The notes below the pieces were generated by a model that worked only from the letters and a program-made list of their open reading frames with translations, was not told the origin of the DNA and did not search any database. From Streptomyces sp. NBC_01217 (GTDB lineage Bacteria; Actinomycetota; Actinomycetes; Streptomycetales; Streptomycetaceae), in the NCBI RefSeq assembly GCF_035994185.1, contig NZ_CP108538.1:7071501-7135500 (forward strand): 64,000 bases of DNA, given 5' to 3'. Both the position numbers and the translations under genes were made by a program. This document shows positions 1 through 64,000 of the stretch, one piece after another (position 1 is the first letter of the stretch; every line of letters starts with the position of its first letter).

Positions 1-64
1 CGACATGGAGCCGCTCGGCTTCTACGTGTGCGTCGCCGACCTGGAAGAGGAGCTGATCCGCTCC

Positions 65-1240
65 CTAGTGTCTCGTGATCCTGTTCATGTCAGTTCGAGT
101 TGTTATTGACGAGTTTCTTCACGTTGGTCGCGACGAGTCGGACCTTCGCGAGGACCTCGCCGGCGGTCGCGGTCCAAGTGAACGGTTTCGCTGTCGTGTT
201 CCAGGAGTTGATGTAGTCGCGGATCTGTTTGATCAGGACGTTGACGCTGGAGAACGTGCCGCGGCGGATGGACTGCCGGGTCAGGATTCCGAACCAGATC
301 TCGATCTGGTTCAGCCACGAGGAGCCGACGGGAGTGAAATGGAAGTGGATGTGCGGGTTCTTGACCAGCCACTCCTTGACCTCGGGTGTGGTGTGCGTCG
401 AGAGGTTGTCCAGGACGACATGGATGTCCTTCCCGGCGTGCGGTTTCACCGCCTTCTTCAAGAAGGCCAGGAAATCCTTGCCGTTCCGGGTCGGCCTGCA
501 CTCGCCGAGCACTTCACCAGTGGTGACGTTCAGGGCGGCGAACAGGTTCGTGGTGCCGTGCCGGACGTAGTCGGCGGTGCGCTGCTCGCTCGCCGCGAAG
601 GCGACCGGCAGCACCGGCTGGGTCCGGTCCAGCGCCTGGATCTGCGTCTTCTCGTCGATCGAGAGGACCACCGCGGCGCCCGGCGGGGCCAGATACAGGC
701 CGATCACGTCGGCCACCTTCTCCGCGAACGCGGGATCTTTGGAAATCTTGAAGGTGCCGGACCGGTGCGGCTTCAGGCTTTCCTCGCGCCAGACGCGCGC
801 GATGTAGTGCCAGGACACGGTGATGTTCTCGGTTCGCTCCAGGTACTTCGCCAACTCCCGTGTGGACCAGTGCGAAAGCCCTGTGCCGTCCGGCGGCGTC
901 ATGCGCGTCAGCGCGATCACTCGGGACCGCACCCGCGCCGGCACCTGTTCCCGCGCGCCACCGGGACGCTCCCTTCCAGCCCGGCCAGGCCCTGCTCGGC
1001 ATAGCGGATCTTCCAGCGGTCCACGGTCGGCAGCGACACCCCGAGCAGCTCCGCAATGTCCTTGCGCCGACGCCCCTCACTCGACCACAGCACGATCCGG
1101 CCGCGCGTAGCGATGTCCGCAGGAACGTCCCGACTGTTCACCAACTCCCGCAACTCGGCGGCCTGTTCCACGGAGATCTCCACACCAAGAGACCCTGTCA
1201 CACAAGATCAAGTAACGCTGACGGAATCACGAGACACTAG
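65..1240. mobile_element. IS630-family insertion sequence
   Basis: The element is bounded by 15-base inverted ends, ctagtgtctcgtgat at 65-79 and its complement at 1226-1240, which include the duplicated TA target (66-67 and 1238-1239). TA duplication is the hallmark of the IS630/Tc1 group. The ends are intact and the host gene can be restored in frame, so the insertion looks recent. Confidence 0.9.
90..1201 (-). CDS. IS630-family transposase, two overlapping frames
   Basis: The N-terminal frame (1201 to 917) holds a helix-turn-helix segment (RKDIAELLGVSLPTVDRWK). The C-terminal frame (944 to 90) holds the DDE catalytic domain: DEKTQIQALD, VVLDNLSTHT and SSWLNQIEIWFG supply the three acidic residues. 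The frames belong to one family-length protein, but the N-terminal frame reads off the end around 970-976. That is either a mutation or programmed -1 slippage, which several IS families use. If slippage occurs the element could still be active. The product would cut and paste the element at TA sites. Confidence 0.85.
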
Positions 1241-1578
1241 GCGCGGCCTCCGTGCAACAGGTCATCGACGCCCAGGGCGACCTGCGGGCATTCCGTATCT
1301 TCCAGAAACAGCCCGCCCAGCGGGAGAGGAAAGTCGAGCAGCAGCTGCGGCGCTTCATGGGTACCATCAGCGGCCGGAAGAGCCAGTACGCACGATCGCT
1401 CACCGATGACCTGGACCTGACCCAAGTACCACGGCCGCTGGACCGCCTGCTTGCGCATCTGTATCAGTGAGCCGAACAGGGCTGTCGATTCCGCTGATCG
1501 GTGGCTTGGGAACTGGTGGAAGACGAAGAGGATCTCCACGCGGGAAAAGCTCGGCGTAGCAGGTTCCTACCTCTTCTG

Positions 1579-1860
1579 TCAGCGTAGTGCCCGGATGAGG
1601 ATGGCCGCTCGGTGGAGTGCGGCTCGGTAGGCGATGGCGAGTTTGTCGCACCGTGTGGCCAGGCCGCGCCACTGCTTGAGGCGGTTGATGCAGTGTTGGA
1701 CAGTGCTGCTCGTGCGCCTCGGTGTCGAAGCCGAGTGGGCGCCCGCCTTTGCGGCCCCGCCGCAGGCGGTGTCTGATCTGGTCGGACAGCTGGGGAATTA
1801 CCGCGTTGATGCCGCGCCGTCGTAGGCGGCCGCGGATGGCGCGGAAGGCGCTGCATGCCG
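1579..1860 (-). pseudogene. IS5-family transposase C-terminal relic
   Basis: Read on the minus strand in more than one frame, this stretch resembles the end of the IS5-type transposase at 6850-7419. It has FRAIRGRLRRRGINAVIPQ and then DQIRHRLRRGRKGGRPLGF, followed after a frameshift by the KQWRGLATR and IRALR* tail motifs. The N-terminal two thirds is missing and there are at least two frameshifts, so it is inactive. Confidence 0.7.
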
Positions 1861-2023
1861 TTCCGCTCGATTTGCTCCGGCGGTCAGCCGGTCATATCGT
1901 CACTTACGGTCAGGGGGGGGAGATCACGGTAGCCGGGCAGCCCCGTGTCATTCCCGCAGGATCTGCCAGCCGGTTACGTCGGGCCGCCTTGAAGCATTGA
2001 TCCCAGAATCAGGGAGCTATCGC

Positions 2024-2548
2024 ATGGCCAGTCAACACAGCCACACCGTGACCCGGGTAGACGTTTCTACGGGAATTGCCTACGACGACTTCGTGAACGC
2101 ATTCGAGAAAGCGGCGCCCGCGTTCAATGCGAGATCGATGGAAGTCATCGCCGAAACCGGGGGCAGTTGGGACGACGTTCGCGTCGCGATGGCCGCGAAC
2201 GCACCCAATGACCTGGTCCGCTACGCCCGAATCAACGGCACCTCACTGTTCAGTATCGCAGGACACACCACCAGGTCGATGGAGTACCTGACCGGCAATC
2301 ACGTCATCGCCGAGACCATGTATGGCCATGATCCGAGGGCGCTCCTCTATGCGCCTCTGCGGATGCTGATCTACAGCGACGGCGACGGCAATGCGGTGTT
2401 CAGCATGCATCGGCCGAGCGACGAGTTCGGCAGTCTCGGCATTCCGGAGGTCACGAAAGTCGGGGAAGACCTGGATCGCATCGTGGTCAATCTGTTGCGG
2501 GTCTGTGGTGTCGATGCTTCGCAGGATTTTGTCCGACACTCGGAGTAG
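2024..2548 (+). CDS. DUF302-domain protein
   Basis: A protein of 174 residues beginning MASQHSHTVTRV. The ATG at 2024 is preferred over an upstream in-frame ATG at 1997 because GGGAG lies just upstream. The second half (YLTGNHVIAETMYGHDP, LYAPLRMLIYSD, then a hydrophobic helix near VGEDLDRIVVNLL) fits the DUF302 fold, a small alpha/beta domain of unknown biochemical function that sometimes binds small molecules. It is the only intact gene between two IS blocks. The cellular role is unknown. Confidence 0.7.
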   Translation: MASQHSHTVTRVDVSTGIAYDDFVNAFEKAAPAFNARSMEVIAETGGSWDDVRVAMAANAPNDLVRYARINGTSLFSIAGHTTRSMEYLTGNHVIAETMYGHDPRALLYAPLRMLIYSDGDGNAVFSMHRPSDEFGSLGIPEVTKVGEDLDRIVVNLLRVCGVDASQDFVRHSE

Positions 2549-2569
2549 GTTCAGAATTCCGCCGCTTAA

Positions 2570-3445
2570 GAGGATGTCTCACGTGGTGATCTTGGCGAGT
2601 CTCTTGTAGCAGGTCAGGGCTGCGGCGAGGCCGAGGAAGGCGAGGAAGTGGCTGCCCTTTCGCTCATACCGGACGGTGAGGCGGCGGTAGCCGAAGAGCC
2701 AGGAGATCGACCGCTCGATCTTCCACCGGTGTCGGCCGAGGCGCTCGCCGGACTCGATGCCGGGACGGGCGATGCGTGGGACGAGGTTCCGGGCGCGGAG
2801 CCAGCGCAGGTGTTCCGCGGAGTAGTACGCCTTGTCCGCGCGGATCTTCACGGGCCGTCTCCGACGGGGCCCGCGCCGGGAGCGGACGGCGGGTATGCCG
2901 AGGATCAGCGGCTTGAACGCCTGGCTGTCGTGCAGGTTCGCACCCGAGACCGCCACGGCCAGCGGCAGGCCCTGGGCCTCGGACAGCACGTGCAGTTTGC
3001 TGCCCTTCTTGCCGCGATCGACCGGATTCGGCCCGGTCAGCGAGCCCCCCTTTTCGCCCGCACCGACGCCGCATCGACGATCGCGGAGGTCCAGTCGAGC
3101 TCACCCCTGGCGCCGAGTTCATCCAGCACCGCCCGGTGCAATCGGCGCCACAACCCGGCCTCGGTCCACGCGGTGAACCGGCGGTGCGCCGTCGCGGGCG
3201 ATACCCCGAACGTCTCCGGCAGGTGCCGCCAGGCGCACCCGCTGGTCAGCACGTACACCACCGCCGTGAACACGGCCCGCTCGTTCAGCGGCGCAGTCCC
3301 ACCGCCCTGCGGACGGGAGCTGAACGACGGCAACAACGGGGCGACGAGTTCCCACAGACCGTCAGGAACCAGCCGCTGCGAAAGATCGGCACTCACGAAG
3401 AGACATCATGCCGCAGCTCACACCATCACCACGTGAGACATCCTC
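2570..3445. mobile_element. IS5-family insertion sequence with TAA target duplication
   Basis: An 876-bp element with near-perfect inverted ends: the 22 bases agaggatgtctcacgtggtgat (first and last base counted with the flank) match the complement of 3425-3446. It is flanked by the 3-bp duplication TAA (2567-2569 and 3446-3448), as expected for IS5-family members with TNA-type targets. Both ends are complete. Confidence 0.88.
2579..3396 (-). CDS. IS5-family transposase made from two frames
   Basis: The first frame (3396 to 3037) encodes the N-terminal DUF4096-like domain (LVPDGLWELVAPLLP, TSGCAWRHLP) and the start of the DDE domain (DWTSAIVDAASVRAKRG). The second frame (ending at 2579) carries SGANLHDSQAF, IRADKAYYS and RWKIERSISWLFGYRR, the rest of the DDE domain. 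They meet at an A4G6 tract (complement at 3045-3054), where a -1 shift joins RAKRG to GSLTGPNPVDRGKKGSK. This is typical of IS5-group elements that make transposase by programmed frameshifting. With clean ends, the element could be active. Confidence 0.87.
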
Positions 3446-3448
3446 TAA

Positions 3449-3958
3449 GAACTCGGATTCTATTGACTGGATGTGCGTGAAATCCGCTACCAGGCCGTGG
3501 CAGCGGATACCGCAGTCATTGCGGGTGGTGACGTGGCGCTCGCGGCTGTCGTCGGAGGACCCGCTGGCGGTGAATCCGTAGTAGGCGACGACGTGCACCA
3601 TCACGCCGCCGGACGTAGACGCCTGCTCTCGCGCTTGTGCGTTGGCGGCCAGCCTCTCCTTGCTTCCCGACGCCGTAACGATCCGCCTGCAAGGGCGAAC
3701 GCTCATGGTCCTCGGCGACCACGTGATCCATCCGTACTTCTAGGCGAAGAAGGAAGTCCCCGTCACGGCCGCGCGGCTGCGCCGCGCCACTGGCTTTCGT
3801 GCAGAGCTGATTCGCGGGCATGGCGCGGAGCCCATGCAGCAGGCATTCGACCGGGGCCTCGATGATCTCGACGAGCCGGAACCCACCCTGACCTCACCCT
3901 GCTCTCCGAAGACATCAGGCTTGTCCTGGTCGCCTAGGCCGTCTCTTTCGGATCTTGC
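3449..3958 (+). other. Relic region, no intact gene
   Basis: No full reading frame is convincing. Two stretches read like worn-out coding sequence. One ends LPDAVTIRLQGRTLMVLG and then HVIHPYF* near 3742. The other, in the same direction, reads KKEVPVTAARLRRATGF and then RGHGAEPMQQAFDRGLDDLDEPEP, and shifts frame before LTLLSEDIRLVLVA* at about 3939. I do not recognise the family. Confidence 0.35.
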
Positions 3959-4549
3959 ATGATGACCGGCATGAACACGGAAGCCTGCGACCCAGCCGAG
4001 TTGGCCGCCCTCCGCGAGATCTTTGCGTCTCGTCCCGAAGCGGTGCCGCCAGTCGGCTTGGAGGCGGTGCGGTCCTTCGAGGCGGAGCACGGCATCGTGC
4101 TCCCGGAGCCGTACCGCACATTCGTGGCGGAGATCTGCGACGGACTGCGCGCGGGGCCGCCCCACTACGGTCTGCTGCCCCTTGCGTAAACGCCCTCGGA
4201 CTGGGGCTCGGACCGCCCCGAGCGCCTGCTTGCCGAGCCTTTTCCGCTCACGGCGGCATGGCTGTGGGACGCGGAGGGCGACGAGGCGGCACTGTCTGAA
4301 CAGGAGTTCGAAGAGCGAATGGACTCCGCGTTCGACCACGGCTCACTGCTGCTGGGCACCGACGGCTGCGGCATGTACTGGCACCTGATCGTCACCGGCC
4401 CGCAGCGCGGTCACGTCTGGCTGATCGACGAGAACGGCGCGATGCCCTTCGGTACCCGGCCGGGCACCTCCCTGATGCCGGGCACGCCCGGTTTCGCGGG
4501 TTGGGTGACCCACTGGGCCCAGGGCCGCTCCTGGTTCGCGGATGCCTAG
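3959..4549 (+). pseudogene. SMI1/KNR4 (SUKH)-family protein with a single internal stop
   Basis: The frame starts at MMTGMNTEACDPAELAAL, stops at TAA 4187-4189, and continues in the same frame without any shift to the TAG at 4547. The total is about 196 residues, normal for SMI1/KNR4 domain proteins. Motifs include FEAEHGIVLPEPYRTFVAEI before the stop and GTDGCGMYWHLIVTGPQRGHVW after it. In bacteria these proteins are often immunity proteins against polymorphic toxins. One base change (GAA to TAA would fit) may be the only lesion. The last codons overlap the next IS element. Confidence 0.78.
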
Positions 4550-4861
4550 GGCGTTTCCTTCCCATCATCGGATCGTCGGTCTGGCCGTGCCGTTGACTGA
4601 CGCGCACTGGGCGCGGATAGAGCCGTTGTTACCTGATCGGACGCCGAGACGAGGCGGTCGGTGGCGTGATCACCGGCAGATGATCGATGCCATCGCCCGG
4701 AAGTTCCAGACCGGGTCGCAGTGGGTGCACCTCCCGGCCGAGTACGGCTCGTGGAAGGGCGTTTATACGCGGCTGAGAAACTGGGCCATCAATGGCACAT
4801 GGGAACGGGTCTTCACCGAGCTTCTCGCCCAGGCCGATGCCAAAGGCGACCTGGACTGGGT

Positions 4862-6844
4862 CCCGCGTTCGACATAATTCGGCGGCCTGGAGGGGCGAAT
4901 TCGGGGTCTGACCTGGGCGGACGTGCGTGTGTGCGCCTGGAGGGCGTGTCTCTAGGCGGTGGTGTTCTGGCTGGTCAGCGGGGTGCGGGCTGAAGTGAGA
5001 TGACCTGCTTGGGGGCGGGGATCTGCAGCTTCGCGAGCAGGTCTCGCTGGGGCTTGGTCAGGGCGGTGACCTGCTGGAACGTTCCAGTGCGGCCGGTGAA
5101 GGTGCCCAGATGGAGGCGGTCGAGCTCGCGTCGGATGCGCGGCCAGGTGCCGCCGGTGGTGGTCTCGGTGATCCGGATCAGCAGGAGGGCGAGCCAGCAC
5201 AGGATGACGTGGGCGCGGATGCGTTCTTCGAGGCGGTGGTAGACGGGTCGCAGGTCGATGATCTGCTTCATGTCGCGCCAGCCGCGCTCGACTTCGAGCA
5301 GTTGCTTGTAGCCCAGGGCGATGTCCTCGGCGCTCAGGTGGGGGTCGCTGCAGCGCAGGAGGTACTTCCCGTCGAGGTTCTCCTCCGCCTTGATCTTCGC
5401 CTGGTCGACGCGGAGCTTGCCGGCCGGGGTGGCGCGCAGGTAGCGGTTCAGGCCGGGCTTGTCGGCGATCCGTCCGCGCAGTTCGCCGCGCTTGAAGTCG
5501 CTGAGCTTGTCGGATCCCTCGATCAAGTCGGCCAGCTGGGCGACGAGTTGTTCGCGCATGTGCCGGTCACGCTCGGCTGCTTCGGGGTTGTGGCAGATGA
5601 TGAACCGGTCGGTGTCGGATATCCGCACCTCCTTGACGCGCATGTTCTCGCCGACGTCCTGGTAGCGGCCCTGTCGGGACAGGGCGGCTTGCACCTCCGG
5701 GCTTCCGGAGCGGAGCTTCTCGCCGATGATGTAGGCGTGGTCGCCCTTGCGCAGGTAGCGGCGGTTCTCGGCGGAGGAGAAGCCGCGGTCGGCTACCCAC
5801 ACGATCTTGGAGAGGGTCCAGTCCCTCATGTCGTCCTTGACCTGGCGGATCAGGGTCTGGTCGGAGGCGTTGCCGGGCCAGCACCAGCAGCGGACCGGGA
5901 TACCGTCCCTGGTGACCGCCATGCCGATCACGATCTGTGGCAGGTCGTCGCGGGAGTCCTTCGACTTGCCGTAGGTCCGGAATCCGGCCTGCTTCGCGTC
6001 GCCGTCGGCCTGGTCGGCCTCCAGCTTGCGGCCGGCCTCGTCCCGGGCGATGGGCTCGTCGGGCTCCTCGAGTTCGAAGTAGGTGCTGGTGGTGTCGAAG
6101 AACAGCAGGTCGACCTCCAGGTTGAGCAGGTTCGCGACCTCGTCGAAGACCTGCTTCTCCAGGTCGTCCTTGACCTCGTGCAGCCAGTCCATCGCCCGGT
6201 AGCAGGTCTGTTCGCCAGTGGCGGCCAGGCCGTCGATGTGCACGTCGTTGGTGATCCACTCCGCCGCTGCGAGCTTCGAGGACGGGGCCAGTGCGCGGTT
6301 GGCGACCAGGGCGAACAGCACCCGCTCGGTGGCGGACATGTCCCGGCGCCGGCCCCGCTTGGGCTGTCCGACCCGGCCCACGATCTGGTCGATCCGCAGC
6401 CGTCGCCACAGCTGGTCGAGCACGTAGGCGCCGCCGAACGGCACCGAGGAGGTGAACTCCAGGTCCGACGTCGCCGTCGCGGCCAGCGCGTCCCCCGGTT
6501 CCAGCAGCTTCGATAGAGACGCGACCAGGCGCCTGATCGCGTCGCGGTCCAGGTCGTCCTCGCGGCCGAAGGTGAACAGCACCTTCGGCACCGCCCGCCC
6601 CTTCACCGGATCCCACTCGTTGTGGGCCAGGTGCAGGTACCGGACCGTCCCGGACTTGTTCTCTCGCTTCGTCGTCCTCACGTACACGGCTCCAGACGAT
6701 AGGCCGAAGTAGCAGGCCAACGCAGGAGAATCAGGAAAGTCGTGTCTCTAGGCAATGTCAGCCGTTTGCACCGTCCGCAGCCCGATGACCTGCACCTTCA
6801 GCCCGTAAGAGCCTCCAGGACCCTCGAATTACGTCGAACCCGGG
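4862..6844. mobile_element. IS1634-family insertion sequence with TGGGT target duplication
   Basis: A 1983-bp element with imperfect inverted ends of about 33 bp: the left end starts cccgcgttcgacataattcg at 4862, and the right end complement starts cccgggttcgacgtaattcg at 6844. It is flanked by TGGGT at 4857-4861 and 6845-6849, within the 4-6 bp duplication size of this family. It is inserted in the DDE region of an IS5 transposase. Confidence 0.88.
4975..6687 (-). CDS. IS1634-family transposase
   Basis: A 570-residue DDE transposase of the IS4/IS1634 superfamily beginning VYVRTTKRENKSGTVRY. I chose GTG at 6687 because the family usually begins with this YVR motif; an ATG at 6720 is also in frame. 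Key segments are DLLFFDTTSTYFE and KIVWVADRGFSS (catalytic Asp residues) and the Y-(2)-R-(3)-E-(6)-K-like region near LLRCSDPHLSAEDIALGYKQL with VERGWRDMK. It is full length with no lesions. Confidence 0.92.
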   Translation of the reverse strand: MYVRTTKRENKSGTVRYLHLAHNEWDPVKGRAVPKVLFTFGREDDLDRDAIRRLVASLSKLLEPGDALAATATSDLEFTSSVPFGGAYVLDQLWRRLRIDQIVGRVGQPKRGRRRDMSATERVLFALVANRALAPSSKLAAAEWITNDVHIDGLAATGEQTCYRAMDWLHEVKDDLEKQVFDEVANLLNLEVDLLFFDTTSTYFELEEPDEPIARDEAGRKLEADQADGDAKQAGFRTYGKSKDSRDDLPQIVIGMAVTRDGIPVRCWCWPGNASDQTLIRQVKDDMRDWTLSKIVWVADRGFSSAENRRYLRKGDHAYIIGEKLRSGSPEVQAALSRQGRYQDVGENMRVKEVRISDTDRFIICHNPEAAERDRHMREQLVAQLADLIEGSDKLSDFKRGELRGRIADKPGLNRYLRATPAGKLRVDQAKIKAEENLDGKYLLRCSDPHLSAEDIALGYKQLLEVERGWRDMKQIIDLRPVYHRLEERIRAHVILCWLALLLIRITETTTGGTWPRIRRELDRLHLGTFTGRTGTFQQVTALTKPQRDLLAKLQIPAPKQVISLQPAPR

Positions 6845-7428
6845 TGGGTCGTCGCGGTGGATTCCACGATCGTGCGCGTGCACCAGAACGGCGCCGGTGC
6901 CCGTAAAAAGGGGCTCCGGCTGACGAACCCGCAGACTATGCGATCGGACGGTCTCGTGGTGGCCTGACCACGAAGATCCATCTCGCTGCTGACAGCCGCT
7001 GTCGCCCGTTGGACTTCGTACTCACGCCCGGCCAGGCCGCAGACGCGCCGGCGTTCGATCAAGTGATGGCTGCCATCCGGGTTCTCGGTCGGGTTGGCAG
7101 ACCCAGGACCAGGTCCTACATGGTGTTGGCGGACAAGGCGTACCCATCACGAGCCATCCGGGACCACTTGCGACGGCGCCGAGTACGGGCCGTGATCCCG
7201 CAACCTGCCGACCAGATCGCCAACCGCAAGCGCAAGGGGCGCAGCGGCGGGCGCCCACCCGGCTTCGACCGCGAGGCGTACAAGCAGCGCAACACCGTCG
7301 AACGCTGCATCAATCTCCTCAAGCAATGGCGTGGCCTGGCCACCCGCTACGAGAAGACAGCCACGGTCTACCGCGTCGGCCTCCTCATCGCGGCCATCTT
7401 CCTCTGGTCCGTCCACTGAAAGAGCAGC

Positions 7429-7779
7429 TCACGGCCGGAGGCACTCTCCCTGCGGATCGAAGCAGATGAGTCCATGCTCGCGAGCCAGCGAAGCTGCGTA
7501 CTCGGACACCTCCTCTGCCTTGCCGTGACGCATAAGCAGGTACATGATCGGGCCCGACGCCTCCCCGATGACCGGCGGCGACGCCCATACGACACTGCGG
7601 TCGATATCGTCCGGGTATCGCGCGACGAGGGCTTCCACGTACGCCGCTATGCGCGGCGCCGGAGGCACGACCACCTCGTCCGACTCCAGGTAGCGCTCGT
7701 AGAGCTCGTCGTAGGTCGAGCCCGCTTGGTCGTCGTTTTGTGGACGGTCGCCGTCCCACACAACAAGGTCATAGCTCAC
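7429..7779 (-). CDS. Small conserved hypothetical protein
   Basis: A 116-residue protein. The start is GTG 7779 (VSYDLVVWDGDRPQND), chosen because MSYDLVVWxG is the usual beginning of this actinobacterial family; a longer frame to 7905 exists but looks non-coding. The sequence is acidic and contains PPAPRIAAYVEALVARYPD and a C-terminal LAREHGLICFDPQ. Function is unknown; some relatives sit near toxin-immunity loci. It ends 9 bp from the IS5 transposase stop. Confidence 0.65.
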   Translation of the reverse strand: MSYDLVVWDGDRPQNDDQAGSTYDELYERYLESDEVVVPPAPRIAAYVEALVARYPDDIDRSVVWASPPVIGEASGPIMYLLMRHGKAEEVSEYAASLAREHGLICFDPQGECLRP

Positions 7780-8012
7780 AGGCGCATCGTCGCAGGCAGC
7801 GGTTCTGCCGACGCCAGCAGGCCCTGAGATCGAACCTCCACCAGTGATCCGTAAGAGACCCCCTACGCGTGCTCCACGGCTCAGGGAGTCATGCGCATCG
7901 AGCACGAGCGAGGCGGGCCGTCGACAGCGTCTTCCGCGAGGGCGGAGACACCGACGACGGCCCGCAGAAGGCCCGGAGGGAGAAAAACCATCCTGACCTG
8001 CGGCTGAATCAA

Positions 8013-8344
8013 ATGTCGCGGAAGAGGCCAGCCAGCCCTGTGACCTGCCACGACGGACCCCGCCGGGGCGTTGACCTGTGTGAATGTCCTTTCGGCTGTT
8101 TCACGCTCATGCCTGTTGATGCAGCCGGAAGTCCCAGAAAAGTCCCAGGAGACTCCCACCGCCAGCGGCCAGTCTTTCGGCTCTATGCAGCGTGCGGGGC
8201 TGCGGTGTGGGCTTGGGGCTCGTGCATCGGTGGTCCGCCTTGACTGAACGGCAGCGCACGCTCTGGCAGCGGCTCCATGCGTTTCTGATGACATCGCATG
8301 TTGAGTGTGTTGCTGTTCTGGAGCCAGTAGCGAAGGGCGCCTGA
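8013..8344 (+). repeat. 332-bp direct repeat, copy 1
   Basis: This segment matches 21315-21646 without gaps. By eye there are about 17 differences, of which only about 5 fall in the first 280 bases. The last 70 bases look coding in one frame (TERQRTLWQRLHAFLMTSHV, ending KGA*), with most differences at third codon positions. The first part has an open frame (MSRKRPASPVTCHDG...) that may be incidental. The identity of the repeat is unknown. Confidence 0.85.
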
Positions 8345-8588
8345 ACAGCCCTTTTGTAGTTTCTGTGAGCTTGTTCAACCTGCCTTTCGGGGTTTGGGCG
8401 GGTACACCGCGTGGAGTGCGTTGCGTTGATCTGAGGAGCGGTGCTGGCGCAACGCCTCGGTATTACTGTCCTGTGCTCGTGACCGGTGGTGCTGTCTGCA
8501 GCTGCCTGTGGCTTCGGGATCCCCGCCTCCTGCGGTGCGGTAAGAGGGCGAGCAGGGCCCGCACCGCTTCCGCGGATTCCAGACGCGG

Positions 8589-9227
8589 CTATGGCGTTCC
8601 CGACCTGTTGGGCAGCAGTGTTGTAGTCGCCTGTCGGCGCGATTGTCCTTCCCATTCTCGCCGCTCCCTCTGTTCGCGTTCTTCGCGCCGGAGGCGTTGC
8701 GCGTTGACGACGGCTTCGAGGCTGGGCAGTCGCCAGTGCTTGGGGCGTATGGATGCGAGGAGTTGGTTGAAGGTGTCGAGCGAGTGCTCGTCGTCGATGG
8801 ACTCACCTCGGTCGGCCTCGAGCCGCCTCCGGATCTCCAGCCAGCGGTGTGCCCATTCGCTGATGTGCCAGCTGGTCATGGCGTCGAGATAGCGGACGGC
8901 GGGGCGGGTGCCGTTGATGCGACGTTGCTGGTTGAGGGATTGGCGCCCGGCGTGGATCTGTTCAAATTGCCAGAGCAGGTTGAAGTAGTGGTCGAGGACC
9001 ATGTCTGGGGTTTCGTCAGTGGGCCCGGTCCCGCGCCTGTAGCGCTCGAGGACGCCGCGGGACTTCGTGGTGTCGGCTGAGGTGAGGTTACTGAAGAGGG
9101 AGCGGGCAAGTTCGAAGCCGGCGCGGGCGCTGTTGCCGCGGGTGGTGTACGCGGCGATGCACGCACTGATGACGGCAATGCTGGCAGACACGAGGGCAGT
9201 GTTGGTGGGGCTCATGCTCGGCAGCAT
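8589..9227 (-). CDS. Hypothetical protein with N-terminal membrane helix
   Basis: About 212 residues. The N-terminus (ALVSASIAVISACIAAY) is a single hydrophobic segment, followed by a cytoplasmic helical domain (LDHYFNLLWQFEQIHAGRQ, SWHISEWAHRWLEIRRR) and a basic C-terminal helix rich in Arg and Glu. The composition suits a real protein rather than an antisense shadow. An alternative start is the ATG four codons in (9215). The tail after about residue 195 may be extended by mutation. I do not recognise a family. Confidence 0.55.
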   Translation of the reverse strand: MLPSMSPTNTALVSASIAVISACIAAYTTRGNSARAGFELARSLFSNLTSADTTKSRGVLERYRRGTGPTDETPDMVLDHYFNLLWQFEQIHAGRQSLNQQRRINGTRPAVRYLDAMTSWHISEWAHRWLEIRRRLEADRGESIDDEHSLDTFNQLLASIRPKHWRLPSLEAVVNAQRLRREEREQRERREWEGQSRRQATTTLLPNRSGTP

Positions 9228-9266
9228 GGCCCGCCCGGAGCCGGGTCATGTACAGCTTGAGCCGGT

Positions 9267-9569
9267 TCAGAGGTTAGGACGATGACCAGTCGGATCAGCT
9301 CCTGCTGTCGCCTTCCGTATGCCAGTCGCCGGAGTGACGGCGGCCAGTGAGACCACGTTCTGGATCGAGGAGCCCAGCGCGTAGCCGTCCAGGGTCAGGC
9401 CGACGCTCCACACAACACCGCTGGCGATCTGCCACACGGTGAACGCCCGCACCGGGGCCCCAGTGCAGCCCCCGAGCGGATTGAGCACCGTGCGCACCGG
9501 CGGCGCATACCGTGCGAGCACGATCGCCATTGCGTGCCCGTACCGCGCGAGCAGTACCTGAGCCGCCAC
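9267..9569 (-). pseudogene. DedA-family membrane protein, internal fragment
   Basis: About 100 residues. RYGHAMAIVLARYAPPVRT followed by PLGG, and then WQIASGVVWSVGLTLDGYALG, match the conserved core of DedA/SNARE-associated proteins (membrane transport of lipid carriers). Both the N-terminal helices and the last helix are missing, so this is a dead fragment. Confidence 0.65.
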
Positions 9570-9768
9570 CTCCGGGTGGAGCCGGGGCCAACCTCTGGCC
9601 CGCCCTGGCCGAGGGTTGCCGAAGTCGCCACCGGTAATGGCTGATCGCGAATGATTCCGGCCAGCGACAGGTCAGTGACTGGCCATAGCCGTCGAGTGCA
9701 CCGTTCGACAGCTGCAAACTCACGTACGGTCTTCGGACCTGTGGGGCGATGCTGGGGGAGCGGTGTAC

Positions 9769-12700
9769 ATGACCGGGGCGGGGCGGCCTTATCCCGTCGA
9801 GGAGCTTCTGACGGCGGTGCGCGCCGAGATCCTCGCCGAACTCCGGAGCGATGCCGAGGGCGCCACGAAGGTCGCTCTTTCCAAGGGGCGGCTTCTCTCA
9901 CAATCCGGGGGGACACGCGAGTATCTCTTCGAGTGCCGCACCTGGCACGACAGCCTGGACGGTGCTTCTGTCCTCGCCCGGCCGTCACATTCCCGTAAGG
10001 CGTGGGACCCGGCCGAGGCGTCTCGCGCTCCGGACGGGACCGTACGGCTCGTGACGAAGGCCGATCTCGGCGCGGCGCCCGCGAACATCCAGATTCGCAA
10101 GGACGACTCCGCGAACTGGGCCGCGCTGGCCGAGCGCCTGGAGACGGCTGGCGGTCAGGACAGTCCCGTCGACGCGGACCACGCGGGCTGGCTGGTCGGC
10201 CGGGGTACCCCGCGCACCGGCCGTGCCGAGAACCCGGGGCAGTGGGTGGCGAACTGGGCGGGGCTCCAGCTGAACCCACGTCAGCGCGACGCCGTCGCGC
10301 AGGCCCTCGCTAGTGAGGTGCTGTTCTTGTGGGGGCCGCCCGGCACCGGGAAGACGGACGTCGTCGGTCACATCGTCGAGGGCAGCTTCCGCCAAGGTCT
10401 CAAGGTCCTGTTTCTTGCCCCCACGAACGTCGCGGTGGACCAGGCGCTTGAGCGGATGTGCTCCCTTTTGGAGCACGAGGAGGGTTTCGCCGAGGGGATC
10501 GTCCAGAGGGCAGGGACCATTGTCCTGCCATCGCTGCGCAGCCGCTACGGAGACCAGGTCGCCCCGGCCCGGATTGCCGCCCTGATGGTGGAGAGCATCG
10601 ACCGACAGATCAGCACGGCGACCGACCAGCTCAAGGGTGCGAGAGCGGCGCTGGCCTTGCACGACCGGATCCGGGGCCTGGAGTCGGATCTGGCCGCCGG
10701 CACAGAGGAGATGGCGGAGGCCGACCGTGACCACGCCGCGGCGGCGAAGACTGTTGCGGCTGCGGACACCCTAGCCGTACAGCTGCGGCGGAAAATGGAG
10801 AAGGTGGGGCCACCGACCGGATTCCTCGTGGAGCGCAGAACCGCGAAACTGAGCGACCTCTGGTCCGCCCTGGCGCACGAGGAGGAAGAGGCGAAGCGGG
10901 CCAGGGCGGACGTCGCGCGCGCCGCCCGGCGCCGCGCGGCAGGCGAGAAGCAGGCGGCCGAGGCCCGCCGAGCCCTCCCCGCGGCCCGTGCCGCCGTCGA
11001 AGGGGTCCCGCCCAGGCAGATCGTCGCCGAGTCCGCTGCCTCGCTTCAGGAGCAACTTGACGAACTTGGCCGGAAACGCAAGCAGATCCAGGACGAGGTT
11101 CGCTCCCACTGCCGGGTGCTCGGAGCGACGGTGGCCAAGGCCGTCCAGTCGAGGAAACTGCTCGACGAGGTCGATGTTGTGGTGATCGACGAGGCCGGGA
11201 TGGTCAACCTGCCGTCGGCCTGGTTCGCCGCCGGTCTCGCCCGCAAGCGGGTGGTCGTGGCGGGAGACTTCCGACAGTTGCCCGCCGTGACCAAAGGTGA
11301 CGGTGACCGGGCAGCGAGCGAGGAGGAGCGCACCCACTCCCGCGAGTGGACCGCTCGGGACGCCTTCCACGCCGCCGGACTGGTCGACCCTTCCGGTCGG
11401 GTACGCCAGGACCCTCGCCTGGTGGCGCTCGACACCCAGTACCGGATGAGGGAGCCGATCTGCGCGGTGGTCAACGAGGTGGCGTATCCGGACGCACCGC
11501 TCAGGACCGGGCGCGGAAACACCAGCCGCCTGCCGTTCGCCCCGCTCATCGACTCCCCGGTGATCCTGATCGACACATCCGGCCGCCGGATCCCCGGCGG
11601 CGGCCGCAAGCCCCACATGACGAACGCCGTCCATGCCGCGGTCATCCACGAACTGGTCCGAGGGCTCCAGTACGAGGGAATCCTGCCCGGACGGAAGTGG
11701 CAGGACGTCCCCGAGGGGGAACGGGCGACCGACCGTCTCGCCGTCATCTCCCCGTACAAGGAGCAGGTCAAGGCGCTCAAGAGCAGCCTGGCCCACCGCT
11801 TTGGGGAGGACTACGACGGCCTGGTCGACACTGTCCACCGGTTCCAGGGCAGCCAGCGCCCCGTCGTGCTCCTCGACACGGTGGCGGGCGCCGGCAAGGA
11901 CCCCGGCTTCTTCTACAGCGGAACGGGCCTGTCCTCGCAGACCTGCCGCCTCCTGAACGTCGCCCTCAGCCGGGCCCAGGACCACCTGGTCGTCGTGGCA
12001 GATGTCGCCTTCCTGCGCAGGCACCTGGCCCCGCACAGCGAGGCACTGGCGATGGTCGACCACCTGGAGGCGCACGCACAGACCATCTCCGCCGACCAGC
12101 TGATCCCAATCCGCGACGCGGACCAGCTGGCCACCCTGTCGGAGGAGGAACTGGCGCGACCGGCGTTCTTCGAGCACAGCGAGGTCTTGGAGGCGGTGGC
12201 ATGGGATGTGGAGCGAGCACAGCGCAGCATCGAGCTGTACTCGGCGTTCATGGACGCACCTCCCGTCCGCCGGTGGGCCCGGATGCTCGGCCCGAAGGCG
12301 GCTGAGGGGCTCCAGATCACGGTCTTCACCCGCCCGTCGGAGGAGCAGCAGGAGCCCTCCCGCGTGGCGCGGCACAGGGAGCTGGTCGGGGAGCTGGAGG
12401 CCGTCGGCTGCCGGGTCGAGTTCCGCGATCGTATGCACGAGAAGGTCCTCATCCTGGACGGCTCGGTCCTGTGGCACGGCTCGAAGAACCTGCTCGCGAA
12501 CATCGGGCCGACGGACCTGATGATGCGTTACACCGACCCTGCCTCCTGCGACCGTGTACGGCGGCTGATGGAGCGCACCCGCATGGAACGCCCGGCACGA
12601 GGGCCGTGGCGTCCCGCCAGAGAGACCGCTCCAGCGTCCGAGATACCTGCCCAGCGAGCCGAGGCGCCGGCAGGCAAGGTGTACCCGGGGCTGGTACGGG

Positions 12701-12846
12701 ACGGCCGTCTGTACCTCGACGTCCCGTACGAGCAGAAGGACGAGGCCAAGCGCCTGCTCAGGGCCCAGTGGGACAGGGAGGCCCGGCACTGGTGGGTCGA
12801 CGCGGACCGGATCACCCGGGAACAGGCGGCGCGCTGGCTGCCGTAG
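9769..12846 (+). CDS. SF1 helicase (COG1112-like) fused to PLD nuclease, Mokosh type II-like
   Basis: A 1025-residue protein. ATG 9769 is favoured over GTG 9763 because GGGGGAG ends 8 bases upstream of it. Helicase motifs in order: Walker A GPPGTGKT (189-196), a long charged coiled-coil insert (about 290-450), Walker B DEAG (474-477), LDTQYRM (554-560), VDTVHRFQGSQ (about 686-696) and NVALSRAQD (730-738). A phospholipase-D-like nuclease domain follows with MHEKVLILDG (His890, Lys892) and HGSKN (903-907). The last 55 residues resemble DUF5710 (YLDVPYEQKDEAKRLL). A COG1112-type helicase joined to a PLD nuclease is the described layout of the single-gene Mokosh II anti-phage system, so a defence role is inferred. 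It stands alone. Confidence 0.85.
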   Translation: MTGAGRPYPVEELLTAVRAEILAELRSDAEGATKVALSKGRLLSQSGGTREYLFECRTWHDSLDGASVLARPSHSRKAWDPAEASRAPDGTVRLVTKADLGAAPANIQIRKDDSANWAALAERLETAGGQDSPVDADHAGWLVGRGTPRTGRAENPGQWVANWAGLQLNPRQRDAVAQALASEVLFLWGPPGTGKTDVVGHIVEGSFRQGLKVLFLAPTNVAVDQALERMCSLLEHEEGFAEGIVQRAGTIVLPSLRSRYGDQVAPARIAALMVESIDRQISTATDQLKGARAALALHDRIRGLESDLAAGTEEMAEADRDHAAAAKTVAAADTLAVQLRRKMEKVGPPTGFLVERRTAKLSDLWSALAHEEEEAKRARADVARAARRRAAGEKQAAEARRALPAARAAVEGVPPRQIVAESAASLQEQLDELGRKRKQIQDEVRSHCRVLGATVAKAVQSRKLLDEVDVVVIDEAGMVNLPSAWFAAGLARKRVVVAGDFRQLPAVTKGDGDRAASEEERTHSREWTARDAFHAAGLVDPSGRVRQDPRLVALDTQYRMREPICAVVNEVAYPDAPLRTGRGNTSRLPFAPLIDSPVILIDTSGRRIPGGGRKPHMTNAVHAAVIHELVRGLQYEGILPGRKWQDVPEGERATDRLAVISPYKEQVKALKSSLAHRFGEDYDGLVDTVHRFQGSQRPVVLLDTVAGAGKDPGFFYSGTGLSSQTCRLLNVALSRAQDHLVVVADVAFLRRHLAPHSEALAMVDHLEAHAQTISADQLIPIRDADQLATLSEEELARPAFFEHSEVLEAVAWDVERAQRSIELYSAFMDAPPVRRWARMLGPKAAEGLQITVFTRPSEEQQEPSRVARHRELVGELEAVGCRVEFRDRMHEKVLILDGSVLWHGSKNLLANIGPTDLMMRYTDPASCDRVRRLMERTRMERPARGPWRPARETAPASEIPAQRAEAPAGKVYPGLVRDGRLYLDVPYEQKDEAKRLLRAQWDREARHWWVDADRITREQAARWLP

Positions 12847-12853
12847 TTGCAGC

Positions 12854-13199
12854 TCACCGCGAGCTGCGAGGGACGTACGCCGCCAGATGCTTCCGGCCGA
12901 TGTAGCCGATACGCACGCGGCCCTCCTCGGTGACCGCCCTCAGATGGATGCGGCCGGGCCTCGGCCGGAAACCGGGTGTGGAGACTAAACAGCCGTTTGT
13001 TCCCGTCCATGTCGGTGAAGTTGCACAACCTGAGATTGATCCGGGTATCGCTCTCGGGGACCACCTTGATGCGCCAGGCCGGTTCCGAGCCCCCGGCTTC
13101 CAGGCTTCGGCCGCTGTACGAGGTGCAGCGATATCTTGACGCATATTCGATGCACGAACGGCCCTTCTGATATACGTTCTGATGGGGCATCAGATCATT
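12854..13199 (-). pseudogene. Frameshifted hypothetical gene
   Basis: One minus-strand frame reads IEYASRYRCTSYSGRSLEAG, then RIKVVPESDTRINLRLCNF and SLHTRFPAE. A one-base shift near 12960 then gives GRIHLRAVTEEGRVRIGYIG and ends RSSR* at 12854. Both halves look coding, which suggests a recent indel. The family is unknown. The stop lies 8 bp beyond the helicase stop in convergent orientation. Confidence 0.4.
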
Positions 13200-13395
13200 G
13201 CTTCTCGCAGATGTCGGTGCGGCGGCGGACGCTGCCGAGGGGGCGGAGCTGGCCAAGCTCCTTGAGAACGCTTTCCGGCACATGAACATCGCGCTCGTAA
13301 AGAGCCGGCGATCTTCGCTCACGACCTGGGTCTCGACGTCTGGGCGGCCATTAACGCGGCGTCCACCGAGCCGTTCGGCTTCATGCGCTTCACCC
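13198..13395 (+). pseudogene. Nucleotide-sugar dehydrogenase, central fragment
   Basis: AELAKLLENAFRHMNIALV, then after a frameshift IFAHDLGLDVWAAINAASTE and PFGFMRFTP, match the central helix of UDP-glucose/GDP-mannose dehydrogenases (normally followed by GxGxGGHC). It runs opposite to the N-terminal fragment that abuts it. Confidence 0.6.
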
Positions 13396-13424
13396 CGGCC
13401 CCGGCGTCGAAGGTCTCTGCCTGC

Positions 13425-13801
13425 CCCTTGGGGTTCTCCAGCCTCCGGGTGGGATTCCCGGGGTCGATGCGCTCCGGCCTGTACCCGAGGTGGAAGTCCC
13501 GGTCGGCGGTCAGGCCGGAGCTGCGCTCGAGGATCGGGCGGAACACCTCCTCGGTCGTCCCGGCGTACATGGTCGATTCCAGGACGACGGTCGCTCCGCG
13601 GGTGAGCTGGTGGCCGAGCGTCCTTGCCGCGTCCTCGACGTGCGACTCACCGAGCATGCGTCGCTTGATCCGCGCGGCGTCGACGTCGAGCCCGACGGTG
13701 TGGCGCCCTATCTCAGCGGCTCGCACCGCGAGCGGGAGCTCGACGTATTTCTGTCCCACGACGACGACGCGGAGTCGACGGGGCTCGTGGTTCCTGACCA
13801 T
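13425..13801 (-). pseudogene. Nucleotide-sugar dehydrogenase, N-terminal fragment
   Basis: Starting near ATG 13801, LRVVVVGQKYVELPLAVRAA is a damaged Rossmann motif (GxGYVGLP expected). It is followed by VGLDVDAARIKRRMLGESHVED, and then, after a large in-frame deletion, TRGATVVLESTMYAGTTEEV and DFHLGYRPERIDPGNPT. The enzyme would oxidise UDP- or GDP-sugars to uronic acids. Missing segments and motif changes show it is non-functional. The next 350 bases upstream hold no gene that I can support. Confidence 0.65.
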
Positions 13802-14153
13802 GCGGTCCTCGCTGCGGTTCGGGATGGGGGCTGGGGTGGTGAGGACGTACTCGCGGCGCGAGATCCGCCGCGGGTGGTGGCCGTAAGATGGGGATCGCCT
13901 CGGCCGTCTGGGACTCGCTTGGCCGCCTGTCTCAGACGGTCGAGTGCTTTTGGATGAGGCAAGGAGAGGCGGGAAAACCCACGGGCTGGTCCCGCCCCCG
14001 GTTCGATAGGATGACGATGGCTTGCAGTCCCGTTCCGTCGCCATGAGTGTCGTCGACGTGTGATCGGAATGATCGCATCGGCTGCGGCCTCCTGACCTGG
14101 GCACGCCGTGGCAGCGCCATCGGCGCCGTACGTACGAAATGGAGCATCCAAGG

Positions 14154-15878
14154 ATGGCTCGACACCTGGTAACCAGCGCGCTTCCCTACATCAACGGGAT
14201 CAAGCACCTGGGCAACATGGTCGGGTCGATGCTTCCGGCGGATGTGTACTCCCGGTACCTCCGCCAGCGTGGCCACGATGTCCTCTACATCTGCGCCACC
14301 GACGAGCACGGCACTCCGGCTGAGCTCGCCGCGAAGGAAGCCGGACTTTCCGTCGCCGAGTTCTGCGCGCAGGCGCACGACGCGCAAAAGGCCGTGTACG
14401 ACGGTTTCGACCTCGCCTTCGACTACTTCGGGCGTAGCTCCTCGCAGCAGAATGTCGAGATCACCCAGCACTTCGCGCGCAAGCTGAACGAGAACGGCTT
14501 CATCGAGGAGCGTGCGATCCGTCAGGTGTACTCGCCGGTCGATGGCCGTTTTCTTCCGGACCGGTACGTCGAGGGCACCTGCCCGCACTGCGGGTACGAC
14601 AAGGCCCGAGGTGACCAGTGCGAGAACTGCACCCGCGTCCTGGACCCGACCGACCTGATCGACCCGCGCTCGGCGATCAGTGGTTCCACGGACCTGGAGG
14701 TCCGCGAGACCAAGCACCTCTTCCTGCTGCAGTCCAAGCTTCAGCCCGAGGTTGAGGAGTGGATCGCCACCGTCGGCGCGGAGTGGCCGCACCTGTCCAC
14801 GTCCATCGCCCGTAAGTGGCTGACCGAGGGTCTGAACGACCGTGCCATCACCCGCGACCTGGACTGGGGTGTGCCCGTCCCGGCCGACACCTGGCCGGAA
14901 CTCGCGGCCGAGGGCAAGGTCTTCTACGTCTGGTTCGACGCCCCGATCGAGTACATCGGCGCGACGAAGGAGTGGGCGGACGCCGCCTCCGGCAGTGAGA
15001 CCCGCGACTGGAAGTCGTGGTGGTACGAGGCTGACGACACTGTCCGCTACACGCAGTTCATGGCGAAGGACAACGTCCCCTTCCACACGGTGATGTTCCC
15101 GGCCACCGAGCTCGGCGTGCGTGAGCCCTGGAAGAAGGTCGACGTCGTCAAGGGCTTCAACTGGCTGACGTTCTACGGTGGCAAGTTCTCCACCTCCCAG
15201 AAGCGCGGCGTCTTCACGGACGCGGCCCTGGAGATCCTGCCCGGCGACTACTGGCGGTACTTCCTGATCGCCAACGCTCCCGAGTCGGACGACTCCTCCT
15301 TCACGTGGGAGCACTTCACCGCCACGGTGAACAAGGACCTGGCGGACACCCTCGGCAACTTCGTCAACCGCGTGCTGTCGTTCTCCCGCAAACGGTTCGG
15401 CGACGAGGTTCCGGCCGGGCACGCCGCCGGCGAGGCGGAGGCGAAGCTGGGTGAGGAGATCGCGCGTCTGCTCGGCGAGTACGAGGAGCAGATGGAGGCC
15501 CTTCAGTTCCGCAAGGCCGCCGCTGCCCTGCGTGCGCTGTGGTCCGCGGGCAACTCCTACCTGGAGGAGAAGGCTCCCTGGCTGGAGATCAAGACCGATG
15601 CTGAGGGCGCCGCGCTGACGCTCCGTACCGCGATGAACCTGATCCACCTGTACGCGGTCGTCTCCGAGCCGTTCATCCCGACCTCGACGGCCGCGATGCG
15701 CGGGGCCTTCGCTCTGGAGAACGACACCGCGACCTGGGTCACTGCCGACCAGGCCAAGTCCCTGGACACCGTCCCGGCCGACACCGCGTTCACGCTGCCG
15801 CCGGTGCTCTTCGCGAAGATCACGGAGGAGGACCTGGAGTCCTACCGTGAGCGCTTCGGCGGCGCCCCGCAGGTCTGA
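14154..15878 (+). CDS. metG: Methionyl-tRNA synthetase (additional copy type)
   Basis: A 574-residue class I synthetase that charges tRNA-Met. ATG 14154 ([20 protein letters not shown]) is the family start; ATG 14139 is less likely. HIGH-type motif at residues 17-21 (KHLGN), zinc knuckle CPHC...CENC (143-146 and 156-159), catalytic DEHGTPAE and the KMSKS-equivalent KFSTS at 344-348, where Thr replaces the usual Lys-Ser. The anticodon-binding domain ([19 protein letters not shown] onward) is complete. In Streptomyces the housekeeping enzyme, as I recall it, begins differently (YYVSTPIYYVNDAPHLGH), so this is probably a second, acquired MetRS. Such copies can confer resistance to MetRS inhibitors or back up the main enzyme. 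Confidence 0.92.
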
Positions 15879-15891
15879 CAGACATCCCCGC

Positions 15892-15930
15892 ACCCATACC
15901 GTCCCGACTCTCATCGGGCGGTACGGGTGT
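15892..15930 (+). terminator. Hairpin terminator after metG
   Basis: cacccataccgtcccg pairs with cgggcggtacgggtg (one A-C mismatch and one T-G wobble) around a seven-base loop, starting 13 bases after the metG stop. There is no T-run, as is common in high-GC actinobacteria. Confidence 0.65.
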
Positions 15931-15934
15931 GGAG

Positions 15935-16370
15935 GAGGAGGGCAGGCCCGCGGGCGAGGCGTTCATCAGCTGCACGTGCGGAGCCGGACCACCCATCTCC
16001 ACGCGCGTGACTCCTGCGGACCCGGGCACGTGCTGGAGGTACCGGTCGAAGCCGTTCCCGGTGAGCCACAGCAGCAGGCAGGCGATGCCCCCACCGTGCC
16101 CGACGAGACGATGGTTCGCCGTCCCCCGCAGGGGACCTCGTCCCAGAGGTCTACGTAGCGGGCCTGGACGTCCTCCGACGACTCGCCGCCCGGCGTGCGG
16201 AGCCGGTGGCGGCGAGTTCCCTGGGCCGGCCCCCGAGGTGACCGCTGTCCTTGGCGGCCAGACGCTCGTCGACGCGGACAGCGGCCGGAGCGAGCGCGGC
16301 GGTGAGAATCTCGGCCGACTCCCGGCAACGGGACATCGGGCTGTGGCGACCTCGTCGTGCTCGGCCTGAC
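15935..16370 (-). pseudogene. Histidine phosphatase (phosphoglycerate-mutase-like) relic
   Basis: Three minus-strand frames together give a histidine-phosphatase-like protein. RCRESAEILTAALAPAAVRV comes first, then GGESSEDVQARYVDLWDEV, then RGTANHRLVGHGGGIACLLLW with NGFDRYLQHVP. The catalytic GHGG box is visible but at least two frameshifts break the frame. It was originally a small phosphatase of unknown substrate. Confidence 0.55.
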
Positions 16371-16472
16371 TCATGGCGGGGAAGCGGTCGTGGTGCCACT
16401 CGACATAGAGGACCTCTATGTGTTTCGTCAAGGCGCCCGTGGTGGGTTTGGGGTAGTTCGGTGTTGCTGGGG

Positions 16473-17690
16473 TCACGCGGCGAGCTCAACGTCTTTCGGC
16501 GCCCGAGTCTCGTAGAAGGTGCCGTCGCGGAGCATGGCGAACAGGACGCTGATGCGTTGGCGGGCGAGGCGGAGGAGGGCTTGGGTGTGGGTCTTGCCGC
16601 GGGCGCGTTGCTTGTCGTAGTAGGCGCGGGAGGCGGGGTCGGCGTTCATACAGGCGAAGGCAGAGAGGAACATGGCGCGTTTGAGCTGCCGGTTTCCGCC
16701 TCGGGGGGCGTGTTCGCCGTGGATAGAGGTGCCCGACTGCTTTGTCGTGGGCGCGAGACCGGCGTAGGAGGCCAGGTGGGCGGCGGTGGGGAAGCTGGAG
16801 CCATCGCCGACGGTGACCAGCAGGACGGCGGCGGTCCTGACGCCGACGCCGGGCATCGAGGTCAGGACCTGGGAAAGAGGGTGGGCCTCCAGCAGGGCGT
16901 TGATCTGGGCTTCCATTGCCCGGCGTTGGGTGTGGACGGCGGCCAGGGACGCGGCGAGAGAGGGGATAACGATGTCGAGGGTGCCGGCGCCCGGGACCAC
17001 AACGGTTTGCTCGTCGAGCGCGTCGAAGACCTCGTCGATCAGCCGCTGGGCCATGCGTGGGGCCTTGGGCCGGATCAGTTCGACGAGCCTGCGGCGGCCG
17101 GCTTTGCGCAGGGCGGACGGGGAGCCGTAGCGCTCCAGCAGCCAGGTCACAGCCTGGTGGTCCAGACGTGGCCCGAGGACGCGTTCCAGGGAGGGGTGGA
17201 ACTGGGTGAGCAGGCCGCGTATCCGGTTGGAGGTGCGGGTGGCCTCTGCGGCGAGGTCCTGGTCGAAGCCGACGAGGACGGTGAGCTCGGCGGTGATCTC
17301 GTCGGTGAGTTCGAGCGAGCGCAGGGTGTGCGGCATGGTGCGGGCCGCGTCCGCGATCACCGCGGCGTCCTTGGCGTCGGTCTTGGCCTCGCCGGGGTAG
17401 AGGTCGGCGATCCGGCGCATGGCCAGGCCGGGCAGGTAGGCGACGCGGCAGCCGGCGTCGCGGGCGACGGTCAGCGGGAGGGCACCGATGGAGGCGGGCT
17501 GGTCCACGATGACCAGGACGGTGCCGAACTTCGCGGCAAGTTTGTCGAACACGGCCCGCAGCTTCGGTTCGCTGTTGGGCAGCGGCTTGTCGAAGACCTT
17601 CTTGCCGGCCGGGGTGAGTCCGTGGCCGTGGTGAGCGGACTTGCCGACGTCCAGGCCGAGGAACACGCCCACGTCTTCGATCTCGAACAT
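16473..17690 (-). CDS. IS110-family transposase (DEDD)
   Basis: 405 residues from ATG 17690 (MFEIEDVGVFLGLDVGKSAH), with GGAAGGG upstream. The N-terminal RuvC-like DEDD domain is seen in LGLDVGKS, VDQPASIGAL and EAKTDAKDAAVIADAAR. The C-terminal transposase_20 domain is seen in LTSMPGVGVRTAAVLLVTVG and SYAGLAPTTKQSGTS, with the conserved Ser. IS110 elements integrate with RNA-guided (bridge RNA) chemistry; the noncoding flank upstream (17691-17950) or downstream would be the place for such an RNA. No lesions are seen. Confidence 0.92.
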   Translation of the reverse strand: MFEIEDVGVFLGLDVGKSAHHGHGLTPAGKKVFDKPLPNSEPKLRAVFDKLAAKFGTVLVIVDQPASIGALPLTVARDAGCRVAYLPGLAMRRIADLYPGEAKTDAKDAAVIADAARTMPHTLRSLELTDEITAELTVLVGFDQDLAAEATRTSNRIRGLLTQFHPSLERVLGPRLDHQAVTWLLERYGSPSALRKAGRRRLVELIRPKAPRMAQRLIDEVFDALDEQTVVVPGAGTLDIVIPSLAASLAAVHTQRRAMEAQINALLEAHPLSQVLTSMPGVGVRTAAVLLVTVGDGSSFPTAAHLASYAGLAPTTKQSGTSIHGEHAPRGGNRQLKRAMFLSAFACMNADPASRAYYDKQRARGKTHTQALLRLARQRISVLFAMLRDGTFYETRAPKDVELAA

Positions 17691-17959
17691 CGCACCCTTC
17701 CAGGGGTGTTGACGGTGCCGGCCTCGGCTCGGGTGTCGTGCTCGCGCATCCACGTTATGCAGACCTGCCGCCCGCGAACTGCCCGGCATTGCGCCGGACC
17801 GGACGGTGGCCGGACCTCTGATCAGCGTCTCCGACGAACACCCCCGGACCCGGCGACACCACCCCCCAGGTCATGCCTTCGACAGGGGGCAACAGTCATA
17901 CCGGGCCCGGAGGCCAGCGGCCCCGTTGCAGGACCGCGAAAAAGATAACGGGGTAATTT

Positions 17960-18961
17960 GTGCTTGAGTCATTGGGTTTGGATGAGACCGCACAGGCTGT
18001 GTACTTGAGGATTCTCGGCGACCCTGAACTGCGCATTCAAGATCTGGTTGTGCAACTCGGGTTGAGTGAATCTGCAGTTCGGTCATCTCTAGACGAACTT
18101 GCACGCATGGAGCTGCTTCGCTCATCGGTTCACGAGCCGGAGGCGTTGCAGCCCGTCAGGCCAGAAGTGGCCTTGCATGCCTTGCTCGCCCGTGAACAGG
18201 CGGAGGTGTCCCTCCGACAGCAGAAGCTGGCGGAGAGCCGGGTAGCTGTGGAAGCGTGGCTGGCGGCTCAGGCGGACCGCCGGGACGATGCGGCTCCCAA
18301 CGTTGAGCGTCTTGTCAGTATCGACCAGATACGCGACAAGCTTGGCCAGCTGGCGGGTTCGTGCCAGTCGGAAGCATGTTCCTTCATGCCAGGTGGGGCA
18401 CAGTCCAGAGCCAGCCTGGATGCGAGCCGCCCTCTGGACGAAGAGGCGATGGCTCGCGGTGTGCGGCTTCGGACGGTGTATCAGGACAGCGCTCGCAATG
18501 ATGGGGCCACGCTCGAGTATGCGAAGTGGCTCCATGCGCGAGGTGGTGAAGTGCGCACTACCCCAACCCTGCCCCTGCGCATGCTCGTCATCGACCGTCG
18601 TCAGGCGCTAGTCCCTTTCGCTACTGAGAACTCTGGGGCGGGCGCGTTGCTGCTTACGGGTGAAGGGATCGCGACCGCTCTGATGGCTCTGTTTGATTCG
18701 GTGTGGCGCGAGTCCGTCCCGTTTGGGCTCACGCCGTCGAGGGATGAGCAAGGGCTATCGATACAGGAACTCCGAATACTTCAGCTCTTGGCCCAGGGGT
18801 GTACCGACGAGGTCGCCGCGCGCCGCATGAGCGTCTCCGTTCGTACCGTCCGCAGGGTCTCCTCCGAGCTGTCGTCTCGCCTCGGCGCGCAAAGCAGGTT
18901 CCAGGCAGGCGCCAAGGCGGTCGCGCGTGGCTGGCTCAAGCGAGAGGACCTCGAAGTTTGA
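17960..18961 (+). CDS. TrmB-like/LuxR-type transcriptional regulator
   Basis: 333 residues from GTG 17960. The N-terminal winged helix is TrmB-like (LGLDETAQAVYLRILGDPEL, LSESAVRSSLDELARMELL). A central sensor-like region follows (RLVSIDQIRDKLGQLAGSC, RTTPTLPLRMLVIDRRQALV). The C-terminal LuxR helix-turn-helix is at about 265-325 (LSIQELRILQLLAQGCTDEV, SVSVRTVRRVSSELSSRLGA). Proteins of this shape often control secondary-metabolite or peptide genes in Streptomyces. No obvious target operon is adjacent. Confidence 0.85.
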   Translation: MLESLGLDETAQAVYLRILGDPELRIQDLVVQLGLSESAVRSSLDELARMELLRSSVHEPEALQPVRPEVALHALLAREQAEVSLRQQKLAESRVAVEAWLAAQADRRDDAAPNVERLVSIDQIRDKLGQLAGSCQSEACSFMPGGAQSRASLDASRPLDEEAMARGVRLRTVYQDSARNDGATLEYAKWLHARGGEVRTTPTLPLRMLVIDRRQALVPFATENSGAGALLLTGEGIATALMALFDSVWRESVPFGLTPSRDEQGLSIQELRILQLLAQGCTDEVAARRMSVSVRTVRRVSSELSSRLGAQSRFQAGAKAVARGWLKREDLEV

Positions 18962-19373
18962 GCAAGGGGTACGCAGGCGCACCCGCTCTGGGCGCCAGCA
19001 CGGCAGGTCGGCGCTGATCGCCCGTGGGCTGCCGCTCCTGGTAGGCCGACTGTCGCGGGAAAGCTGCTGCGGCCGTGTCGGGGGCCTGAAAGGCTTGTGT
19101 CAATCATGTCCTGTTGGGCACTACCTTTGGCTTTTTGCGCCCTTGAGGGGTTGGTCATGCAGTTGGTTGATTGCGGATGCGATAGTTCGTTGTCGCTTGT
19201 TGGCTGAGTCCGGTTCGGGCGGCTGTGAAGAAATTCTGATATTAGTTGGCGGCGCCGGGGAGTCGCAGCTGGGTCCTGTCCGGAGCTCTCGTCACTGGGA
19301 AGGCTCGTACGGCCTTTCGTGGCTTTGCTCACGGAGCAGACCTTGCCGCCCCCTTCACCGTTACCGTGGATCC
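18962..19373 (+). other. Gene-free interval with a low-GC stretch and a tiny open frame
   Basis: No clear gene. The central 19090-19260 is visibly poorer in G+C than its surroundings. A 33-codon frame (ATG 19106 to TGA 19205-19207) encodes a cysteine-containing peptide, MSCWALPLAFCALEGLV followed by a short tail with CGC. It has no good ribosome site and may be chance. Confidence 0.4.
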
Positions 19374-20003
19374 ATGATCGTCGCGCCGTCTCCGAGCGTC
19401 TCCCTCGAACTCGACCCCGAGCAGCTGTTGCCGCTCGCCCGTCCGGGAGTGTCAGACTCCCCAGTCGTATGGTCGGTCGACGTCCGGGACGCTTATGTGG
19501 CCGCACATGTCGGTCTGCGCATGCTGCTCGGCCTGTACCTGGGCATGTCCCCAGACCGCGTCCGGATCATTCGCCGACCCTGCCCCAACCCGGACTGCGG
19601 GGAGCCCCACGGTCGGCCTGGCGTGCGGGGCGACGGGATCCACTTCTCCCTCTCCCACACCCGTGGCCTGGTGCTCCTTGCCTTCGCCGGCAGCCCGGTT
19701 GGTGTGGATATTGAGAAAATTCCCGACGCGGAGGTCACGGCCAAGCTGGGCCCTCTGTTGCATCCCCGCGAGATTGCGGAACTCGGTGCCCTCCGGCCCA
19801 CCGAACGCCCACCTGCGTTCGGCCGCGCCTGGGCCCGCAAGGAGGCCTACCTCAAGGCCCTCGGCACCGGCCTGTCTCGCGGCACGGCTGCGGACTACTT
19901 GGGCACCGCCCCGACTCCGCCCCAGCCCCCACCGGGCTGGTCCCTCACCGACATCGTTGCTCCGGATGGTTACGCTGCGGCGGTTGTCCATCAGCGGCCC
20001 TGA
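19374..20003 (+). CDS. 4'-phosphopantetheinyl transferase (Sfp type)
   Basis: 209 residues from ATG 19374. It transfers phosphopantetheine from CoA onto carrier-protein serines in fatty-acid, polyketide or peptide synthases. Family motifs: HFSLSHTRGLVLLAF, the Mg-binding GVDIEKI, and the WARKEAYLKALGTGL signature near residue 150. The Cys-Pro-rich insert (CPNPDCGEPHGRPGV) is common in actinobacterial members. No synthase gene is in the window, so its partner is probably elsewhere. Confidence 0.9.
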   Translation: MIVAPSPSVSLELDPEQLLPLARPGVSDSPVVWSVDVRDAYVAAHVGLRMLLGLYLGMSPDRVRIIRRPCPNPDCGEPHGRPGVRGDGIHFSLSHTRGLVLLAFAGSPVGVDIEKIPDAEVTAKLGPLLHPREIAELGALRPTERPPAFGRAWARKEAYLKALGTGLSRGTAADYLGTAPTPPQPPPGWSLTDIVAPDGYAAAVVHQRP

Positions 20004-20050
20004 TAGGGCCGCGGTTGCAGCACCCGGCCATGCTCATGTGCTGTAACGGC

Positions 20051-20830
20051 TCAGGTCCGCAAGGCCGGCAGGCGTCGACTAGCCTCGCCGTTCGGTTGGG
20101 CTGAGGCGGCTGCGTTGATCATCAACTGTTGGGTGGTCGAGGCGATTTTGTTGCCTGGGCATGGTGGAGTCCCGGCGCAATGGTCGGGTTCTCCGGGTCC
20201 TTCGGATCGTGAGTGGTGGGGGGTCCGCAGGTCAGCCAACCGGTCGGGGCAGTGCGGCAGGCGGTGGAAAGCCGTGGCCAGCTCGTGTCTCCAGGGCCAG
20301 GTCGCCGAGATCCGCAGGCGGAGGCGGCGTCCACCGCGGGTGAGGCGGGCGGCAACGTGTAGCAGCCGGTAGCGAAGTTTCTTGGGTTCGGCGGCGGCAA
20401 GTTCGCCATGCAGCAGGAGAACGCGGGCCCAGGCGAGGAGATCGATCGCCGTGAGGCTGAGTTCAAGCCAGGTGGCGTTGACGTCGAAATGGCGGGAGGG
20501 GAAGCGGCCGAAGCCAGTGTTCTTGCCGCACCGGATGTGGTCCTCGACGGTGGCGTGTCCGCGGTGGCGGACCTCCAGGAACTGCGCGGAGCCGCCGCCG
20601 GAGTAAGGGGTATCGGTAAGAAATACCTGGTGCCGCAGGCCCTCGTCGTGATCGAACAGGGACAGCTGTGCTCCGGGGTGCGGTCGTTCGCGCCGGACGA
20701 TGATGCGGGTGCCGGCCGGGTAGCCGGCGAGGTCGACCATGCCGGTCAGCTCGGCGACCTCGGCGCCGTCGCGCAGTGTCCCGTTCTGGTCCAAGGCGGG
20801 ATGCCAGAGAGCTTCGGGCAGTGACGGGCG
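20051..20830 (-). pseudogene. IS1380-family transposase, C-terminal half
   Basis: The minus strand shows LPEALWHPALDQNGTLRDGA, YPAGTRIIVRRERPHPGAQL, RHRGHATVEDHIRCGKNTGF and NATWLELSLTAIDLLAW, the C-terminal half of IS1380-type DDE transposases. The N-terminal half is absent, and the 5' end is fused to a different transposase relic, so the element is dead. Confidence 0.75.
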
Positions 20831-21180
20831 GTACCGCAACGGAGCTTCCGCAGGAGCCGCCAGCATTTGAGGGTGGCCATGGCACGTTCGCCGAGGCTGC
20901 GGATCTTGGCGTGATCGCGGTTGTGACGCAGACGCCAGCCGCGCAGACCCTTGCCCCGGAACGGGACGCGGACAGCAGGGCGTGCGCCCTGTTATGCCTT
21001 GTCAGCCCAGCGCTTGATGTCGTCGACGGCGAGAGCGGCGGGAATGCCGTGGGTCCGGGCCGCGGTCAGATCGTGGACGGACATCGGACGTTGCGAGGCC
21101 ACTTCGGCGACAACTCTCCGTAAAGGCTGACGGGTGCTCAGGCTTGCCTGACGTACCGTCAGCCATTCGAGATCATCTTG
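20825..21180 (-). pseudogene. DDE_Tnp_4-type (IS5-like) transposase relic
   Basis: Reading minus frames in order gives SVHDLTAARTHGIPAALAVD with DIKRWADKA (the central DDE part). After a shift comes RVPFRGKGLRGWRLRHNRDH with AKIRSLGERAMATLKCWRLL and RKLRC (the C-terminal part). The N-terminus is missing and several frameshifts are present. Confidence 0.6.
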
Positions 21181-21314
21181 CACATGCGTTGCACAAGGTG
21201 CTGAAAAACAACAATGATCAGTGGAGGGCTGTGAAGGCAGGTATCCGCAGGTCAGCTGGCAAGTTGAGGTGTCGTGCCCCTTGTCCCCAAGGTGCACGAC
21301 ACCGCGCCGATCAG

Positions 21315-21646
21315 ATGTCGCGGAAGAGACCAGCCAGCCCTGTGACCTGCCACGACGGACCCCTGCGGGGCGTTGACCTGTGTGAATGTCCTTTCGGCTG
21401 TTTCACGCTCATGCCCGTTGATGCAGCCGGAAGTCCCAGAAAAGTCCCAGGAGACTCCCACCGCCAGCGGCCAGTCTTTCGGCTCTATGCAGCGTGCGGG
21501 GCTGCGGTGTGGGCTTGGGGCTCGTGCATCGGTGGTCCGCCTTGACTGAACGGCAGCGCACGCTCTGACAGCGGCTCCATGCGTTTCTGATGACCTCGCA
21601 CGTGGAGTGCGTGGCGATTCTGGAGCCTGCCACGAAGGGCTCCTGA
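21315..21646 (+). repeat. 332-bp direct repeat, copy 2
   Basis: The same orientation and length as 8013-8344. In this copy the coding-like tail is broken by a TGA (TERQRTL*QRLHAFLMTSHV). The two copies bracket 13 kb carrying the helicase-nuclease, metG, an IS110, a regulator and a phosphopantetheinyl transferase. Confidence 0.85.
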
Positions 21647-22205
21647 CCTGCTGTTTTGCGAGGTAGGCGGGGCGCTTGACCTGTTTCCGGGCAGGTATCA
21701 GGTCAAGCTGGCGGCACGGCTACAGAAGTGTCCTGACCTGCACGTTCTGGACGAGTCGAAGGCTATTCCATCCATGGTTCCGGTGTATGGCTGTGAACTC
21801 TTGACGCTCAGGTGACGCTCGGCGTTGTTGTCATCCGGTGTGATCAGCGAGGTCTCCAACGCCCTGGCCGACGCGATTGGTGACAACCGGCTCAGCGGCC
21901 CCATGGCCCTGCCCGGCGCCTCTGTGGTCCTGTCCGGAACCATCGACAACATCCCCTGTGTCGCCACTATGGCTCCCCATCACTAGCGACCTCGTCCAGC
22001 ACATGGGCGGCGCCGGAGACCACGTCATGTGGTTGGCCCTCGCGCTCTCCACATCGGTCGACACGCTTCCCAGCCGGGGGTTCGACCTCAAGCTCGTCGC
22101 CGAGGGTGCTGTCGGAGGTTGCAGGAGGGCGATGCAACTCACCGCCCCGCCGTGTGTTCTCGGCCGGCACGGGGGTCGGCCGCACCTCTTCTCGCTGTCG
22201 CCCCG
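21647..22205. other. Interval without a supportable gene
   Basis: A short plus-strand stretch (about 21838-21985) reads VISEVSNALADAIGDNRLSG, then PMALPGASVVLSGTIDNIPC, and stops. It may be a gene fragment but I cannot name it. The phrase cctgacctgc recurs near 21644 and 21734. Otherwise I see nothing. Confidence 0.3.
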
Positions 22206-22739
22206 TCAGGGGCGCGAGGCGCATCCCATCGCCGCGCTGAAGGCCACCGGATCGCAGTCGAACCCCCGGACCATCTCGTGGAACTCCCAGGCTCCGGAGG
22301 GGTTCCTGGCGAACTCCGCCACGGTCCCGGCGGTGGATCCGGCGATCCGCATGAAGTTGTCGTTGAGTAGCTCCGTGTACCCCTCGACGATCAGAACTCC
22401 GGCGTTCGATATGCCGCCGAAGGTCTTGAGGCCGGTGTTCTGGTGGATCGCCACCCCGACGACCACCCGAGCGAAGGAGAGGGCGAGGCGATCAAGTTCC
22501 AGGGTCATCGCTTCGACGTAGCCGAAGCCCTGGCCGGTCTGGCTGTGCCGGCTCATGTTGATGGTGCCGTCCGGTGAGCGGCTGTCGTAGTGGACGATGT
22601 ACACGGGTTGCCCGTAGGGGGCGTCGACCGAGTAGGTCGCGGCGATGATGTCGAGATGATGAGGAGGCCGGCCCCAGGGGCTCGGGTCCCACTTGAGCCG
22701 CACTTCGGCCTTCCCCAGCCCCGTGTTGCCGCTGCTCAC
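22206..22739 (-). CDS. TerD-family protein
   Basis: 177 residues from GTG 22739, with GGGAGAGG upstream. EVRLKWDPSPWGRPPHHLDI, YDSRSPDGTINMSRHSQTG with FGYVEAMTLELDRL, and VVVGVAIHQ match the calcium-binding beta-sandwich of TerD/TerZ proteins (tellurite-resistance and stress gene family), although the usual acidic DxLDGNDxxSG loop is not obvious. In Streptomyces such proteins are linked to calcium signalling and development. No ter operon surrounds it; the TerC-like gene at 60-61 kb is far away. Confidence 0.7.
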   Translation of the reverse strand: MSSGNTGLGKAEVRLKWDPSPWGRPPHHLDIIAATYSVDAPYGQPVYIVHYDSRSPDGTINMSRHSQTGQGFGYVEAMTLELDRLALSFARVVVGVAIHQNTGLKTFGGISNAGVLIVEGYTELLNDNFMRIAGSTAGTVAEFARNPSGAWEFHEMVRGFDCDPVAFSAAMGCASRP

Positions 22740-22889
22740 CGGATTCTGCCTCTCCCGCTGTCAAGCCACCACGGGATGATCCCCGCATGTCAAGTATGTC
22801 TCGTCACCACCCAGTTGAAGCCTTGAGAACTTCGACTCGGCTCTTGGCGGGGCTTGTCCACACGCCAGGGAAGACGGGATGCCCCGCCA

Positions 22890-23470
22890 TGTGGGTCGTT
22901 CGGCGTCCGCCGAACCTGCCGCGTCCCGACGGCGGACCGCAGTCCGCCCATCGATCGGGCGTTTCCTGTCATGGATCACCACATGGCCGTGTCCGCGCAC
23001 GCCATCGGTTCGACCACCTCCAGCGCGGGCAGACGGAGATCACCTCGTTCAGGGAGGGCGCCACCCGCTGTATCTCCGCCTGCCCGGTGGGGCGATGCGA
23101 TCCGCAGTTCTGAGGTACCGGGGCACGATGTTCCAGTGCGGCGACTCCCGCTACGGCAGACCCGCCTCGGAGCGAAGCGTCCAGCAGGTCTCCGCCGTCG
23201 CATCGTTGTCGACGAAGACGATGCCGCTGCAGCGCAGCCCGGCTTCCGCCCATGGACTTCTGACCCGGCACCCCGGGAGGAACAGGCTCCGAGCCGCGAT
23301 GCCACCGGAAACGGGGCCGAACCACGGCACGGCCTCCCCGTCACCGGGTCTCTCGCGCGGCAAACCGCTGCACCCACTCGCTCAAGGGACGCGCGGTGGG
23401 TTCCGTCCGGACAGCCCCAGCCGGGCACTCAGGGCGTCGGGATCGCGCAGAGCGCGAGGTGCCGTGGTAC
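22890..23470 (-). pseudogene. Degraded uracil-DNA-glycosylase-like gene
   Basis: Across minus frames: PLSEWVQRFAARETR, then GIVFVDNDATAETCWTLRSE, then ESPHWNIVPRYLRTADRIA. The order and spacing match the uracil-DNA glycosylase relatives exemplified by the intact gene at 45605-46249 (ENDDPTAE and WNAYPWYI there). Several frameshifts make it inactive. Confidence 0.5.
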
Positions 23471-23587
23471 GAAAGCGATCGCTCGAGGTCATGGCGCGCA
23501 GTGTGCCAGGCACCTTCGACAACGGCGGTCGTACCCGTCACCCGTCATCGGCCCCGCTGCTGTCGCGACCAGGCACCGCCGCGGGGA

Positions 23588-25003
23588 TCACCAGCCGGTC
23601 ATCAGCAGGTGGTTGAGGAGCAGCGCGAGCACCGCCTGAGCGGTGAGCCAGGCGCGGGGGCGGGTGAGGAAGGCACAGGCCGGGAGCAGCCACATCGCGA
23701 AAGGGAGCCAGATGCGCTCGGTCTCGGCCTTGCTCATCCCGGACAGGTCGGCGACCAGCAGGGCGAGAAGGGCGGCGGCCACGAGGAGAGCGAGGCGGGC
23801 GTCGGTCGGGGCCCGGTCGCGCGCGCCGTCCGGGCGGGTGAGGGCGTCGCCGCGCCCCCGCACGAGCACCGCACCCGTCCGCCGCAGGCCCGCCGCGGTC
23901 GCCAGCCCGGTGATGAACACGGTGCAGGCGAGGTTTGCCCACACCCAGTAGCCGTAGGGGCGGATACCGCCCGCGCCCTGGTAGTAGCGGGTGACCAGCA
24001 GGCGGTATGCCTCCCACCAGTCGAATCCGGCGAGCGTGAACGCCATCGGCACGACGGCCGCCCCGGCGAGCAACACCACCAGCAGCACAGGGCGCTCCCG
24101 GACCCGGTGCCGACCGAGCAGCAGCACCGCCGCGCCGATGAGCGCGAAGAGCGTGAGGCCGTAGGAGAGGTAGCAGGTCAGGCCGAACAGCAGTCCGGAC
24201 GCTCCGGCCGCCCAGAGGGAACCCCGGGTGACCGCGAGCGCCAGCAGGGCCACCGCCCAGGCCGCCACCGCCGCGAAGTAGGCGTCGGCCGAGGTGCCCA
24301 TCCACACCGCGGCCGGTGCCAGGACCAGGAAAGGGGCCGCCCGTCGTGCCAGGCGTTCGTCGGCCAGTGCGCGGATCGCGACCAGTACGGCCACGCAGGC
24401 CGTCGCGCCGACCGTGATGCACCACACGCCCGCCCAGCCGCCGCCGTGCAGGCCGATCCGGTCGAGCAGGACGAAGGTGAGGGGGGCTGCCGGGGGGTGG
24501 CCGGCGATGTGGGCGGGCCAGTTGTCGGGGGAGTGGAGCAGGATGTGGTGGGTGAAGTCGCGCAGGGCCGCCGGGATGTCGTGGAAGCGGTCGATGACCT
24601 GGAGGTATTCGTTGCGCGTGGTGAGGCGGACGGCGATGCCGCGGTGCCAGCCGTCGATCAGGGCGAGGGAGAAGATCCAGGCCATGGACGTGCCCCAGGC
24701 CAGCGGGAGCAGCGTCCGCCAGGGGAGACGGGCCGCGAGGGCGGGGCCGTAGGCCACGGTGACAGTCGCGACGAGTACCGCCGCCGGGGTGCCGGGGCCG
24801 ACGTGCGGTCCCCAGGAGCCCAGCACCGGGGGCCAGCCGACGATCAGTGTGTGGCGGGTGTCCGGGATGTGGCGGCCGATCAGCACGGCCGCCGTCACCA
24901 GCAGGGCGGCGGCCGCGGCGGTGTACAGGTCGAGGCGGAGGTCACGGGACGGGCCGCCGGAGCGCGGGGCGCGCGGCTCGGCGGAACGCAGGGTGCGGGT
25001 CAC
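23588..25003 (-). CDS. Polytopic membrane protein, GT-C glycosyltransferase-like
   Basis: 471 residues with about ten to twelve hydrophobic helices. The first follows a basic N-terminus (LDLYTAAAAALLVTAAVLIG). The loop DGWHRGIAVRLTTRNEYLQV and the later HPPAAPLTFVLLDRIG resemble mannosyltransferases that use polyprenyl-phosphate sugars, but the first-loop acidic pair is not clear. It diverges from the oxidoreductase gene by 115 bp and belongs with the glycosyltransferase cluster at 26.6-28.7 kb, suggesting cell-envelope glycan or glycolipid work. Confidence 0.7.
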   Translation of the reverse strand: MTRTLRSAEPRAPRSGGPSRDLRLDLYTAAAAALLVTAAVLIGRHIPDTRHTLIVGWPPVLGSWGPHVGPGTPAAVLVATVTVAYGPALAARLPWRTLLPLAWGTSMAWIFSLALIDGWHRGIAVRLTTRNEYLQVIDRFHDIPAALRDFTHHILLHSPDNWPAHIAGHPPAAPLTFVLLDRIGLHGGGWAGVWCITVGATACVAVLVAIRALADERLARRAAPFLVLAPAAVWMGTSADAYFAAVAAWAVALLALAVTRGSLWAAGASGLLFGLTCYLSYGLTLFALIGAAVLLLGRHRVRERPVLLVVLLAGAAVVPMAFTLAGFDWWEAYRLLVTRYYQGAGGIRPYGYWVWANLACTVFITGLATAAGLRRTGAVLVRGRGDALTRPDGARDRAPTDARLALLVAAALLALLVADLSGMSKAETERIWLPFAMWLLPACAFLTRPRAWLTAQAVLALLLNHLLMTGW

Positions 25004-25118
25004 ATCCGGAACGCTAGGCCGGGCGGACGTCCACGCACCGCCGTCCGGGGCAGGACGTCAGCGTTTCGTCATGAGTCGCACGCCCTCCATAAGGGGTGCT
25101 CCGGCCTACGGTCGGACC

Positions 25119-26348
25119 ATGCGAGACGATCCACGGCTCCCCACTTCCCCCGGCTTCTGGCGCAGTCCCCTGCGCGGCCCCTGGTTCACGTCCGTCCTCG
25201 GCGTCGTCCTGCTCGTCGGCATCACGGTGCTGTTCGTGACGGGCCTTGTCTCGTACGCCGCCTACAACCCGGGCCTGTCGCCGCTGAACGACAAGACCCC
25301 CGACAAGGGGATCCTCGGCTTCTACCTCTTCGCCTGGCCCACGAACCCCCACTGGCTTTACCGGCTCAACCAGGGCCTCCACGTCACCCTCGGCATCACC
25401 CTGATCCCGGTCCTGCTGGCCAAGCTGTGGTCTGTGGTGCCGAAACTGTTCGCGATACCGCCGGCCCGCTCTCTCACCCACGCACTGGAGCGGATCTCCC
25501 TGTTGCTGCTGGTCGGGGGCGGACTGTTCGAGTTCGTGACCGGTGTGTTCAACGTCCAGCTGAACTACGCCTTCCCGGGCTCCTTCTACCAACTGCATTT
25601 CTACGGGGCCTGGGTGTTCTTCGCGGCCTTCGCGGCCCACGCACTGTTGAAGATGCCCACCGCGTTGCGCAATCTGCGGCACGTGCGGGAGGAGCGGAAC
25701 GACCTGGTGTCCCCGCGCCCCGCCGAGCCGACCGTCTCCCGGCGCGGCGCGCTGTGGTTCGTCGGGGGCGGCTCACTACTGCTGTTCGCCACGACGGTGG
25801 GGCAGAACTTCGACGCTCTGCGACGCACCGCCCTCCTCGCCCCGCACGGAGGGGCCGAGCCCCGCGGCGGCCCGAACGGTTTCCAGATCAACAAGACGGC
25901 CGCGTACGCCGGGATCGACGCGGCGGAGACGGGCGAGGACGTCTGGCGCCTCGTCGTCACGGGACGCACGGGCACCGTCCGCCTCGGCCGCGCCGACCTC
26001 CTTCGACTCCCGCTGCACAGCTCGGCGTTGCCGATCGCCTGCGTCGAGGGCTGGTCGACGTCCGACCAGCGGTGGCGCGGGGTGCAGCTAAGCGATCTCG
26101 CCGCTCTCGTCGGCTACGACGGCGACCCGCCGGACGTGCTCGTCGAGTCCCTCCAACGGCACGGCGCCTTCCGCCGCGCGGCCCTGCGCGCCAACCAGGT
26201 CGCCGACCCGCGCTCCCTGCTCGCCCTGTACGTCAACGGCGAAGACCTGTCCCCCGACCACGGCTATCCCGCCCGCGTGATCGTGCCCGCCGCGCCCGGC
26301 GTGCTGAACACCAAGTGGGTGGCCCGTATGACGTTCGGAGACCTGTGA
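25119..26348 (+). CDS. Membrane molybdopterin-dependent oxidoreductase with cytochrome b561-like part
   Basis: 409 residues from ATG 25119 (MRDDPRLPTSPGFWRSPLRG). The first 215 residues carry four or five membrane helices with conserved His (FYLFAWPTNPHWLYRLNQGL with HVTLG; FYQLHFYGAWVFFAAFAAHA), like a haem-b561 subunit. The remainder is a sulfite-oxidase/YedY-like molybdopterin domain (ALPIACVEGWSTSDQRWRGV with the molybdenum-ligand Cys, and NGEDLSPDHGYPARVIVP). It probably passes electrons between the quinone pool and an extracytoplasmic substrate. Confidence 0.85.
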   Translation: MRDDPRLPTSPGFWRSPLRGPWFTSVLGVVLLVGITVLFVTGLVSYAAYNPGLSPLNDKTPDKGILGFYLFAWPTNPHWLYRLNQGLHVTLGITLIPVLLAKLWSVVPKLFAIPPARSLTHALERISLLLLVGGGLFEFVTGVFNVQLNYAFPGSFYQLHFYGAWVFFAAFAAHALLKMPTALRNLRHVREERNDLVSPRPAEPTVSRRGALWFVGGGSLLLFATTVGQNFDALRRTALLAPHGGAEPRGGPNGFQINKTAAYAGIDAAETGEDVWRLVVTGRTGTVRLGRADLLRLPLHSSALPIACVEGWSTSDQRWRGVQLSDLAALVGYDGDPPDVLVESLQRHGAFRRAALRANQVADPRSLLALYVNGEDLSPDHGYPARVIVPAAPGVLNTKWVARMTFGDL

Positions 26349-26806
26349 TGCTTCCGCGTGTTCCGGTCGGCAGCCCTCTGCAACTGTTGCTGCTCGCCTG
26401 CTCGTTCGCCCTCGCCGGCTACGCAGGAGTGCGGCTGCTCGCGAACGACTGGCTCGGCGTGGCGCTGTGGATCGTGGGGGCGGCGCTGCTGCACGACCTC
26501 GTGCTGCTGCCCCTGTACGCGGGGGCGGACAGAGCGGTGGTACGCGGTCTTGGCGCGGTCGGCCGCCGGGAGTGGGCGATGTACGTCCGCGTCCCGGCCG
26601 CGCTGTCCGGACTGCTCCTGCTCGTGTGGTTCCCGCTGATCAGCGGGATGGTGGGCCGGCGTTACCGGCTCGCCACGGGGCTGTCGCCGGACGGCTTCCT
26701 CGCCCGCTGGTTGCTGATCACCGCCGTCCTGTTCGGCGGCTCGGCGCTGCTGCTTGCGTTGCGGTTGCGCAGGGCGGCGAAGCGCCGACCGCCGACTGCC
26801 CACTGA
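26348..26806 (+). CDS. Small membrane protein following the oxidoreductase
   Basis: 152 residues from ATG 26348, which overlaps the previous stop (TGATG), so the two are translationally coupled. Four hydrophobic helices (LQLLLLACSFALAGYAGVRL, LWIVGAALLHDLVLLPLYAG, LSGLLLLVWFPLISGM, LLITAVLFGGSALLLAL). It is likely a membrane partner of the oxidoreductase. Its last 145 bases overlap the 3' end of the convergent methyltransferase gene. Confidence 0.78.
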   Translation: MLPRVPVGSPLQLLLLACSFALAGYAGVRLLANDWLGVALWIVGAALLHDLVLLPLYAGADRAVVRGLGAVGRREWAMYVRVPAALSGLLLLVWFPLISGMVGRRYRLATGLSPDGFLARWLLITAVLFGGSALLLALRLRRAAKRRPPTAH

Positions 26807-27402
26807 GCGGCCCTCTCCCAGCCCTGCGCGTAGCGGTGCAGGGCCGGGGTGCCGAGCCGTGCCCAGGGGAAGGGGGCGCCGACGGTGGCATGTGCGTCGG
26901 TGATGTGGACGTGAACGCGTTCGTCGATGTCCACCGGCGCGGTCTCGGCGATCAGTAGCCCGCCGGGAGCGAGCAGGACGGCGACCCGCTCGAGAAGGGC
27001 GTGCGGGTCGCCGCCGATGCCGACGTTGCCGTCCATGAGCAGGACGGTGCCCCAGCGGCCCTCGCCGGGCAGCGGCTCGAAGACGGAGCGCCGTAGCGCC
27101 GGGCCGCCGAGCCGCGCTGTGTGGTCGACGGCGGCCTCGCTGACGTCGATACCGAGGGCGGTCTGGCCCCGGGCGGCGAGCTCGGCCACCAGTCGGCCTG
27201 GTCCGCAGCCAACGTCCAGCACGGTGCCCTCGCACCGGTCCAGCACGTCCAGGTCGACCGGGTCGGCCCTGGCGCACCAGCGTTCCACCTCCAGGGGGAG
27301 CAGCCAGCCGTCGTCCCGGCGCAGGAACAGCGGCCCTCGTACGGCGCGCAGGGCGGCGGCGTAGGAGTCGGCGTCCGCCCACGGGGGCACGGTGGTGCTC
27401 AT
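26662..27402 (-). CDS. Class I SAM-dependent methyltransferase
   Basis: 246 residues from ATG 27402, which overlaps the preceding stop by ATGA. Motif I is TVLDVGCGPGRLVAELAARG, followed by ALGIDVSEAAVDHTARLG and LLAPGGLLIAETAPVDID. The final 45 residues (NRNASSSAEPPNRTAVISNQ onward) look unlike the family and run antisense through the end of the neighbouring gene, perhaps because the original stop was lost. It is the last gene of a three-gene operon with DUF2064 and GT2. Confidence 0.82.
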   Translation of the reverse strand: MSTTVPPWADADSYAAALRAVRGPLFLRRDDGWLLPLEVERWCARADPVDLDVLDRCEGTVLDVGCGPGRLVAELAARGQTALGIDVSEAAVDHTARLGGPALRRSVFEPLPGEGRWGTVLLMDGNVGIGGDPHALLERVAVLLAPGGLLIAETAPVDIDERVHVHITDAHATVGAPFPWARLGTPALHRYAQGWERAAQWAVGGRRFAALRNRNASSSAEPPNRTAVISNQRARKPSGDSPVASR

Positions 27403-28019
27403 CGGCGGCCCGCCGCCGTCGCCCACCGGGCCAGTCGCCCGGCGAACCGGCCGTGCGGGGCCAGGGAGGCGACCGCGTGGGCGTCGGCGGCGGTGTCGAC
27501 GTCCCGCAGGTACGGCAGGTCGCGCACCCGCAGCCCGGCGGCGACCAGCCGCTCCCGCTGCACGACCCCGGTCACCGGCGTCGACATGGGCACGCCTCGC
27601 AGCAGGGCCGGATCGGGGCGGGCCAGGCCGAGCGCCCAGAATCCGCCGTCCTCCGCCGGACCGAAGTACGCGTCGCAGCGCGTGAAGTCCACGGTGAGCA
27701 TCTCCGGCGTCACCTGCGGGGTGTCCATGCCGATGAGCAGGGCCGGGCCGGTGCAGCGCGCGAAGGCGTCCGCCAGCCGCTCGTCCAGCCCACCCGAGCA
27801 CTGCGGTACGACGTCGAAGCCGGGCGGCAGCCACGGGCCGGGGGCGCCGTCGAGGACGAGGATCCGCCGCGACGCGGGCGCGGCGGCCACGGTGCGCAGG
27901 GTGTCGGCGAGGGCCGCTTCCGCGAGTTCCGCGGCTTCCTCGGGGGTGAAGGGCGGGGTGAGCCGCGTCTTGACGCGCCCCGGCCGGGGTTCCTTCGCGA
28001 TGACGAGAAGCGCGGTCAC
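27399..28019 (-). CDS. DUF2064/TIGR04282-type glycosyltransferase-like protein
   Basis: 206 residues, ATG overlapping the previous stop (ATGA at 28016-28019). MTALLVIAKEPRPGRVKTRL is the signature N-terminus (nucleotide-binding KxRL). GPALLIGMDTPQVTPEML and YFGPAEDGGFWALGL are the other conserved blocks of this nucleotidyl/glycosyltransferase-A-fold family. Although some members are labelled arsenosugar enzymes, no radical-SAM arsenic gene is adjacent, so a general sugar-nucleotide role is more likely here. Confidence 0.85.
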   Translation of the reverse strand: MTALLVIAKEPRPGRVKTRLTPPFTPEEAAELAEAALADTLRTVAAAPASRRILVLDGAPGPWLPPGFDVVPQCSGGLDERLADAFARCTGPALLIGMDTPQVTPEMLTVDFTRCDAYFGPAEDGGFWALGLARPDPALLRGVPMSTPVTGVVQRERLVAAGLRVRDLPYLRDVDTAADAHAVASLAPHGRFAGRLARWATAAGRR

Positions 28020-28711
28020 CGTGCGGTTCCTCCCGCGTGTGTGGGGGCCTCGTGCAGGACGCGGCTCATGTCCCGTACCGCCTGCCAGGTGCCGCGCCAG
28101 GTGCCCGTCACCTTCGAGGCGCCGGTGCGCGGCAGGTACGGCACGTCGTGCTCGACGATCCGCCAGCCGGCGGCGGCCGCCCGTACGACCATCCGTAGGG
28201 GGTAGCCGCTGCGCCGGTCGGTGAAGCCGAGGGTGAGCAGCGGGTCGCGGCGGGCGGCGCGCAGGGGGCCGAGGTCGTGCAGGCGCAGCCCGGTGCGGCG
28301 GCGCAACATGCGCGCGAGTGCCAGGTTGCCCGCGCGGGCATGCGCGGGCCAGGCACTCCAGGTGCGGGGACGCCGCCTCCCGAGAACCAGGTCGGCCTCG
28401 CCGGAGCGGATCTCGTCGACGAAGGGCACGAGCAGCGCGGGGTCGAGAGAGGCGTCGCAGTCGCAGAAGCAGACGATATCGGCGCCGGCGGCGGCCAGTC
28501 CGGCGTGGCAGGCGGCGCCGAAGCCCCGGCGCGGCTCGTGCACGACGGTCGCGCCGAGCGCACGGGCGATCTCCGCCGAGCCGTCGATGGAGCCGTTGTC
28601 GACGACCAGGGCACGCCAGCCGTCCGGGATCCGCGCGAGCACCCAGGGCAGCGCCTCGGCCTCGTTCAGGCAGGGGAGGACGACGTCGACGTCTCGTGGT
28701 GGTGAGGTCAC
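28016..28711 (-). CDS. Family 2 glycosyltransferase
   Basis: 231 residues from ATG 28711. VDVVLPCLNEAEALPWVLAR, ALVVDNGSIDGSAEIARALG, ADIVCFCDCDASLDPALL (the DxD-like metal site) and RRSGYPLRMVVRAAAAGWRI are the GT2 blocks, most like polyprenyl-phosphate sugar synthases. First gene of the minus-strand operon GT2-DUF2064-methyltransferase, next to a membrane GT-C-like gene: together a plausible lipid-linked sugar pathway. Confidence 0.88.
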   Translation of the reverse strand: MTSPPRDVDVVLPCLNEAEALPWVLARIPDGWRALVVDNGSIDGSAEIARALGATVVHEPRRGFGAACHAGLAAAGADIVCFCDCDASLDPALLVPFVDEIRSGEADLVLGRRRPRTWSAWPAHARAGNLALARMLRRRTGLRLHDLGPLRAARRDPLLTLGFTDRRSGYPLRMVVRAAAAGWRIVEHDVPYLPRTGASKVTGTWRGTWQAVRDMSRVLHEAPTHAGGTAR

Positions 28712-28833
28712 GCCTTCACCCTACGAGCGCGAATCAGGCATTTCGGGCTTGTGGTCCTTACGAAACGCGGACGTTGGGGCCGGGCGAGGGGCAGGGGGCG
28801 GCACCGGGGACGGCGTGATGCAAGGCTGGAAGC

Positions 28834-29011
28834 ATGCAACAGCCGTACGAGCCCCTGGGGGCACAAGAGGGGGCCAGTCCACGCGGGTCGTGGTCGTCGA
28901 CGACGATCCGACCGTCTCCGAGGTCGTCGCCGGATACCTGGATTGCGCGGGTTACCTCGTGGACCGGGCGGACGACGGGCCGACGGCCCTCATCCGCGCC
29001 GATGCACACCG
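28834..29011 (+). pseudogene. Response regulator receiver domain, N-terminal fragment
   Basis: ATG 28834 gives MQQPYEPLGAQEGAS. After a shift, TRVVVVDDDPTVSEVVAGYL and DRADDGPTALIRA appear, the first 40 residues of a receiver domain with its acidic DDD pocket. The phosphorylated Asp and the rest are missing. Its divergent place beside the GT2 operon suggests the cluster once had a two-component regulator. Confidence 0.65.
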
Positions 29012-29533
29012 CGCCGAACGCCGAAAGCGCTCGGGCCGCGGGTGCGTCGTGAGCGAGACGGGAGCCGCGTGCGCGTGACTTGGTGGTGGAGTACGAGACG
29101 GTCGGGCTCGACAGCGACGCCATGGACGCCGCGCGGCTGATGGAGGGTGGCGCCGACGTCGTGGTGGTCGGAGGCATCGAGCAGATCGCGCATCTGCTCC
29201 AGGGTGAAATGACTCGCTGACGATGCTGCTGCGCAGATCGCCACTTCATCGTTGGCGTGAGAGCCCGCATGAAGCGGCGATCTGCCCCTCGGCGTCGCGC
29301 AGCGCGTGGAGACCTGTTGAAGTGGGAGATGGCGCACGAACTGATCGCCACCGTGAGTGTGGTCGACGGCATCCGGTCGACCGGCGGCCGGGCACGACCC
29401 TCCCCGATGCCCCCCCCTGAGGCCGTCACGGAGTACGACGCGAAGACCGTATGGCGCGTCCTGCGGCGCCGCAGGACCCTGGCAAGGATCTCCCGCACGG
29501 ACTCTCCGCGTCGGCGGCCACGCCCGAGGGTCC
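29012..29533. other. Interval with fragments only
   Basis: Two plus-strand stretches look coding but are unrecognised: LVVEYETVGLDSDAMDAARL with GGADVVVVGGIEQIAHLLQ (about 29080-29219), and RGDLLKWEMAHELIATVSVV (about 29310-29370). Neither has a complete frame with a clear start. Confidence 0.3.
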
Positions 29534-30181
29534 TCAGGTGAGGGCGTCGAGTGCGGCGAGGATGTCGGTCGGCTCCGCACGTGTGGTGTAGTCGTTGTTC
29601 ACGAAGGCCCACTGGATGGTGCCGTCAATGCCGATGACGTATGTGGCGGGCAGAGGTAGCGTGCGGGCGTGACCGCCGTTGACGTGCTGCAGGTCCAAGC
29701 CGAGCTTGTCGTACGCGGCGGCCAGGTCGTCTGGCAGGTCGAAGGCGAGGCCGTAGGCCTTCGCGACGGCTGATCCGATGTCACTCAGGACTTCGAAGGC
29801 CAGGGTGTGCTTCTCGGTGAGCGCCAGCGACTCGTCGGGGATCTGCGGGGAGACGGCGATCAGCTGAGCGCCCCGTTCGGTGATGGCGGCGTGGTGCTCC
29901 TGGAGCGAGCGCAGTGCAATGTTGCAGTACGGGCACCAGGCGCCGCGATAGAAGGTGAGCACGACCGGCCCCTGGGCCAGTAGTCCTTTCAGCGTGACGG
30001 TCTCGCCGACGGCGGACGGGAGGGTGAAGTCGGGCGCCTGCGTGCCGACCGTGACGGCCCGGCCGGTCTGGCCGGAGGCTTCGAGTTCTTCCCCCGCCCG
30101 CTGCATGACCGCCCGGACCTCGGCAGGGATCTGCCGCTGGCGGGCTTCGTAGAAGGTGCGCAGTTCGGCGTTGAGTGACAT
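29534..30181 (-). CDS. Peroxiredoxin-like thioredoxin-fold protein (AhpC/TSA)
   Basis: 215 residues from ATG 30181. After a helical leader (ELRTFYEARQRQIPAEVRAV), the thioredoxin fold carries FYRGAWCPYCNIALRSLQEH, i.e. a peroxidatic-type Cys in a CPYC motif, then ERGAQLIAVSPQIPDESLAL and LPATYVIGIDGTIQWAFVNN. It probably reduces peroxides or quinones. It is divergent from a TetR gene, and both have the same 20-bp palindromic site at their promoters. Confidence 0.88.
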   Translation of the reverse strand: MSLNAELRTFYEARQRQIPAEVRAVMQRAGEELEASGQTGRAVTVGTQAPDFTLPSAVGETVTLKGLLAQGPVVLTFYRGAWCPYCNIALRSLQEHHAAITERGAQLIAVSPQIPDESLALTEKHTLAFEVLSDIGSAVAKAYGLAFDLPDDLAAAYDKLGLDLQHVNGGHARTLPLPATYVIGIDGTIQWAFVNNDYTTRAEPTDILAALDALT

Positions 30182-30246
30182 GGGCTGGAGCCTCCGGGTT
30201 CGGCCGGGCGCAGCCTCCGTACCCAGGGGGTCCGGAGGCTCCACAA

Positions 30247-30266
30247 CTTGGAACGACTATTTCAAG
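30247..30266. promoter_or_regulatory. Putative TetR operator at peroxiredoxin promoter
   Basis: The site cttggaacgactatttcaag is an imperfect palindrome (CTTGGAA facing TTTCAAG) lying 66 bp upstream of the peroxiredoxin start. It differs at only two central positions from the site at 30566-30585. Confidence 0.6.
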
Positions 30267-30565
30267 ATAGGCTCATGTGTGGCCTCCTGCCAATTCCGTA
30301 GCGTCGAGCGATTGGGTTCAGAGAGTGGTGAACGGAGTGTGGTCGGCCAGGGCCAGCGCCCGGATGAACGCTGCGGCCCGGGCCGCCCGGCGGGCCAGGG
30401 CCCGGCGTGTCGGGGATCCGTGCGAGCCGTACACCGTCGTCCAGAGTGCAGGTATGCGGTTCATGCGTTCAGGTTGGGCAAGTGCTGCCGTCGTGTACCG
30501 GATCGTGGACGAACCTGGATGCCGAACCTGTAGAGGGCTGTGCTCGTCGGGACGGTCCAGAGTAT

Positions 30566-30585
30566 CTTGGAACCTCTATTTCAAG
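30566..30585. promoter_or_regulatory. Putative TetR operator at tetR promoter
   Basis: The site cttggaacctctatttcaag lies 16 bp upstream of the TetR ATG, overlapping the expected start region. It matches the copy at 30247-30266 in 18 of 20 bases, which suggests autoregulation plus control of the divergent gene. Between the two sites I see no gene. Confidence 0.62.
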
Positions 30586-30601
30586 TTTGGTGAGGTGGCC
30601 C

Positions 30602-31201
30602 ATGCCGGACGTCAAGCACTTCGACCCGGACGCGGCTTTGGAGACGGTGGTGCGGCTGTTTTGGCGGCAGGGTGTCGCCTCGACCGGAATCCAGGATGTC
30701 GTGGCGGCGACCGGCCTCAACCGGTCCAGCCTCTACTCCACCTTCGGTGGCAAGCGCGAGTTGTACCTGGCGTCGCTGCGGCGCTACCTCGAGCACCGCT
30801 CGCAGCCGATGTTCCAGCGCCTCGCCGAGGACGAGCGGGGCCTACCGGCCATTGAGGAGTTCTTCGCCGGACTGATCAAGGCGCGCTGTTCAGGTGAGTA
30901 CGCGCGATGGGGCTGCATGGTCTCCAACGCGCACGCAGGAGCCGAGAACACGGACGCCGACGTCGTCCGGGTACTCGACCAGCATCATCGGGGCTTGCGG
31001 GACGCCCTGCGAGCCGCTTTGGTGATGGCACAGGCGCGTGGACAGCTGGCAGAGAACGCCGACCCGGCTGCCGCGGCGGACGTGCTGGCGCTGGTCGCCT
31101 ACGGGGTGAACCTCCGTTCCCGGGCCGGGGCGAGCGCCAGCTCGCTGCGTCGTAGCGTTGCCACTGCTCTGGACTCGATCGGTTCGCGGGTGGCGGCGTA
31201 G
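30602..31201 (+). CDS. TetR-family transcriptional regulator
   Basis: 199 residues from ATG 30602. The N-terminal helix-turn-helix is ALETVVRLFWRQGVASTGIQ with DVVAATGLNRSSLYSTFGGK. The C-terminal ligand domain is of the TetR_C type seen in AcrR/YcdC-like quinone or electrophile sensors (CMVSNAHAGAENTDADVVRV). Divergently arranged with the peroxiredoxin and sharing an operator, it probably represses both until an oxidant or electrophile binds. Confidence 0.9.
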   Translation: MPDVKHFDPDAALETVVRLFWRQGVASTGIQDVVAATGLNRSSLYSTFGGKRELYLASLRRYLEHRSQPMFQRLAEDERGLPAIEEFFAGLIKARCSGEYARWGCMVSNAHAGAENTDADVVRVLDQHHRGLRDALRAALVMAQARGQLAENADPAAAADVLALVAYGVNLRSRAGASASSLRRSVATALDSIGSRVAA

Positions 31202-31285
31202 CCCTGCCCACCCTGCATGAGCGCGAAGGGGCACCGGGAAAGCGAGGTTATCTCGCTTTTCCGGAGCCCTCGTCATTCCCTCTCG

Positions 31286-31660
31286 TCAGTGCGCGGCTCC
31301 CGCGCCGACGGTCGGCAGGTCCACCTGGACGCCCTTGTCACCGGCGTCGGCGGTGTAGTTCCCCGGGGATGTCTCGTCGATGCCCGCCGGGCTTCACGGT
31401 CTTCAGGACGAAGGTGAGCACGATGGTCACGGCCAGGTTCATCACGAACGCCGTCATGCCGGTGTAGCCGATCTGGCCGATGCCCGGGATCTCCTTGGCT
31501 GAGCCGCCGAAGTGGGCTTGCGTCGGCGAGGCCACCCCGTACGCGGCCGCCGCGCCGCACACCGGCCGACCGCCCAGTCGGCGAGCGGCGCCCAGCGGTG
31601 GAACCAGCGCGTGAAGAGACCGCCCCGGCGCTGGGAAGGTCTGCACACTGCGCGGCCGGC
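31286..31660 (-). pseudogene. Sodium:solute symporter (MctP-like) C-terminal relic
   Basis: The minus strand gives RWFHRWAPLADWAVG, AYGVASPTQAHFGGSAKEIP and GIGQIGYTGMTAFVMNLAVT. After a one-base shift near 31390 it gives IDETSPGNYTADAGDKGVQV, ending at 31286. This is the end of an SSS-family monocarboxylate permease; the first 400-odd residues are missing. Confidence 0.65.
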
Positions 31661-31769
31661 CGTGCGGCCGTCTCTCAACCCGTGCAGGGGCTGTTCGACA
31701 GGTGCACACTACGCAGGTATGCAGACAGTCCATCATGCCAGAGACCGGCAACCTGAGGCCCAGTTCACC

Positions 31770-32227
31770 GCCGGTCAGCCACCGATGCTTGGACTCGACG
31801 GTATGGGTGACCGGATAACTGTTGCTGTACGGCTCAGGGCCCTGGGTGACGGCCACGGCGTTGGCGTGAGACAGGAGCAGGCCGAAGCGTTCGGCGAGGC
31901 GCTCGAGATCGCTGCGACCGCTGCGACCGTACAGCAGGTCGTCCTTGAACTCCCGCCGGGCGGCCTCTCCTTGCCACATGCCAGGGGCATCAACGGCCTG
32001 CTCGACGGCGGCGAAAAGGTGGTGGGCGGCGGCCTTGAGGCAGATCCGGGAGGACCGGCCGCGCGGCGGAGAGGTGAGCGCGGATGAGGCCCTGCAGCCC
32101 GACGTGGTCCTGAGGCCCGTTCCCCACGGGACTGCAGCGTCTCCCGTTCCTCGTGGGTGAGAGCGGCGGGTGGGCAAACACCCGCCAGGATCTCGGCGTA
32201 CCCCAATAGGTACTCCTCGGCTGGCAC
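31770..32227 (-). pseudogene. PucR-type regulator, N-terminal relic
   Basis: MPAEEYLLGYAEILAGVCPP at the start and, in another frame, AAVEQAVDAPGMWQGEAARR, EFKDDLLYGRSGRSDLERLA and RFGLLLSHANAVAVTQGPEP match the first half of the intact PucR-like gene at 39374-40432. It is frameshifted and truncated. Confidence 0.7.
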
Positions 32228-32387
32228 GCCGCTCGCAGGGGCTCGCCACCGGCATCAAGAAGACGTCAAAGACTGCCCGGTTGCGGCAATGCCAAGCGGA
32301 GTACGCCTGCTCCAGGATGGTTCGGCGGGAGGGTATGGACGTGGACCTGATGCAGGGAGACGGAAACTGCGACGCGTTTGGGGGAGA

Positions 32388-32719
32388 GTCATCGAGGAGT
32401 TCCTCAAGACCGTTTTCGGCTTCCCCGCGCTGCTGTTCAGCGTGGCCTTGGTCGTCGTGGCGGTGTTCGGTTCATGGTCCTGTGCGGTGCCGCGGAGCGC
32501 GGCAGCACGGCACAGGCAGCACGCTGGACCGAGGTGACCGCCGCCTCCACGCCTACCCAGGCGCTCGGCGGCTCCGCAGACGACCCCCTCGCCCGGGCGG
32601 TCGCAGCCCTCGGCCTGCTCGCCGACCGCATCACGGCCATCGAGACGGCGATCACCCGTGCGACGGACCCCTGCCATCTCCTCGCGTCCCGCCGGACGGC
32701 ACGCGGCACACCCCGCTGA
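32388..32719 (+). pseudogene. OB-fold/YqiJ-like membrane protein, N-terminal relic
   Basis: IEEFLKTVFGFPALLFSVAL with VVVAVF is a membrane helix that shifts frame near 32470 and continues FMVLCGAAERGSTAQAARW and then AVAALGLLADRITAIETAIT to a stop at 32719. The opening resembles the N-terminus of YqiJ-like partners of flotillins. No start codon survives at the expected place. Confidence 0.45.
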
Positions 32720-32770
32720 CGTACCCGCCCCCGAGCACCGACAGAACCGACGCAGGAACGGAGACAGAGC

Positions 32771-33001
32771 ATGGCGAAGTCCGTGCACGCGACGATCAGG
32801 GAAGCCCCGATCTACTGCCTGATGTGCGACAACGACACGTTCCGCAAGCGGGAGGTGAAACTCAACAGCACGGGGATGGAGCTGTTCGACCTGGCGTGGG
32901 CGAACGAGTCGGCGACCGGCTTGATCTGTCGGTCGTGTGGTTACGTCCACCTGTTCGTCAACCGTGACATCAGGTTCCACCGGCAGGGGCGCGAGCGCTG
33001 A
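32771..33001 (+). CDS. Small zinc-ribbon protein
   Basis: 76 residues from ATG 32771, with GGAGACAG upstream. Two CxxC pairs (YCLMCDN and ICRSCGY), about 35 residues apart, would bind one zinc. The rest is a compact beta ribbon (KREVKLNSTGMELFDLAWAN). Small Streptomyces proteins of this kind are annotated as nucleic-acid-binding zinc finger proteins; the function is unknown. It seems intact among relics. Confidence 0.75.
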   Translation: MAKSVHATIREAPIYCLMCDNDTFRKREVKLNSTGMELFDLAWANESATGLICRSCGYVHLFVNRDIRFHRQGRER

Positions 33002-33149
33002 GGGAAGCCGGACGACCGTGTCCCGGGCGCCCGGCAGCGGGCTGACAGCCAGCTGCCGACGCCCGACCCGGACGGCGGGAAGTTATTTTCCGCGAGAATT
33101 CGGGTCATGGTCGACGGCGTAGGCGGCGAAGACCTGCCTGGTGGGCCCG

Positions 33150-33652
33150 TTCTTATGAAGGGCATCTGCACCATGACCGCCCTGACCATCGTTATCGCCA
33201 ACCCGGTCAGCTGGGCCGAGGCCCGCGCGGGCGAGTCCGTCGGCAGGGTCACGATCACCTCCGATGCCTTCGGCACGGTCATGCCCTGGTACCCGTACAT
33301 CCTGACCATCGCCGTCATGCTGTTCGCGATCTCCACGGTGCTGACCTGGGGCTACTACTGCATGAAGGTATGGACGCACCTGTTCGGCCGCAGCAACGGT
33401 AGCGAACTGACGTTCAAGGTCTTCTACACCGTCTTCGCGGTGGCCGGCTCCCTGCTCACCCTGCAGACCCTGATCGACATGGCCGACGCCGTGCTCTTCA
33501 TGCTCGCCGTCATCAATATCATCGCCCTCTACCTCCTTGCCCCGGTGGTGAAGCGGGAGCTGAACTCCTTCCTCGCCTTCGTCCGCAGGCGGGACTCTGG
33601 CCTCGACACCGAGGCCGACACCGACCAGGAGCTGGTGAAGACCACCGTCTGA
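33150..33652 (+). pseudogene. Na+/alanine (AGCS) symporter, C-terminal relic
   Basis: CTMTALTIVIANPVSWAEAR, ITSDAFGTVMPWYPYILTIA, TVLTWGYYCMKVWTHLFGRS and LINIIALYLLAPVVKREL-like sequence (seen as VINIIALYLLAPVVKRELNS) match the last third of amino-acid carrier proteins of the AGCS family. The first two thirds are absent. Confidence 0.72.
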
Positions 33653-33743
33653 CCGCCCCCCACGGTCCGGCTCTCGAAGGGTCCTGTCCCCACCTCGCGC
33701 CTTGGTGGGCACAGGGCCCATCGCCCTGTTTTCGCAGCTGAGA

Positions 33744-34356
33744 GCCGCTCTGATGTACAACTCCGGCGTCCACGCCACCGTCGCCGGCGTCGCCATGGGC
33801 CTGATCCTGCGCACCACCCGCGACAAGGGAGAGGACACCGCGCCGGCCGCCCGTGTCTCGCACCTGCTGCACCCGGTCTCCCGCCGGTGTCGCGGTCCCT
33901 CTGTTCGCGCTCTTCGCCGCCGGCGTTGGCGTCTCCGTCGGAGCTCTCATGCACGTGTTCACCGACCCCGAACCGCTGGGGGCCGTCGTCGGTCTCGTCG
34001 CCGGCAAGATCCTCGGCATCTTCCTCGGCACGTACCTCGCCGCACGCTTCACCCGCGCCCGGCTCAACCCCGACCTCGCCCGGGCCGACGTCTTCGGGCT
34101 CGCCACCCTGGCCGGGATCGGTTTCACCGTCGCCCTCCTCATCGGCGAACTCGCCTTCTCGGCGGGCGCCGAGGCCGAACACATCAAGGCCGCTGTCCTC
34201 GTGGGCTCCCTCATTGCCGCGGCGTTGGCCGCTGTTCTGCTGCGACGCCGCAACCTCATCTACCGGCGCCTGTGCGAAGAGGAAGACCGCGACGCCGATG
34301 TCGACGGCATTGCCGACATCTACCAGTCCGGTGCGCGGCTTAACAGCGCGGGTTGA
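33744..34356 (+). pseudogene. NhaA Na+/H+ antiporter, C-terminal relic
   Basis: LMYNSGVHATVAGVAMGLIL then, after a one-base insertion near 33886, GVAVPLFALFAAGVGVSVGA, TRARLNPDLARADVFGLATL and AGIGFTVALLIGELAF. It is collinear with the intact NhaA at 57663-58997, including the DADVDGIADIYQ tail. The N-terminal half is missing. Confidence 0.82.
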
Positions 34357-34817
34357 ACGGGCAGGGTGCGGCCGCGGCGTTGCTCGGCGCGGGCGTCGTG
34401 CTCGCCCTCCTGGTCATCCGCACCGCCGTGCGTGGAAGGAACCGGGCAGCGCCCGGCACGAATGGACGTTCCTGCGGGAGCGGCGAGGTCTGGTCACCTT
34501 GCCTCAAGCCGCCGAGGCGGCGGAGGGGGCCCACCCGGTGCGGGTGAGTGCACAGCCAGGGCAGCAAACATGTATGCGGAGCTCGAGTGCACGGGAATCC
34601 GGGCGCGCAGTGTCTGCCCCCACCAGGTCGTACCCGAAGAGCCCACCAGCAGGGGGACGGTCCAATGGATGCGCAGCGGCACCACAGAACTCATCCGTTC
34701 CGTACCGAGCTCTTCATCACGGTCTCCCACGGCCCGAAGCAGGCGGCACGCCACACGAGCCCTTACGTCGTGGGAGTCTCCCGCGCCCAAGCCAGCACGG
34801 TTCATGCCCACCGACCG
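34357..34817. other. Interval before the IS256 nest
   Basis: A short plus-strand stretch (NGQGAAAALLGAGVVLALLV, then IRTAVRGRNRAA) may be the start of the small membrane protein that follows NhaA elsewhere. Beyond 34480 I see no gene. Confidence 0.35.
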
Positions 34818-34842
34818 TTTTCGCTGGGTCTATCAGGAATGA

Positions 34843-36471
34843 GGGTCTGGCCCGTAGTCGGTGGTGACGCCGAGTAGCCATCCGCGATCATGATCTTGTG
34901 ATGGATGTCAACTCCCTTGTCGGGACGGTGTTTTCCGGGCTGTCGGTGCTCGTCGTCGAGGACGTGGTGGACGGTGGTGACGCAGTGGTGGTCACGGCCC
35001 GCACGCGGGATGTGGCGGTGCCGTGTCCGGCGTGCCGGACGCCGACGGCGAAGGTGCACGGGTATCACCGCCGGACGGTGACGGACGTGCCGGTCGACGG
35101 CCGCCCGGTCGTCGTCCACCTGCGGGTACGGCGGCTGGTCTGTCCAGCCCTGGGCTGCCGGAGACAGACCTTCCGCGAGCAGATTTCCGGACTGCTGGAG
35201 CGCCATCAGCGCCGCACGGTGCGGCTTGCCTGGCAGATATCCCAGGTGGCGCGGGAGTTATGCGGCCGGGCGGCCGCACGCCTCGCTGGTCTAATGGCCG
35301 TGCCCGTTTCCCGCAGTACCGCGCTGCGTCATCTGCGGCGCCTGCCGCTGCCGCAGCAGGCGGTCCCGCGGGTGATCGGCGTGGACGATTTCGCCCTGCG
35401 CCGCCGCCACCGCTACGCCACGATCATCACGGATGCCGAAACCAGCAGACGCGTCGAAGTCCTGCCCGACCGCGAGATGGCCACCCTCGAGTCCTGGCTG
35501 CGCGAACATCCTGGTGTCGAGGTCGTGTGCCGGGACGGCTCGGCCACTTACGCCGAGGCCGTCCGCCGCGCCTTGCCCGACGCGGTGCAGGTCAGCGACC
35601 GGTGGCACCTATGGCGAAATCTCTGCGACAAAACCCTGCTCGAGGTCCGCGCGCACGCCGGCTGCTGGGCCACCATCAACCCGCCCCGCCCCGGCGGAGT
35701 ACGCGAACAGAGCACCCGCCAACGCTGGAACAAGATCCACGAGCTCCTCGGTCAAGGCGTCGGCCTTCTCGACTGCTCCCGCCGTCTCAACCTGGCCCTG
35801 AACACCGTCAAACGCTACGCCCGCATGCCCGAACCCCAGGCCCTGCGCATCGCTCCGGCCTACCGGCCCACCCTCGTCGACCCCTACCGCGAGCACCTGC
35901 GCCGGCGCCGTGCCGAGGAAACGGCTGTCCCGGTCACCCACCTCCTCGAAGAGATCCGGGAGTTGGGCTACACCGGCAGCGCGAACCTCCTGGTCCGCTA
36001 CCTCAACCAGGGCCGCGCCGAAGGTGACCGCCCCGTCACCACCGCGCGCCACGCCGGCCGCCTCCTGCTCACCGACCCCGAAAACCTGCGCCCGAAGGAA
36101 ACGACCCTGCTGGAGAAGATCGCCGCGGCCTGCCCGGAGATGACCGCACTCGCCGATCTCATACGCGGCTTCGCCGCCCTGCTGAAACCAGGCGAGGGCA
36201 ACGACGTGAAACTCACCGAGTGGATCACGGCCACCCGCGCCGTCGATCTGCCCTACCTGCGCAGCTTCACCAATGGCCTCGAAATCGACCGGCTTGCCGT
36301 GGACGCCGGCCTCACGTTGCCCTACCACAACGGCCGCACCGAGGGCGTCAACACCCGCACCAAAAGGATCATGCGGCAGATGCACGGACGCGCCGGATTC
36401 GATCTCCTCCGCCACCGCATCCTCCTGCCCTGACGGACACCCAGCGTCACCACCGACTACGGGCCAGACCC
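34843..36471. mobile_element. ISL3-family insertion sequence with 8-bp target duplication
   Basis: Inverted ends of 28 bp (34843-34870 and 36444-36471; outermost bases gggtctggcccgtagtcggt) are identical. The target duplication AGGAATGA flanks it (34835-34842 and 36472-36479), as expected for ISL3. The target is the terminal repeat of the IS256 element. Confidence 0.93.
34901..36433 (+). CDS. ISL3-family transposase
   Basis: 510 residues from ATG 34901 (a GTG lies immediately before). Zinc-binding N-terminus (VPCPACRTPTAKVHGYHRRT, VCPALGCRRQTFREQI), a helix-turn-helix (VPVSRSTALRHLRRLPLP) and the DDE domain (RVIGVDDFALRRRHRYATII, VEVVCRDGSATYAEAVRRAL, DRWHLWRNL, and the C-terminal HNGRTEGVNTRTKRIMRQMH). 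Full length with intact element ends, so probably active. Confidence 0.94.
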   Translation: MDVNSLVGTVFSGLSVLVVEDVVDGGDAVVVTARTRDVAVPCPACRTPTAKVHGYHRRTVTDVPVDGRPVVVHLRVRRLVCPALGCRRQTFREQISGLLERHQRRTVRLAWQISQVARELCGRAAARLAGLMAVPVSRSTALRHLRRLPLPQQAVPRVIGVDDFALRRRHRYATIITDAETSRRVEVLPDREMATLESWLREHPGVEVVCRDGSATYAEAVRRALPDAVQVSDRWHLWRNLCDKTLLEVRAHAGCWATINPPRPGGVREQSTRQRWNKIHELLGQGVGLLDCSRRLNLALNTVKRYARMPEPQALRIAPAYRPTLVDPYREHLRRRRAEETAVPVTHLLEEIRELGYTGSANLLVRYLNQGRAEGDRPVTTARHAGRLLLTDPENLRPKETTLLEKIAAACPEMTALADLIRGFAALLKPGEGNDVKLTEWITATRAVDLPYLRSFTNGLEIDRLAVDAGLTLPYHNGRTEGVNTRTKRIMRQMHGRAGFDLLRHRILLP

Positions 36472-37069
36472 AGGAATGAGGTGTGATTCGTCTGATTGGC
36501 CTACAGGTTCTTCGGTGGACTGATTGGTCTACACCCGTCCGACTGTAAGACGGCCGTCGAAGAGGAGGTCGAACTCGTTCAGCGCGCTCTTCCAGCGATT
36601 GTTCCAGCGCTGGCGGCCGCGTCCGGTGGGATCGAGGGCGAGGGTGGCCAGGTAGAGGCGCTTGAGGGCGGCGGTCTCGTTGGGGAAGTGTCCGCAGGCT
36701 TAGGCCGCGCGTCGGTAGCGGGCGTTCAGCGACTCGATGGCGTTGGTGGTGTAGACGACCTGGCGGATGGCGTCCGGGAGGCCGAGGAAGGGAACGAATT
36801 CGCTCCAGGACCGTTCCCAGATCCCGGTGATCGACGGGTACTTCTTGCCCCATGTGCCGTCGAAGTCGGCCAGTCGCTGCCGGGCCTGCTCCTCGTTGAC
36901 GGCCGTGTAGACGGGCTTGAGGTCGCGGGCGACGTCGGCCCAGTCGCGGCGGGACGCGTAGCGCAGGCTGCCGCGGATGAGGTGGACGATGCAGGTCTGC
37001 GCCACGGTCTGCGGCCACACGGTGTTCACCGCGTCGGGCAGGGCGGAGAGGCCGATGCCCCTATGGATG

Positions 37070-38122
37070 TCAAGTCGCGAGGCTGTCGGGAACAGTCAGC
37101 GGGGTGGCGGCGATGCAGCGGTGTATCTCGCGTGCGACGTACCGCTTCAGGCAGCGGATGACCTCCCGTTTCGTCTTGCCCTCTGCGGTGCGTCGCAGCA
37201 GGTAGGCACGGGAGCGTTCCTCCCAGCGCAAGCGGGAGAGCACGATGCGGTAGAGGGCGGCGTTGGCCTGCCGATTCCCGCCGCGGTTGAGTCGCCGCCG
37301 TTGGCTCTTGCCGGATGAGCGTTCGACCGGACTGACACCGCAGAGAGCGGCGAAGGACGCCTCGTCGCGGAGGCGATCATGGTTGTCGCCGGCCGCGATG
37401 AGCAAGATGGCTGCGCTGTCCGGACCGACGCCGGTGAGTTCGAGGAGCTGCGGGCTGTGCGCCTGGATGATGGCGGCAATCCGACGGGTGAGCGTGATGG
37501 CCTCGGCGGACAGCTGCTTGATGCGGTGGGCCAGCAGGCTCAGGGCCTGCTGCACCGCGCTCGCCTGAGTGTCCAGGGCAGCGCACGCCTTGAACAACGC
37601 CGGGTTCGAGAGCCCGGCGAGGGACTCACGCAGCTGTGCCGGCGCACTGACCAGGAGAGCCTTGAGCTGGTTGTTGGCCTGGGTGCGGTTGCGGACTGCG
37701 GAGTCCTTGACGACCTTCAGGACGCGAAGCTCCTCCACTGGGCCGTCTTTGCTCTTCGGGGTCCCTGTGGCTCGTCCGCCCAGCACGGCCCGGGCTGCGG
37801 CCTCGGCGTCGACGGCATCGGTCTTGCCCGAGCGTCGCCGGGCCGCCCGGTCCGGCCGGTTGACCTCGATGACTTCAACGCCCTCGGTGGCCAGGTGCCG
37901 GGCCAGTCCGGCACCGTAGGAGCCAGTCCCCTCCACCCCGGCCTGCCGGATGACTCCCAACACACCTGCCCATTCAGCGAGTTGGCGGTATCCGGAGGCC
38001 GTAGCAGGGAACGACTGGGTGCCCAGCAGGGCGCCGAGAACGCTGACGACAGCGGCGACGTGCACGTCCTTGTGAGTGTCGACGCCGAGCACGGCGGTGG
38101 CGGAGTCAACGGGCGGCTGCAC
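37070..38122 (-). CDS. IS110-family transposase with rearranged start
   Basis: 350 residues if started at GTG 38122. The DEDD domain is seen in AVLGVDTHKDVHVAAVVSVL, VIRQAGVEGTGSYGAGLARH and GKTDAVDAEAAARAVLGGRA. Transposase_20 is seen in LLELTGVGPDSAAILLIAAG and AALCGVSPVERSSGKSQRRR. The natural start (MPHNGDTVQPPVDSATAVLG) is displaced out of frame by a 67-bp tandem duplication, so expression would depend on the internal GTG. The catalytic residues are all retained. Confidence 0.82.
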   Translation of the reverse strand: MQPPVDSATAVLGVDTHKDVHVAAVVSVLGALLGTQSFPATASGYRQLAEWAGVLGVIRQAGVEGTGSYGAGLARHLATEGVEVIEVNRPDRAARRRSGKTDAVDAEAAARAVLGGRATGTPKSKDGPVEELRVLKVVKDSAVRNRTQANNQLKALLVSAPAQLRESLAGLSNPALFKACAALDTQASAVQQALSLLAHRIKQLSAEAITLTRRIAAIIQAHSPQLLELTGVGPDSAAILLIAAGDNHDRLRDEASFAALCGVSPVERSSGKSQRRRLNRGGNRQANAALYRIVLSRLRWEERSRAYLLRRTAEGKTKREVIRCLKRYVAREIHRCIAATPLTVPDSLAT

Positions 38123-38205
38123 GGTGTCGCCGTTGTGAGTGAGTGTCGACGCCGAGCACGGCGGTGGCGGAGTCAACGGGCGGCTGCACGGTGTCGCCGT
38201 TGTGA
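38072..38205. repeat. Perfect 67-bp tandem duplication
   Basis: Units 38072-38138 and 38139-38205 begin gtgagtgtcgacgccgagca and are identical by eye. The duplicated unit covers codons for QPPVDSATAVLGVDT of the IS110 transposase. Because 67 is not a multiple of three, the first start codon is put out of frame. Confidence 0.93.
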
Positions 38206-39373
38206 GGCATGCTGAGAATGGTCATGTGCCTGTCTCGATCGGTTCGCGGGCGGATGGCCGCCGCCGGACCGGTCGGGCGGTCAGGACTGTGAGGGTGCCT
38301 GTCGCGAAGGCCCCTATCGGGACACGCCCGCCGGGCCGGCGCCAGCGAGCCCCGCACGGAACCGGGCCGACAGATCGGCGCTCAGGACACCTTGGTCAGT
38401 CGCAGACCGGGTCAAGCCGCGGCCCCCGTGCGGAACACGACCATCCTCACAGTCGCAGACCAGCATCAACACATCGCGGACGCCCCTGTTCTTGATCTCG
38501 GTCAGGACGGTCTGCCAGTACTTGGCGCCCTCGCCGCCGTCGCCGGCCCACAGTCCCAGGATCTCCCGGTAGCCGTCGGCGGTGACCGCGATGGCCACAT
38601 ACACGGGTCGGTTCGCGACGTGCCCGTCGCGGATACGGACGTGGATCGCGTCGATGAAGACCACCGGATAGACCGCGTCGAGCGGGCGGGTGCGCCATTC
38701 CGCCATCGACTCCAGAGCTTTGTCGGTGATGGTGGAGACGGTCTCTTTTGTGGTCGTCATCCCGTACACCTCGGCGAGATGGGCGACGATCTCGCCGGAG
38801 GTCAGGCCCTTCGCGGTCAGCGACAGGACCATCTCGTCCAGCGCACCCGTCCGGCGGGCGTACTTGGGCAACAACCGTGGGGTGAAGGTGCCCAGGCGGT
38901 CCCGGGGGACCTGCACGGTCACCGTGCCGACCTCCGTCATGACTTTCTTGGCCCGGTAGCCGTTACGCATGTTGCCGCCCGAGCGTGAACCGCGGCCGCC
39001 GGCCCGCCCGGCCTCCGCCGCGAGATGCACATCCATCTCGGCCTCCAGGGCGGCCTGCATCAGATGCTGGGCCAGCTCGGGCAGCAGCCCGCCCTCGCCC
39101 ATCAACCGCAGCCCTCCTAGGCGCACCTTCTCGGCCGCCAGCGCGGCCAGCTCCTCCAGCAGCTCGCTGGCCAGACCGTTCTCGGATACCGGCATCGACT
39201 TCACGTCGGCACCCTCGGTGCTCTCACCGGCCACGGCAAGCGACACACCGTCAGCGGCCTCGATCAGGTGATCCGTCGTCGTACTCATCAGGTGACTCCT
39301 TCGGGGAACCACACACCTGATTCATGACACTCCCTTTTCGCTCGCCGGGGTCCTGTGGCCGCGGGCGTGGGTT

Positions 39374-40432
39374 TCATGGCCCGAGGTTCTTGGCCGGCCA
39401 GTCGAGCAGTCGGGCTCCGATGACTGCGGTCTGCAGGGCGTAGCGGTGCAGGGGGTCGGCGGGGTTGGAGCCGGTGAGGCTGTGGATGCGTGTGAGGCGG
39501 TAGGTCAGTGCCCTGACGCTGAGATTGAGCTGGCGTGCTGCTTCGGTTGCGACGCAGCCGGCGTCGAAGTAGGCGGTGAGGGTGTTGAGCAGGGGGCCGG
39601 GGCCGCCGCGTGCGTTGTGGAGGGGGCCGAGGATGTTGCGTACGAGGTCGGCCATCGCGGCGCGGTCGCGGGTGAGGACGGGGAAGACGAGGAGGTCGGC
39701 GGCGTGCAGGACCGGGCTCTCCAGGTCCATGCGTGCTGCCAGGTCAAGGGCGTTGAGAGCTTCCTCGTAGGAGTGGACGACGCCGCCCGGGCCGGGGTGG
39801 GGCCGCCCGATGGCGACCTGGCCGCCGTCCGTGGCGGCGTGCGCGTGCTTGGCGAAGTAGGTCAGGATTTCGTCTTGTTCGCCGGGTGCGATGCAGATGA
39901 GCCTGCCGTCTTTGGTGGTGAGCAGGATGCTGCGGTCTCCGAAGCGGGTGAAGACGGCCTGTTCCACCTTGCGCAAGACGGTGCCGGTCTCGTCGTAGGA
40001 GGCCGGGTCGCCGGCTACTGCGACGGCGTGGGCGTGGGAGAGTCGCAGCCCGAAGCGCTCGGCGCGCTCGGCGAGTCGGCCCAGGTCGCTGCGCCCGTAG
40101 AGGAGGTCGTCGATGAACTCGCGGCGCGCGGCTTCTTCCTGGCGTACGGCGAGTCGCTGGGCGCCTTCGTAGCCTTCGGCAAGGGCGTCGATGGCTTGCT
40201 CGACAGCCGCGAGAACGTTGGTGGCGGCGGTGTCGGGCCAGGTTTCCCGTGTCACGGCGAGGTGTTTGACGACGAGGGCGCGCAGGCTGTGACCGGCCTC
40301 GGCGGCCTGTTCACCGAGCGCCCGCCGGGAACGCAGCTCGTCCCGGGTGAGGCGACGGCCGGTCGCGGCGACCTCGGCCAGGATCTGGGCGTAGCCCGCC
40401 AAATATTCGTTCGGAATCGTCTGCCCTGCCAC
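39374..40432 (-). CDS. PucR/CdaR-type transcriptional regulator
   Basis: 352 residues from ATG 40432 (MAGQTIPNEYLAGYAQILAE). The N-terminal helical region is RsbT-like/PucR-like (EQAIDALAEGYEGAQRLAVR). A central GGDEF-like domain follows (LRLSHAHAVAVAGDPASY, ILLTTKDGRLICIAPGEQDE). The C-terminal HTH_30 helix-turn-helix is AYFDAGCVATEAARQLNLSV with RALTYRLTRIHSLTGSNP. It is divergent from the OB-fold protein/flotillin pair and may regulate it. A broken paralogue lies at 31770-32227. Confidence 0.87.
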   Translation of the reverse strand: MAGQTIPNEYLAGYAQILAEVAATGRRLTRDELRSRRALGEQAAEAGHSLRALVVKHLAVTRETWPDTAATNVLAAVEQAIDALAEGYEGAQRLAVRQEEAARREFIDDLLYGRSDLGRLAERAERFGLRLSHAHAVAVAGDPASYDETGTVLRKVEQAVFTRFGDRSILLTTKDGRLICIAPGEQDEILTYFAKHAHAATDGGQVAIGRPHPGPGGVVHSYEEALNALDLAARMDLESPVLHAADLLVFPVLTRDRAAMADLVRNILGPLHNARGGPGPLLNTLTAYFDAGCVATEAARQLNLSVRALTYRLTRIHSLTGSNPADPLHRYALQTAVIGARLLDWPAKNLGP

Positions 40433-40629
40433 GCGGCCCCCCGGTTTTTGATGCGTTGGTGACGCGTTCTTGACGCGACGAGGACCAGGGTGGCATGTCG
40501 CAGCGGATTGTTCTTCGGCCGGGGTTCGGCATCAAGAACGTGTAAAGATTGCCGGGTTCCGGCAGTGAACTTGTGTGCGGATGCATGAAAGCATCGCCGT
40601 ATCGTCGGGTGCTCGCGTAGGGGGATGGG

Positions 40630-41145
40630 GTGGCGCATATGGGCTGGTTTCTTGGTCTCGGCATCGCCGGCGTGGTGCTGCTCATGCTGTCCCTGCTCTT
40701 CGACGGGGTGCTGGAAGGGGCCTTCGACGGGCTGAGCGGCGCGCTGGACGGGTTCCTGTCGCTGCCGGTGATCGCCGGATTCGTGTCGATGCTCGGCTTC
40801 GCCGGAGCGATCACGCTCGGCACCACCGGCCTGGGAGCGGGAGCGGCCACCGGTGTGGGCGCGGTGGCGGGGGTCGGCACGGGATGGCTGACCTGGAAAC
40901 TCAGCCGTGCTCTGATGCGCGACGGTGCCTCCAACACGCCGCGCGGCGAGGATCTCGTGGGCAGTTCAGGCTCCGTGGTCACCGCCGTTCCCGTCGACGG
41001 ATACGGCGAGGTGCTGCTGTATCTGGGCGGGCAGCCGCTGAAAGTCGCGGCGAAGAGTTCCACCCCGATCGCTCGCGGCAGCGAGGTCTGGGTCGAGTCA
41101 GTGCTCACCGCGACCTCCGTCGTGGTCCGCCCCGTCGACCGTTGA
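40630..41145 (+). CDS. NfeD/YqiJ-like OB-fold membrane protein
   Basis: 171 residues from GTG 40630; ATG 40639 is an alternative with a similar purine run upstream. Two or three hydrophobic helices (LGIAGVVLLMLSLLFDGVLE, IAGFVSMLGFAGAITLGTTG) precede a soluble OB-fold (EDLVGSSGSVVTAVPVDGYG, GSEVWVESVLTATSVVVRPV). Proteins of this type are encoded beside flotillins in many bacteria and form membrane microdomain complexes. The flotillin gene follows at 85 bp. Confidence 0.8.
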   Translation: MAHMGWFLGLGIAGVVLLMLSLLFDGVLEGAFDGLSGALDGFLSLPVIAGFVSMLGFAGAITLGTTGLGAGAATGVGAVAGVGTGWLTWKLSRALMRDGASNTPRGEDLVGSSGSVVTAVPVDGYGEVLLYLGGQPLKVAAKSSTPIARGSEVWVESVLTATSVVVRPVDR

Positions 41146-41230
41146 CCGCTTGACCGTCTCATCACCGCACTGTCCGTGTGCCGGTCGTTTTCTGTCTCTT
41201 CCAACTGTTCGGAAACAAGGGGGATTCGCC

Positions 41231-42652
41231 ATGAGCCCTGTACTCACCGCTGTGGTGGGCATCGTCGTTCTCGTCGTACTGCTCGCCCTCGTTGTCATCA
41301 CCCGCTACAAGGTCGCAGGGCCCAGCGAGGCGTTCATCATCACCGGCCGCCGCGGCAAGAAGGCGACCGATCCGGCCACCGGCCGGGTCTTCACCGACCA
41401 GAGCGGGCAGAAGGTCGTGGTCGGCGGAGGTGTCTTCGTCGTCCCGTTCGTCCAGCAGAAGTTCACCCTGGACCTGTCCAGCCGGCACATCCCGGTCGCG
41501 GTGCGCGGCGCAGTCACCCTGCGCGGGGTGAAGGCCAATCTTGAGGGCGTCGCGATCGTCAAGGTCGGCGGGACCGAGGACTCCATCCGTGCCGCGGCCC
41601 AGCGGTTCCTGATGCAGCAGGACGGCATCGTCGGGTTCACCCAGGAAGTGCTCTCCGGTGCGCTGCGGTCCATCGTCGGCCGGATGTCGGTCGAGGACAT
41701 CATCCGGGACCGGGCGGCGTTCGCCGGTCAGGTCGCGGAGGAGGCCGAGGCGAGCCTGTCCGGGCAGGGCCTGGTCCTGGACGCCTTCCAGATCCAGGAC
41801 ATCACCACCGAGGGCTCCTACCTGGAGGACCTCGGACGGCCCGAGGCCGCCCGCGCCAAGCAGGAGGCGGACATTGCCGAGGCCGTTGCGCGGCGTGCGT
41901 CGGAGCAGGCGCGGCTGAAGGCCGAGGAAGAGATCGCCATCGCGCAGCGGACGTTCGCGCTCAAGCAGGCCGAGATCAAGGCGGAGACCGACGAGGCCGC
42001 CGCGAGGGCTGCCGCCGCCGGCCCGCTCGCCGAGGCCGACCGCCAGCAGGAGATTCTGAGCCAGCAGGAGAAGGTCGCCGAGCGGCAGGCCGCGCTGACC
42101 GACCGTGAACTGGACACCCAGGTCCGCAAGCCCGCCGACGCCGCCCGCTACCAGGCCGAGCAGGAGGCCGAGGCCCGCCGGATCGCCCAGGTCAAGGAGG
42201 CTGAGGCCGACGCCCAGCGCGCCCGGCTGACCGGCGAGGGCGAGAAGGCCCACCGCGCCGCCCTCGCTGCCGCCGTACGGATCGAGGGCGAGGCGCAGGG
42301 TGCGGCCATCGCCGCAAGGGGATCGGCTGAGGCCGAGGCGATGCGGAAGAAGGCCGATGCCTTCGCCCAGTACGGCGACGCGGCCGTCCTGCAGATGCTC
42401 GTCGAGGTGCTGCCGCAGGTCGTCGGCAAGGCAGCCGAGCCGCTGTCCGCCATCGACAAGATGACAGTCATCTCCACCGACGGAGCGAGCCAACTGTCCC
42501 GCACGGTCACCGACAACGTCGCCCAGGGCATGGAACTCCTCAGCTCCACCACCGGAGTCGACCTAGCGCAACTGCTCCAGGGCATCACGCAGAAGAAGAG
42601 CCAGAACACGATCGAACCCGCCGACAACGGAGCGGTCGAGATCACCGACTAG
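41231..42652 (+). CDS. Flotillin-like SPFH-domain protein
   Basis: 473 residues from ATG 41231, with AAGGGGG upstream. An N-terminal membrane anchor (LTAVVGIVVLVVLLALVVIT) is followed by the SPFH/band-7 domain (GGGVFVVPFVQQKFTLDLSS, QEVLSGALRSIVGRMSVEDI, IRDRAAFAGQVAEEAE). A long Ala/Glu-rich coiled coil follows (about residues 205-400), then a C-terminal region for oligomerisation (LVEVLPQVVGKAAEPL). Its partner is the OB-fold protein upstream; together they probably organise membrane domains in response to stress. Confidence 0.9.
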   Translation: MSPVLTAVVGIVVLVVLLALVVITRYKVAGPSEAFIITGRRGKKATDPATGRVFTDQSGQKVVVGGGVFVVPFVQQKFTLDLSSRHIPVAVRGAVTLRGVKANLEGVAIVKVGGTEDSIRAAAQRFLMQQDGIVGFTQEVLSGALRSIVGRMSVEDIIRDRAAFAGQVAEEAEASLSGQGLVLDAFQIQDITTEGSYLEDLGRPEAARAKQEADIAEAVARRASEQARLKAEEEIAIAQRTFALKQAEIKAETDEAAARAAAAGPLAEADRQQEILSQQEKVAERQAALTDRELDTQVRKPADAARYQAEQEAEARRIAQVKEAEADAQRARLTGEGEKAHRAALAAAVRIEGEAQGAAIAARGSAEAEAMRKKADAFAQYGDAAVLQMLVEVLPQVVGKAAEPLSAIDKMTVISTDGASQLSRTVTDNVAQGMELLSSTTGVDLAQLLQGITQKKSQNTIEPADNGAVEITD

Positions 42653-42696
42653 CCTCGGCCTTTCAGTTGGGGTGCCGGTGGTCACCCTGCCGTGAA

Positions 42697-42774
42697 CGCA
42701 AAAGTGCCTTCTGAACATGGAGGATGAGCTCTCCCAAGGGGCTCGATCAGTCCAAGCAGAGGGCACTTTCTGCG
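42697..42774. repeat. 78-bp hairpin, MITE-like
   Basis: cgcaaaagtgccttctg at 42697-42713 pairs with cagagggcactttctgcg at 42757-42774, leaving a loop of about 43 bases. It may be a miniature transposable element, or the ends of a deleted IS. It lies 45 bases after the flotillin stop, so a terminator role is also possible. Confidence 0.5.
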
Positions 42775-42912
42775 TGAAAGGTGTCAGGTTCCCCTCAGCA
42801 GACGCTGTCGCCGCTGGCCCCAACCCCCGCCGCCACCCCGCCTGAAGGGGGACTCACCCCCACAGCTATGCCCAGCACCTGCCAATCACCCACGGACTTG
42901 GGTAGTGCTCTG

Positions 42913-42956
42913 TCACGGACCTGTTCTCGTATAGCTACGGCGGGGTGGCGTGTAGC
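42913..42956 (+). repeat. Dispersed 44-bp repeat, copy A
   Basis: The core ctgttctcgtatagctacgg and the following gtggcgtgtagc recur in inverted orientation at 46398-46453 with about four mismatches. No gene is assigned in 42775-43014. Confidence 0.7.
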
Positions 42957-43014
42957 GCTGTGTCACGCCCCAGGCCATCGTTTCCCCTCCCTGGTCATCT
43001 CGTTGAGCTGAATG

Positions 43015-43155
43015 AGTGATCACGGCTTGGTGCGGAGGAGAGCGGGCGGAGCAGGACTGGGAGCCGGAGGACCTGTTCGAGGTCTGGACGCTGCTCGAAG
43101 ACGACATGAAGAGGGTGCGGAACCCGGCGGGCGCGTTGCAGTTCGGGCAGTCGTG
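43015..43155 (+). pseudogene. Tn3-family transposase N-terminal scrap
   Basis: The frame CGGERAEQDWEPEDLFEVWT with LLEDDMKRVRNPAGA resembles the first residues of DUF4158-type Tn3 transposases (a tryptophan-leucine block followed by NKxGATRLGF in the family). Only about 40 residues remain. Confidence 0.5.
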
Positions 43156-43276
43156 ATGTTCTACCGCAAATGGGGCCTGACCGGGCGTGAGATCCATGGC
43201 CCAGTCTCTCAAAGAGCGTTTTGTCCTGGCGAGAGTGTTTGATAACTGGCGCGATGTCAGTTGCTTGGGGCTGACC

Positions 43277-43699
43277 GTGTCGGCGTGTGAGGATCCGCCC
43301 GTGGAGTGTGATGTGTGCGGACTGGCGATGTGGCGGTGGCCGGTGCCGTCGACGGCCCGGGAAGAAGAGATCTGGTCCTGTTTGTGGTGTTATGCCGCCA
43401 CCCAGGTGGGCGGCGAATGGTTCGAGATCTTGCGACCGCCGTATCTGCCGATGGAGATGCGCTGGGAGAGGGCTGTCGCGGATGGCCTTGCCGCCGGCGC
43501 CTCCCACGCTTTTGGCATCTTCGACAAGACGCTGTGCGGGATCCAGGAACTCGGCATGTCACCGTCTGACCACTGGTGGCTGCCGGAACGGGAGAACGCC
43601 TGTGGCGCGTGCCGGGAAGCGGCGGGTGTCATTGATGACCGCTGGCCGCAGGCGATGAGGGGCGAGGACGCGCGGGTCAGCGTGGCCCGGCGGCTATGA
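43277..43699 (+). CDS. Hypothetical cysteine-rich protein
   Basis: 140 residues if started at GTG 43277 (VSACEDPPVECDVCGLAMW); a longer frame from 43187 overlaps the repeat end. Three Cys pairs (ECDVCG, SCLWCY, ACGACRE) suggest two structural zinc sites. The body is rich in Trp and Pro (ILRPPYLPMEMRWERAV). The last residues run into the IS5 element, so the natural C-terminus may be lost. The family is unknown. Confidence 0.55.
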   Translation: MSACEDPPVECDVCGLAMWRWPVPSTAREEEIWSCLWCYAATQVGGEWFEILRPPYLPMEMRWERAVADGLAAGASHAFGIFDKTLCGIQELGMSPSDHWWLPERENACGACREAAGVIDDRWPQAMRGEDARVSVARRL

Positions 43700-44536
43700 A
43701 TACTTCCAGTTCGGAGTCGATTCTCGGGTGAGCCTGCGGCTCATCAGGTCGATCAGCGCGAGGCGGATCATGGCTTCGGAGCGGTGCGGGTGGGCTTCGT
43801 AGTCGCGGGCGAGGCGGCGGTGGTGCATGAGCCAGCCGAAGGTTCGCTCGACGACCCAGCGCCGCGGAATCACCTTGAATCCCTTCTGGGCAGGGTCACG
43901 GCGGGTGACTTCGACGTCGACGCCGAGGCGGGCGCCGTGCTCGATGACCTTGGTGCGGTAGCCGGTGTCGGCCCAGGCTTTGGTGATGCGGGGGTGGTCG
44001 GTGGCGATGTTCGAGAGCACGTGGATGCCGCCGACGTTGTCGGAGACGCTGGCGGCGGTGACCAGCACAGCCAGGAGAAGGCCGAGTGTGTCGACGCCGA
44101 TGTGGCGTTTGCGGCCTGCGATCTTCTTGCCCACGTCGATGCCCTGGCCTGACGCGGGCACGTTCGCGGAGGTCTTGATGCTCTGGGCGTCGAGGATGCA
44201 GGCGGTCGGCTCGGCATCCCGGCCCTCGGCTTCTCTCACGAGTCGGCGGAGGAGGCTGTTGAGGTGGTCGAAGACTCCGTCCTTCTGCCATGCGGCGAAG
44301 TATCCGTAGACGGTTTCCCACGGGGCGAAGTCGTGCGGCAGGTACCTCCACGGGATTCCGGTGCGGTCGACGTAGAGGATGGCGTCCAAGATGGTACGCA
44401 GGTTGTGCTCGGGCGGCCGGCCGATGTCCAGGCCCTTCCCTCTCCGCTCGGCCCGCCAGGCCGTCAGTGTCGGTTCCAGCAGTTCCCAGCGGGCATCGGA
44501 CAGGTCACTTGGATACGGGCGGCGTTGGCGTGGCAT
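43694..44536 (-). CDS. IS5-family transposase (single frame)
   Basis: 280 residues from ATG 44536. N-terminal DUF4096 region (YPSDLSDARWELLEPTLTAW, GRPPEHNLRTILDAILYVDR), DDE blocks DAQSIKTSANVPASGQGIDV, ITKAWADTGYRTKVIEHGAR and RRWVVERTFGWLMHHRRLAR with YE. No frameshift is needed, unlike the two IS5 relatives near the start of the window. Full length and probably functional. I could not define its terminal repeats. Confidence 0.92.
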   Translation of the reverse strand: MPRQRRPYPSDLSDARWELLEPTLTAWRAERRGKGLDIGRPPEHNLRTILDAILYVDRTGIPWRYLPHDFAPWETVYGYFAAWQKDGVFDHLNSLLRRLVREAEGRDAEPTACILDAQSIKTSANVPASGQGIDVGKKIAGRKRHIGVDTLGLLLAVLVTAASVSDNVGGIHVLSNIATDHPRITKAWADTGYRTKVIEHGARLGVDVEVTRRDPAQKGFKVIPRRWVVERTFGWLMHHRRLARDYEAHPHRSEAMIRLALIDLMSRRLTRESTPNWKYS

Positions 44537-44972
44537 GTTTCTGTAGTACCGATGCCCGCCGTCCCGTCACAGGGCGCAAACAGGTGTGACCGGGGGCGTG
44601 TTGGGATCAGACAGGAGCGAAGGCATCGAAACGGACCCTAGGAATCCGTCACCCGCCCCACCTGCCACAACAGACACCCACTACCTCGGTCAGCCCGAAG
44701 AGATCTGCCACCCGAAGCACCAAGAAGCACCCCTAGCGGGACAAAACGCTCTTTCAGAGAGTGTTTGGACCTCCCTCCCCAGTCCGTGCGGCCCGGCAGC
44801 GACGATAGGGATGGCGGTCTGTTTCGAAGGCAGTGGGCGTGAGCCCATGTGACGGGCTTGCTTGGGGACGACCGAAGCCGCATCGTGATCCGGGCGATAC
44901 CCCGTCGGGCTGGTACCACGGACCCGCCGGTGTGAGGGTTGCTGGCACTCGCTACCGATCTTGAGGTCTGTT

Positions 44973-45317
44973 ATGTCAGGTCTGCCGTTTGTCGCCCCCT
45001 TGATGGTGCTGGCCTCCCTGCTCTGGGGGATGCCGCCGCTCCTGTATCCCCGGCGGCGACGGGCGGGCGTCACCATCGCCGTCTCACACCTCATCGTGAC
45101 GCTGGCGATCACCCGACCCTGGACCGAGGACTGGTACTGGCACGACGGAGCATGGCTGATGCTCGTCTTCGGGCACGGAGCGCTCATCGCGCTGGGAAGA
45201 CTGGGCTTCGAACTCAGCCCACTCGGCACCCGTCGGCGTCGCACGACCTCCCGCCTCCCGGCCCGCGACGAAACCATGCGCCTGGAGGCAAAAGAGCAAC
45301 CCTCAAAATCCTGGTAG
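44973..45317 (+). CDS. Small membrane protein
   Basis: 114 residues from ATG 44973, with GAGG six bases upstream. Three hydrophobic stretches (PFVAPLMVLASLLWGMPPLL, VTIAVSHLIVTLAITRPW, GAWLMLVFGHGALIALGRLG) and a basic C-terminal tail. No family recognised. The interval 45318-45604 after it has no gene that I can support. Confidence 0.55.
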   Translation: MSGLPFVAPLMVLASLLWGMPPLLYPRRRRAGVTIAVSHLIVTLAITRPWTEDWYWHDGAWLMLVFGHGALIALGRLGFELSPLGTRRRRTTSRLPARDETMRLEAKEQPSKSW

Positions 45318-45604
45318 AAGGCCGGTCCGTACTCCCGCCCCGCATCGACACACCTGTCGTCACGGCCTGAGCGCGGCCGGTACTGTCGTGGCAAGGACTG
45401 TGCCCGCGCCCGTCCGTGGGATCGGGCACATCGTTCAAGAACTCCACTCGCATGGACCTGACGCTAATGAAGCCCGCAGCCGGTCGGGGAACTTCCATCG
45501 AACCCCCTTCGCCGGACCGACCGCCGGTGGTGGATGCTCAAGATCACCGGCTTAGCGTTGACCGCTGTACCGATGTTCCCCGAGGCCGTTCGAGAACAGG
45601 GCCT

Positions 45605-46249
45605 CTACAGCTGCCCGCCTGTGCTGCGGAGTGCGTCACCGACCTTCTGGTAGGAGTCGATTCGGTGCTGTGCGCGGCGGGTCCGTTCCTCCGGGTCTCG
45701 CACGAAGAGAGCCTGCCGACCGGGGTGGTAAGTACTGACTACCTCCAGGGATCTATCGCGGACGGCTTCGGGGTGTGTCTTGAGCAGGCGGCGCCACACG
45801 TCTTGGGCTTCGTTGCCCTGGAGGAGCACGACCTCCGCCTTTGGCATCAGCCCCAGCAGCTGTTTCAGGACCTCGGCACCAGCCTGGAGTTCCGCCGCGT
45901 TCGGTGAGCGGTTGATGTACCAGGGGTAGGCGTTCCAGGGAGTGACGTCACGCGGCGCTATCCCGGCCTCCTCGAAGATCTGGGCCTGGAGCTCCGCCGT
46001 CGGGTCATCGTTTTCCACACACAGGAATCCCGAGCCGCCGCCTTCCTGCGTCTTGGGGCCCGGGTCCCGCAGAATGGACAAGACGCGAGCCTCCGCTCCC
46101 CCGTGCCAGGGTGCGACATGCGGCATCCAGCCACGCCCCTCGCGCTTGCGCAAGGCGTCGACCATCTCATTGACCGGACGGACATGGGGGTCATAACGCC
46201 CCTGCTCCTGCTCCACTCGGAACGCCTCTTCACGCATCCGTCTTGCCAT
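45605..46249 (-). CDS. Uracil-DNA-glycosylase-like protein
   Basis: 214 residues from ATG 46249, with GGAGG four bases upstream. The blocks ARVLSILRDPGPKTQEGGGS, FLCVENDDPTAELQAQIFEE, DVTPWNAYPWYI and STYHPGRQALF correspond to the active-site and DNA-reading motifs of the uracil-DNA glycosylase superfamily. It would remove damaged or uracil bases; many actinobacterial members of this subtype are uncharacterised. A decayed paralogue is at about 22890-23470. Confidence 0.82.
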   Translation of the reverse strand: MARRMREEAFRVEQEQGRYDPHVRPVNEMVDALRKREGRGWMPHVAPWHGGAEARVLSILRDPGPKTQEGGGSGFLCVENDDPTAELQAQIFEEAGIAPRDVTPWNAYPWYINRSPNAAELQAGAEVLKQLLGLMPKAEVVLLQGNEAQDVWRRLLKTHPEAVRDRSLEVVSTYHPGRQALFVRDPEERTRRAQHRIDSYQKVGDALRSTGGQL

Positions 46250-46397
46250 GCTTCCTCCAACACCGGCCGGCACATCGCAGGGGACCCTAACGGGCACGTC
46301 TGACAGCGCTCGATCGGAACTGCCCCACGCATACAGGCGACAATTGGCGAAGGACGCAATGGCGGTTACGGGCCACCCTGCCGGTGAAGCCCTGAGC

Positions 46398-46453
46398 ATC
46401 ACACAGGTAGCTACACGCCACATGGCCGTAGCTATACGAGAACAGGGCCGTGA
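46398..46453 (-). repeat. Dispersed 44-bp repeat, copy B (inverted)
   Basis: The complement reads ccctgttctcgtatagctac, then ggccatgtggcgtgtagc, matching 42913-42956. Around it (46250-46657) I see no gene; a plus-strand frame RHMAVAIREQGRESRVGSRK is probably incidental. Confidence 0.7.
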
Positions 46454-46657
46454 GTCCCGCGTGGGTTCACGCAAACTGAAGGTCTTTCTGAGGGAACCCG
46501 AGGATGGACGGTCGTGTTTTCGTTGGTTCGGCCTTCGGTTCAGGCGAACACGCGGGGCGAGTGCGGAGCCGACCGCTGCCTCGGTAACCCTCCCTGCGAA
46601 AGGTGCTGGCATCGTACGAGTCATGAGAGCAGCAGGAACGACACCGGAACCGGAAGC

Positions 46658-46900
46658 ATGAGCGCGGTCGGGTCCAGCGCGGACAACGCACTCGCCGAGT
46701 CCTTCAACGCCACCTTCAAACGCGAGACCCTGCAAGGACGAAAGAGCTGGCCAGATGAGCGCCAGGCCCGACTCGACGCCTTCCGATGGCTCCACCGCTA
46801 CAACACCCGACGCCGACACTCCCGCCTCGTACAACGATCACCGATCGACTTCGAAGACACCCTCCAACCCACACCAACTACGCTGGCCCGAGCCGCATAA
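46658..46900 (+). pseudogene. IS3-family transposase OrfB, C-terminal fragment
   Basis: SSADNALAESFNATFKRETL (including the catalytic Glu) and RLDAFRWLHRYNTRRRHSRL followed by SPIDFE are the last 80 residues of IS3-group OrfB. Everything upstream is missing. Confidence 0.85.
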
Positions 46901-46929
46901 CCCGTGTCCAGGATCCGGGGTCAAGGCCC

Positions 46930-47045
46930 ATGTACCGGTCGAGCAGACTTCACCGAAGTGGTGGCTGTTTCGGCCTGATCCAGCAGGACCCGTGCGGAGA
47001 CCGCGTAGCGGATGGCGGTCTTCTCGTCGATGCCGAAGACGACGG
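46930..47045 (-). pseudogene. Tyrosine recombinase scrap
   Basis: VFGIDEKTAIRYAVSARVLL on the minus strand resembles the C-terminal stretch of Streptomyces phage-type integrases (IDEKTAxRYAxxAR). Only about 35 residues remain. The adjacent plus-strand reading YLGRREYYDETYPAIAGLVS may be another scrap. Confidence 0.4.
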
Positions 47046-47270
47046 CGAGGTGGTACCTCGGCCGCCGCGAGTACTACGACGAGACCTATCCGGCCATCGC
47101 CGGCCTTGTCTCCGATCTCACCGCCGAGCGGTGATCACTCACCAGCCAACCCGCCAGGCCAGCGCGGCCCAACCTCAGTCGTACACGACGCCGTTAGAGT
47201 TGATCTAGAAAGCGGTGCTTCCTGTTGTCTCACCGTCAATACTGTTCCGAACTACCATGCTCGGGGGAAC

Positions 47271-47663
47271 ATGACCGTCACCAAGCTTTTGAGACCCGCC
47301 CTCGCCGCCACGCTCCTGGCCCCAGTCGCCGCCTGCGGTGCGTCGTCCGAGCCGGATGTCTCGGCGAGCACCACGACCGGCTCGACGTCCGCCGAGACGC
47401 GTCGTTCGGCGGACCCTGAGCCTGTCGCCGCCACCATGCCCGATGTCATCGGTGGCAACGCCGGGCGCGCGTACGAGCAGATGAGTTCCAAACTCGACAT
47501 GATCTTCAAGGACGCGAGCGGCGAGGGCCGTCCGGTGGAGGACCCGGCTGTGTGGAAGATCTGCAACTCCCAGCCAGGCCCGAACCAGCAGATAACCGAA
47601 TTCCCGGTGATCTTCGGTGTGATGAAGGTTTCGGAGAGTTGCAAGGAGACGGCGCCCCAGTGA
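47271..47663 (+). CDS. Lipoprotein with PASTA-like domain
   Basis: 130 residues from ATG 47271, with GGGGAA upstream. A short basic start, hydrophobic core and lipobox APVAAC place the lipidated Cys at residue 22. After a Ser/Thr linker, MPDVIGGNAGRAYEQMSSKL with ICNSQPGPNQQI resembles a single PASTA repeat (MPDVxGxxxxxA...). PASTA domains bind cell-wall fragments or beta-lactam-like ligands. It is exported and anchored to the membrane; its partner is unknown. Confidence 0.72.
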   Translation: MTVTKLLRPALAATLLAPVAACGASSEPDVSASTTTGSTSAETRRSADPEPVAATMPDVIGGNAGRAYEQMSSKLDMIFKDASGEGRPVEDPAVWKICNSQPGPNQQITEFPVIFGVMKVSESCKETAPQ

Positions 47664-47731
47664 TCTGGCCGAGGACGCCAGCGTCCCACCACGGTCTTCC
47701 ACGCTGCGCGTCGCGGGACTGGTAGGACGAC

Positions 47732-47761
47732 AGAAGCCCACGGCAGCGCCATGGGCTTCTT
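47732..47761. terminator. Bidirectional hairpin terminator
   Basis: agaagccca and tgggcttct form a perfect 9-bp stem around cggcagcgcca, between convergent genes ending at 47663 and 47761. Confidence 0.8.
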
Positions 47762-48231
47762 CAGTCGTGCTGGTCGGCCGGAGGGCTGATCAGCAGACCG
47801 GCAACTTCCAGCAGGATATCTCCCTGGCCGAACACAGCCTTCCGCTCGACTCGTGTGGAACGTCGCTTGCGGGTTCGAAGGACCTCGAGCTGCAGTGAGT
47901 GCGGGCCTGGGGGAAGAGGGATGAAACGAACCTTTCTGGTGCTGGCCCGACCCACGCCGCAGAGCCGGCGCTCGCCTTCTCTGACGGACACCAGGCACCG
48001 CTTGGGTGGCATGCTGCGGGGTGGGTCGCGCAGGTCCACCTGGATCAGCAGGCCTGCCCGGCCTCGACGGCGGGCCTCGTGGATGAGATAGCGAGAGCGC
48101 CACTTCAACCGGCCGCCGAAGACACTGTTCACCTGCGCCGCAACGACTCCCACGTTTCCCCCGCCTGCGAGCCGGTCATGTCGCCCATTGCCCAGGCTGA
48201 CATGGACGTTTTGGAAAGAGAAGTGCCCCAA
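47761..48231 (-). CDS. Hypothetical protein
   Basis: 156 residues if started at 48231 (MGHFSFQNVHVSLGNGRHDR). A basic, beta-rich composition without membrane helices (VFGGRLKWRSRYLIHEARRR, GLLIQVDLRDPPRSMPPKRC, STRKVRFIPLPPGPHSLQLE). It resembles a beta-sandwich domain, but I cannot name it. Convergent with the PASTA lipoprotein gene and sharing its terminator. Confidence 0.55.
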   Translation of the reverse strand: MGHFSFQNVHVSLGNGRHDRLAGGGNVGVVAAQVNSVFGGRLKWRSRYLIHEARRRGRAGLLIQVDLRDPPRSMPPKRCLVSVREGERRLCGVGRASTRKVRFIPLPPGPHSLQLEVLRTRKRRSTRVERKAVFGQGDILLEVAGLLISPPADQHD

Positions 48232-48309
48232 CGGCAGCGTGGTGCCCAGGTGCTGGCGAGGCGGTAGAGACGCTGTGCCCCCAAACTCTGGCTCCGGTCC
48301 TGAACGAGC

Positions 48310-48935
48310 TCAATCCTTCTGCGCTGACGCCCGGGAGAAGAGCAACCCCGCGACAAGCAAGGCGACGGGATAGATGCCCGCGGACCATGGCTGCGGCACG
48401 ATTTTCTGGGTGCCAACTACCAAATTGGCGAGCAGGAGCCAGCTCACGAGGAGCCACGGACGTTTCCTAAGTGGTCTGCGTCGTAAGTCCTTCGGGGGTT
48501 GATCACGCGGCTGGGGCGGCGGAGGATTCTTCTGGGTGATCGGTGGTGTGCCGGTCGAGTCTGGCCAGCAGATCGTCCAGGTCGGAGGTGGTGAACTTCC
48601 ACTGGAACGGCTGTGCCGTGGCGTTGTAGCGGTCTTCGAAGGCTCGGAGCCGGTCCGGCGAACTGGCCGGCGGCGGGAACCTCAAGCTGATGCGCCTGCG
48701 CTACCACGGCACCGCGAGCCGTTGGGGCTTTGCCTTGCACGACCCGGCCAGCGACCGCTACCAGGACACCCTCCTGCCCACCGGCAGTGGCAGCGGCACC
48801 CCCGAGGACGCCCTCGATACAGCCTGCCACCTTCACCTCGCCGGCCTCGGCACCTGACCGCGAACACGCCAACAACCAGCTCCGAAGTCAACCCCCGAAG
48901 GACTTACGACGCAGACCATTAAGCAACCTGCGCAC
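48310..48935 (-). pseudogene. 57-residue membrane protein interrupted by an IS630-derived element
   Basis: If 48470-48919 and one TA are removed, GTG 48935 opens a perfect frame to the stop at 48310: VRRLLRKRPWLLVSW, LLLANLVVGTQKIVPQPWSA, GIYPVALLVAGLLFSRASAQ, KD. It has two hydrophobic helices and a positively charged start. The insertion falls after codon 4. Confidence 0.65.
48470..48919. mobile_element. 450-bp IS630-derived element with internal deletion
   Basis: Inverted ends tggtctgcgtcgtaagtcct (continuing to about 31 bp) at 48472 and, complementary, ending at 48918. TA occurs at both outer edges (48468-48469, 48920-48921). Inside is the last 55 residues of an IS630-type transposase on the minus strand (AFEDRYNATAQPFQWKFTTS, DLDDLLARLDRH). 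A plus-strand fragment (MRLRYHGTASRWGFALHDPA) of unknown family ends at 48857. It cannot move by itself. Confidence 0.8.
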
Positions 48936-48991
48936 CGCTCGTTACTCAATCGAGGCCGATACTGCGCTTCCACATCTTTCGGACGGCGACG

Positions 48992-49504
48992 ATGACCCAC
49001 CAGTTCTCGACCCGCGGACGCCCCAAGCTGCCCACGGGCTGGAAGCGGTTCGTGGCGCGGCTGCCGCTGCGCGTGTACGACGCGGGGCTCGGCCTGCTCT
49101 TCGGCAAGAGGCTGCTCCTGCTGCACCATGTCGGCCGCGTCTCGGGGCTCGACCGTCGCGTTGTAGTGGAAGTCGTCGCCCACGGACGGAACGGAGACGT
49201 AGGCAGCTGGACTGTCGCCTCCGGCTTCGGCCCGCAGTCCGCCTGGTACCAGAATCTGCGGCACGCACCCCAGACGACGATCCAGATCGGCAACCGCCGC
49301 TACGCCGTGACCGCACGCTTCCTGACACCGGAGGAGGGCGGCGCGATCATGGCCAGATATGCCCCCGAGCACCCACGTCTCGCCCGTCGCCTGTGCGCCT
49401 TCATGGGCTTCACCGTCGACGGCAGCCAGGAGGCCTTCCGCAGCGCGGGCGAGTCCATCCCCTTCGTGCGGCTCGAGACAGCCCCCGGCCAGCTCCTGCC
49501 GTGA
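48992..49504 (+). CDS. Nitroreductase/deazaflavin (F420)-dependent family protein
   Basis: 170 residues from ATG 48992. LLLLHHVGRVSGLDRRVVVE, GSWTVASGFGPQSAWYQNLR and TTIQIGNRRYAVTARFLTPE are the conserved blocks of the DUF385/Ddn-like split-barrel family, which uses F420H2 or acts in antioxidant roles. Length and motif order are typical. A hairpin follows the stop at 28 bp. Confidence 0.85.
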   Translation: MTHQFSTRGRPKLPTGWKRFVARLPLRVYDAGLGLLFGKRLLLLHHVGRVSGLDRRVVVEVVAHGRNGDVGSWTVASGFGPQSAWYQNLRHAPQTTIQIGNRRYAVTARFLTPEEGGAIMARYAPEHPRLARRLCAFMGFTVDGSQEAFRSAGESIPFVRLETAPGQLLP

Positions 49505-49531
49505 TCACGGCATCACCTGCCAATCGCTGAC

Positions 49532-49555
49532 GGTCCGGTAACGGTTCACCGGACC
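49532..49555. terminator. Perfect 8-bp stem hairpin
   Basis: ggtccggt and accggacc are exact complements around aacggttc. It may end the preceding gene, or be an operator for the penicillin-binding protein gene that begins 39 bases later. Confidence 0.6.
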
Positions 49556-49593
49556 AACACCTGCACAGTGCAAACAAACATAAGATCCACGAC

Positions 49594-51252
49594 ATGAACA
49601 CAGGGGTGAAGGCCGGCATAGCCGGTGCGGGGACGGCGCTGCTGGTCCTCGGGGGGTTCGGTGCGTACAACATCGTGCACGGGCTGGCCTCCGGGACGAC
49701 AGGTGGCAGCCAGGCCTCGGCGGGGAAGAGGTTCGATCCGGCCGCAGTGTCGAGTTCGCCTCCGTCGGACACCAAGGCCGTCAAGGCGACGCAGGCTTTC
49801 CTCGACAGCTGGTCCGCGCAGCATCTTGAGGGCGCTGCGGGTGACACGGACGCGCCGAGCACTGCCGCGCAGGGACTGCAGGGGTACGCCGACGGGCTGC
49901 GCCTGAAGAAGCTGACCTTCGACGAGGTCGTCTCGGTGGGCCCTTCGACGGTGACGCCGGGTGCCACCAAGGTCACCTTCAATGTCACGGCCCAGATGGC
50001 GGGCGGCACCTGGAGCTACCCGAGCGCGGTAGCAGTGCTGCAGAGCACGGGTGGACAGGTAGCGGTGCACTGGAACAACTCGGTGCTCTATCCGGGCCTG
50101 GGCGACGATCAGTCGCTGACCGCGGGCAAACTCCCCGCCGACGCGAACACCGCCAAGGTCGTCGCGAGTGACGGCAAGACGGACCTGGCCAAGTTCTCCT
50201 CGCTGCAGGACATCGCGGCGACGATCCGCAAAAACGCCACACCCGCCGGTGGAAGCACCGGCACCGGCGTTGCGGTGACCAACGCGGGCGGCGGCGGGAC
50301 CAAGACGGTGAAGGTCTTCTCCAAGGGAGACGACCCGGTGATCAAGACAACCATCGACGCTCACCTCCAAGCCGTGGCCGAACGCGCTGTGAAGGACGAC
50401 CAGCTGGGCGGGAAGGCGGCCGGGACGGTGGCACTCGACTGGACAAACGGCCACATCCTCGCGATCGCCCACACGGGCGCGGACGGCGACATCGCCCTCA
50501 ACGGCATCAAGTCCCCGGGCTCCACGATGAAGATCATCACCTCGGCGGCGCTCTTCGACCAGGCGGGCCTCACCCCGAACAGCCCCGCCCCGTGCACGGA
50601 TTCACTGACCGCCAACAGCCAGTCCTTCCACAACGACTCGGGCGTACGGGCCAACCTCAGCGCCACGATCGCCCAGGCGTTCACCGTGTCGTGCAACACC
50701 TCCTTCATCAAGGACGGGTTCCGCGACCTCGTGCACAACGGCGACGCCTCCGCCCTGCATGACGAGGCCGTGAATGTCTTCGGCATGGGCAGCTGGTCGA
50801 TCGGCGGAGGCGTCGCCACCACCGACCCGAGCATCCCCTCGGACGTCCAAGGCGGCGACCAGGCAGCCCAGTTCATCGGACAGGGCAAGGTCACCGCCAC
50901 CCCGCTGTTCATGGCGTCCGTGGCGGCCACGGTGCGCAACTCCGGCTTCCACCAGCCGATCATCCTGCCGACACAGCAACAGGTCACCGCGCCCCGGACC
51001 ATCTCGGCCCGCACAGCCGGCTACCTGCAGACGATGATGCGCAATGTCGCCACCAGCGGTACGGCGGCACCGCGCCTGAGCGGACTTGCCGGCGTGGGAG
51101 CCAAGACCGGCACCGCGGAAGAAGGCGACCACACCAACGGCTGGCTGACCGCCTACAACTCCCGCATCGCCGTCGCAGCCCTCGTCGAGGGCGGGCGCTC
51201 CGGAGTCGACTCCGCCGGCCACGTCGTCCGACACCTGCTGACCGGAAGCTGA
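49594..51252 (+). CDS. Penicillin-binding transpeptidase with NTF2-like domain
   Basis: 552 residues from ATG 49594. An N-terminal signal anchor (AGIAGAGTALLVLGGFGAYN) is followed by an NTF2-like/MecA-N domain (AVKATQAFLDSWSAQHLEGA onward) and a transpeptidase domain with SxxK at Ser310-Lys313 (SPGSTMK), SxN at 366-368 (SCN) and KTG at 504-506 (GAKTGTAEEG). It cross-links peptidoglycan outside the membrane and is a beta-lactam target. It is an accessory copy away from division genes. Confidence 0.92.
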   Translation: MNTGVKAGIAGAGTALLVLGGFGAYNIVHGLASGTTGGSQASAGKRFDPAAVSSSPPSDTKAVKATQAFLDSWSAQHLEGAAGDTDAPSTAAQGLQGYADGLRLKKLTFDEVVSVGPSTVTPGATKVTFNVTAQMAGGTWSYPSAVAVLQSTGGQVAVHWNNSVLYPGLGDDQSLTAGKLPADANTAKVVASDGKTDLAKFSSLQDIAATIRKNATPAGGSTGTGVAVTNAGGGGTKTVKVFSKGDDPVIKTTIDAHLQAVAERAVKDDQLGGKAAGTVALDWTNGHILAIAHTGADGDIALNGIKSPGSTMKIITSAALFDQAGLTPNSPAPCTDSLTANSQSFHNDSGVRANLSATIAQAFTVSCNTSFIKDGFRDLVHNGDASALHDEAVNVFGMGSWSIGGGVATTDPSIPSDVQGGDQAAQFIGQGKVTATPLFMASVAATVRNSGFHQPIILPTQQQVTAPRTISARTAGYLQTMMRNVATSGTAAPRLSGLAGVGAKTGTAEEGDHTNGWLTAYNSRIAVAALVEGGRSGVDSAGHVVRHLLTGS

Positions 51253-51349
51253 CACCTGGCTCGTTGCCCGGGGCAGGGGCTTGGGCCCCGATCGGTGCGC
51301 TTCCGGAGGGGGGTGGTGCGGATGTTCGACGCGGTGATATTCGGCGTTG

Positions 51350-51432
51350 TGGTCGCCGCGCTCCTTGCGTACGGCTTTCGCCCTTTCCAGCACTTCGGCC
51401 CTCTTGGATGGGGTCAGTGCGGGCAGAGCCAT
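51350..51432 (-). pseudogene. Actinobacterial integration host factor (mIHF), N-terminal scrap
   Basis: ATG 51432 begins MALPALTPSKRAEVLERAKA, matching the start of mIHF (MALPPLTPEQRAAALEKA in Streptomyces, from memory). Homology is lost after about 27 residues. Confidence 0.6.
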
Positions 51433-51504
51433 GGGTTTCGTTCTCCTTGCTCGTACGAGTTGACGGTGGTCGCCATCTCCCGACTTCCAAGCCGTTGACC
51501 AGTG

Positions 51505-51640
51505 GGTTTACCAGGTTTACGAGTGGACTGCCGGTGCGGTGAGCGCCACTGCCGTGGCCGCATCACCGGCTGGCGGGATTTACCGACTAGGCGCAAAGCG
51601 GACTACCACGGCTTTGTCGCCCCCTATCTCAAGAGATCGA
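51505..51640 (+). pseudogene. SET-domain protein, C-terminal scrap
   Basis: DCRCGERHCRGRITGWRDLP with HGFVAPYL resembles the post-SET cysteine cluster and end of bacterial SET-domain proteins. There is no start, and the upstream domain is missing. Confidence 0.45.
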
Positions 51641-51795
51641 CCACCGCGCCCGCACGGCGCCGGCCGCCCGCCGGGACAGAGCTTCCCCAACGGATACGCC
51701 TGGCAGGGCATCTGAGCTGCCGTAATGTGGCCGTTTGCCTGACTGGCCGTGCGGTCCGGGAGGCGACCCCCGACCCCGCGCACCCGGCGCAGCGT

Positions 51796-52818
51796 TCAGT
51801 ACTGTTCGGTCTCGACGAAGCCCGCGTCCGCGTCGTCGTCGGCGCCGAAGGCGTCGGCAGCGGCGGTCGGGTCGAATCCGGGCGGGCTGTCCTTGAAACC
51901 CAGGCCCACGGCAGCCAGCTTCGCCTTGACCTCGTCGATCGACTTCGCACCGAAGTTGCGGATGTCGAGCAGGTCGGCCTCGGAACGAGCGACGAGCTCA
52001 CCCACGGAGTGGATGCCCTCACGCTTGAGGCAGTTGTACGAACGGACCGTGAGCTCGAGCTCCTCGATCGGCAGCGCCAGATCGGCGGCGAGCGCGGCGT
52101 CCGTCGGGGACGGGCCCATGTCGATGCCCTCGGCATCGATGTTGAGCTCGCGCGCCAGACCGAACAGCTCGACCAGGGTCTTACCGGCCGACGCCATGGC
52201 GTCACGGGGACGCATGGCCTGCTTGGTCTCGACGTCGACGATCAGCTTGTCGAAGTCGGTGCGCTGCTCGACACGGGTCGCCTCGACCTTGTACGTGACC
52301 TTGAGCACCGGCGAGTAGATGGAGTCGACCGGGATACGGCCGATCTCCTGGCCCGCCTGCTTGTTCTGGACGGCGGAGACATAGCCGCGACCGCGCTCGA
52401 CGGTCAGCTCCATCTCCAGCTTGCCCTTGCTGTTCAGCGTGGCCAGGACCAGGTCCAGGTTGTGGACCTCGACACCGCCCCGCAGGGCGATGTCAGCAGC
52501 CGTGACCAGGCCGGGACCCTGCTTGCGCAGGTACATCACGACCGGCTCGTCCTGTTCCGAGGAGACAACCAGCTGCTTGATGTTGAGGATCAGGTCGATG
52601 ACGTCCTCCCTGACACCCGGCACGGTGGTGAACTCATGCAGGACACCGTCGATCCGGATGCTGGTGACAGCAGCACCCGGGACCGAGGACAGGAGCGTAC
52701 GGCGGAGAGAGTTACCAAGGGTGTAGCCGAAGCCCGGCTCCAGCGGCTCGATCACGAACCGGGAGCGGAACTCGTCAACGACCTCTTCGGTCAGCGAGGG
52801 ACGCTGAGCGATAAGCAT
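51796..52818 (-). CDS. rpoA: RNA polymerase alpha subunit, stand-alone copy
   Basis: 340 residues from ATG 52818 ([20 protein letters not shown]), the normal length and start. The N-terminal assembly domain is intact ([60 protein letters not shown]), as is the C-terminal UP-element/activator-binding domain ([40 protein letters not shown]). It dimerises and nucleates polymerase assembly. Normally rpoA lies between rpsD and rplQ; here it is alone among relics. Differences from the Streptomyces consensus I remember cluster in the [20 protein letters not shown] region. GAAGGATC precedes the start; 52819-53193 upstream has no gene. Confidence 0.94.
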
Positions 52819-53193
52819 GCTTCGATCCTTCAGTCGCGGGCGCCCACTACTTGACGCCGTAGACACCGCACGCTATCGGTACTGTAACTAGACCTCACAA
52901 GAGGCCGCACCGCCCCGACGCCGCCAGGTGCCAGGTGCCGACTCAGCCGGCGGGACGGGAGAGTTACCCGAAGCGCACGACGCCTTTGCCGTCAGGCCGC
53001 AGACCGACGCGGTGGTGAGACGAAAGAGGCCCGGATCGGTGACCCGCCCACAGCCATGTACGCAAGGACCCGCTTCACACAGGCCTGATCCAGTCGAGGC
53101 CGGACAACGGCGCACCACGGCCCCGAGCCGTGATGCGCCGCGAAGGAACAGGAGTCGGCCAGCCTTCGGTACGAAGGGGCGACCCGGTATCGA

Positions 53194-53679
53194 TCAGTGG
53201 CGTCCGTTGTGGTCACGGCCACCGCGGTGGTAGCCCCAGGACGTGGAGTCGATCGTGCGGCCGTGGGCGTCGCGCAGGGTTGCGGTGTCGTGGTCGTTGT
53301 TCCACACGTAGGTGCGGCGGTCCTGGTAGACGTCACGGCTCGTGTCGCGGCCGGTACCGGTGTGGACGCGGACGGAGGTTCGGCCAGGTAGACGCAGGTC
53401 GAACCGGTAGGTGTGCCGGCTTTCGTCGGTCAGGGTCCAGTTCCTCAGGTTGACGCTGTTCCGGCCGGTGTTGGTGACGGTGACCCATTCACCGTTCAGG
53501 CTCCGGTTGGAGCGGTCATCGCGCCCAGGACTGTCGTACTGAACGTGGCCGACAACGACGGGCGAGTACCGGGACGGGGTACGGCCGTGGTCGTCGGCGC
53601 TCGCGGGCAGAGCAGCGGCGGTGAGCAGCGCGCCGGCCGTGAGGATGGTGGCGGTCAGACGACGGGTGGTACGGGACAT
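53194..53679 (-). CDS. Secreted lamin-tail-domain protein
   Basis: 161 residues from ATG 53679. A Sec signal peptide (TATILTAGALLTAAALPASA, cut after ASA) and an LTD fold: VVVGHVQYDSPGRDDRSNRS, GEWVTVTNTGRNSVNLRNWT, then VWNNDHDTATLRDAHGRTID and STSWGY. LTD proteins are beta-sandwiches found with extracellular nucleases or as wall proteins in Streptomyces. The interval 53680-53916 to the next gene holds no gene. Confidence 0.88.
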   Translation of the reverse strand: MSRTTRRLTATILTAGALLTAAALPASADDHGRTPSRYSPVVVGHVQYDSPGRDDRSNRSLNGEWVTVTNTGRNSVNLRNWTLTDESRHTYRFDLRLPGRTSVRVHTGTGRDTSRDVYQDRRTYVWNNDHDTATLRDAHGRTIDSTSWGYHRGGRDHNGRH

Positions 53680-53916
53680 GAAAACCCCTCAGGTGCGGGC
53701 TGAGACCGTGGGGACGGTTCAGCGGTTGTGCGGTTCCAGCGTGTGCCGGGACCGCCACTCTGACCGCTGCCGCACCTGGTCAGAGCGTGCCCCGAGGGGC
53801 GTTACATGAAAGGGGCATTCTTGTCACATTCGCCCGTACCGGACGTCGGTCCGTTTGTGTCGGGTCCTTGACAACCACTGCCTGCTGCACTGACCCGCAA
53901 CTCACCGCAGTCCACC

Positions 53917-54246
53917 GTGTCAGGTGCACAGCCTGCAAAATGTGCCTACCGCCTGCGCTACCTCAGGCGGACACTGCAGCCGTCCTCGTCCGAATGGACC
54001 CGCAACGGGGACGAGATCACACGCCGGGTGGACATCCGGTACCACGCAGGGGTCGCGGTGATCGTCCACACCGCCGACCGTGAGCGCCACATCGGTCATC
54101 ACGCGGACATCGGCCTGCGGATTGATCACCTGCGCATCGGGGTTACGGCGTACGACGCCGATTACAAGCTGACTGAGACTGCCTTCGACCTCGCCGCCCG
54201 GATCGACTTCATTGCCGCGGCACACCGGGCCACGCCGCTCGACTGA
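53917..54246 (+). CDS. Hypothetical protein
   Basis: 109 residues from GTG 53917. A beta-rich basic first half (YRLRYLRRTLQPSSSEWTRN, ITRRVDIRYHAGVAVIVHTA) and an acidic helical end (TETAFDLAARIDFIAAA). Followed directly by a strong hairpin terminator, which supports a real transcription unit. No family recognised. Confidence 0.55.
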   Translation: MSGAQPAKCAYRLRYLRRTLQPSSSEWTRNGDEITRRVDIRYHAGVAVIVHTADRERHIGHHADIGLRIDHLRIGVTAYDADYKLTETAFDLAARIDFIAAAHRATPLD

Positions 54247-54259
54247 CTTGGACGCACGA

Positions 54260-54292
54260 CGCCGCCCCCCGCCTCAGCCACAGGGGGCGGCG
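54260..54292 (+). terminator. Hairpin terminator
   Basis: cgccgccccc and gggggcggcg pair around a short loop, 14 bp after the stop of the preceding gene. A second strong GC hairpin follows at 54324-54355 (agcccgcccc with ggggcgggct). Confidence 0.75.
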
Positions 54293-54690
54293 TGCTGCCG
54301 GGGTCGGCTCAGAACCCAGCTCAAGCCCGCCCCTCCCGAGTGTGGGGGGCGGGCTCGCCGTCCGGCCGCGGCCGGGGTGAGAGTTCAGTTCCGTGGACCG
54401 GACAGCTCCTCCACTCAACCAGCCCACGTTCCCCTGTCTCAAACCCATGTAGGCCATCCGGCGGGACGTGGTACGGCGAAATCCATGATCCCCGTCGGTG
54501 GCGGTCCAGGCCGCCGCCAGGAGAGATCAGGACCGCCACCTCTCCTAATTCTCCCCGGGGCCGAACCCTCCGCAGCTCGATCGGGTGCACGTGGCATCAC
54601 TCTGGGCCAGTCTGGAGGGATGAGTGCCCCGATAGTGGTCCATGGCCTCTCCCCTACCCGTGGTCGGATGGTCACGATCAATGATGAGAT
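54283..54690 (+). repeat. Duplicated unit A (noncoding leader plus small-gene start)
   Basis: Matches 55384-55722 in the same direction with scattered differences. The shared sequence includes tcgccgtccggccgcggcc, cactcaaccagcccac and the start of the small gene (atgagtgccccgat). It contains GC-rich hairpins. Confidence 0.75.
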
Positions 54691-54829
54691 CGTCGGTCTC
54701 GTCTACGACGACCAGGGCCTGATCGAACTTCTCCGGAGGGCCGGCGTCTACGACGCCGAGCAATGCCTCGACGACCCGCAATGGATCGAATGGCGCGGCG
54801 GCCGGGCGCATCAATACGAACCAGCATGA
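54620..54829 (+). CDS. Small protein family member 1
   Basis: 69 residues from ATG 54620, with GGAGG immediately upstream. MSAPIVVHGLSPTRGRMVTI, NDEIVGLVYDDQGLIELLRR and DDPQWIEWRGG define a small mixed alpha/beta protein with no cysteines or membrane helix. It is related to the gene at 55113 and nearly identical at its start to the truncated copy at 55648. I do not recognise the family. Confidence 0.7.
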   Translation: MSAPIVVHGLSPTRGRMVTINDEIVGLVYDDQGLIELLRRAGVYDAEQCLDDPQWIEWRGGRAHQYEPA

Positions 54830-55112
54830 CACCAGACCCGAAAGCCAACGCCGGCACCTTGTTGGAGCCTGAAGGCGCGTATATCTGCTGTGCTCCCCGT
54901 CACCCGCAGCGTGAGGAGGGCAGGTTGAAGAATCGGCCGCGGCGCGGTCGACAACGTCGACGAGGCGCACCTGCAGGGGCTTGTACGACAGGTTCGCCTC
55001 GCATGTGACGGCTCTGTGGGGGACGGGCCGCCCTGTTTGGTCCTGACCGGGCGCTGCCGTGTCTGGCTTATCTGAGCGAGCGCGGGTTGCCGACCGGGGC
55101 GAGGCTTGGATC

Positions 55113-55331
55113 ATGGCCGTACACCTGCCGATCGTGATCTATCCGCCTGACGAGTCCGGTAATCGACGGGTGCGTGTCGGCGGGGAGTTCCTCGGCATGG
55201 CGCACAGTGTGAGAGACGTGACGAAGTTCCTGCGCAAGGCGGGGATGGATGACATCACAGAGGACGACGTGATCCTCTCCGGGATGATCGACTGGTGGGG
55301 CGGCGGGCCGGAGACGTGGTCGTCCCCGTAG
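55113..55331 (+). CDS. Small protein family member 2
   Basis: 72 residues from ATG 55113, with GAGG upstream. HLPIVIYPPDESGNRRVRVG, EFLGMAHSVRDVTKFLRKAG and IDWWGGGPETW align with member 1 (PIVVH, VTINDE-V-GL, LIELLRRAG, IEWRGG). It ends near a GC hairpin at 55356-55393. The two look like diverged tandem duplicates. Function unknown. Confidence 0.7.
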   Translation: MAVHLPIVIYPPDESGNRRVRVGGEFLGMAHSVRDVTKFLRKAGMDDITEDDVILSGMIDWWGGGPETWSSP

Positions 55332-55355
55332 TGAGCGAGCCACGAGCGCACGAAA

Positions 55356-55393
55356 CCGCCCCCCGTCCCAACCGTGGCTGGAACAGGGGGCGG
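55356..55393 (+). terminator. Hairpin terminator after small gene 2
   Basis: ccgcccccc and ggggggcgg-type arms (ccgccccc with gggggcgg) pair around a loop of about 20 bases, about 25 bp after the stop. Confidence 0.6.
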
Positions 55394-55722
55394 AGCGCTC
55401 GGGGGCGAGTTCGAATTGAGCTTGAGTCAGCCCCCCTACCCGAATGTGGGGGCGGATTCGCCGTCCGGCCGCGGCCAGGGCGTGGATTCCGCGGACCGGA
55501 CGACTCATCCACTCAACCAGCCCACATTCCTCTGCTTCAAACCCCATGTGGGCCATCCGCGGTACCTATGTCCATGATCCTCCCTGGCCGGACCTTCCGC
55601 AGCTCGGCCAGCCTGCGCCTGACGTCACCCTGGGCCACTCTGGAAGGATGAGTGCCCCGATCGTTGTCCACGGCCTTTCCCCTACCAGCCTTCGGGTGGT
55701 CACGATCAACGATGAGCTCGGC
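55384..55722 (+). repeat. Duplicated unit B
   Basis: Second copy of the leader and small-gene start at 54283-54690. Unit B breaks off at ATGATGAGCTCGGCG, where a different gene begins. Confidence 0.75.
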
Positions 55723-55921
55723 GGAGTTGCGCAGGCCGGGCAGCGCACGGCAGCAGTGGGCGTTCGCCACGGAACGGCGCGCGCAAGCCGCCGGAGCCGC
55801 CACGGCTGCGGCCATCGTCCTGCTCGGCTGGCCACAGGCCGGACCTGCCGCAGCGGCCTGGGCGCTGCTCATCGGAGTCCTCACGGCCCACCTGGCGCAC
55901 CAGACCGCACGCCGTCCTTGA
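55648..55921 (+). pseudogene. Truncated small-family gene joined to a NhaA-operon membrane-protein tail
   Basis: From ATG 55648, MSAPIVVHGLSPTSLRVVTI with NDEL copies member 1, then sequence from another gene begins. In a shifted frame, ELRRPGSARQQWAFATERRA and LLGWPQAGPAAAAWALLIGV run to the stop at 55921. That second part matches the gene at 59469 (ELRRPGSVRRQWQFASDRRA). The junction marks a recombination or deletion. Confidence 0.6.
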
Positions 55922-55956
55922 CCTGCCCGCCCAGCCCGCCCACACGATGAGAATCC

Positions 55957-56142
55957 ATGACCGAACGACGCACCGGCACCGCTCTTGCAGCTATCGGTGC
56001 CATACTCACCGTAGTCGGGGCAGCCCTGTACGTCCCCGTCGATCCGCTTCCCCAGCCGTTCCAAGGCTGGCGCCCCGCATCCTGGCGGAGCTGGCCGCCG
56101 AGCGGGCGGACGAGATGGACGCTGACACCTTCTCTGAACTAG
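55957..56142 (+). CDS. Small single-helix membrane protein, possibly truncated
   Basis: 61 residues from ATG 55957 (MTERRTGTALAAIGAILTVV, GAALYVPVDPLPQPF). One hydrophobic helix near the N-terminus; the tail after residue 38 looks non-native, and coding-like sequence continues in another frame (ILAELAAERADEMDADTFSE), so a frameshift is likely. The rest of the interval up to 56366 has no clear gene. Confidence 0.4.
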   Translation: MTERRTGTALAAIGAILTVVGAALYVPVDPLPQPFQGWRPASWRSWPPSGRTRWTLTPSLN

Positions 56143-56366
56143 GAATTCGTGTGCGCCGGACGAGCAGTCCCTCAAGAGACAACGAAGTGGCGAAGCATCA
56201 GATATGGGCTGCAGACGATGCGCACGTTGGATGCAGCGAGGATGCCGACGCGCATCTGCCGGTACTCATAGCTGGTGAGTTAGCCGCACTCGGTGGCCAC
56301 GCTCACCCCCTCACATAGTGACACCCGGCCACATACGGGCGCGGCCGGGCCGGAGTTGGTGGCTGA

Positions 56367-56786
56367 TCAGGATTCGGGGCAGAGCGTCTTACGCAACCCG
56401 AAGTTGATGTGACTTCCGTCGTCATCGGTCAGCGTGACGCCGTCGTAGGAGAACCGCTGCGCAGCACTCTGGTCGGGGTTCGTCGCGCCGCCGTCGAGGG
56501 ACGAGCACTGGTTGCGGGCCGCGTTGATGGCCTTGTCCTCGTCATGGGTGAGGTTGCCGTTGACGTCATGGATGGCCGCGAGGACGGCGTCGCGCTCGGC
56601 GCCGGTGGGCTCGGGCGGTATGCCGGCGTTCTTGGCGGCGCCGCTGTCATCTGAGGCACTCGACGCCTGGGCTACGGCGCTCTTGGTGGTGTCGGCCTTG
56701 CTCTCGCTGCCCTTGTCGCTGCTGCAGCCAACGACGGAGACGGCGAGTACGGCGACGATGGCCGCGGTGGTAGTGCGGATCCGCAT
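56367..56786 (-). CDS. Small lipoprotein
   Basis: 139 residues from ATG 56786, with GGGGGGAA upstream. Signal and lipobox AVLAVSVVGC; lipidated Cys at residue 21. A low-complexity Ser/Asp/Lys linker is followed by a domain with two Cys (NQCSSLDGG and KTLCPES) that may form a disulfide, and HDVNGNLTHDEDKAINAARN, an acidic loop that could bind calcium. Membrane-anchored outside the cell. No family recognised. Confidence 0.7.
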   Translation of the reverse strand: MRIRTTTAAIVAVLAVSVVGCSSDKGSESKADTTKSAVAQASSASDDSGAAKNAGIPPEPTGAERDAVLAAIHDVNGNLTHDEDKAINAARNQCSSLDGGATNPDQSAAQRFSYDGVTLTDDDGSHINFGLRKTLCPES

Positions 56787-56879
56787 GATTCCCCCCTGGT
56801 ATGACGCGAGTAGGAACATGGTGCGGCACGTGGGGCGCTGAGCCTGCAGCGGTCATGGAGTTGTGACGTGATGCGGACG

Positions 56880-57330
56880 CGCTTGAAGCGATCCGCTTCC
56901 CGCGGCAGTCGCTGCCTCCAGGACGGATCGCCGTGCTGGTGCTCGCGATCCTGCGGCCGCACGGGCGCCGGTGGAGATGTAAAAGGCGAACAAGGGCCCG
57001 GTCTCGGTGCGACGGGAGCCGGGCGAAGATCTCGTTGAACTTCTCGTCAGGAACACTTCGAGGCACCCGCTTGGGCACTCTCGGCCGGTAAAGCCCAGCG
57101 CGTTCGTTGCAAGCCGGATCCATCGGGCTACGGTGGGTGTGAGCCCGACGGCCGCGACGTGATCGGTCCAGCGGGAACGGGTTGAGGATTGGCCCGGTGC
57201 CGATGTCGCGGTGGAAGTCATAGAAGCTCCGCAGCACTGTCTCACTGTGCGCTCGCGCCGACGGCGCGTACGGCTTGCCACCCGCGGCCCACCGGCCCGC
57301 ATCACTAGGACGTCGCCAGTGCGGACGCCT
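56880..57330 (-). pseudogene. Tyrosine integrase, central relic
   Basis: Minus frames give AHSETVLRSFYDFHRDIGTG, LYRPRVPKRVPRSVPDEKFN, EIFARLPSHRDRALV and then AFYISTGARAAAG, the core-binding and first catalytic (Arg) region of phage-type integrases. It contains frameshifts and no end. Confidence 0.6.
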
Positions 57331-57334
57331 CGGC

Positions 57335-57529
57335 TGTCCTGCAACCCTGCACCGGCTCCGCCACGGCGCCCTGACCCACGATGCCGAGGACGGTACCTCC
57401 ACCCCCATGCTGCTCGCGCGCTCCCGGCACGCTTCCGTCCGTTCCTTGGAGCGGTACGCGCGTCCAGGCGTCGACGCGGTGGCCCAGCACGTCGCCGAGC
57501 GCGATCCTGCGGCCCGCAGCCGAGGCTGA
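57335..57529 (+). pseudogene. Tyrosine integrase, C-terminal relic
   Basis: ATLHRLRHGALTHDAEDGTS with ARSRHASVRSLERYARP carries the HxLRH, H and Tyr catalytic elements of the integrase C-terminus. It points the opposite way to the adjoining central relic, so the two derive from an inversion or from different integrases. Confidence 0.65.
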
Positions 57530-57662
57530 ACGGCGCCCTCCAGGAGGGCTCGTCTGGTCCTGGCAGGGCTGGGACCGATAGTATGCAAAGAACGCGTCAA
57601 GAGATGCGGGGTGTGCCGGGAAGTCTGGTCGGCGAACAAGGGGCTGGTGTGCCCACACGTCG

Positions 57663-58997
57663 ATGCCCCGGAGGTCTCGCGTGCCTGCTGCCCCGCGTGA
57701 GCGTTCCGTCTTCCTCGCTCTGCTGCCCTGGCCGGAGCGCGTGCAGGTGGCCCGGGCTCTGCGCACGGAGACGGTCGGCGGGCTGGTGCTGCTGGCGGCG
57801 GCCGTGGTGGCGCTGGTGTGGGCGAACACTCCGTTCAGCGGAGCGTACGAGCAGATACGCGACTTCTACTTCGGCATACCCGCGCTCGGTCTGGACCTGT
57901 CGGTGGGGCACTGGACCGCGGACGGACTGTTGACCGTCTTCTTCCTGGTCGCAGGGATCGAGCTGAAACGCGAACTGGTGGTCGGCGAGCTGCGGACCCC
58001 CGCCGCCGCCGCGCTGCCGGTGGTTGCCGCCGTGTGCGGTATGGCGGTGCCGGCCGCCCTCTACCTGGCCACCACCGGTATCGGCGGCAGCTCCGGGGCG
58101 GGGTGGGCGGTGCCGATGGCGACGGACATCGCCTTCGCGCTCGCCGTCCTCGCGGTGCTCTCCACTCACTTGCCCTCCGCCCTTAGGGCCTTCCTGCTGA
58201 CTCTGGCCGTGGTCGACGACCTCGGCGCCATCCTGGTGATCGCCGTGTTTTTCACCGCCGACCTGAACCCGCTGGCGCTCTGCGGGGCGCTGGCCGGGCT
58301 GGTGGTCTTCTACCTGCTCCAACGGTTCAGGGTGCGCGGCTGGTGGTGGTACCTGCCGCTCGGGGTGGCGATCTGGGCCCTGATGTACAACGGCGGGGTG
58401 CACGCCACGGTGGCTGGCGTGGCGATGGGCCTGATCCTGCGCACCACCCGCGACCAGGGAGAGAAGGCGTCGCCCGGGGAGCGTACGGAGCATCTGCTGC
58501 GGCCGGTCTCAGCCGGTGTGGCCGTTCCCCTGTTCGCCCTGTTCGCCGCCGGGGTGAGCATCTCGGCCGCCTCGCTCGGCGAGGTGTTCACCCGCCCCGA
58601 GCCGCTGGGCGTGGTGCTCGGCCTGGTCGTGGGCAAGACAGTGGGAATCTTCGCCGGCACCTATCTGGCGGCCCGGTTCACCCGCGCCCGGCTGAACCCT
58701 GACCTGGCCTGGGCGGATGTGCTCGCCCTGGCGGTGCTGGCCGGGATCGGCTTCACCGTCGCCCTCCTGATCGGCGAGCTCGCCTTCCCCGACCCGGCCG
58801 ACGCCGAGCACATCAAAGCCGCCGTCCTGCTCGGCTCACTCATTGCCGCTGCGGCGGCCGCGCTGCTGATCAAGCGCCGCAACGGGATCTACCGCCGCAT
58901 GTGGGAGGCGGAGACACGAGATGACGACGCCGACGGCGTCCCCGACATCTACCAGCAGGCCAGCCCCGGGCACGGCCGTGCCGGCGGCGGAGACTGA
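57663..58997 (+). CDS. nhaA: NhaA-type Na+/H+ antiporter
   Basis: 444 residues from ATG 57663; GTG 57681 is an alternative. About twelve helices. Signature blocks: VAGIELKRELVVGELRTPAA, PMATDIAFALAVLAVLSTHL and LAVVDDLGAILVIAVFFTAD, containing the paired Asp residues that bind Na+, and TRARLNPDLAWADVLALAVL with AGIGFTVALLIGELAF. It exchanges protons for sodium for salt and pH homeostasis. First gene of an operon with a CBS protein and two or three tiny membrane proteins; a dead 3' copy lies at 33744-34356. Confidence 0.93.
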   Translation: MPRRSRVPAAPRERSVFLALLPWPERVQVARALRTETVGGLVLLAAAVVALVWANTPFSGAYEQIRDFYFGIPALGLDLSVGHWTADGLLTVFFLVAGIELKRELVVGELRTPAAAALPVVAAVCGMAVPAALYLATTGIGGSSGAGWAVPMATDIAFALAVLAVLSTHLPSALRAFLLTLAVVDDLGAILVIAVFFTADLNPLALCGALAGLVVFYLLQRFRVRGWWWYLPLGVAIWALMYNGGVHATVAGVAMGLILRTTRDQGEKASPGERTEHLLRPVSAGVAVPLFALFAAGVSISAASLGEVFTRPEPLGVVLGLVVGKTVGIFAGTYLAARFTRARLNPDLAWADVLALAVLAGIGFTVALLIGELAFPDPADAEHIKAAVLLGSLIAAAAAALLIKRRNGIYRRMWEAETRDDDADGVPDIYQQASPGHGRAGGGD

Positions 58998-59010
58998 AGG
59001 GAGGCCCGTC

Positions 59011-59472
59011 ATGCGTGCACGGGATCTCGCCGAGCCCTACCCCTTCGTGACCACGGACGACAACGCGATCGACGCGGCCCGGATGCTGGCCGAGCAGTCG
59101 CTGCCAGCTCTGCTGGTCCTGGATACCGACAACCAGCCGTATGCCATCGTGCCCGGCTCCCAGCTGATCCGGCAGCTCATCCCCGCCTACATCGCCGAAG
59201 ACCCGGCCCTGGCCGGCGTCGGCGGCGACCGGCACGACGGCGAGCTCACCGAGCGCCTCGCCGGGCTCACGGTCGCCGAGTGGGCGCCGCGCCGCCTGTA
59301 CGCGCCGCCGGTCGTCAGGCCCGACGCGTGCCCGATGGAGGTCGCGGCCCTGATGGCCCGCACCCACAGCCCTCTGGTCGCCGTCATCGAACGCGACAGC
59401 AGCGGCGTGACGCTGCTCGGCACCATCACCGCCGCCCGCCTGATGCAGCACCTCCTCCGGGCGGCAGCGTGA
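59011..59472 (+). CDS. CBS-domain protein
   Basis: 153 residues from ATG 59011, with GAAGGGAGG upstream. Two CBS repeats: MRARDLAEPYPFVTTDDNAI, AARMLAEQSLPALLVLDTDN (repeat 1) and APPVVRPDACPMEVAALMAR, THSPLVAVIERDSSGVTLLG (repeat 2). CBS pairs bind adenine nucleotides and gate transporters, so it probably senses energy state for NhaA, whose gene ends 13 bp earlier. Confidence 0.85.
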   Translation: MRARDLAEPYPFVTTDDNAIDAARMLAEQSLPALLVLDTDNQPYAIVPGSQLIRQLIPAYIAEDPALAGVGGDRHDGELTERLAGLTVAEWAPRRLYAPPVVRPDACPMEVAALMARTHSPLVAVIERDSSGVTLLGTITAARLMQHLLRAAA

Positions 59473-59643
59473 ACAGCGCGGTGGCCATCGTGATCGCCGC
59501 ACTGGTGATCAGAACCGCGATCGGCGAGCTGCGCAGGCCGGGCAGCGTCCGGCGGCAGTGGCAGTTCGCATCCGACCGCCGTGCCCTGGCCGCCGGAGCC
59601 GTCGCCACCACGCCCCGACCCGACGACAGGAGCCCCTGCACCC
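59469..59643 (+). pseudogene. Small membrane protein, damaged
   Basis: GTG 59469 overlaps the CBS stop (GTGA). VNSAVAIVIAALVIRTAIGE, LRRPGSVRRQWQFASDRRAL, AAGAVATT then diverges. The relative at 55921 continues with two hydrophobic helices, which are absent here, so a deletion or shift near 59610 has removed the end. Confidence 0.5.
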
Positions 59644-59940
59644 ATGACCTGGCACTGGACCGGCCTCGCCGTCTTCTCCCTCACCCTGCTCCCGGCGGGG
59701 CTGGCCCTGCTGACCGGCCGGATACCGCACCGCCTGCACGCCCGCCTGGCGCCGGCACGCCCGCGCGGCTGGGCCCTGCTCTGCCTGTGGATCGCAGCCC
59801 CGCTCAACACGATCCCGCGCCTTGCCGACGCCCCACCCGCGATCGCCCTGGGAGCAACGGCTCTCGCCTGCGCGGTAGCAGTTGCCGGATGCGCTCTGGC
59901 GGCTGGCGCGACCCTTCGGACCTCGAAGGCGGCGTCGTGA
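59644..59940 (+). CDS. Small polytopic membrane protein
   Basis: 98 residues from ATG 59644 (MTWHWTGLAVFSLTLLPAGL). Three hydrophobic helices (including GWALLCLWIAAPLNTIPRLA and LGATALACAVAVAGCALAAG). The last codons overlap the next start (GTGA). Part of the NhaA operon; function unknown. Confidence 0.6.
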   Translation: MTWHWTGLAVFSLTLLPAGLALLTGRIPHRLHARLAPARPRGWALLCLWIAAPLNTIPRLADAPPAIALGATALACAVAVAGCALAAGATLRTSKAAS

Positions 59941-60146
59941 CGGACACGCGCCGCCGGTGGCGCTCCGTCTGGTCGGTCACCGCCTGGTGGGTGCTGCTGG
60001 CCCTCGCCCTGTGGCTCTTGGGCAAGACCCTGGTCCAGCCCCCCTCCCTCGCGGCGTGCGCGGCCTCCGCCGCACTGCTGGTCACCGTCGGAGAGGTCGG
60101 CGAAGGTCTGCGCCGACGCCTGAGAGCCCGTCGGCGCAGGCCCTGA
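59937..60146 (+). CDS. Small membrane protein, end of NhaA operon
   Basis: 69 residues from GTG 59937. VWSVTAWWVLLALALWLLGK and AACAASAALLVTVGEVGEGL are two helices, followed by a strongly basic tail (RRRLRARRRRP). Translational coupling by GTGA overlap to the gene before. Function unknown. Confidence 0.6.
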   Translation: MTDTRRRWRSVWSVTAWWVLLALALWLLGKTLVQPPSLAACAASAALLVTVGEVGEGLRRRLRARRRRP

Positions 60147-60201
60147 CCCGGAGCCCTACCGCGGCTCCGAGGCCAGACCCCAGTCAGGCGGAGGCCCGCG
60201 T

Positions 60202-60226
60202 CCTCTCGCCTTCAGGGGGGCGAGGG
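60202..60226. terminator. Hairpin between convergent genes
   Basis: cctctcgcc pairs with gggcgaggg; a second small hairpin (ggagcc/ggctcc) lies at 60149-60169. Both sit between the NhaA operon and the convergent TerC gene. Confidence 0.65.
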
Positions 60227-60363
60227 CCGGGTACCGTCCGGGCGGTGAGGTCCAGTTCCAGGCGGGTTTGGGGAGACAGCACCGGCGGATGGGGGGCCAT
60301 GGACGCGCTCACCCGGCGATGCGGCTACGAAGGCCGACACCCGCAAGCCCTATGCCGGGAGCG

Positions 60364-61434
60364 TCAGGCGTCAGGCGGTTCGGCTGCGTCGTGCGGATCG
60401 GTCGGCGGATCCGGGTCGGCTCCACGAGAGGCTTCCTCGGCCGGAGCGGAGGCAGGAGACGTGCTGGCGGCAGCCGCCGGTCGTTCAGCGGCATGCTCGG
60501 ACGGCTGGGGACAGGCCAGGCTGAGCCCGATGGAAACTGCCAGCACAGCGACGATGACAGTGAGGCTGAGGAGGGAGGGGATTTCGGGTACGGCGGTGCT
60601 GATCGTCTTGTGGGACGCCTGGAGGATGAGCTTCACTCCGATGAAGGTGAGGATGAGCGCGAGGCCCTTGCTGAGGTAGTGGAAACGGTCGAGTAGGCCG
60701 GCGAGCATGAAGTACAAGGCGCGCAGCCCGAGGATGGCGAAGGCGTTGCTGGTGTAAACGATGAAGGCATCGTTGCTGACGGCCAGCACGGCGGGCACGC
60801 TGTCGACGGCGAAGACCAGGTCGGCGGCTTCGATCGCGGCGACGACGGCGAGCAGCGGCGTGGCAACGTGTCTCCCGGCTTCCTTGATGACGAACCGGGT
60901 CCTTGCATATTCCTCCCGCACGGGCATGACCTTGCGCAGCAGCTTTACAGCGAAGCTCCTGCCGGGATCGAAGCTGTCTTCTTCCTCTTTGAGGATCTTG
61001 TATGTGCTGTAGAAGAGGATGGCCGCGAAGACGAACAGGACGGCGGTGAAGCGGCTGACCACCGCCACACCGGCGGCGAGGAAGATCCCGCGGAAGACCA
61101 GGGCACCGAGGACTCCGAGGAACAGCACCCGGTGCTGGTAAGCGCGCGGCACCTTGAAGTATCCGAAGATCAGTGCGAAGACGAAGAGGTTATCGACCGA
61201 AAGGCTCTTCTCCAGCAGCCACGCGGTCGTGTATTCCAGCCCCGCGGTCGTACCGACGACGAGGAAGACGACGGCACCGAAGACGACCGCCAGCCCCACC
61301 CAAACACCGCTCCACGCGGTGGCCTCGCGGATACCGATGACGTGTGCCTGCCGGTGCGCGAGCAGATCGACCGCCAACGACAACAGCACTGTGATGGCGA
61401 AAACCATCCACAGCCACAGTGGCACGTCATGCAC
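60364..61434 (-). CDS. TerC/Alx-family membrane protein
   Basis: 356 residues from GTG 61434. About nine helices with the TerC landmarks LEKSLSVDNLFVFALIFGYF, FVFAAILFYSTYKILKEEED, AAIEAADLVFAVDSVPAVLA and LGLRALYFMLAGLLDRFHYL. The buried acidic residues suit a divalent metal (Mn2+) exporter, the role shown for several TerC proteins. The last 50 residues are an Ala/Pro/Glu-rich tail. No ter operon is next to it. Confidence 0.9.
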   Translation of the reverse strand: MHDVPLWLWMVFAITVLLSLAVDLLAHRQAHVIGIREATAWSGVWVGLAVVFGAVVFLVVGTTAGLEYTTAWLLEKSLSVDNLFVFALIFGYFKVPRAYQHRVLFLGVLGALVFRGIFLAAGVAVVSRFTAVLFVFAAILFYSTYKILKEEEDSFDPGRSFAVKLLRKVMPVREEYARTRFVIKEAGRHVATPLLAVVAAIEAADLVFAVDSVPAVLAVSNDAFIVYTSNAFAILGLRALYFMLAGLLDRFHYLSKGLALILTFIGVKLILQASHKTISTAVPEIPSLLSLTVIVAVLAVSIGLSLACPQPSEHAAERPAAAASTSPASAPAEEASRGADPDPPTDPHDAAEPPDA

Positions 61435-61571
61435 GGGTCCGACCTCTCAGCGCGATGAACTGGGAGTCTTTGTCTCGAGTGTGCTCAGGGAGAGCCGATG
61501 CAATTCAAAGGGGCCTGGGCTACCCCGATAATGCACACGACCGCCTTCGATACTTACGATCGGTTTGCCAG

Positions 61572-62693
61572 TCAAGGGAAATAAGATTCGAGCGTGCCAC
61601 GACGCCGGACGTCGAGCGTCGCACAGTGAAATGAACCGCCGAACGGCGCGTAATGCAGCAGATCGCACGGGATCGGCTCGAAGCCCCATTTTTCGAGGGC
61701 ACGCAGCATGTTGGTGTGGTGCCGCTCTGCGATCACCCGCTTGCCGTCGATCACGAGAATGTTCACGCTGAGCCACTTGCCGCACAGCGAAGTGATCTTG
61801 AGCAAACGGTCCTCGATCGGGTTGGGCTCAGGGGCGATCAGGATCTCCCACGAGTTCAGGACATCGGGCAGGCGGTCGACGTCGACGTATTCGGGATTGA
61901 CCAATAGCCGGCCAGGCGAGAGCAAGACGAAAGTCGTGTCGATATGCATCGGCGTGCGACAGCGGCTCTCGATCTCATGGACGCGATAGCCAGGTCCGAG
62001 ATGACGGCGCAACCAGTCGATACCCATTCGGTTGGTGACGTTGCTCCGCGTAACGAACAGGTCGCGTCCCGCGCGCACAAAATCCGCTGCATCAAACACT
62101 GGCTCGAACTCGGTCAGGATGTAGCTCACGGGCTCACCGACGTCGGGTATACGGAAATCCGCATCGAACAGTGCGTCGGTGAGCTGCGGCTTCGGTGCCG
62201 CCGTCCAGCGCGCGCCGCGCCGGAAGTAGTCCTTGAGGATCGTGCGATAGGAGTGGGTCTCGAAGTACCGGCACGGCCACGCCATCGGAGTCTCGATGAT
62301 CTCGTCACCGATCACGAGCATGCTGTCACGCGGACAGGTGTTGCAGAAACCGCGGGACGACCAGTCAGGAGTGCTGAAGCGTTGCCTGTGGTCGACCGCA
62401 TCCGGTTGCCTGACCGTGACGCCGAGCGATCGCAGGAGAGCAATGAACTGATCGAGTTCACGCTGTGCCGGCTCGATCAATATGCGCGGATACTTGAAGC
62501 CGGCGGAAATCCCCTGCAACCGCGCCGCCCACGGTGGGACGTTGCAGGCCGCGACCGGATGACTGGAGGGGAACGTCGCGTCATCCAGACGCCCAACGAT
62601 GATCTCCTCCAGCGGGTCCCATTCGTTGTACGAATTGACCGGCGAAACGGGAGGTGTTGCCCTGTTGGCAGCCGTAACCAATGGCGTTGACAT
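61572..62693 (-). CDS. Amidinotransferase (glycine/inosamine type)
   Basis: 373 residues from ATG 62693, with TTGGAG upstream. NSYNEWDPLEEIIVGRLDDA is the family start; EFEPVFDAADFVRAGRDLFV, RTPMHIDTTFVLLSPGRLLV and YAPFGGSFHCATLDVRRRG carry the catalytic Asp, His and Cys. It moves the amidino group of arginine to an amine (glycine, an inosamine, or another acceptor). No biosynthetic partner genes are visible, and its bases are less GC-rich than its neighbours, suggesting transfer. It may run with the SPFH gene upstream, 82 bp away. Confidence 0.87.
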   Translation of the reverse strand: MSTPLVTAANRATPPVSPVNSYNEWDPLEEIIVGRLDDATFPSSHPVAACNVPPWAARLQGISAGFKYPRILIEPAQRELDQFIALLRSLGVTVRQPDAVDHRQRFSTPDWSSRGFCNTCPRDSMLVIGDEIIETPMAWPCRYFETHSYRTILKDYFRRGARWTAAPKPQLTDALFDADFRIPDVGEPVSYILTEFEPVFDAADFVRAGRDLFVTRSNVTNRMGIDWLRRHLGPGYRVHEIESRCRTPMHIDTTFVLLSPGRLLVNPEYVDVDRLPDVLNSWEILIAPEPNPIEDRLLKITSLCGKWLSVNILVIDGKRVIAERHHTNMLRALEKWGFEPIPCDLLHYAPFGGSFHCATLDVRRRGTLESYFP

Positions 62694-62774
62694 CACTCAC
62701 TCCAAGCCCACCTACAGGTATCACCATCTGCCACCGTCGCCAAAATGCCGGGCCTCCGTGCTGCCGCCGATCAT

Positions 62775-63716
62775 CTACGGGACTTCCCTTAAGCCAGCCA
62801 GTTCGACTGAGTCGCCGTTCTCGGCCGTGATGTTCTGGCGCGAGCCTTGTAGCGATTGGCCCCTGCCCAGGTCCTGCCCTGCCCCTTTCGGGGAGGCCGC
62901 GAGAGCAGTTGGTCCGCCAGGCGTCATCAACCGGTTTCCTGCCGACATCGGCTGCGAAGGGGTTGCCCGCTCCAGAAATCGCAGGAGTTCGACGGGGAAG
63001 GGGAGGACGAGGGTCGAGTTCTTCTCGGCGGCGACCGCGACGACGGTCTGTAGCAGCCTGAGCTGGAGGGCGGCGGGCTGGTCGGACATCACCGTGGCAG
63101 CCTCGGCCAGCTTCTTGGACGCTTGCAATTCTGCGTCGGCGTTGATGATCCGAGCCCGGCGTTCACGGTCGGCCTCTGCCTGCCGCGCCATGGAGCGCTT
63201 CATGCCCTCGGGTAGGGAGACGTCCTTGATCTCAACGCGGTCAATGCTGACGCCCCACTCGACGGCCGGGCTGTCCATCATCAGCTCAAGACCCTGATTG
63301 AGCTTTTCCCGGTTGGAGAGCAGTTCGTCGAGATCGCTCTTGCCGAGGATCGAGCGGAGCGATGTCTGGGCCATCTGAGAGACGGCGAAGCGGTAATTCT
63401 GGACGCGTATGATCGCATCGACTGGATCGACGACCTTGAAGTAGATAACGGCATCGACGCGGACCGTGACGTTGTCTCGGGTGATGCCGTCCTGAGCCGG
63501 CACCGGCATGGTGACGATCTGCATGTTCACCTTATGCAGCCGATCGATCCCCGGAATCACCATGGTGAAGCCTGGCCCTCGGACGATGCCATGCAGGCGG
63601 CCGAAGCGCAGGACCACGCCCCGCTCGTACTGTCTGATCACACGCGCTGCCGCAGCCACGTACAACACGCCCGCGGCACCCGTCAGGGCCAGCGCTGTGA
63701 GGATTTCCTGGATCAT
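62775..63716 (-). CDS. SPFH/band-7 (stomatin-like) protein
   Basis: 313 residues from ATG 63716, with AAGGCGG upstream. One N-terminal helix (ILTALALTGAAGVLYVAAAA), then the band-7 core: IRQYERGVVLRFGRLHGIVR, MPVPAQDGITRDNVTVRVDA, AQTSLRSILGKSDLDELLSN and VEWGVSIDRVEIKDVSLPEG. It probably forms membrane-associated ring assemblies. The remains of a second SPFH gene lie just upstream. Confidence 0.9.
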   Translation of the reverse strand: MIQEILTALALTGAAGVLYVAAAARVIRQYERGVVLRFGRLHGIVRGPGFTMVIPGIDRLHKVNMQIVTMPVPAQDGITRDNVTVRVDAVIYFKVVDPVDAIIRVQNYRFAVSQMAQTSLRSILGKSDLDELLSNREKLNQGLELMMDSPAVEWGVSIDRVEIKDVSLPEGMKRSMARQAEADRERRARIINADAELQASKKLAEAATVMSDQPAALQLRLLQTVVAVAAEKNSTLVLPFPVELLRFLERATPSQPMSAGNRLMTPGGPTALAASPKGAGQDLGRGQSLQGSRQNITAENGDSVELAGLREVP

Positions 63717-63801
63717 CGCGAGCCGCCTTTCGCGTGTACCTCTACCGCACAGATGCCCGCTTTGCCGGTCATTTACTCTATTTTGTTCGCGCTTTACCTT
63801 T

Positions 63802-64000
63802 AGGTGCCGCTCATCGCAGACGCTGCGGGCGCGGCCCGGTCCTTGATGGTCTGCGGAAGGTCGACGGCCTTGATCTCCAGCCTGTTGACCCTCAGCCCCC
63901 ACTTGCATTCCCCTGCAGCAGTCCAGGAGCCGCCAAAGGCTGTGCTGGTTCGCGATCAGCAGGCCGCGCAGAGCGGAGCCGCGGCGAAGCGCGCCAGCCG
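63802..64000 (-). pseudogene. Second SPFH-domain protein, C-terminal part, runs off the window
   Basis: The minus strand ends KWGLRVNRLEIKAVDLPQTI, KDRAAPAASAMSGT* at about 63802, the core-exit motif of a band-7 protein. Upstream, LLIANQHSLWRLLDCC is in a different frame, so the gene is frameshifted near 63908. The rest lies beyond the window. Confidence 0.55.

What the first reader, a model, noticed from the sequence alone, without database searches (positions are those of the whole stretch)
51796..52818. Full-length stand-alone RNA polymerase alpha gene outside the ribosomal-protein operon
rpoA is normally single-copy between rpsD and rplQ. Here an intact 340-residue alpha lies alone between an IHF/SET relic and a lamin-tail gene. 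A second alpha could alter polymerase composition or activator response, or be a spare copy on a plasmid.
Basis: partly seen in the sequence, partly recalled or inferred. Interest (0 to 1): 0.75.

Follow-up and report, generated by a model that had tools for sequence, protein, structure and literature searches.

The report
Roaming second RNA polymerase alpha gene
This Streptomyces chromosome carries, besides its normal copy, an intact second gene for the alpha subunit of RNA polymerase; it belongs to a family of spare alpha genes found on Streptomyces plasmids and scattered chromosome sites, whose coding part seems to be repeatedly overwritten by the host's own gene.

Summary
In detail: an intact 340-residue alpha gene lies on the minus strand at 51796-52818, and the same genome holds the ribosomal-operon rpoA 1.68 Mb away (14 residues and 52 bases different). 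It is not unique. Of 392 genomes of the genus, 64 show at least two near-full-length copies, and 21 Streptomyces plasmid records carry an rpoA. Neighbouring genes are mostly unshared among 70 accessory loci. Accessory and canonical copies separate well by upstream DNA, fairly by the C-terminal end, and hardly by codons 1-300; 23 of 33 accessory copies are closest to their own host's canonical gene. This points to an old accessory lineage overwritten by gene conversion. The window copy's upstream DNA is accessory-type, and a SET-gene relic sits tail-to-tail with it as on one Streptomyces plasmid, so the segment is probably plasmid-derived. Constraint is weaker than on canonical rpoA but present; expression is untested. 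Two rpoA genes were already reported in S. avermitilis (PMC3294249). Most likely an active alpha entering a minor part of RNA polymerase; a passenger copy is the main rival.

The parts
51796..52818 (-). accessory rpoA, intact 340-aa RNA polymerase alpha subunit (ATG start)
52819..52930 (-). upstream element: interrupted palindrome, accessory-type box CCGATAGCGTGCGGTGTCTACGGCGTC, then a leader and RBS resembling the canonical leader; candidate promoter/leader, function inferred
   Evidence: no sigma-70 consensus match
51529..51630 (+). relic of a SET-domain gene, tail-to-tail with rpoA; 94% over 34 residues to the gene in the same position on the NBC_00724 plasmid
51334..51432 (-). relic of mihF (actinobacterial IHF), first 33 residues, 73% identical to a plasmid-borne mihF
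53194..53679 (-). lamin-tail-domain gene; the region 53108-53800 is 91% identical to a stretch of the NBC_01717 plasmid
49594..51252 (+). penicillin-binding transpeptidase-domain gene; neighbour only, not part of the unit

Best explanation
Shown: this is an intact member of an accessory rpoA lineage of Streptomyces, made of rpoA plus the intergenic DNA upstream of it, found on plasmids and at many unrelated chromosomal sites. Shown statistically: codons 1-300 of accessory copies are largely homogenised with the host's canonical rpoA, while the upstream DNA, and less sharply the end of the gene from codon 301, keep accessory identity. Inferred: the window copy came with plasmid DNA that later decayed. 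Inferred: it is expressed from its own upstream element, and its alpha pairs with itself or with the canonical alpha and enters host RNA polymerase, giving a minor RNAP population that differs mainly at 303-308 and in the NTD insert (112-114, 121). Conversion from the host gene keeps its assembly surfaces matched to the host's polymerase.
For: Two intact copies; 64 of 392 genomes with two or more matches of at least 300 residues (a lower bound, one search scored 5 candidates per genome); 21 Streptomyces plasmid records. All 58 canonical loci held have the L17 gene downstream; of 70 accessory loci only L038 does. Accessory/canonical label changes on trees: upstream 90 nt 4 (200 shuffles: mean 31.4, minimum 26), codons 301-end 11 (minimum 24), codons 2-300 26 (minimum 24). 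Own canonical nearest in 23 of 33 accessory copies; 1000 shuffles mean 1.1, maximum 5. In G047 the accessory copy shares 12 of the 13 residue changes of its host's canonical alpha, six of them in no other accessory copy, and the single-copy species G184 has the same 13. Accessory dN/dS 0.108. Seven alphaCTD DNA-contact positions unchanged in 70 of 70 (positions mapped by recalled E. coli numbering). Window upstream most like accessory L068 and L098 (0.80, 0.79; own canonical 0.52, best listed canonical 0.68). SET tail-to-tail with rpoA in the window, in L063 and on the NBC_00724 plasmid.
Against: No transcript or protein evidence. The palindrome is interrupted in the window copy, and no sigma-70-type promoter or terminator match was found. 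dN/dS is about four times the canonical 0.028, and 0.276 in the tail, which largely escapes conversion; since conversion imports a constrained sequence, low dN/dS and invariant DNA-contact residues (all before codon 300) are partly explained by it. The window's insert-domain marks P112L, P113R are shared only with L100 (with A114G too) and L101 among 70 copies, and those two are truncated or carry a stop. In aligned upstream bases the window is 0.85-0.88 identical to four of five plasmid copies (0.74 to the fifth) but also 0.80 to its own canonical. Ten of 33 accessory copies are not closest to their own canonical. Codons 1-150 alone keep a little accessory signal (24 label changes; lowest of 200 shuffles 25).
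Confidence: 0.62

Rival explanations
1. A passenger copy: a duplicate brought in with plasmid DNA, intact because it is recent or overwritten by the host gene, with no function of its own and on the way to a relic.
For: Surroundings are decayed (SET and mihF relics, IS elements); weaker constraint; conversion alone can keep codons 1-300 intact. Broken relatives exist: G242 with an in-frame stop, G382 truncated, a 46-residue remnant in G234, and the first two are the copies that share the window's insert-domain marks. The window's upstream palindrome is interrupted.
Against: The upstream element, which is not converted, is still recognisably alike across many genomes and plasmids; dN/dS is below 1 even in the tail (0.276); carriage is widespread.
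Confidence: 0.3
2. A recent private duplication of this strain's own rpoA.
For: Own canonical is the nearest of 31 canonicals (5.1% against a median of 8.2%), and leader and ATG resemble the own canonical.
Against: Upstream similarity 0.80 to accessory L068 against 0.52 to own canonical; the last 40 codons differ 15% from own canonical but 6-8% from several other copies, accessory and canonical alike; insert marks shared with accessory L100 and L101; same tail-to-tail SET arrangement as on a plasmid. Third-position differences are clustered (p = 0.007), though the longest unbroken run is not significant (p = 0.13).
Confidence: 0.05
3. A self-resistance copy: a drug-insensitive RNAP subunit kept beside a biosynthetic cluster.
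For: Duplicated rpoB in Nonomuraea is a precedent for altered RNAP subunits in actinomycetes (PMC5431353, passages seen); a PBP gene is a neighbour.
Against: Ten window proteins scanned against Pfam include no secondary-metabolism family (not a full cluster search); neighbours are mostly unshared; most of the window copy's changes are rare among the other accessory copies, only 89Q and 307G being common.
Confidence: 0.03

Closest known systems
Canonical Streptomyces RpoA (PDB 7vpd and others; the species S. coelicolor is recalled)
   Same: Same length and domains, 96% identical, alphaCTD DNA-contact residues kept
   Different: Outside the ribosomal operon; 14 residues differ, incl. 112-114, 121 and 303-308; different upstream sequence
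Second rpoA of Streptomyces avermitilis MA-4680 (Mukhamedyarov et al. 2011, PMC3294249)
   Same: Second rpoA outside the operon in a Streptomyces; described there as a fairly recent duplication
   Different: That sequence was not compared here, so membership in the same lineage is likely but untested; plasmid carriage and gene conversion do not appear in the passages that I saw
Francisella alpha1/alpha2 heterodimer (PMC3294249)
   Same: Two alpha genes in one genome that can give mixed polymerase
   Different: The two Francisella alphas form mainly a heterodimer and are in all sequenced genomes of that genus; here codons 1-300 are homogenised and carriage is sporadic
Duplicated rpoB of Nonomuraea (PMC5431353)
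   Same: Actinomycete with a second, altered RNAP core subunit gene
   Different: Beta, not alpha; a single rpoB locus was found in this genome

Membership tests
Bacterial RNA polymerase alpha subunit (RpoA) | Dimerisation, insert and C-terminal domains, full length | tested here: met
   Three Pfam domains over their cut-offs; match 1-340 to a 340-residue alpha chain in the PDB
Bacterial RNA polymerase alpha subunit (RpoA) | Intact alphaCTD DNA-contact residues | tested here: met
   Seven positions unchanged in 70 of 70 accessory and 38 of 38 canonical copies (E. coli numbering recalled)
Bacterial RNA polymerase alpha subunit (RpoA) | Assembles into active RNAP | not testable with these tools
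   No biochemistry available
Accessory Streptomyces rpoA lineage (grouping made here) | Copy outside the ribosomal operon (no L17 gene downstream) | tested here: met
   Canonical copy 1.68 Mb away; no L17 match in the window flanks used
Accessory Streptomyces rpoA lineage (grouping made here) | Accessory-type upstream region | tested here: met
   0.80/0.79 similarity to L068/L098 against 0.52 to own canonical; alignment with plasmid copies
Accessory Streptomyces rpoA lineage (grouping made here) | GTG start and TGGAGGC-type leader | tested here: not met
   Window copy has ATG and a canonical-like leader. GTG is in 56 of 70 copies, ATG in 14 and in the five plasmid copies read, so GTG marks a large sub-group, not the whole lineage
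Francisella-type obligate alpha heterodimer | Divergence at dimer and beta/beta' interfaces so that mainly the heterodimer forms | tested here: inconclusive
   Codons 1-232 are conserved (accessory dN/dS 0.074), but conversion contributes to that; dimerisation itself not testable

The most novel reading that the evidence does not exclude
A mobile-element-borne core subunit of the host's RNA polymerase: Streptomyces plasmids carry an alpha gene whose assembly and DNA-binding part (codons 1-300) is rewritten by the current host's own rpoA through gene conversion, so that it always fits the host enzyme, while its own upstream control region and C-terminal end are kept, letting the element re-tune host transcription wherever it lands.
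Probability: 0.22. Interest if true: 0.78.

Novelty: new member of a known kind. Interest (0 to 1): 0.46.

Why it matters
rpoA is usually treated as a single-copy marker gene. Here about one in six of 392 Streptomyces genomes has a second near-full-length copy, some relatives sit on plasmids, and conversion between copies can blur rpoA phylogenies. If the accessory alpha is incorporated, these strains run mixed RNA polymerases, which is directly testable in non-pathogenic laboratory Streptomyces and bears on how mobile elements influence host transcription.

Tried and rejected
Rejected: (1) plus-strand reading: no Pfam hit. (2) My first idea that the upstream palindrome and box are accessory-specific: they are an altered form of the intergenic DNA upstream of canonical rpoA (note 3 corrects note 2). 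(3) A conserved gene neighbourhood that would explain function: the largest non-rpoA cluster is in 9 of 70 loci; a 73-residue divergent ORF occurs in 7, six of them at nearly the same offset; the SET gene is near rpoA in 2 of 70 loci and 1 of 11 plasmid loci. (4) Phage carriage: 20 phage records, all under 60% identical, none labelled a Streptomyces phage. (5) A full second RNAP: one rpoB locus. (6) The longest-run test for conversion in the window copy alone is not significant (p = 0.13); the clustering test is (p = 0.007). (7) Promoter and terminator scan: nothing. (8) A conserved upstream hairpin: folding stands out in 29 of 29 canonical rows tested but only 25 of 64 accessory rows, so I do not claim it for the accessory lineage. 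(9) Labelling: L038, counted among the 70 accessory copies, has accessory upstream DNA but the L17 gene downstream and a canonical tail; it may be a recombinant or an assembly chimera. Rows dropped: L102 (partial) from the 70; L100 and L101 from dN/dS. Two identical G254 copies are both counted in the 23 of 33. In one search only rows L234 and L236 are valid; L235, L237 and L238 were read on the wrong strand and not used.

Full report
Observation. The window is G000:C1:7071501-7135500 in a 9.03 Mb two-contig genome with two full-length rpoA matches: the window copy and one at C1:5439714-5440733, which lies between S4 and L17 genes. They differ at 14 of 340 residues and 52 of 1023 bases, 39 at third codon positions; dN 0.019, dS 0.16 by NG86. 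Blastn similarity runs from about 40 bases upstream of the start to about 44 beyond the stop codon.

How common. In 392 genomes of the genus I re-searched the 87 with more than one match. By my count 64 of 392 have at least two matches of 300 or more residues, one of them (G242) with an in-frame stop; others show shorter or split second matches. This is a lower bound, as one search scored only 5 candidates per genome. The genus is Streptomyces: contig lengths such as G370:C11 (2,410,951) and G252:C4 (724,981) equal those of named Streptomyces records. In 148 genomes drawn from the class (11 of this genus, 137 others) the listing shows no second match of 300 residues outside the genus; G443 and G461 show partial second matches, and the end of the listing was cut. 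A 27-base accessory leader signature gave 82 stretches in named genomes; 80 are listed, 78 titled Streptomyces and two 'Actinobacteria bacterium OV320'. In PLSDB, 21 Streptomyces plasmid records carry an rpoA at 87-95% identity over 91-100% of the query, from 79 kb to 2.35 Mb; several come from one strain or show the same identity, so they are not 21 independent cases.

Anatomy. I read 70 accessory copies (window plus L033-L101) and 38 canonical ones, 31 of these from genomes that hold accessory copies. All 58 canonical loci held have the L17 gene downstream; among the accessory loci only L038 has. The gene upstream of canonical rpoA is S4 in this genome and in G047 and G069, and S11 lies directly upstream in 53 others. 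The DNA between has a palindrome, a TACCCTT box and a small leader hairpin. Most accessory copies have a related but distinct version; 56 of 70 start with GTG and 14 with ATG. Flanking genes are mostly unshared.

History. On trees, accessory and canonical labels need 4 changes for the 90 nt upstream, 11 for codons 301-end, 24 for codons 1-150, 27 for 151-300 and 26 for 2-300; 200 shuffles give means of 31.3-31.5 and minima of 24-26. So codons 1-150 keep a trace of accessory identity, 151-300 none that I can see. Of 33 accessory copies whose own canonical is held (31 canonicals), 23 are nearest to their own; 1000 shuffles gave 1.1 on average and 5 at most. The own-canonical preference is seen in codons 1-300 (0.038-0.039 against 0.065-0.067) and not in codons 301-end (0.119 against 0.121). 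G047 shows the direction: its accessory copy has 12 of the 13 changes of its host's canonical alpha, six of them in no other accessory copy, and the single-copy species G184 has the same 13. I conclude: an old accessory lineage with repeated conversion, at least in this case from host to accessory. A simple edge effect of recombination would also spare the ends, so no adaptive purpose is shown.

The window copy. Its upstream DNA is most like accessory L068 and L098 (0.80, 0.79), less like its own canonical (0.52; best canonical in the listing 0.68); it shares the box CCGATA..CGTGCGGTGTCTACGGCGTC with plasmid copies, with a short insertion. Its leader and ATG look canonical; codons 161-300 are 1.9% from its own canonical and 1.7% from another (L008), while P112L and P113R are shared only with accessory L100 and L101, and P121L only with L059 and L060. 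A SET-gene relic lies tail-to-tail with it; the NBC_00724 plasmid and chromosomal locus L063 have the same arrangement. The lamin-tail region is 91% identical to part of the NBC_01717 plasmid, and the mihF relic matches mihF near an end of the linear NBC_00624 plasmid. A plasmid origin is therefore likely, though the pieces match different plasmids.

Function. dN/dS is 0.108 among 68 accessory copies against 0.028 among 38 canonical ones; by part 0.074 (codons 1-232), 0.105 (245-312), 0.276 (from 313) for the accessory copies. DNA-contact positions of the alphaCTD are invariant. Conversion contributes to both, so they support but do not prove function. The tail varies most. I think it most likely that the protein is made and enters RNAP in a minor fraction (inference).

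Literature. PMC3294249 (abstract and passages seen) surveyed 1055 genomes in 2010 and names S. avermitilis MA-4680 among genomes with two rpoA, calling it fairly recent. PMC5431353 (passages) covers duplicated rpoB. Searches showed no other account of extra rpoA in Streptomyces in the titles and abstract starts listed (searches list 30 of 33 and 30 of 56 papers); passages of PMC13118837 name rpoA only among conserved genes. The library holds open-licence papers only.

Noticed in passing
window 14139-15878 (+): Methionyl-tRNA synthetase gene (PF09334, PF19303) only 25-35% identical to the other matches in the genome; another divergent copy of a housekeeping gene type in the same window.
   Followed up: partly
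L038 (G142:C73:48503-49519): A copy with accessory upstream DNA and GTG start but the L17 gene 186 bases downstream and a canonical tail: either recombination between the two rpoA loci or an assembly chimera.
   Followed up: partly
window 33853-34356 and 57663-58997 (+): A short ORF that looks by eye like a fragment of NhaA, and a full NhaA antiporter gene (PF06965) 24 kb away.
   Followed up: no
window 16473-17789, 36700-37029, 43694-44536: Transposase genes or fragments of IS110, Mutator and IS4/5 types; further ORFs in 1-8 kb look transposase-like by eye. The window looks like variable, insertion-rich DNA.
   Followed up: partly
L078 and L079 (G254:C1:608773 and 10931041): Two rpoA copies with identical coding sequence in opposite orientation about 0.61 Mb from each end of one contig, as if in long terminal inverted repeats.
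   Followed up: partly
L232, plasmid NZ_CP107747.1 2105-10289: A linear plasmid carries mihF and a DNA polymerase III beta gene close together near its end; ssb lies just upstream of rpoA in L216 and L217. Such plasmids seem to collect information-processing genes.
   Followed up: partly
G234:C1:5580760-5580897; L100 (G382); L101 (G242): A 46-residue remnant of rpoA, and two related accessory copies with a damaged C-terminal end, the one in G242 with an in-frame stop.
   Followed up: no
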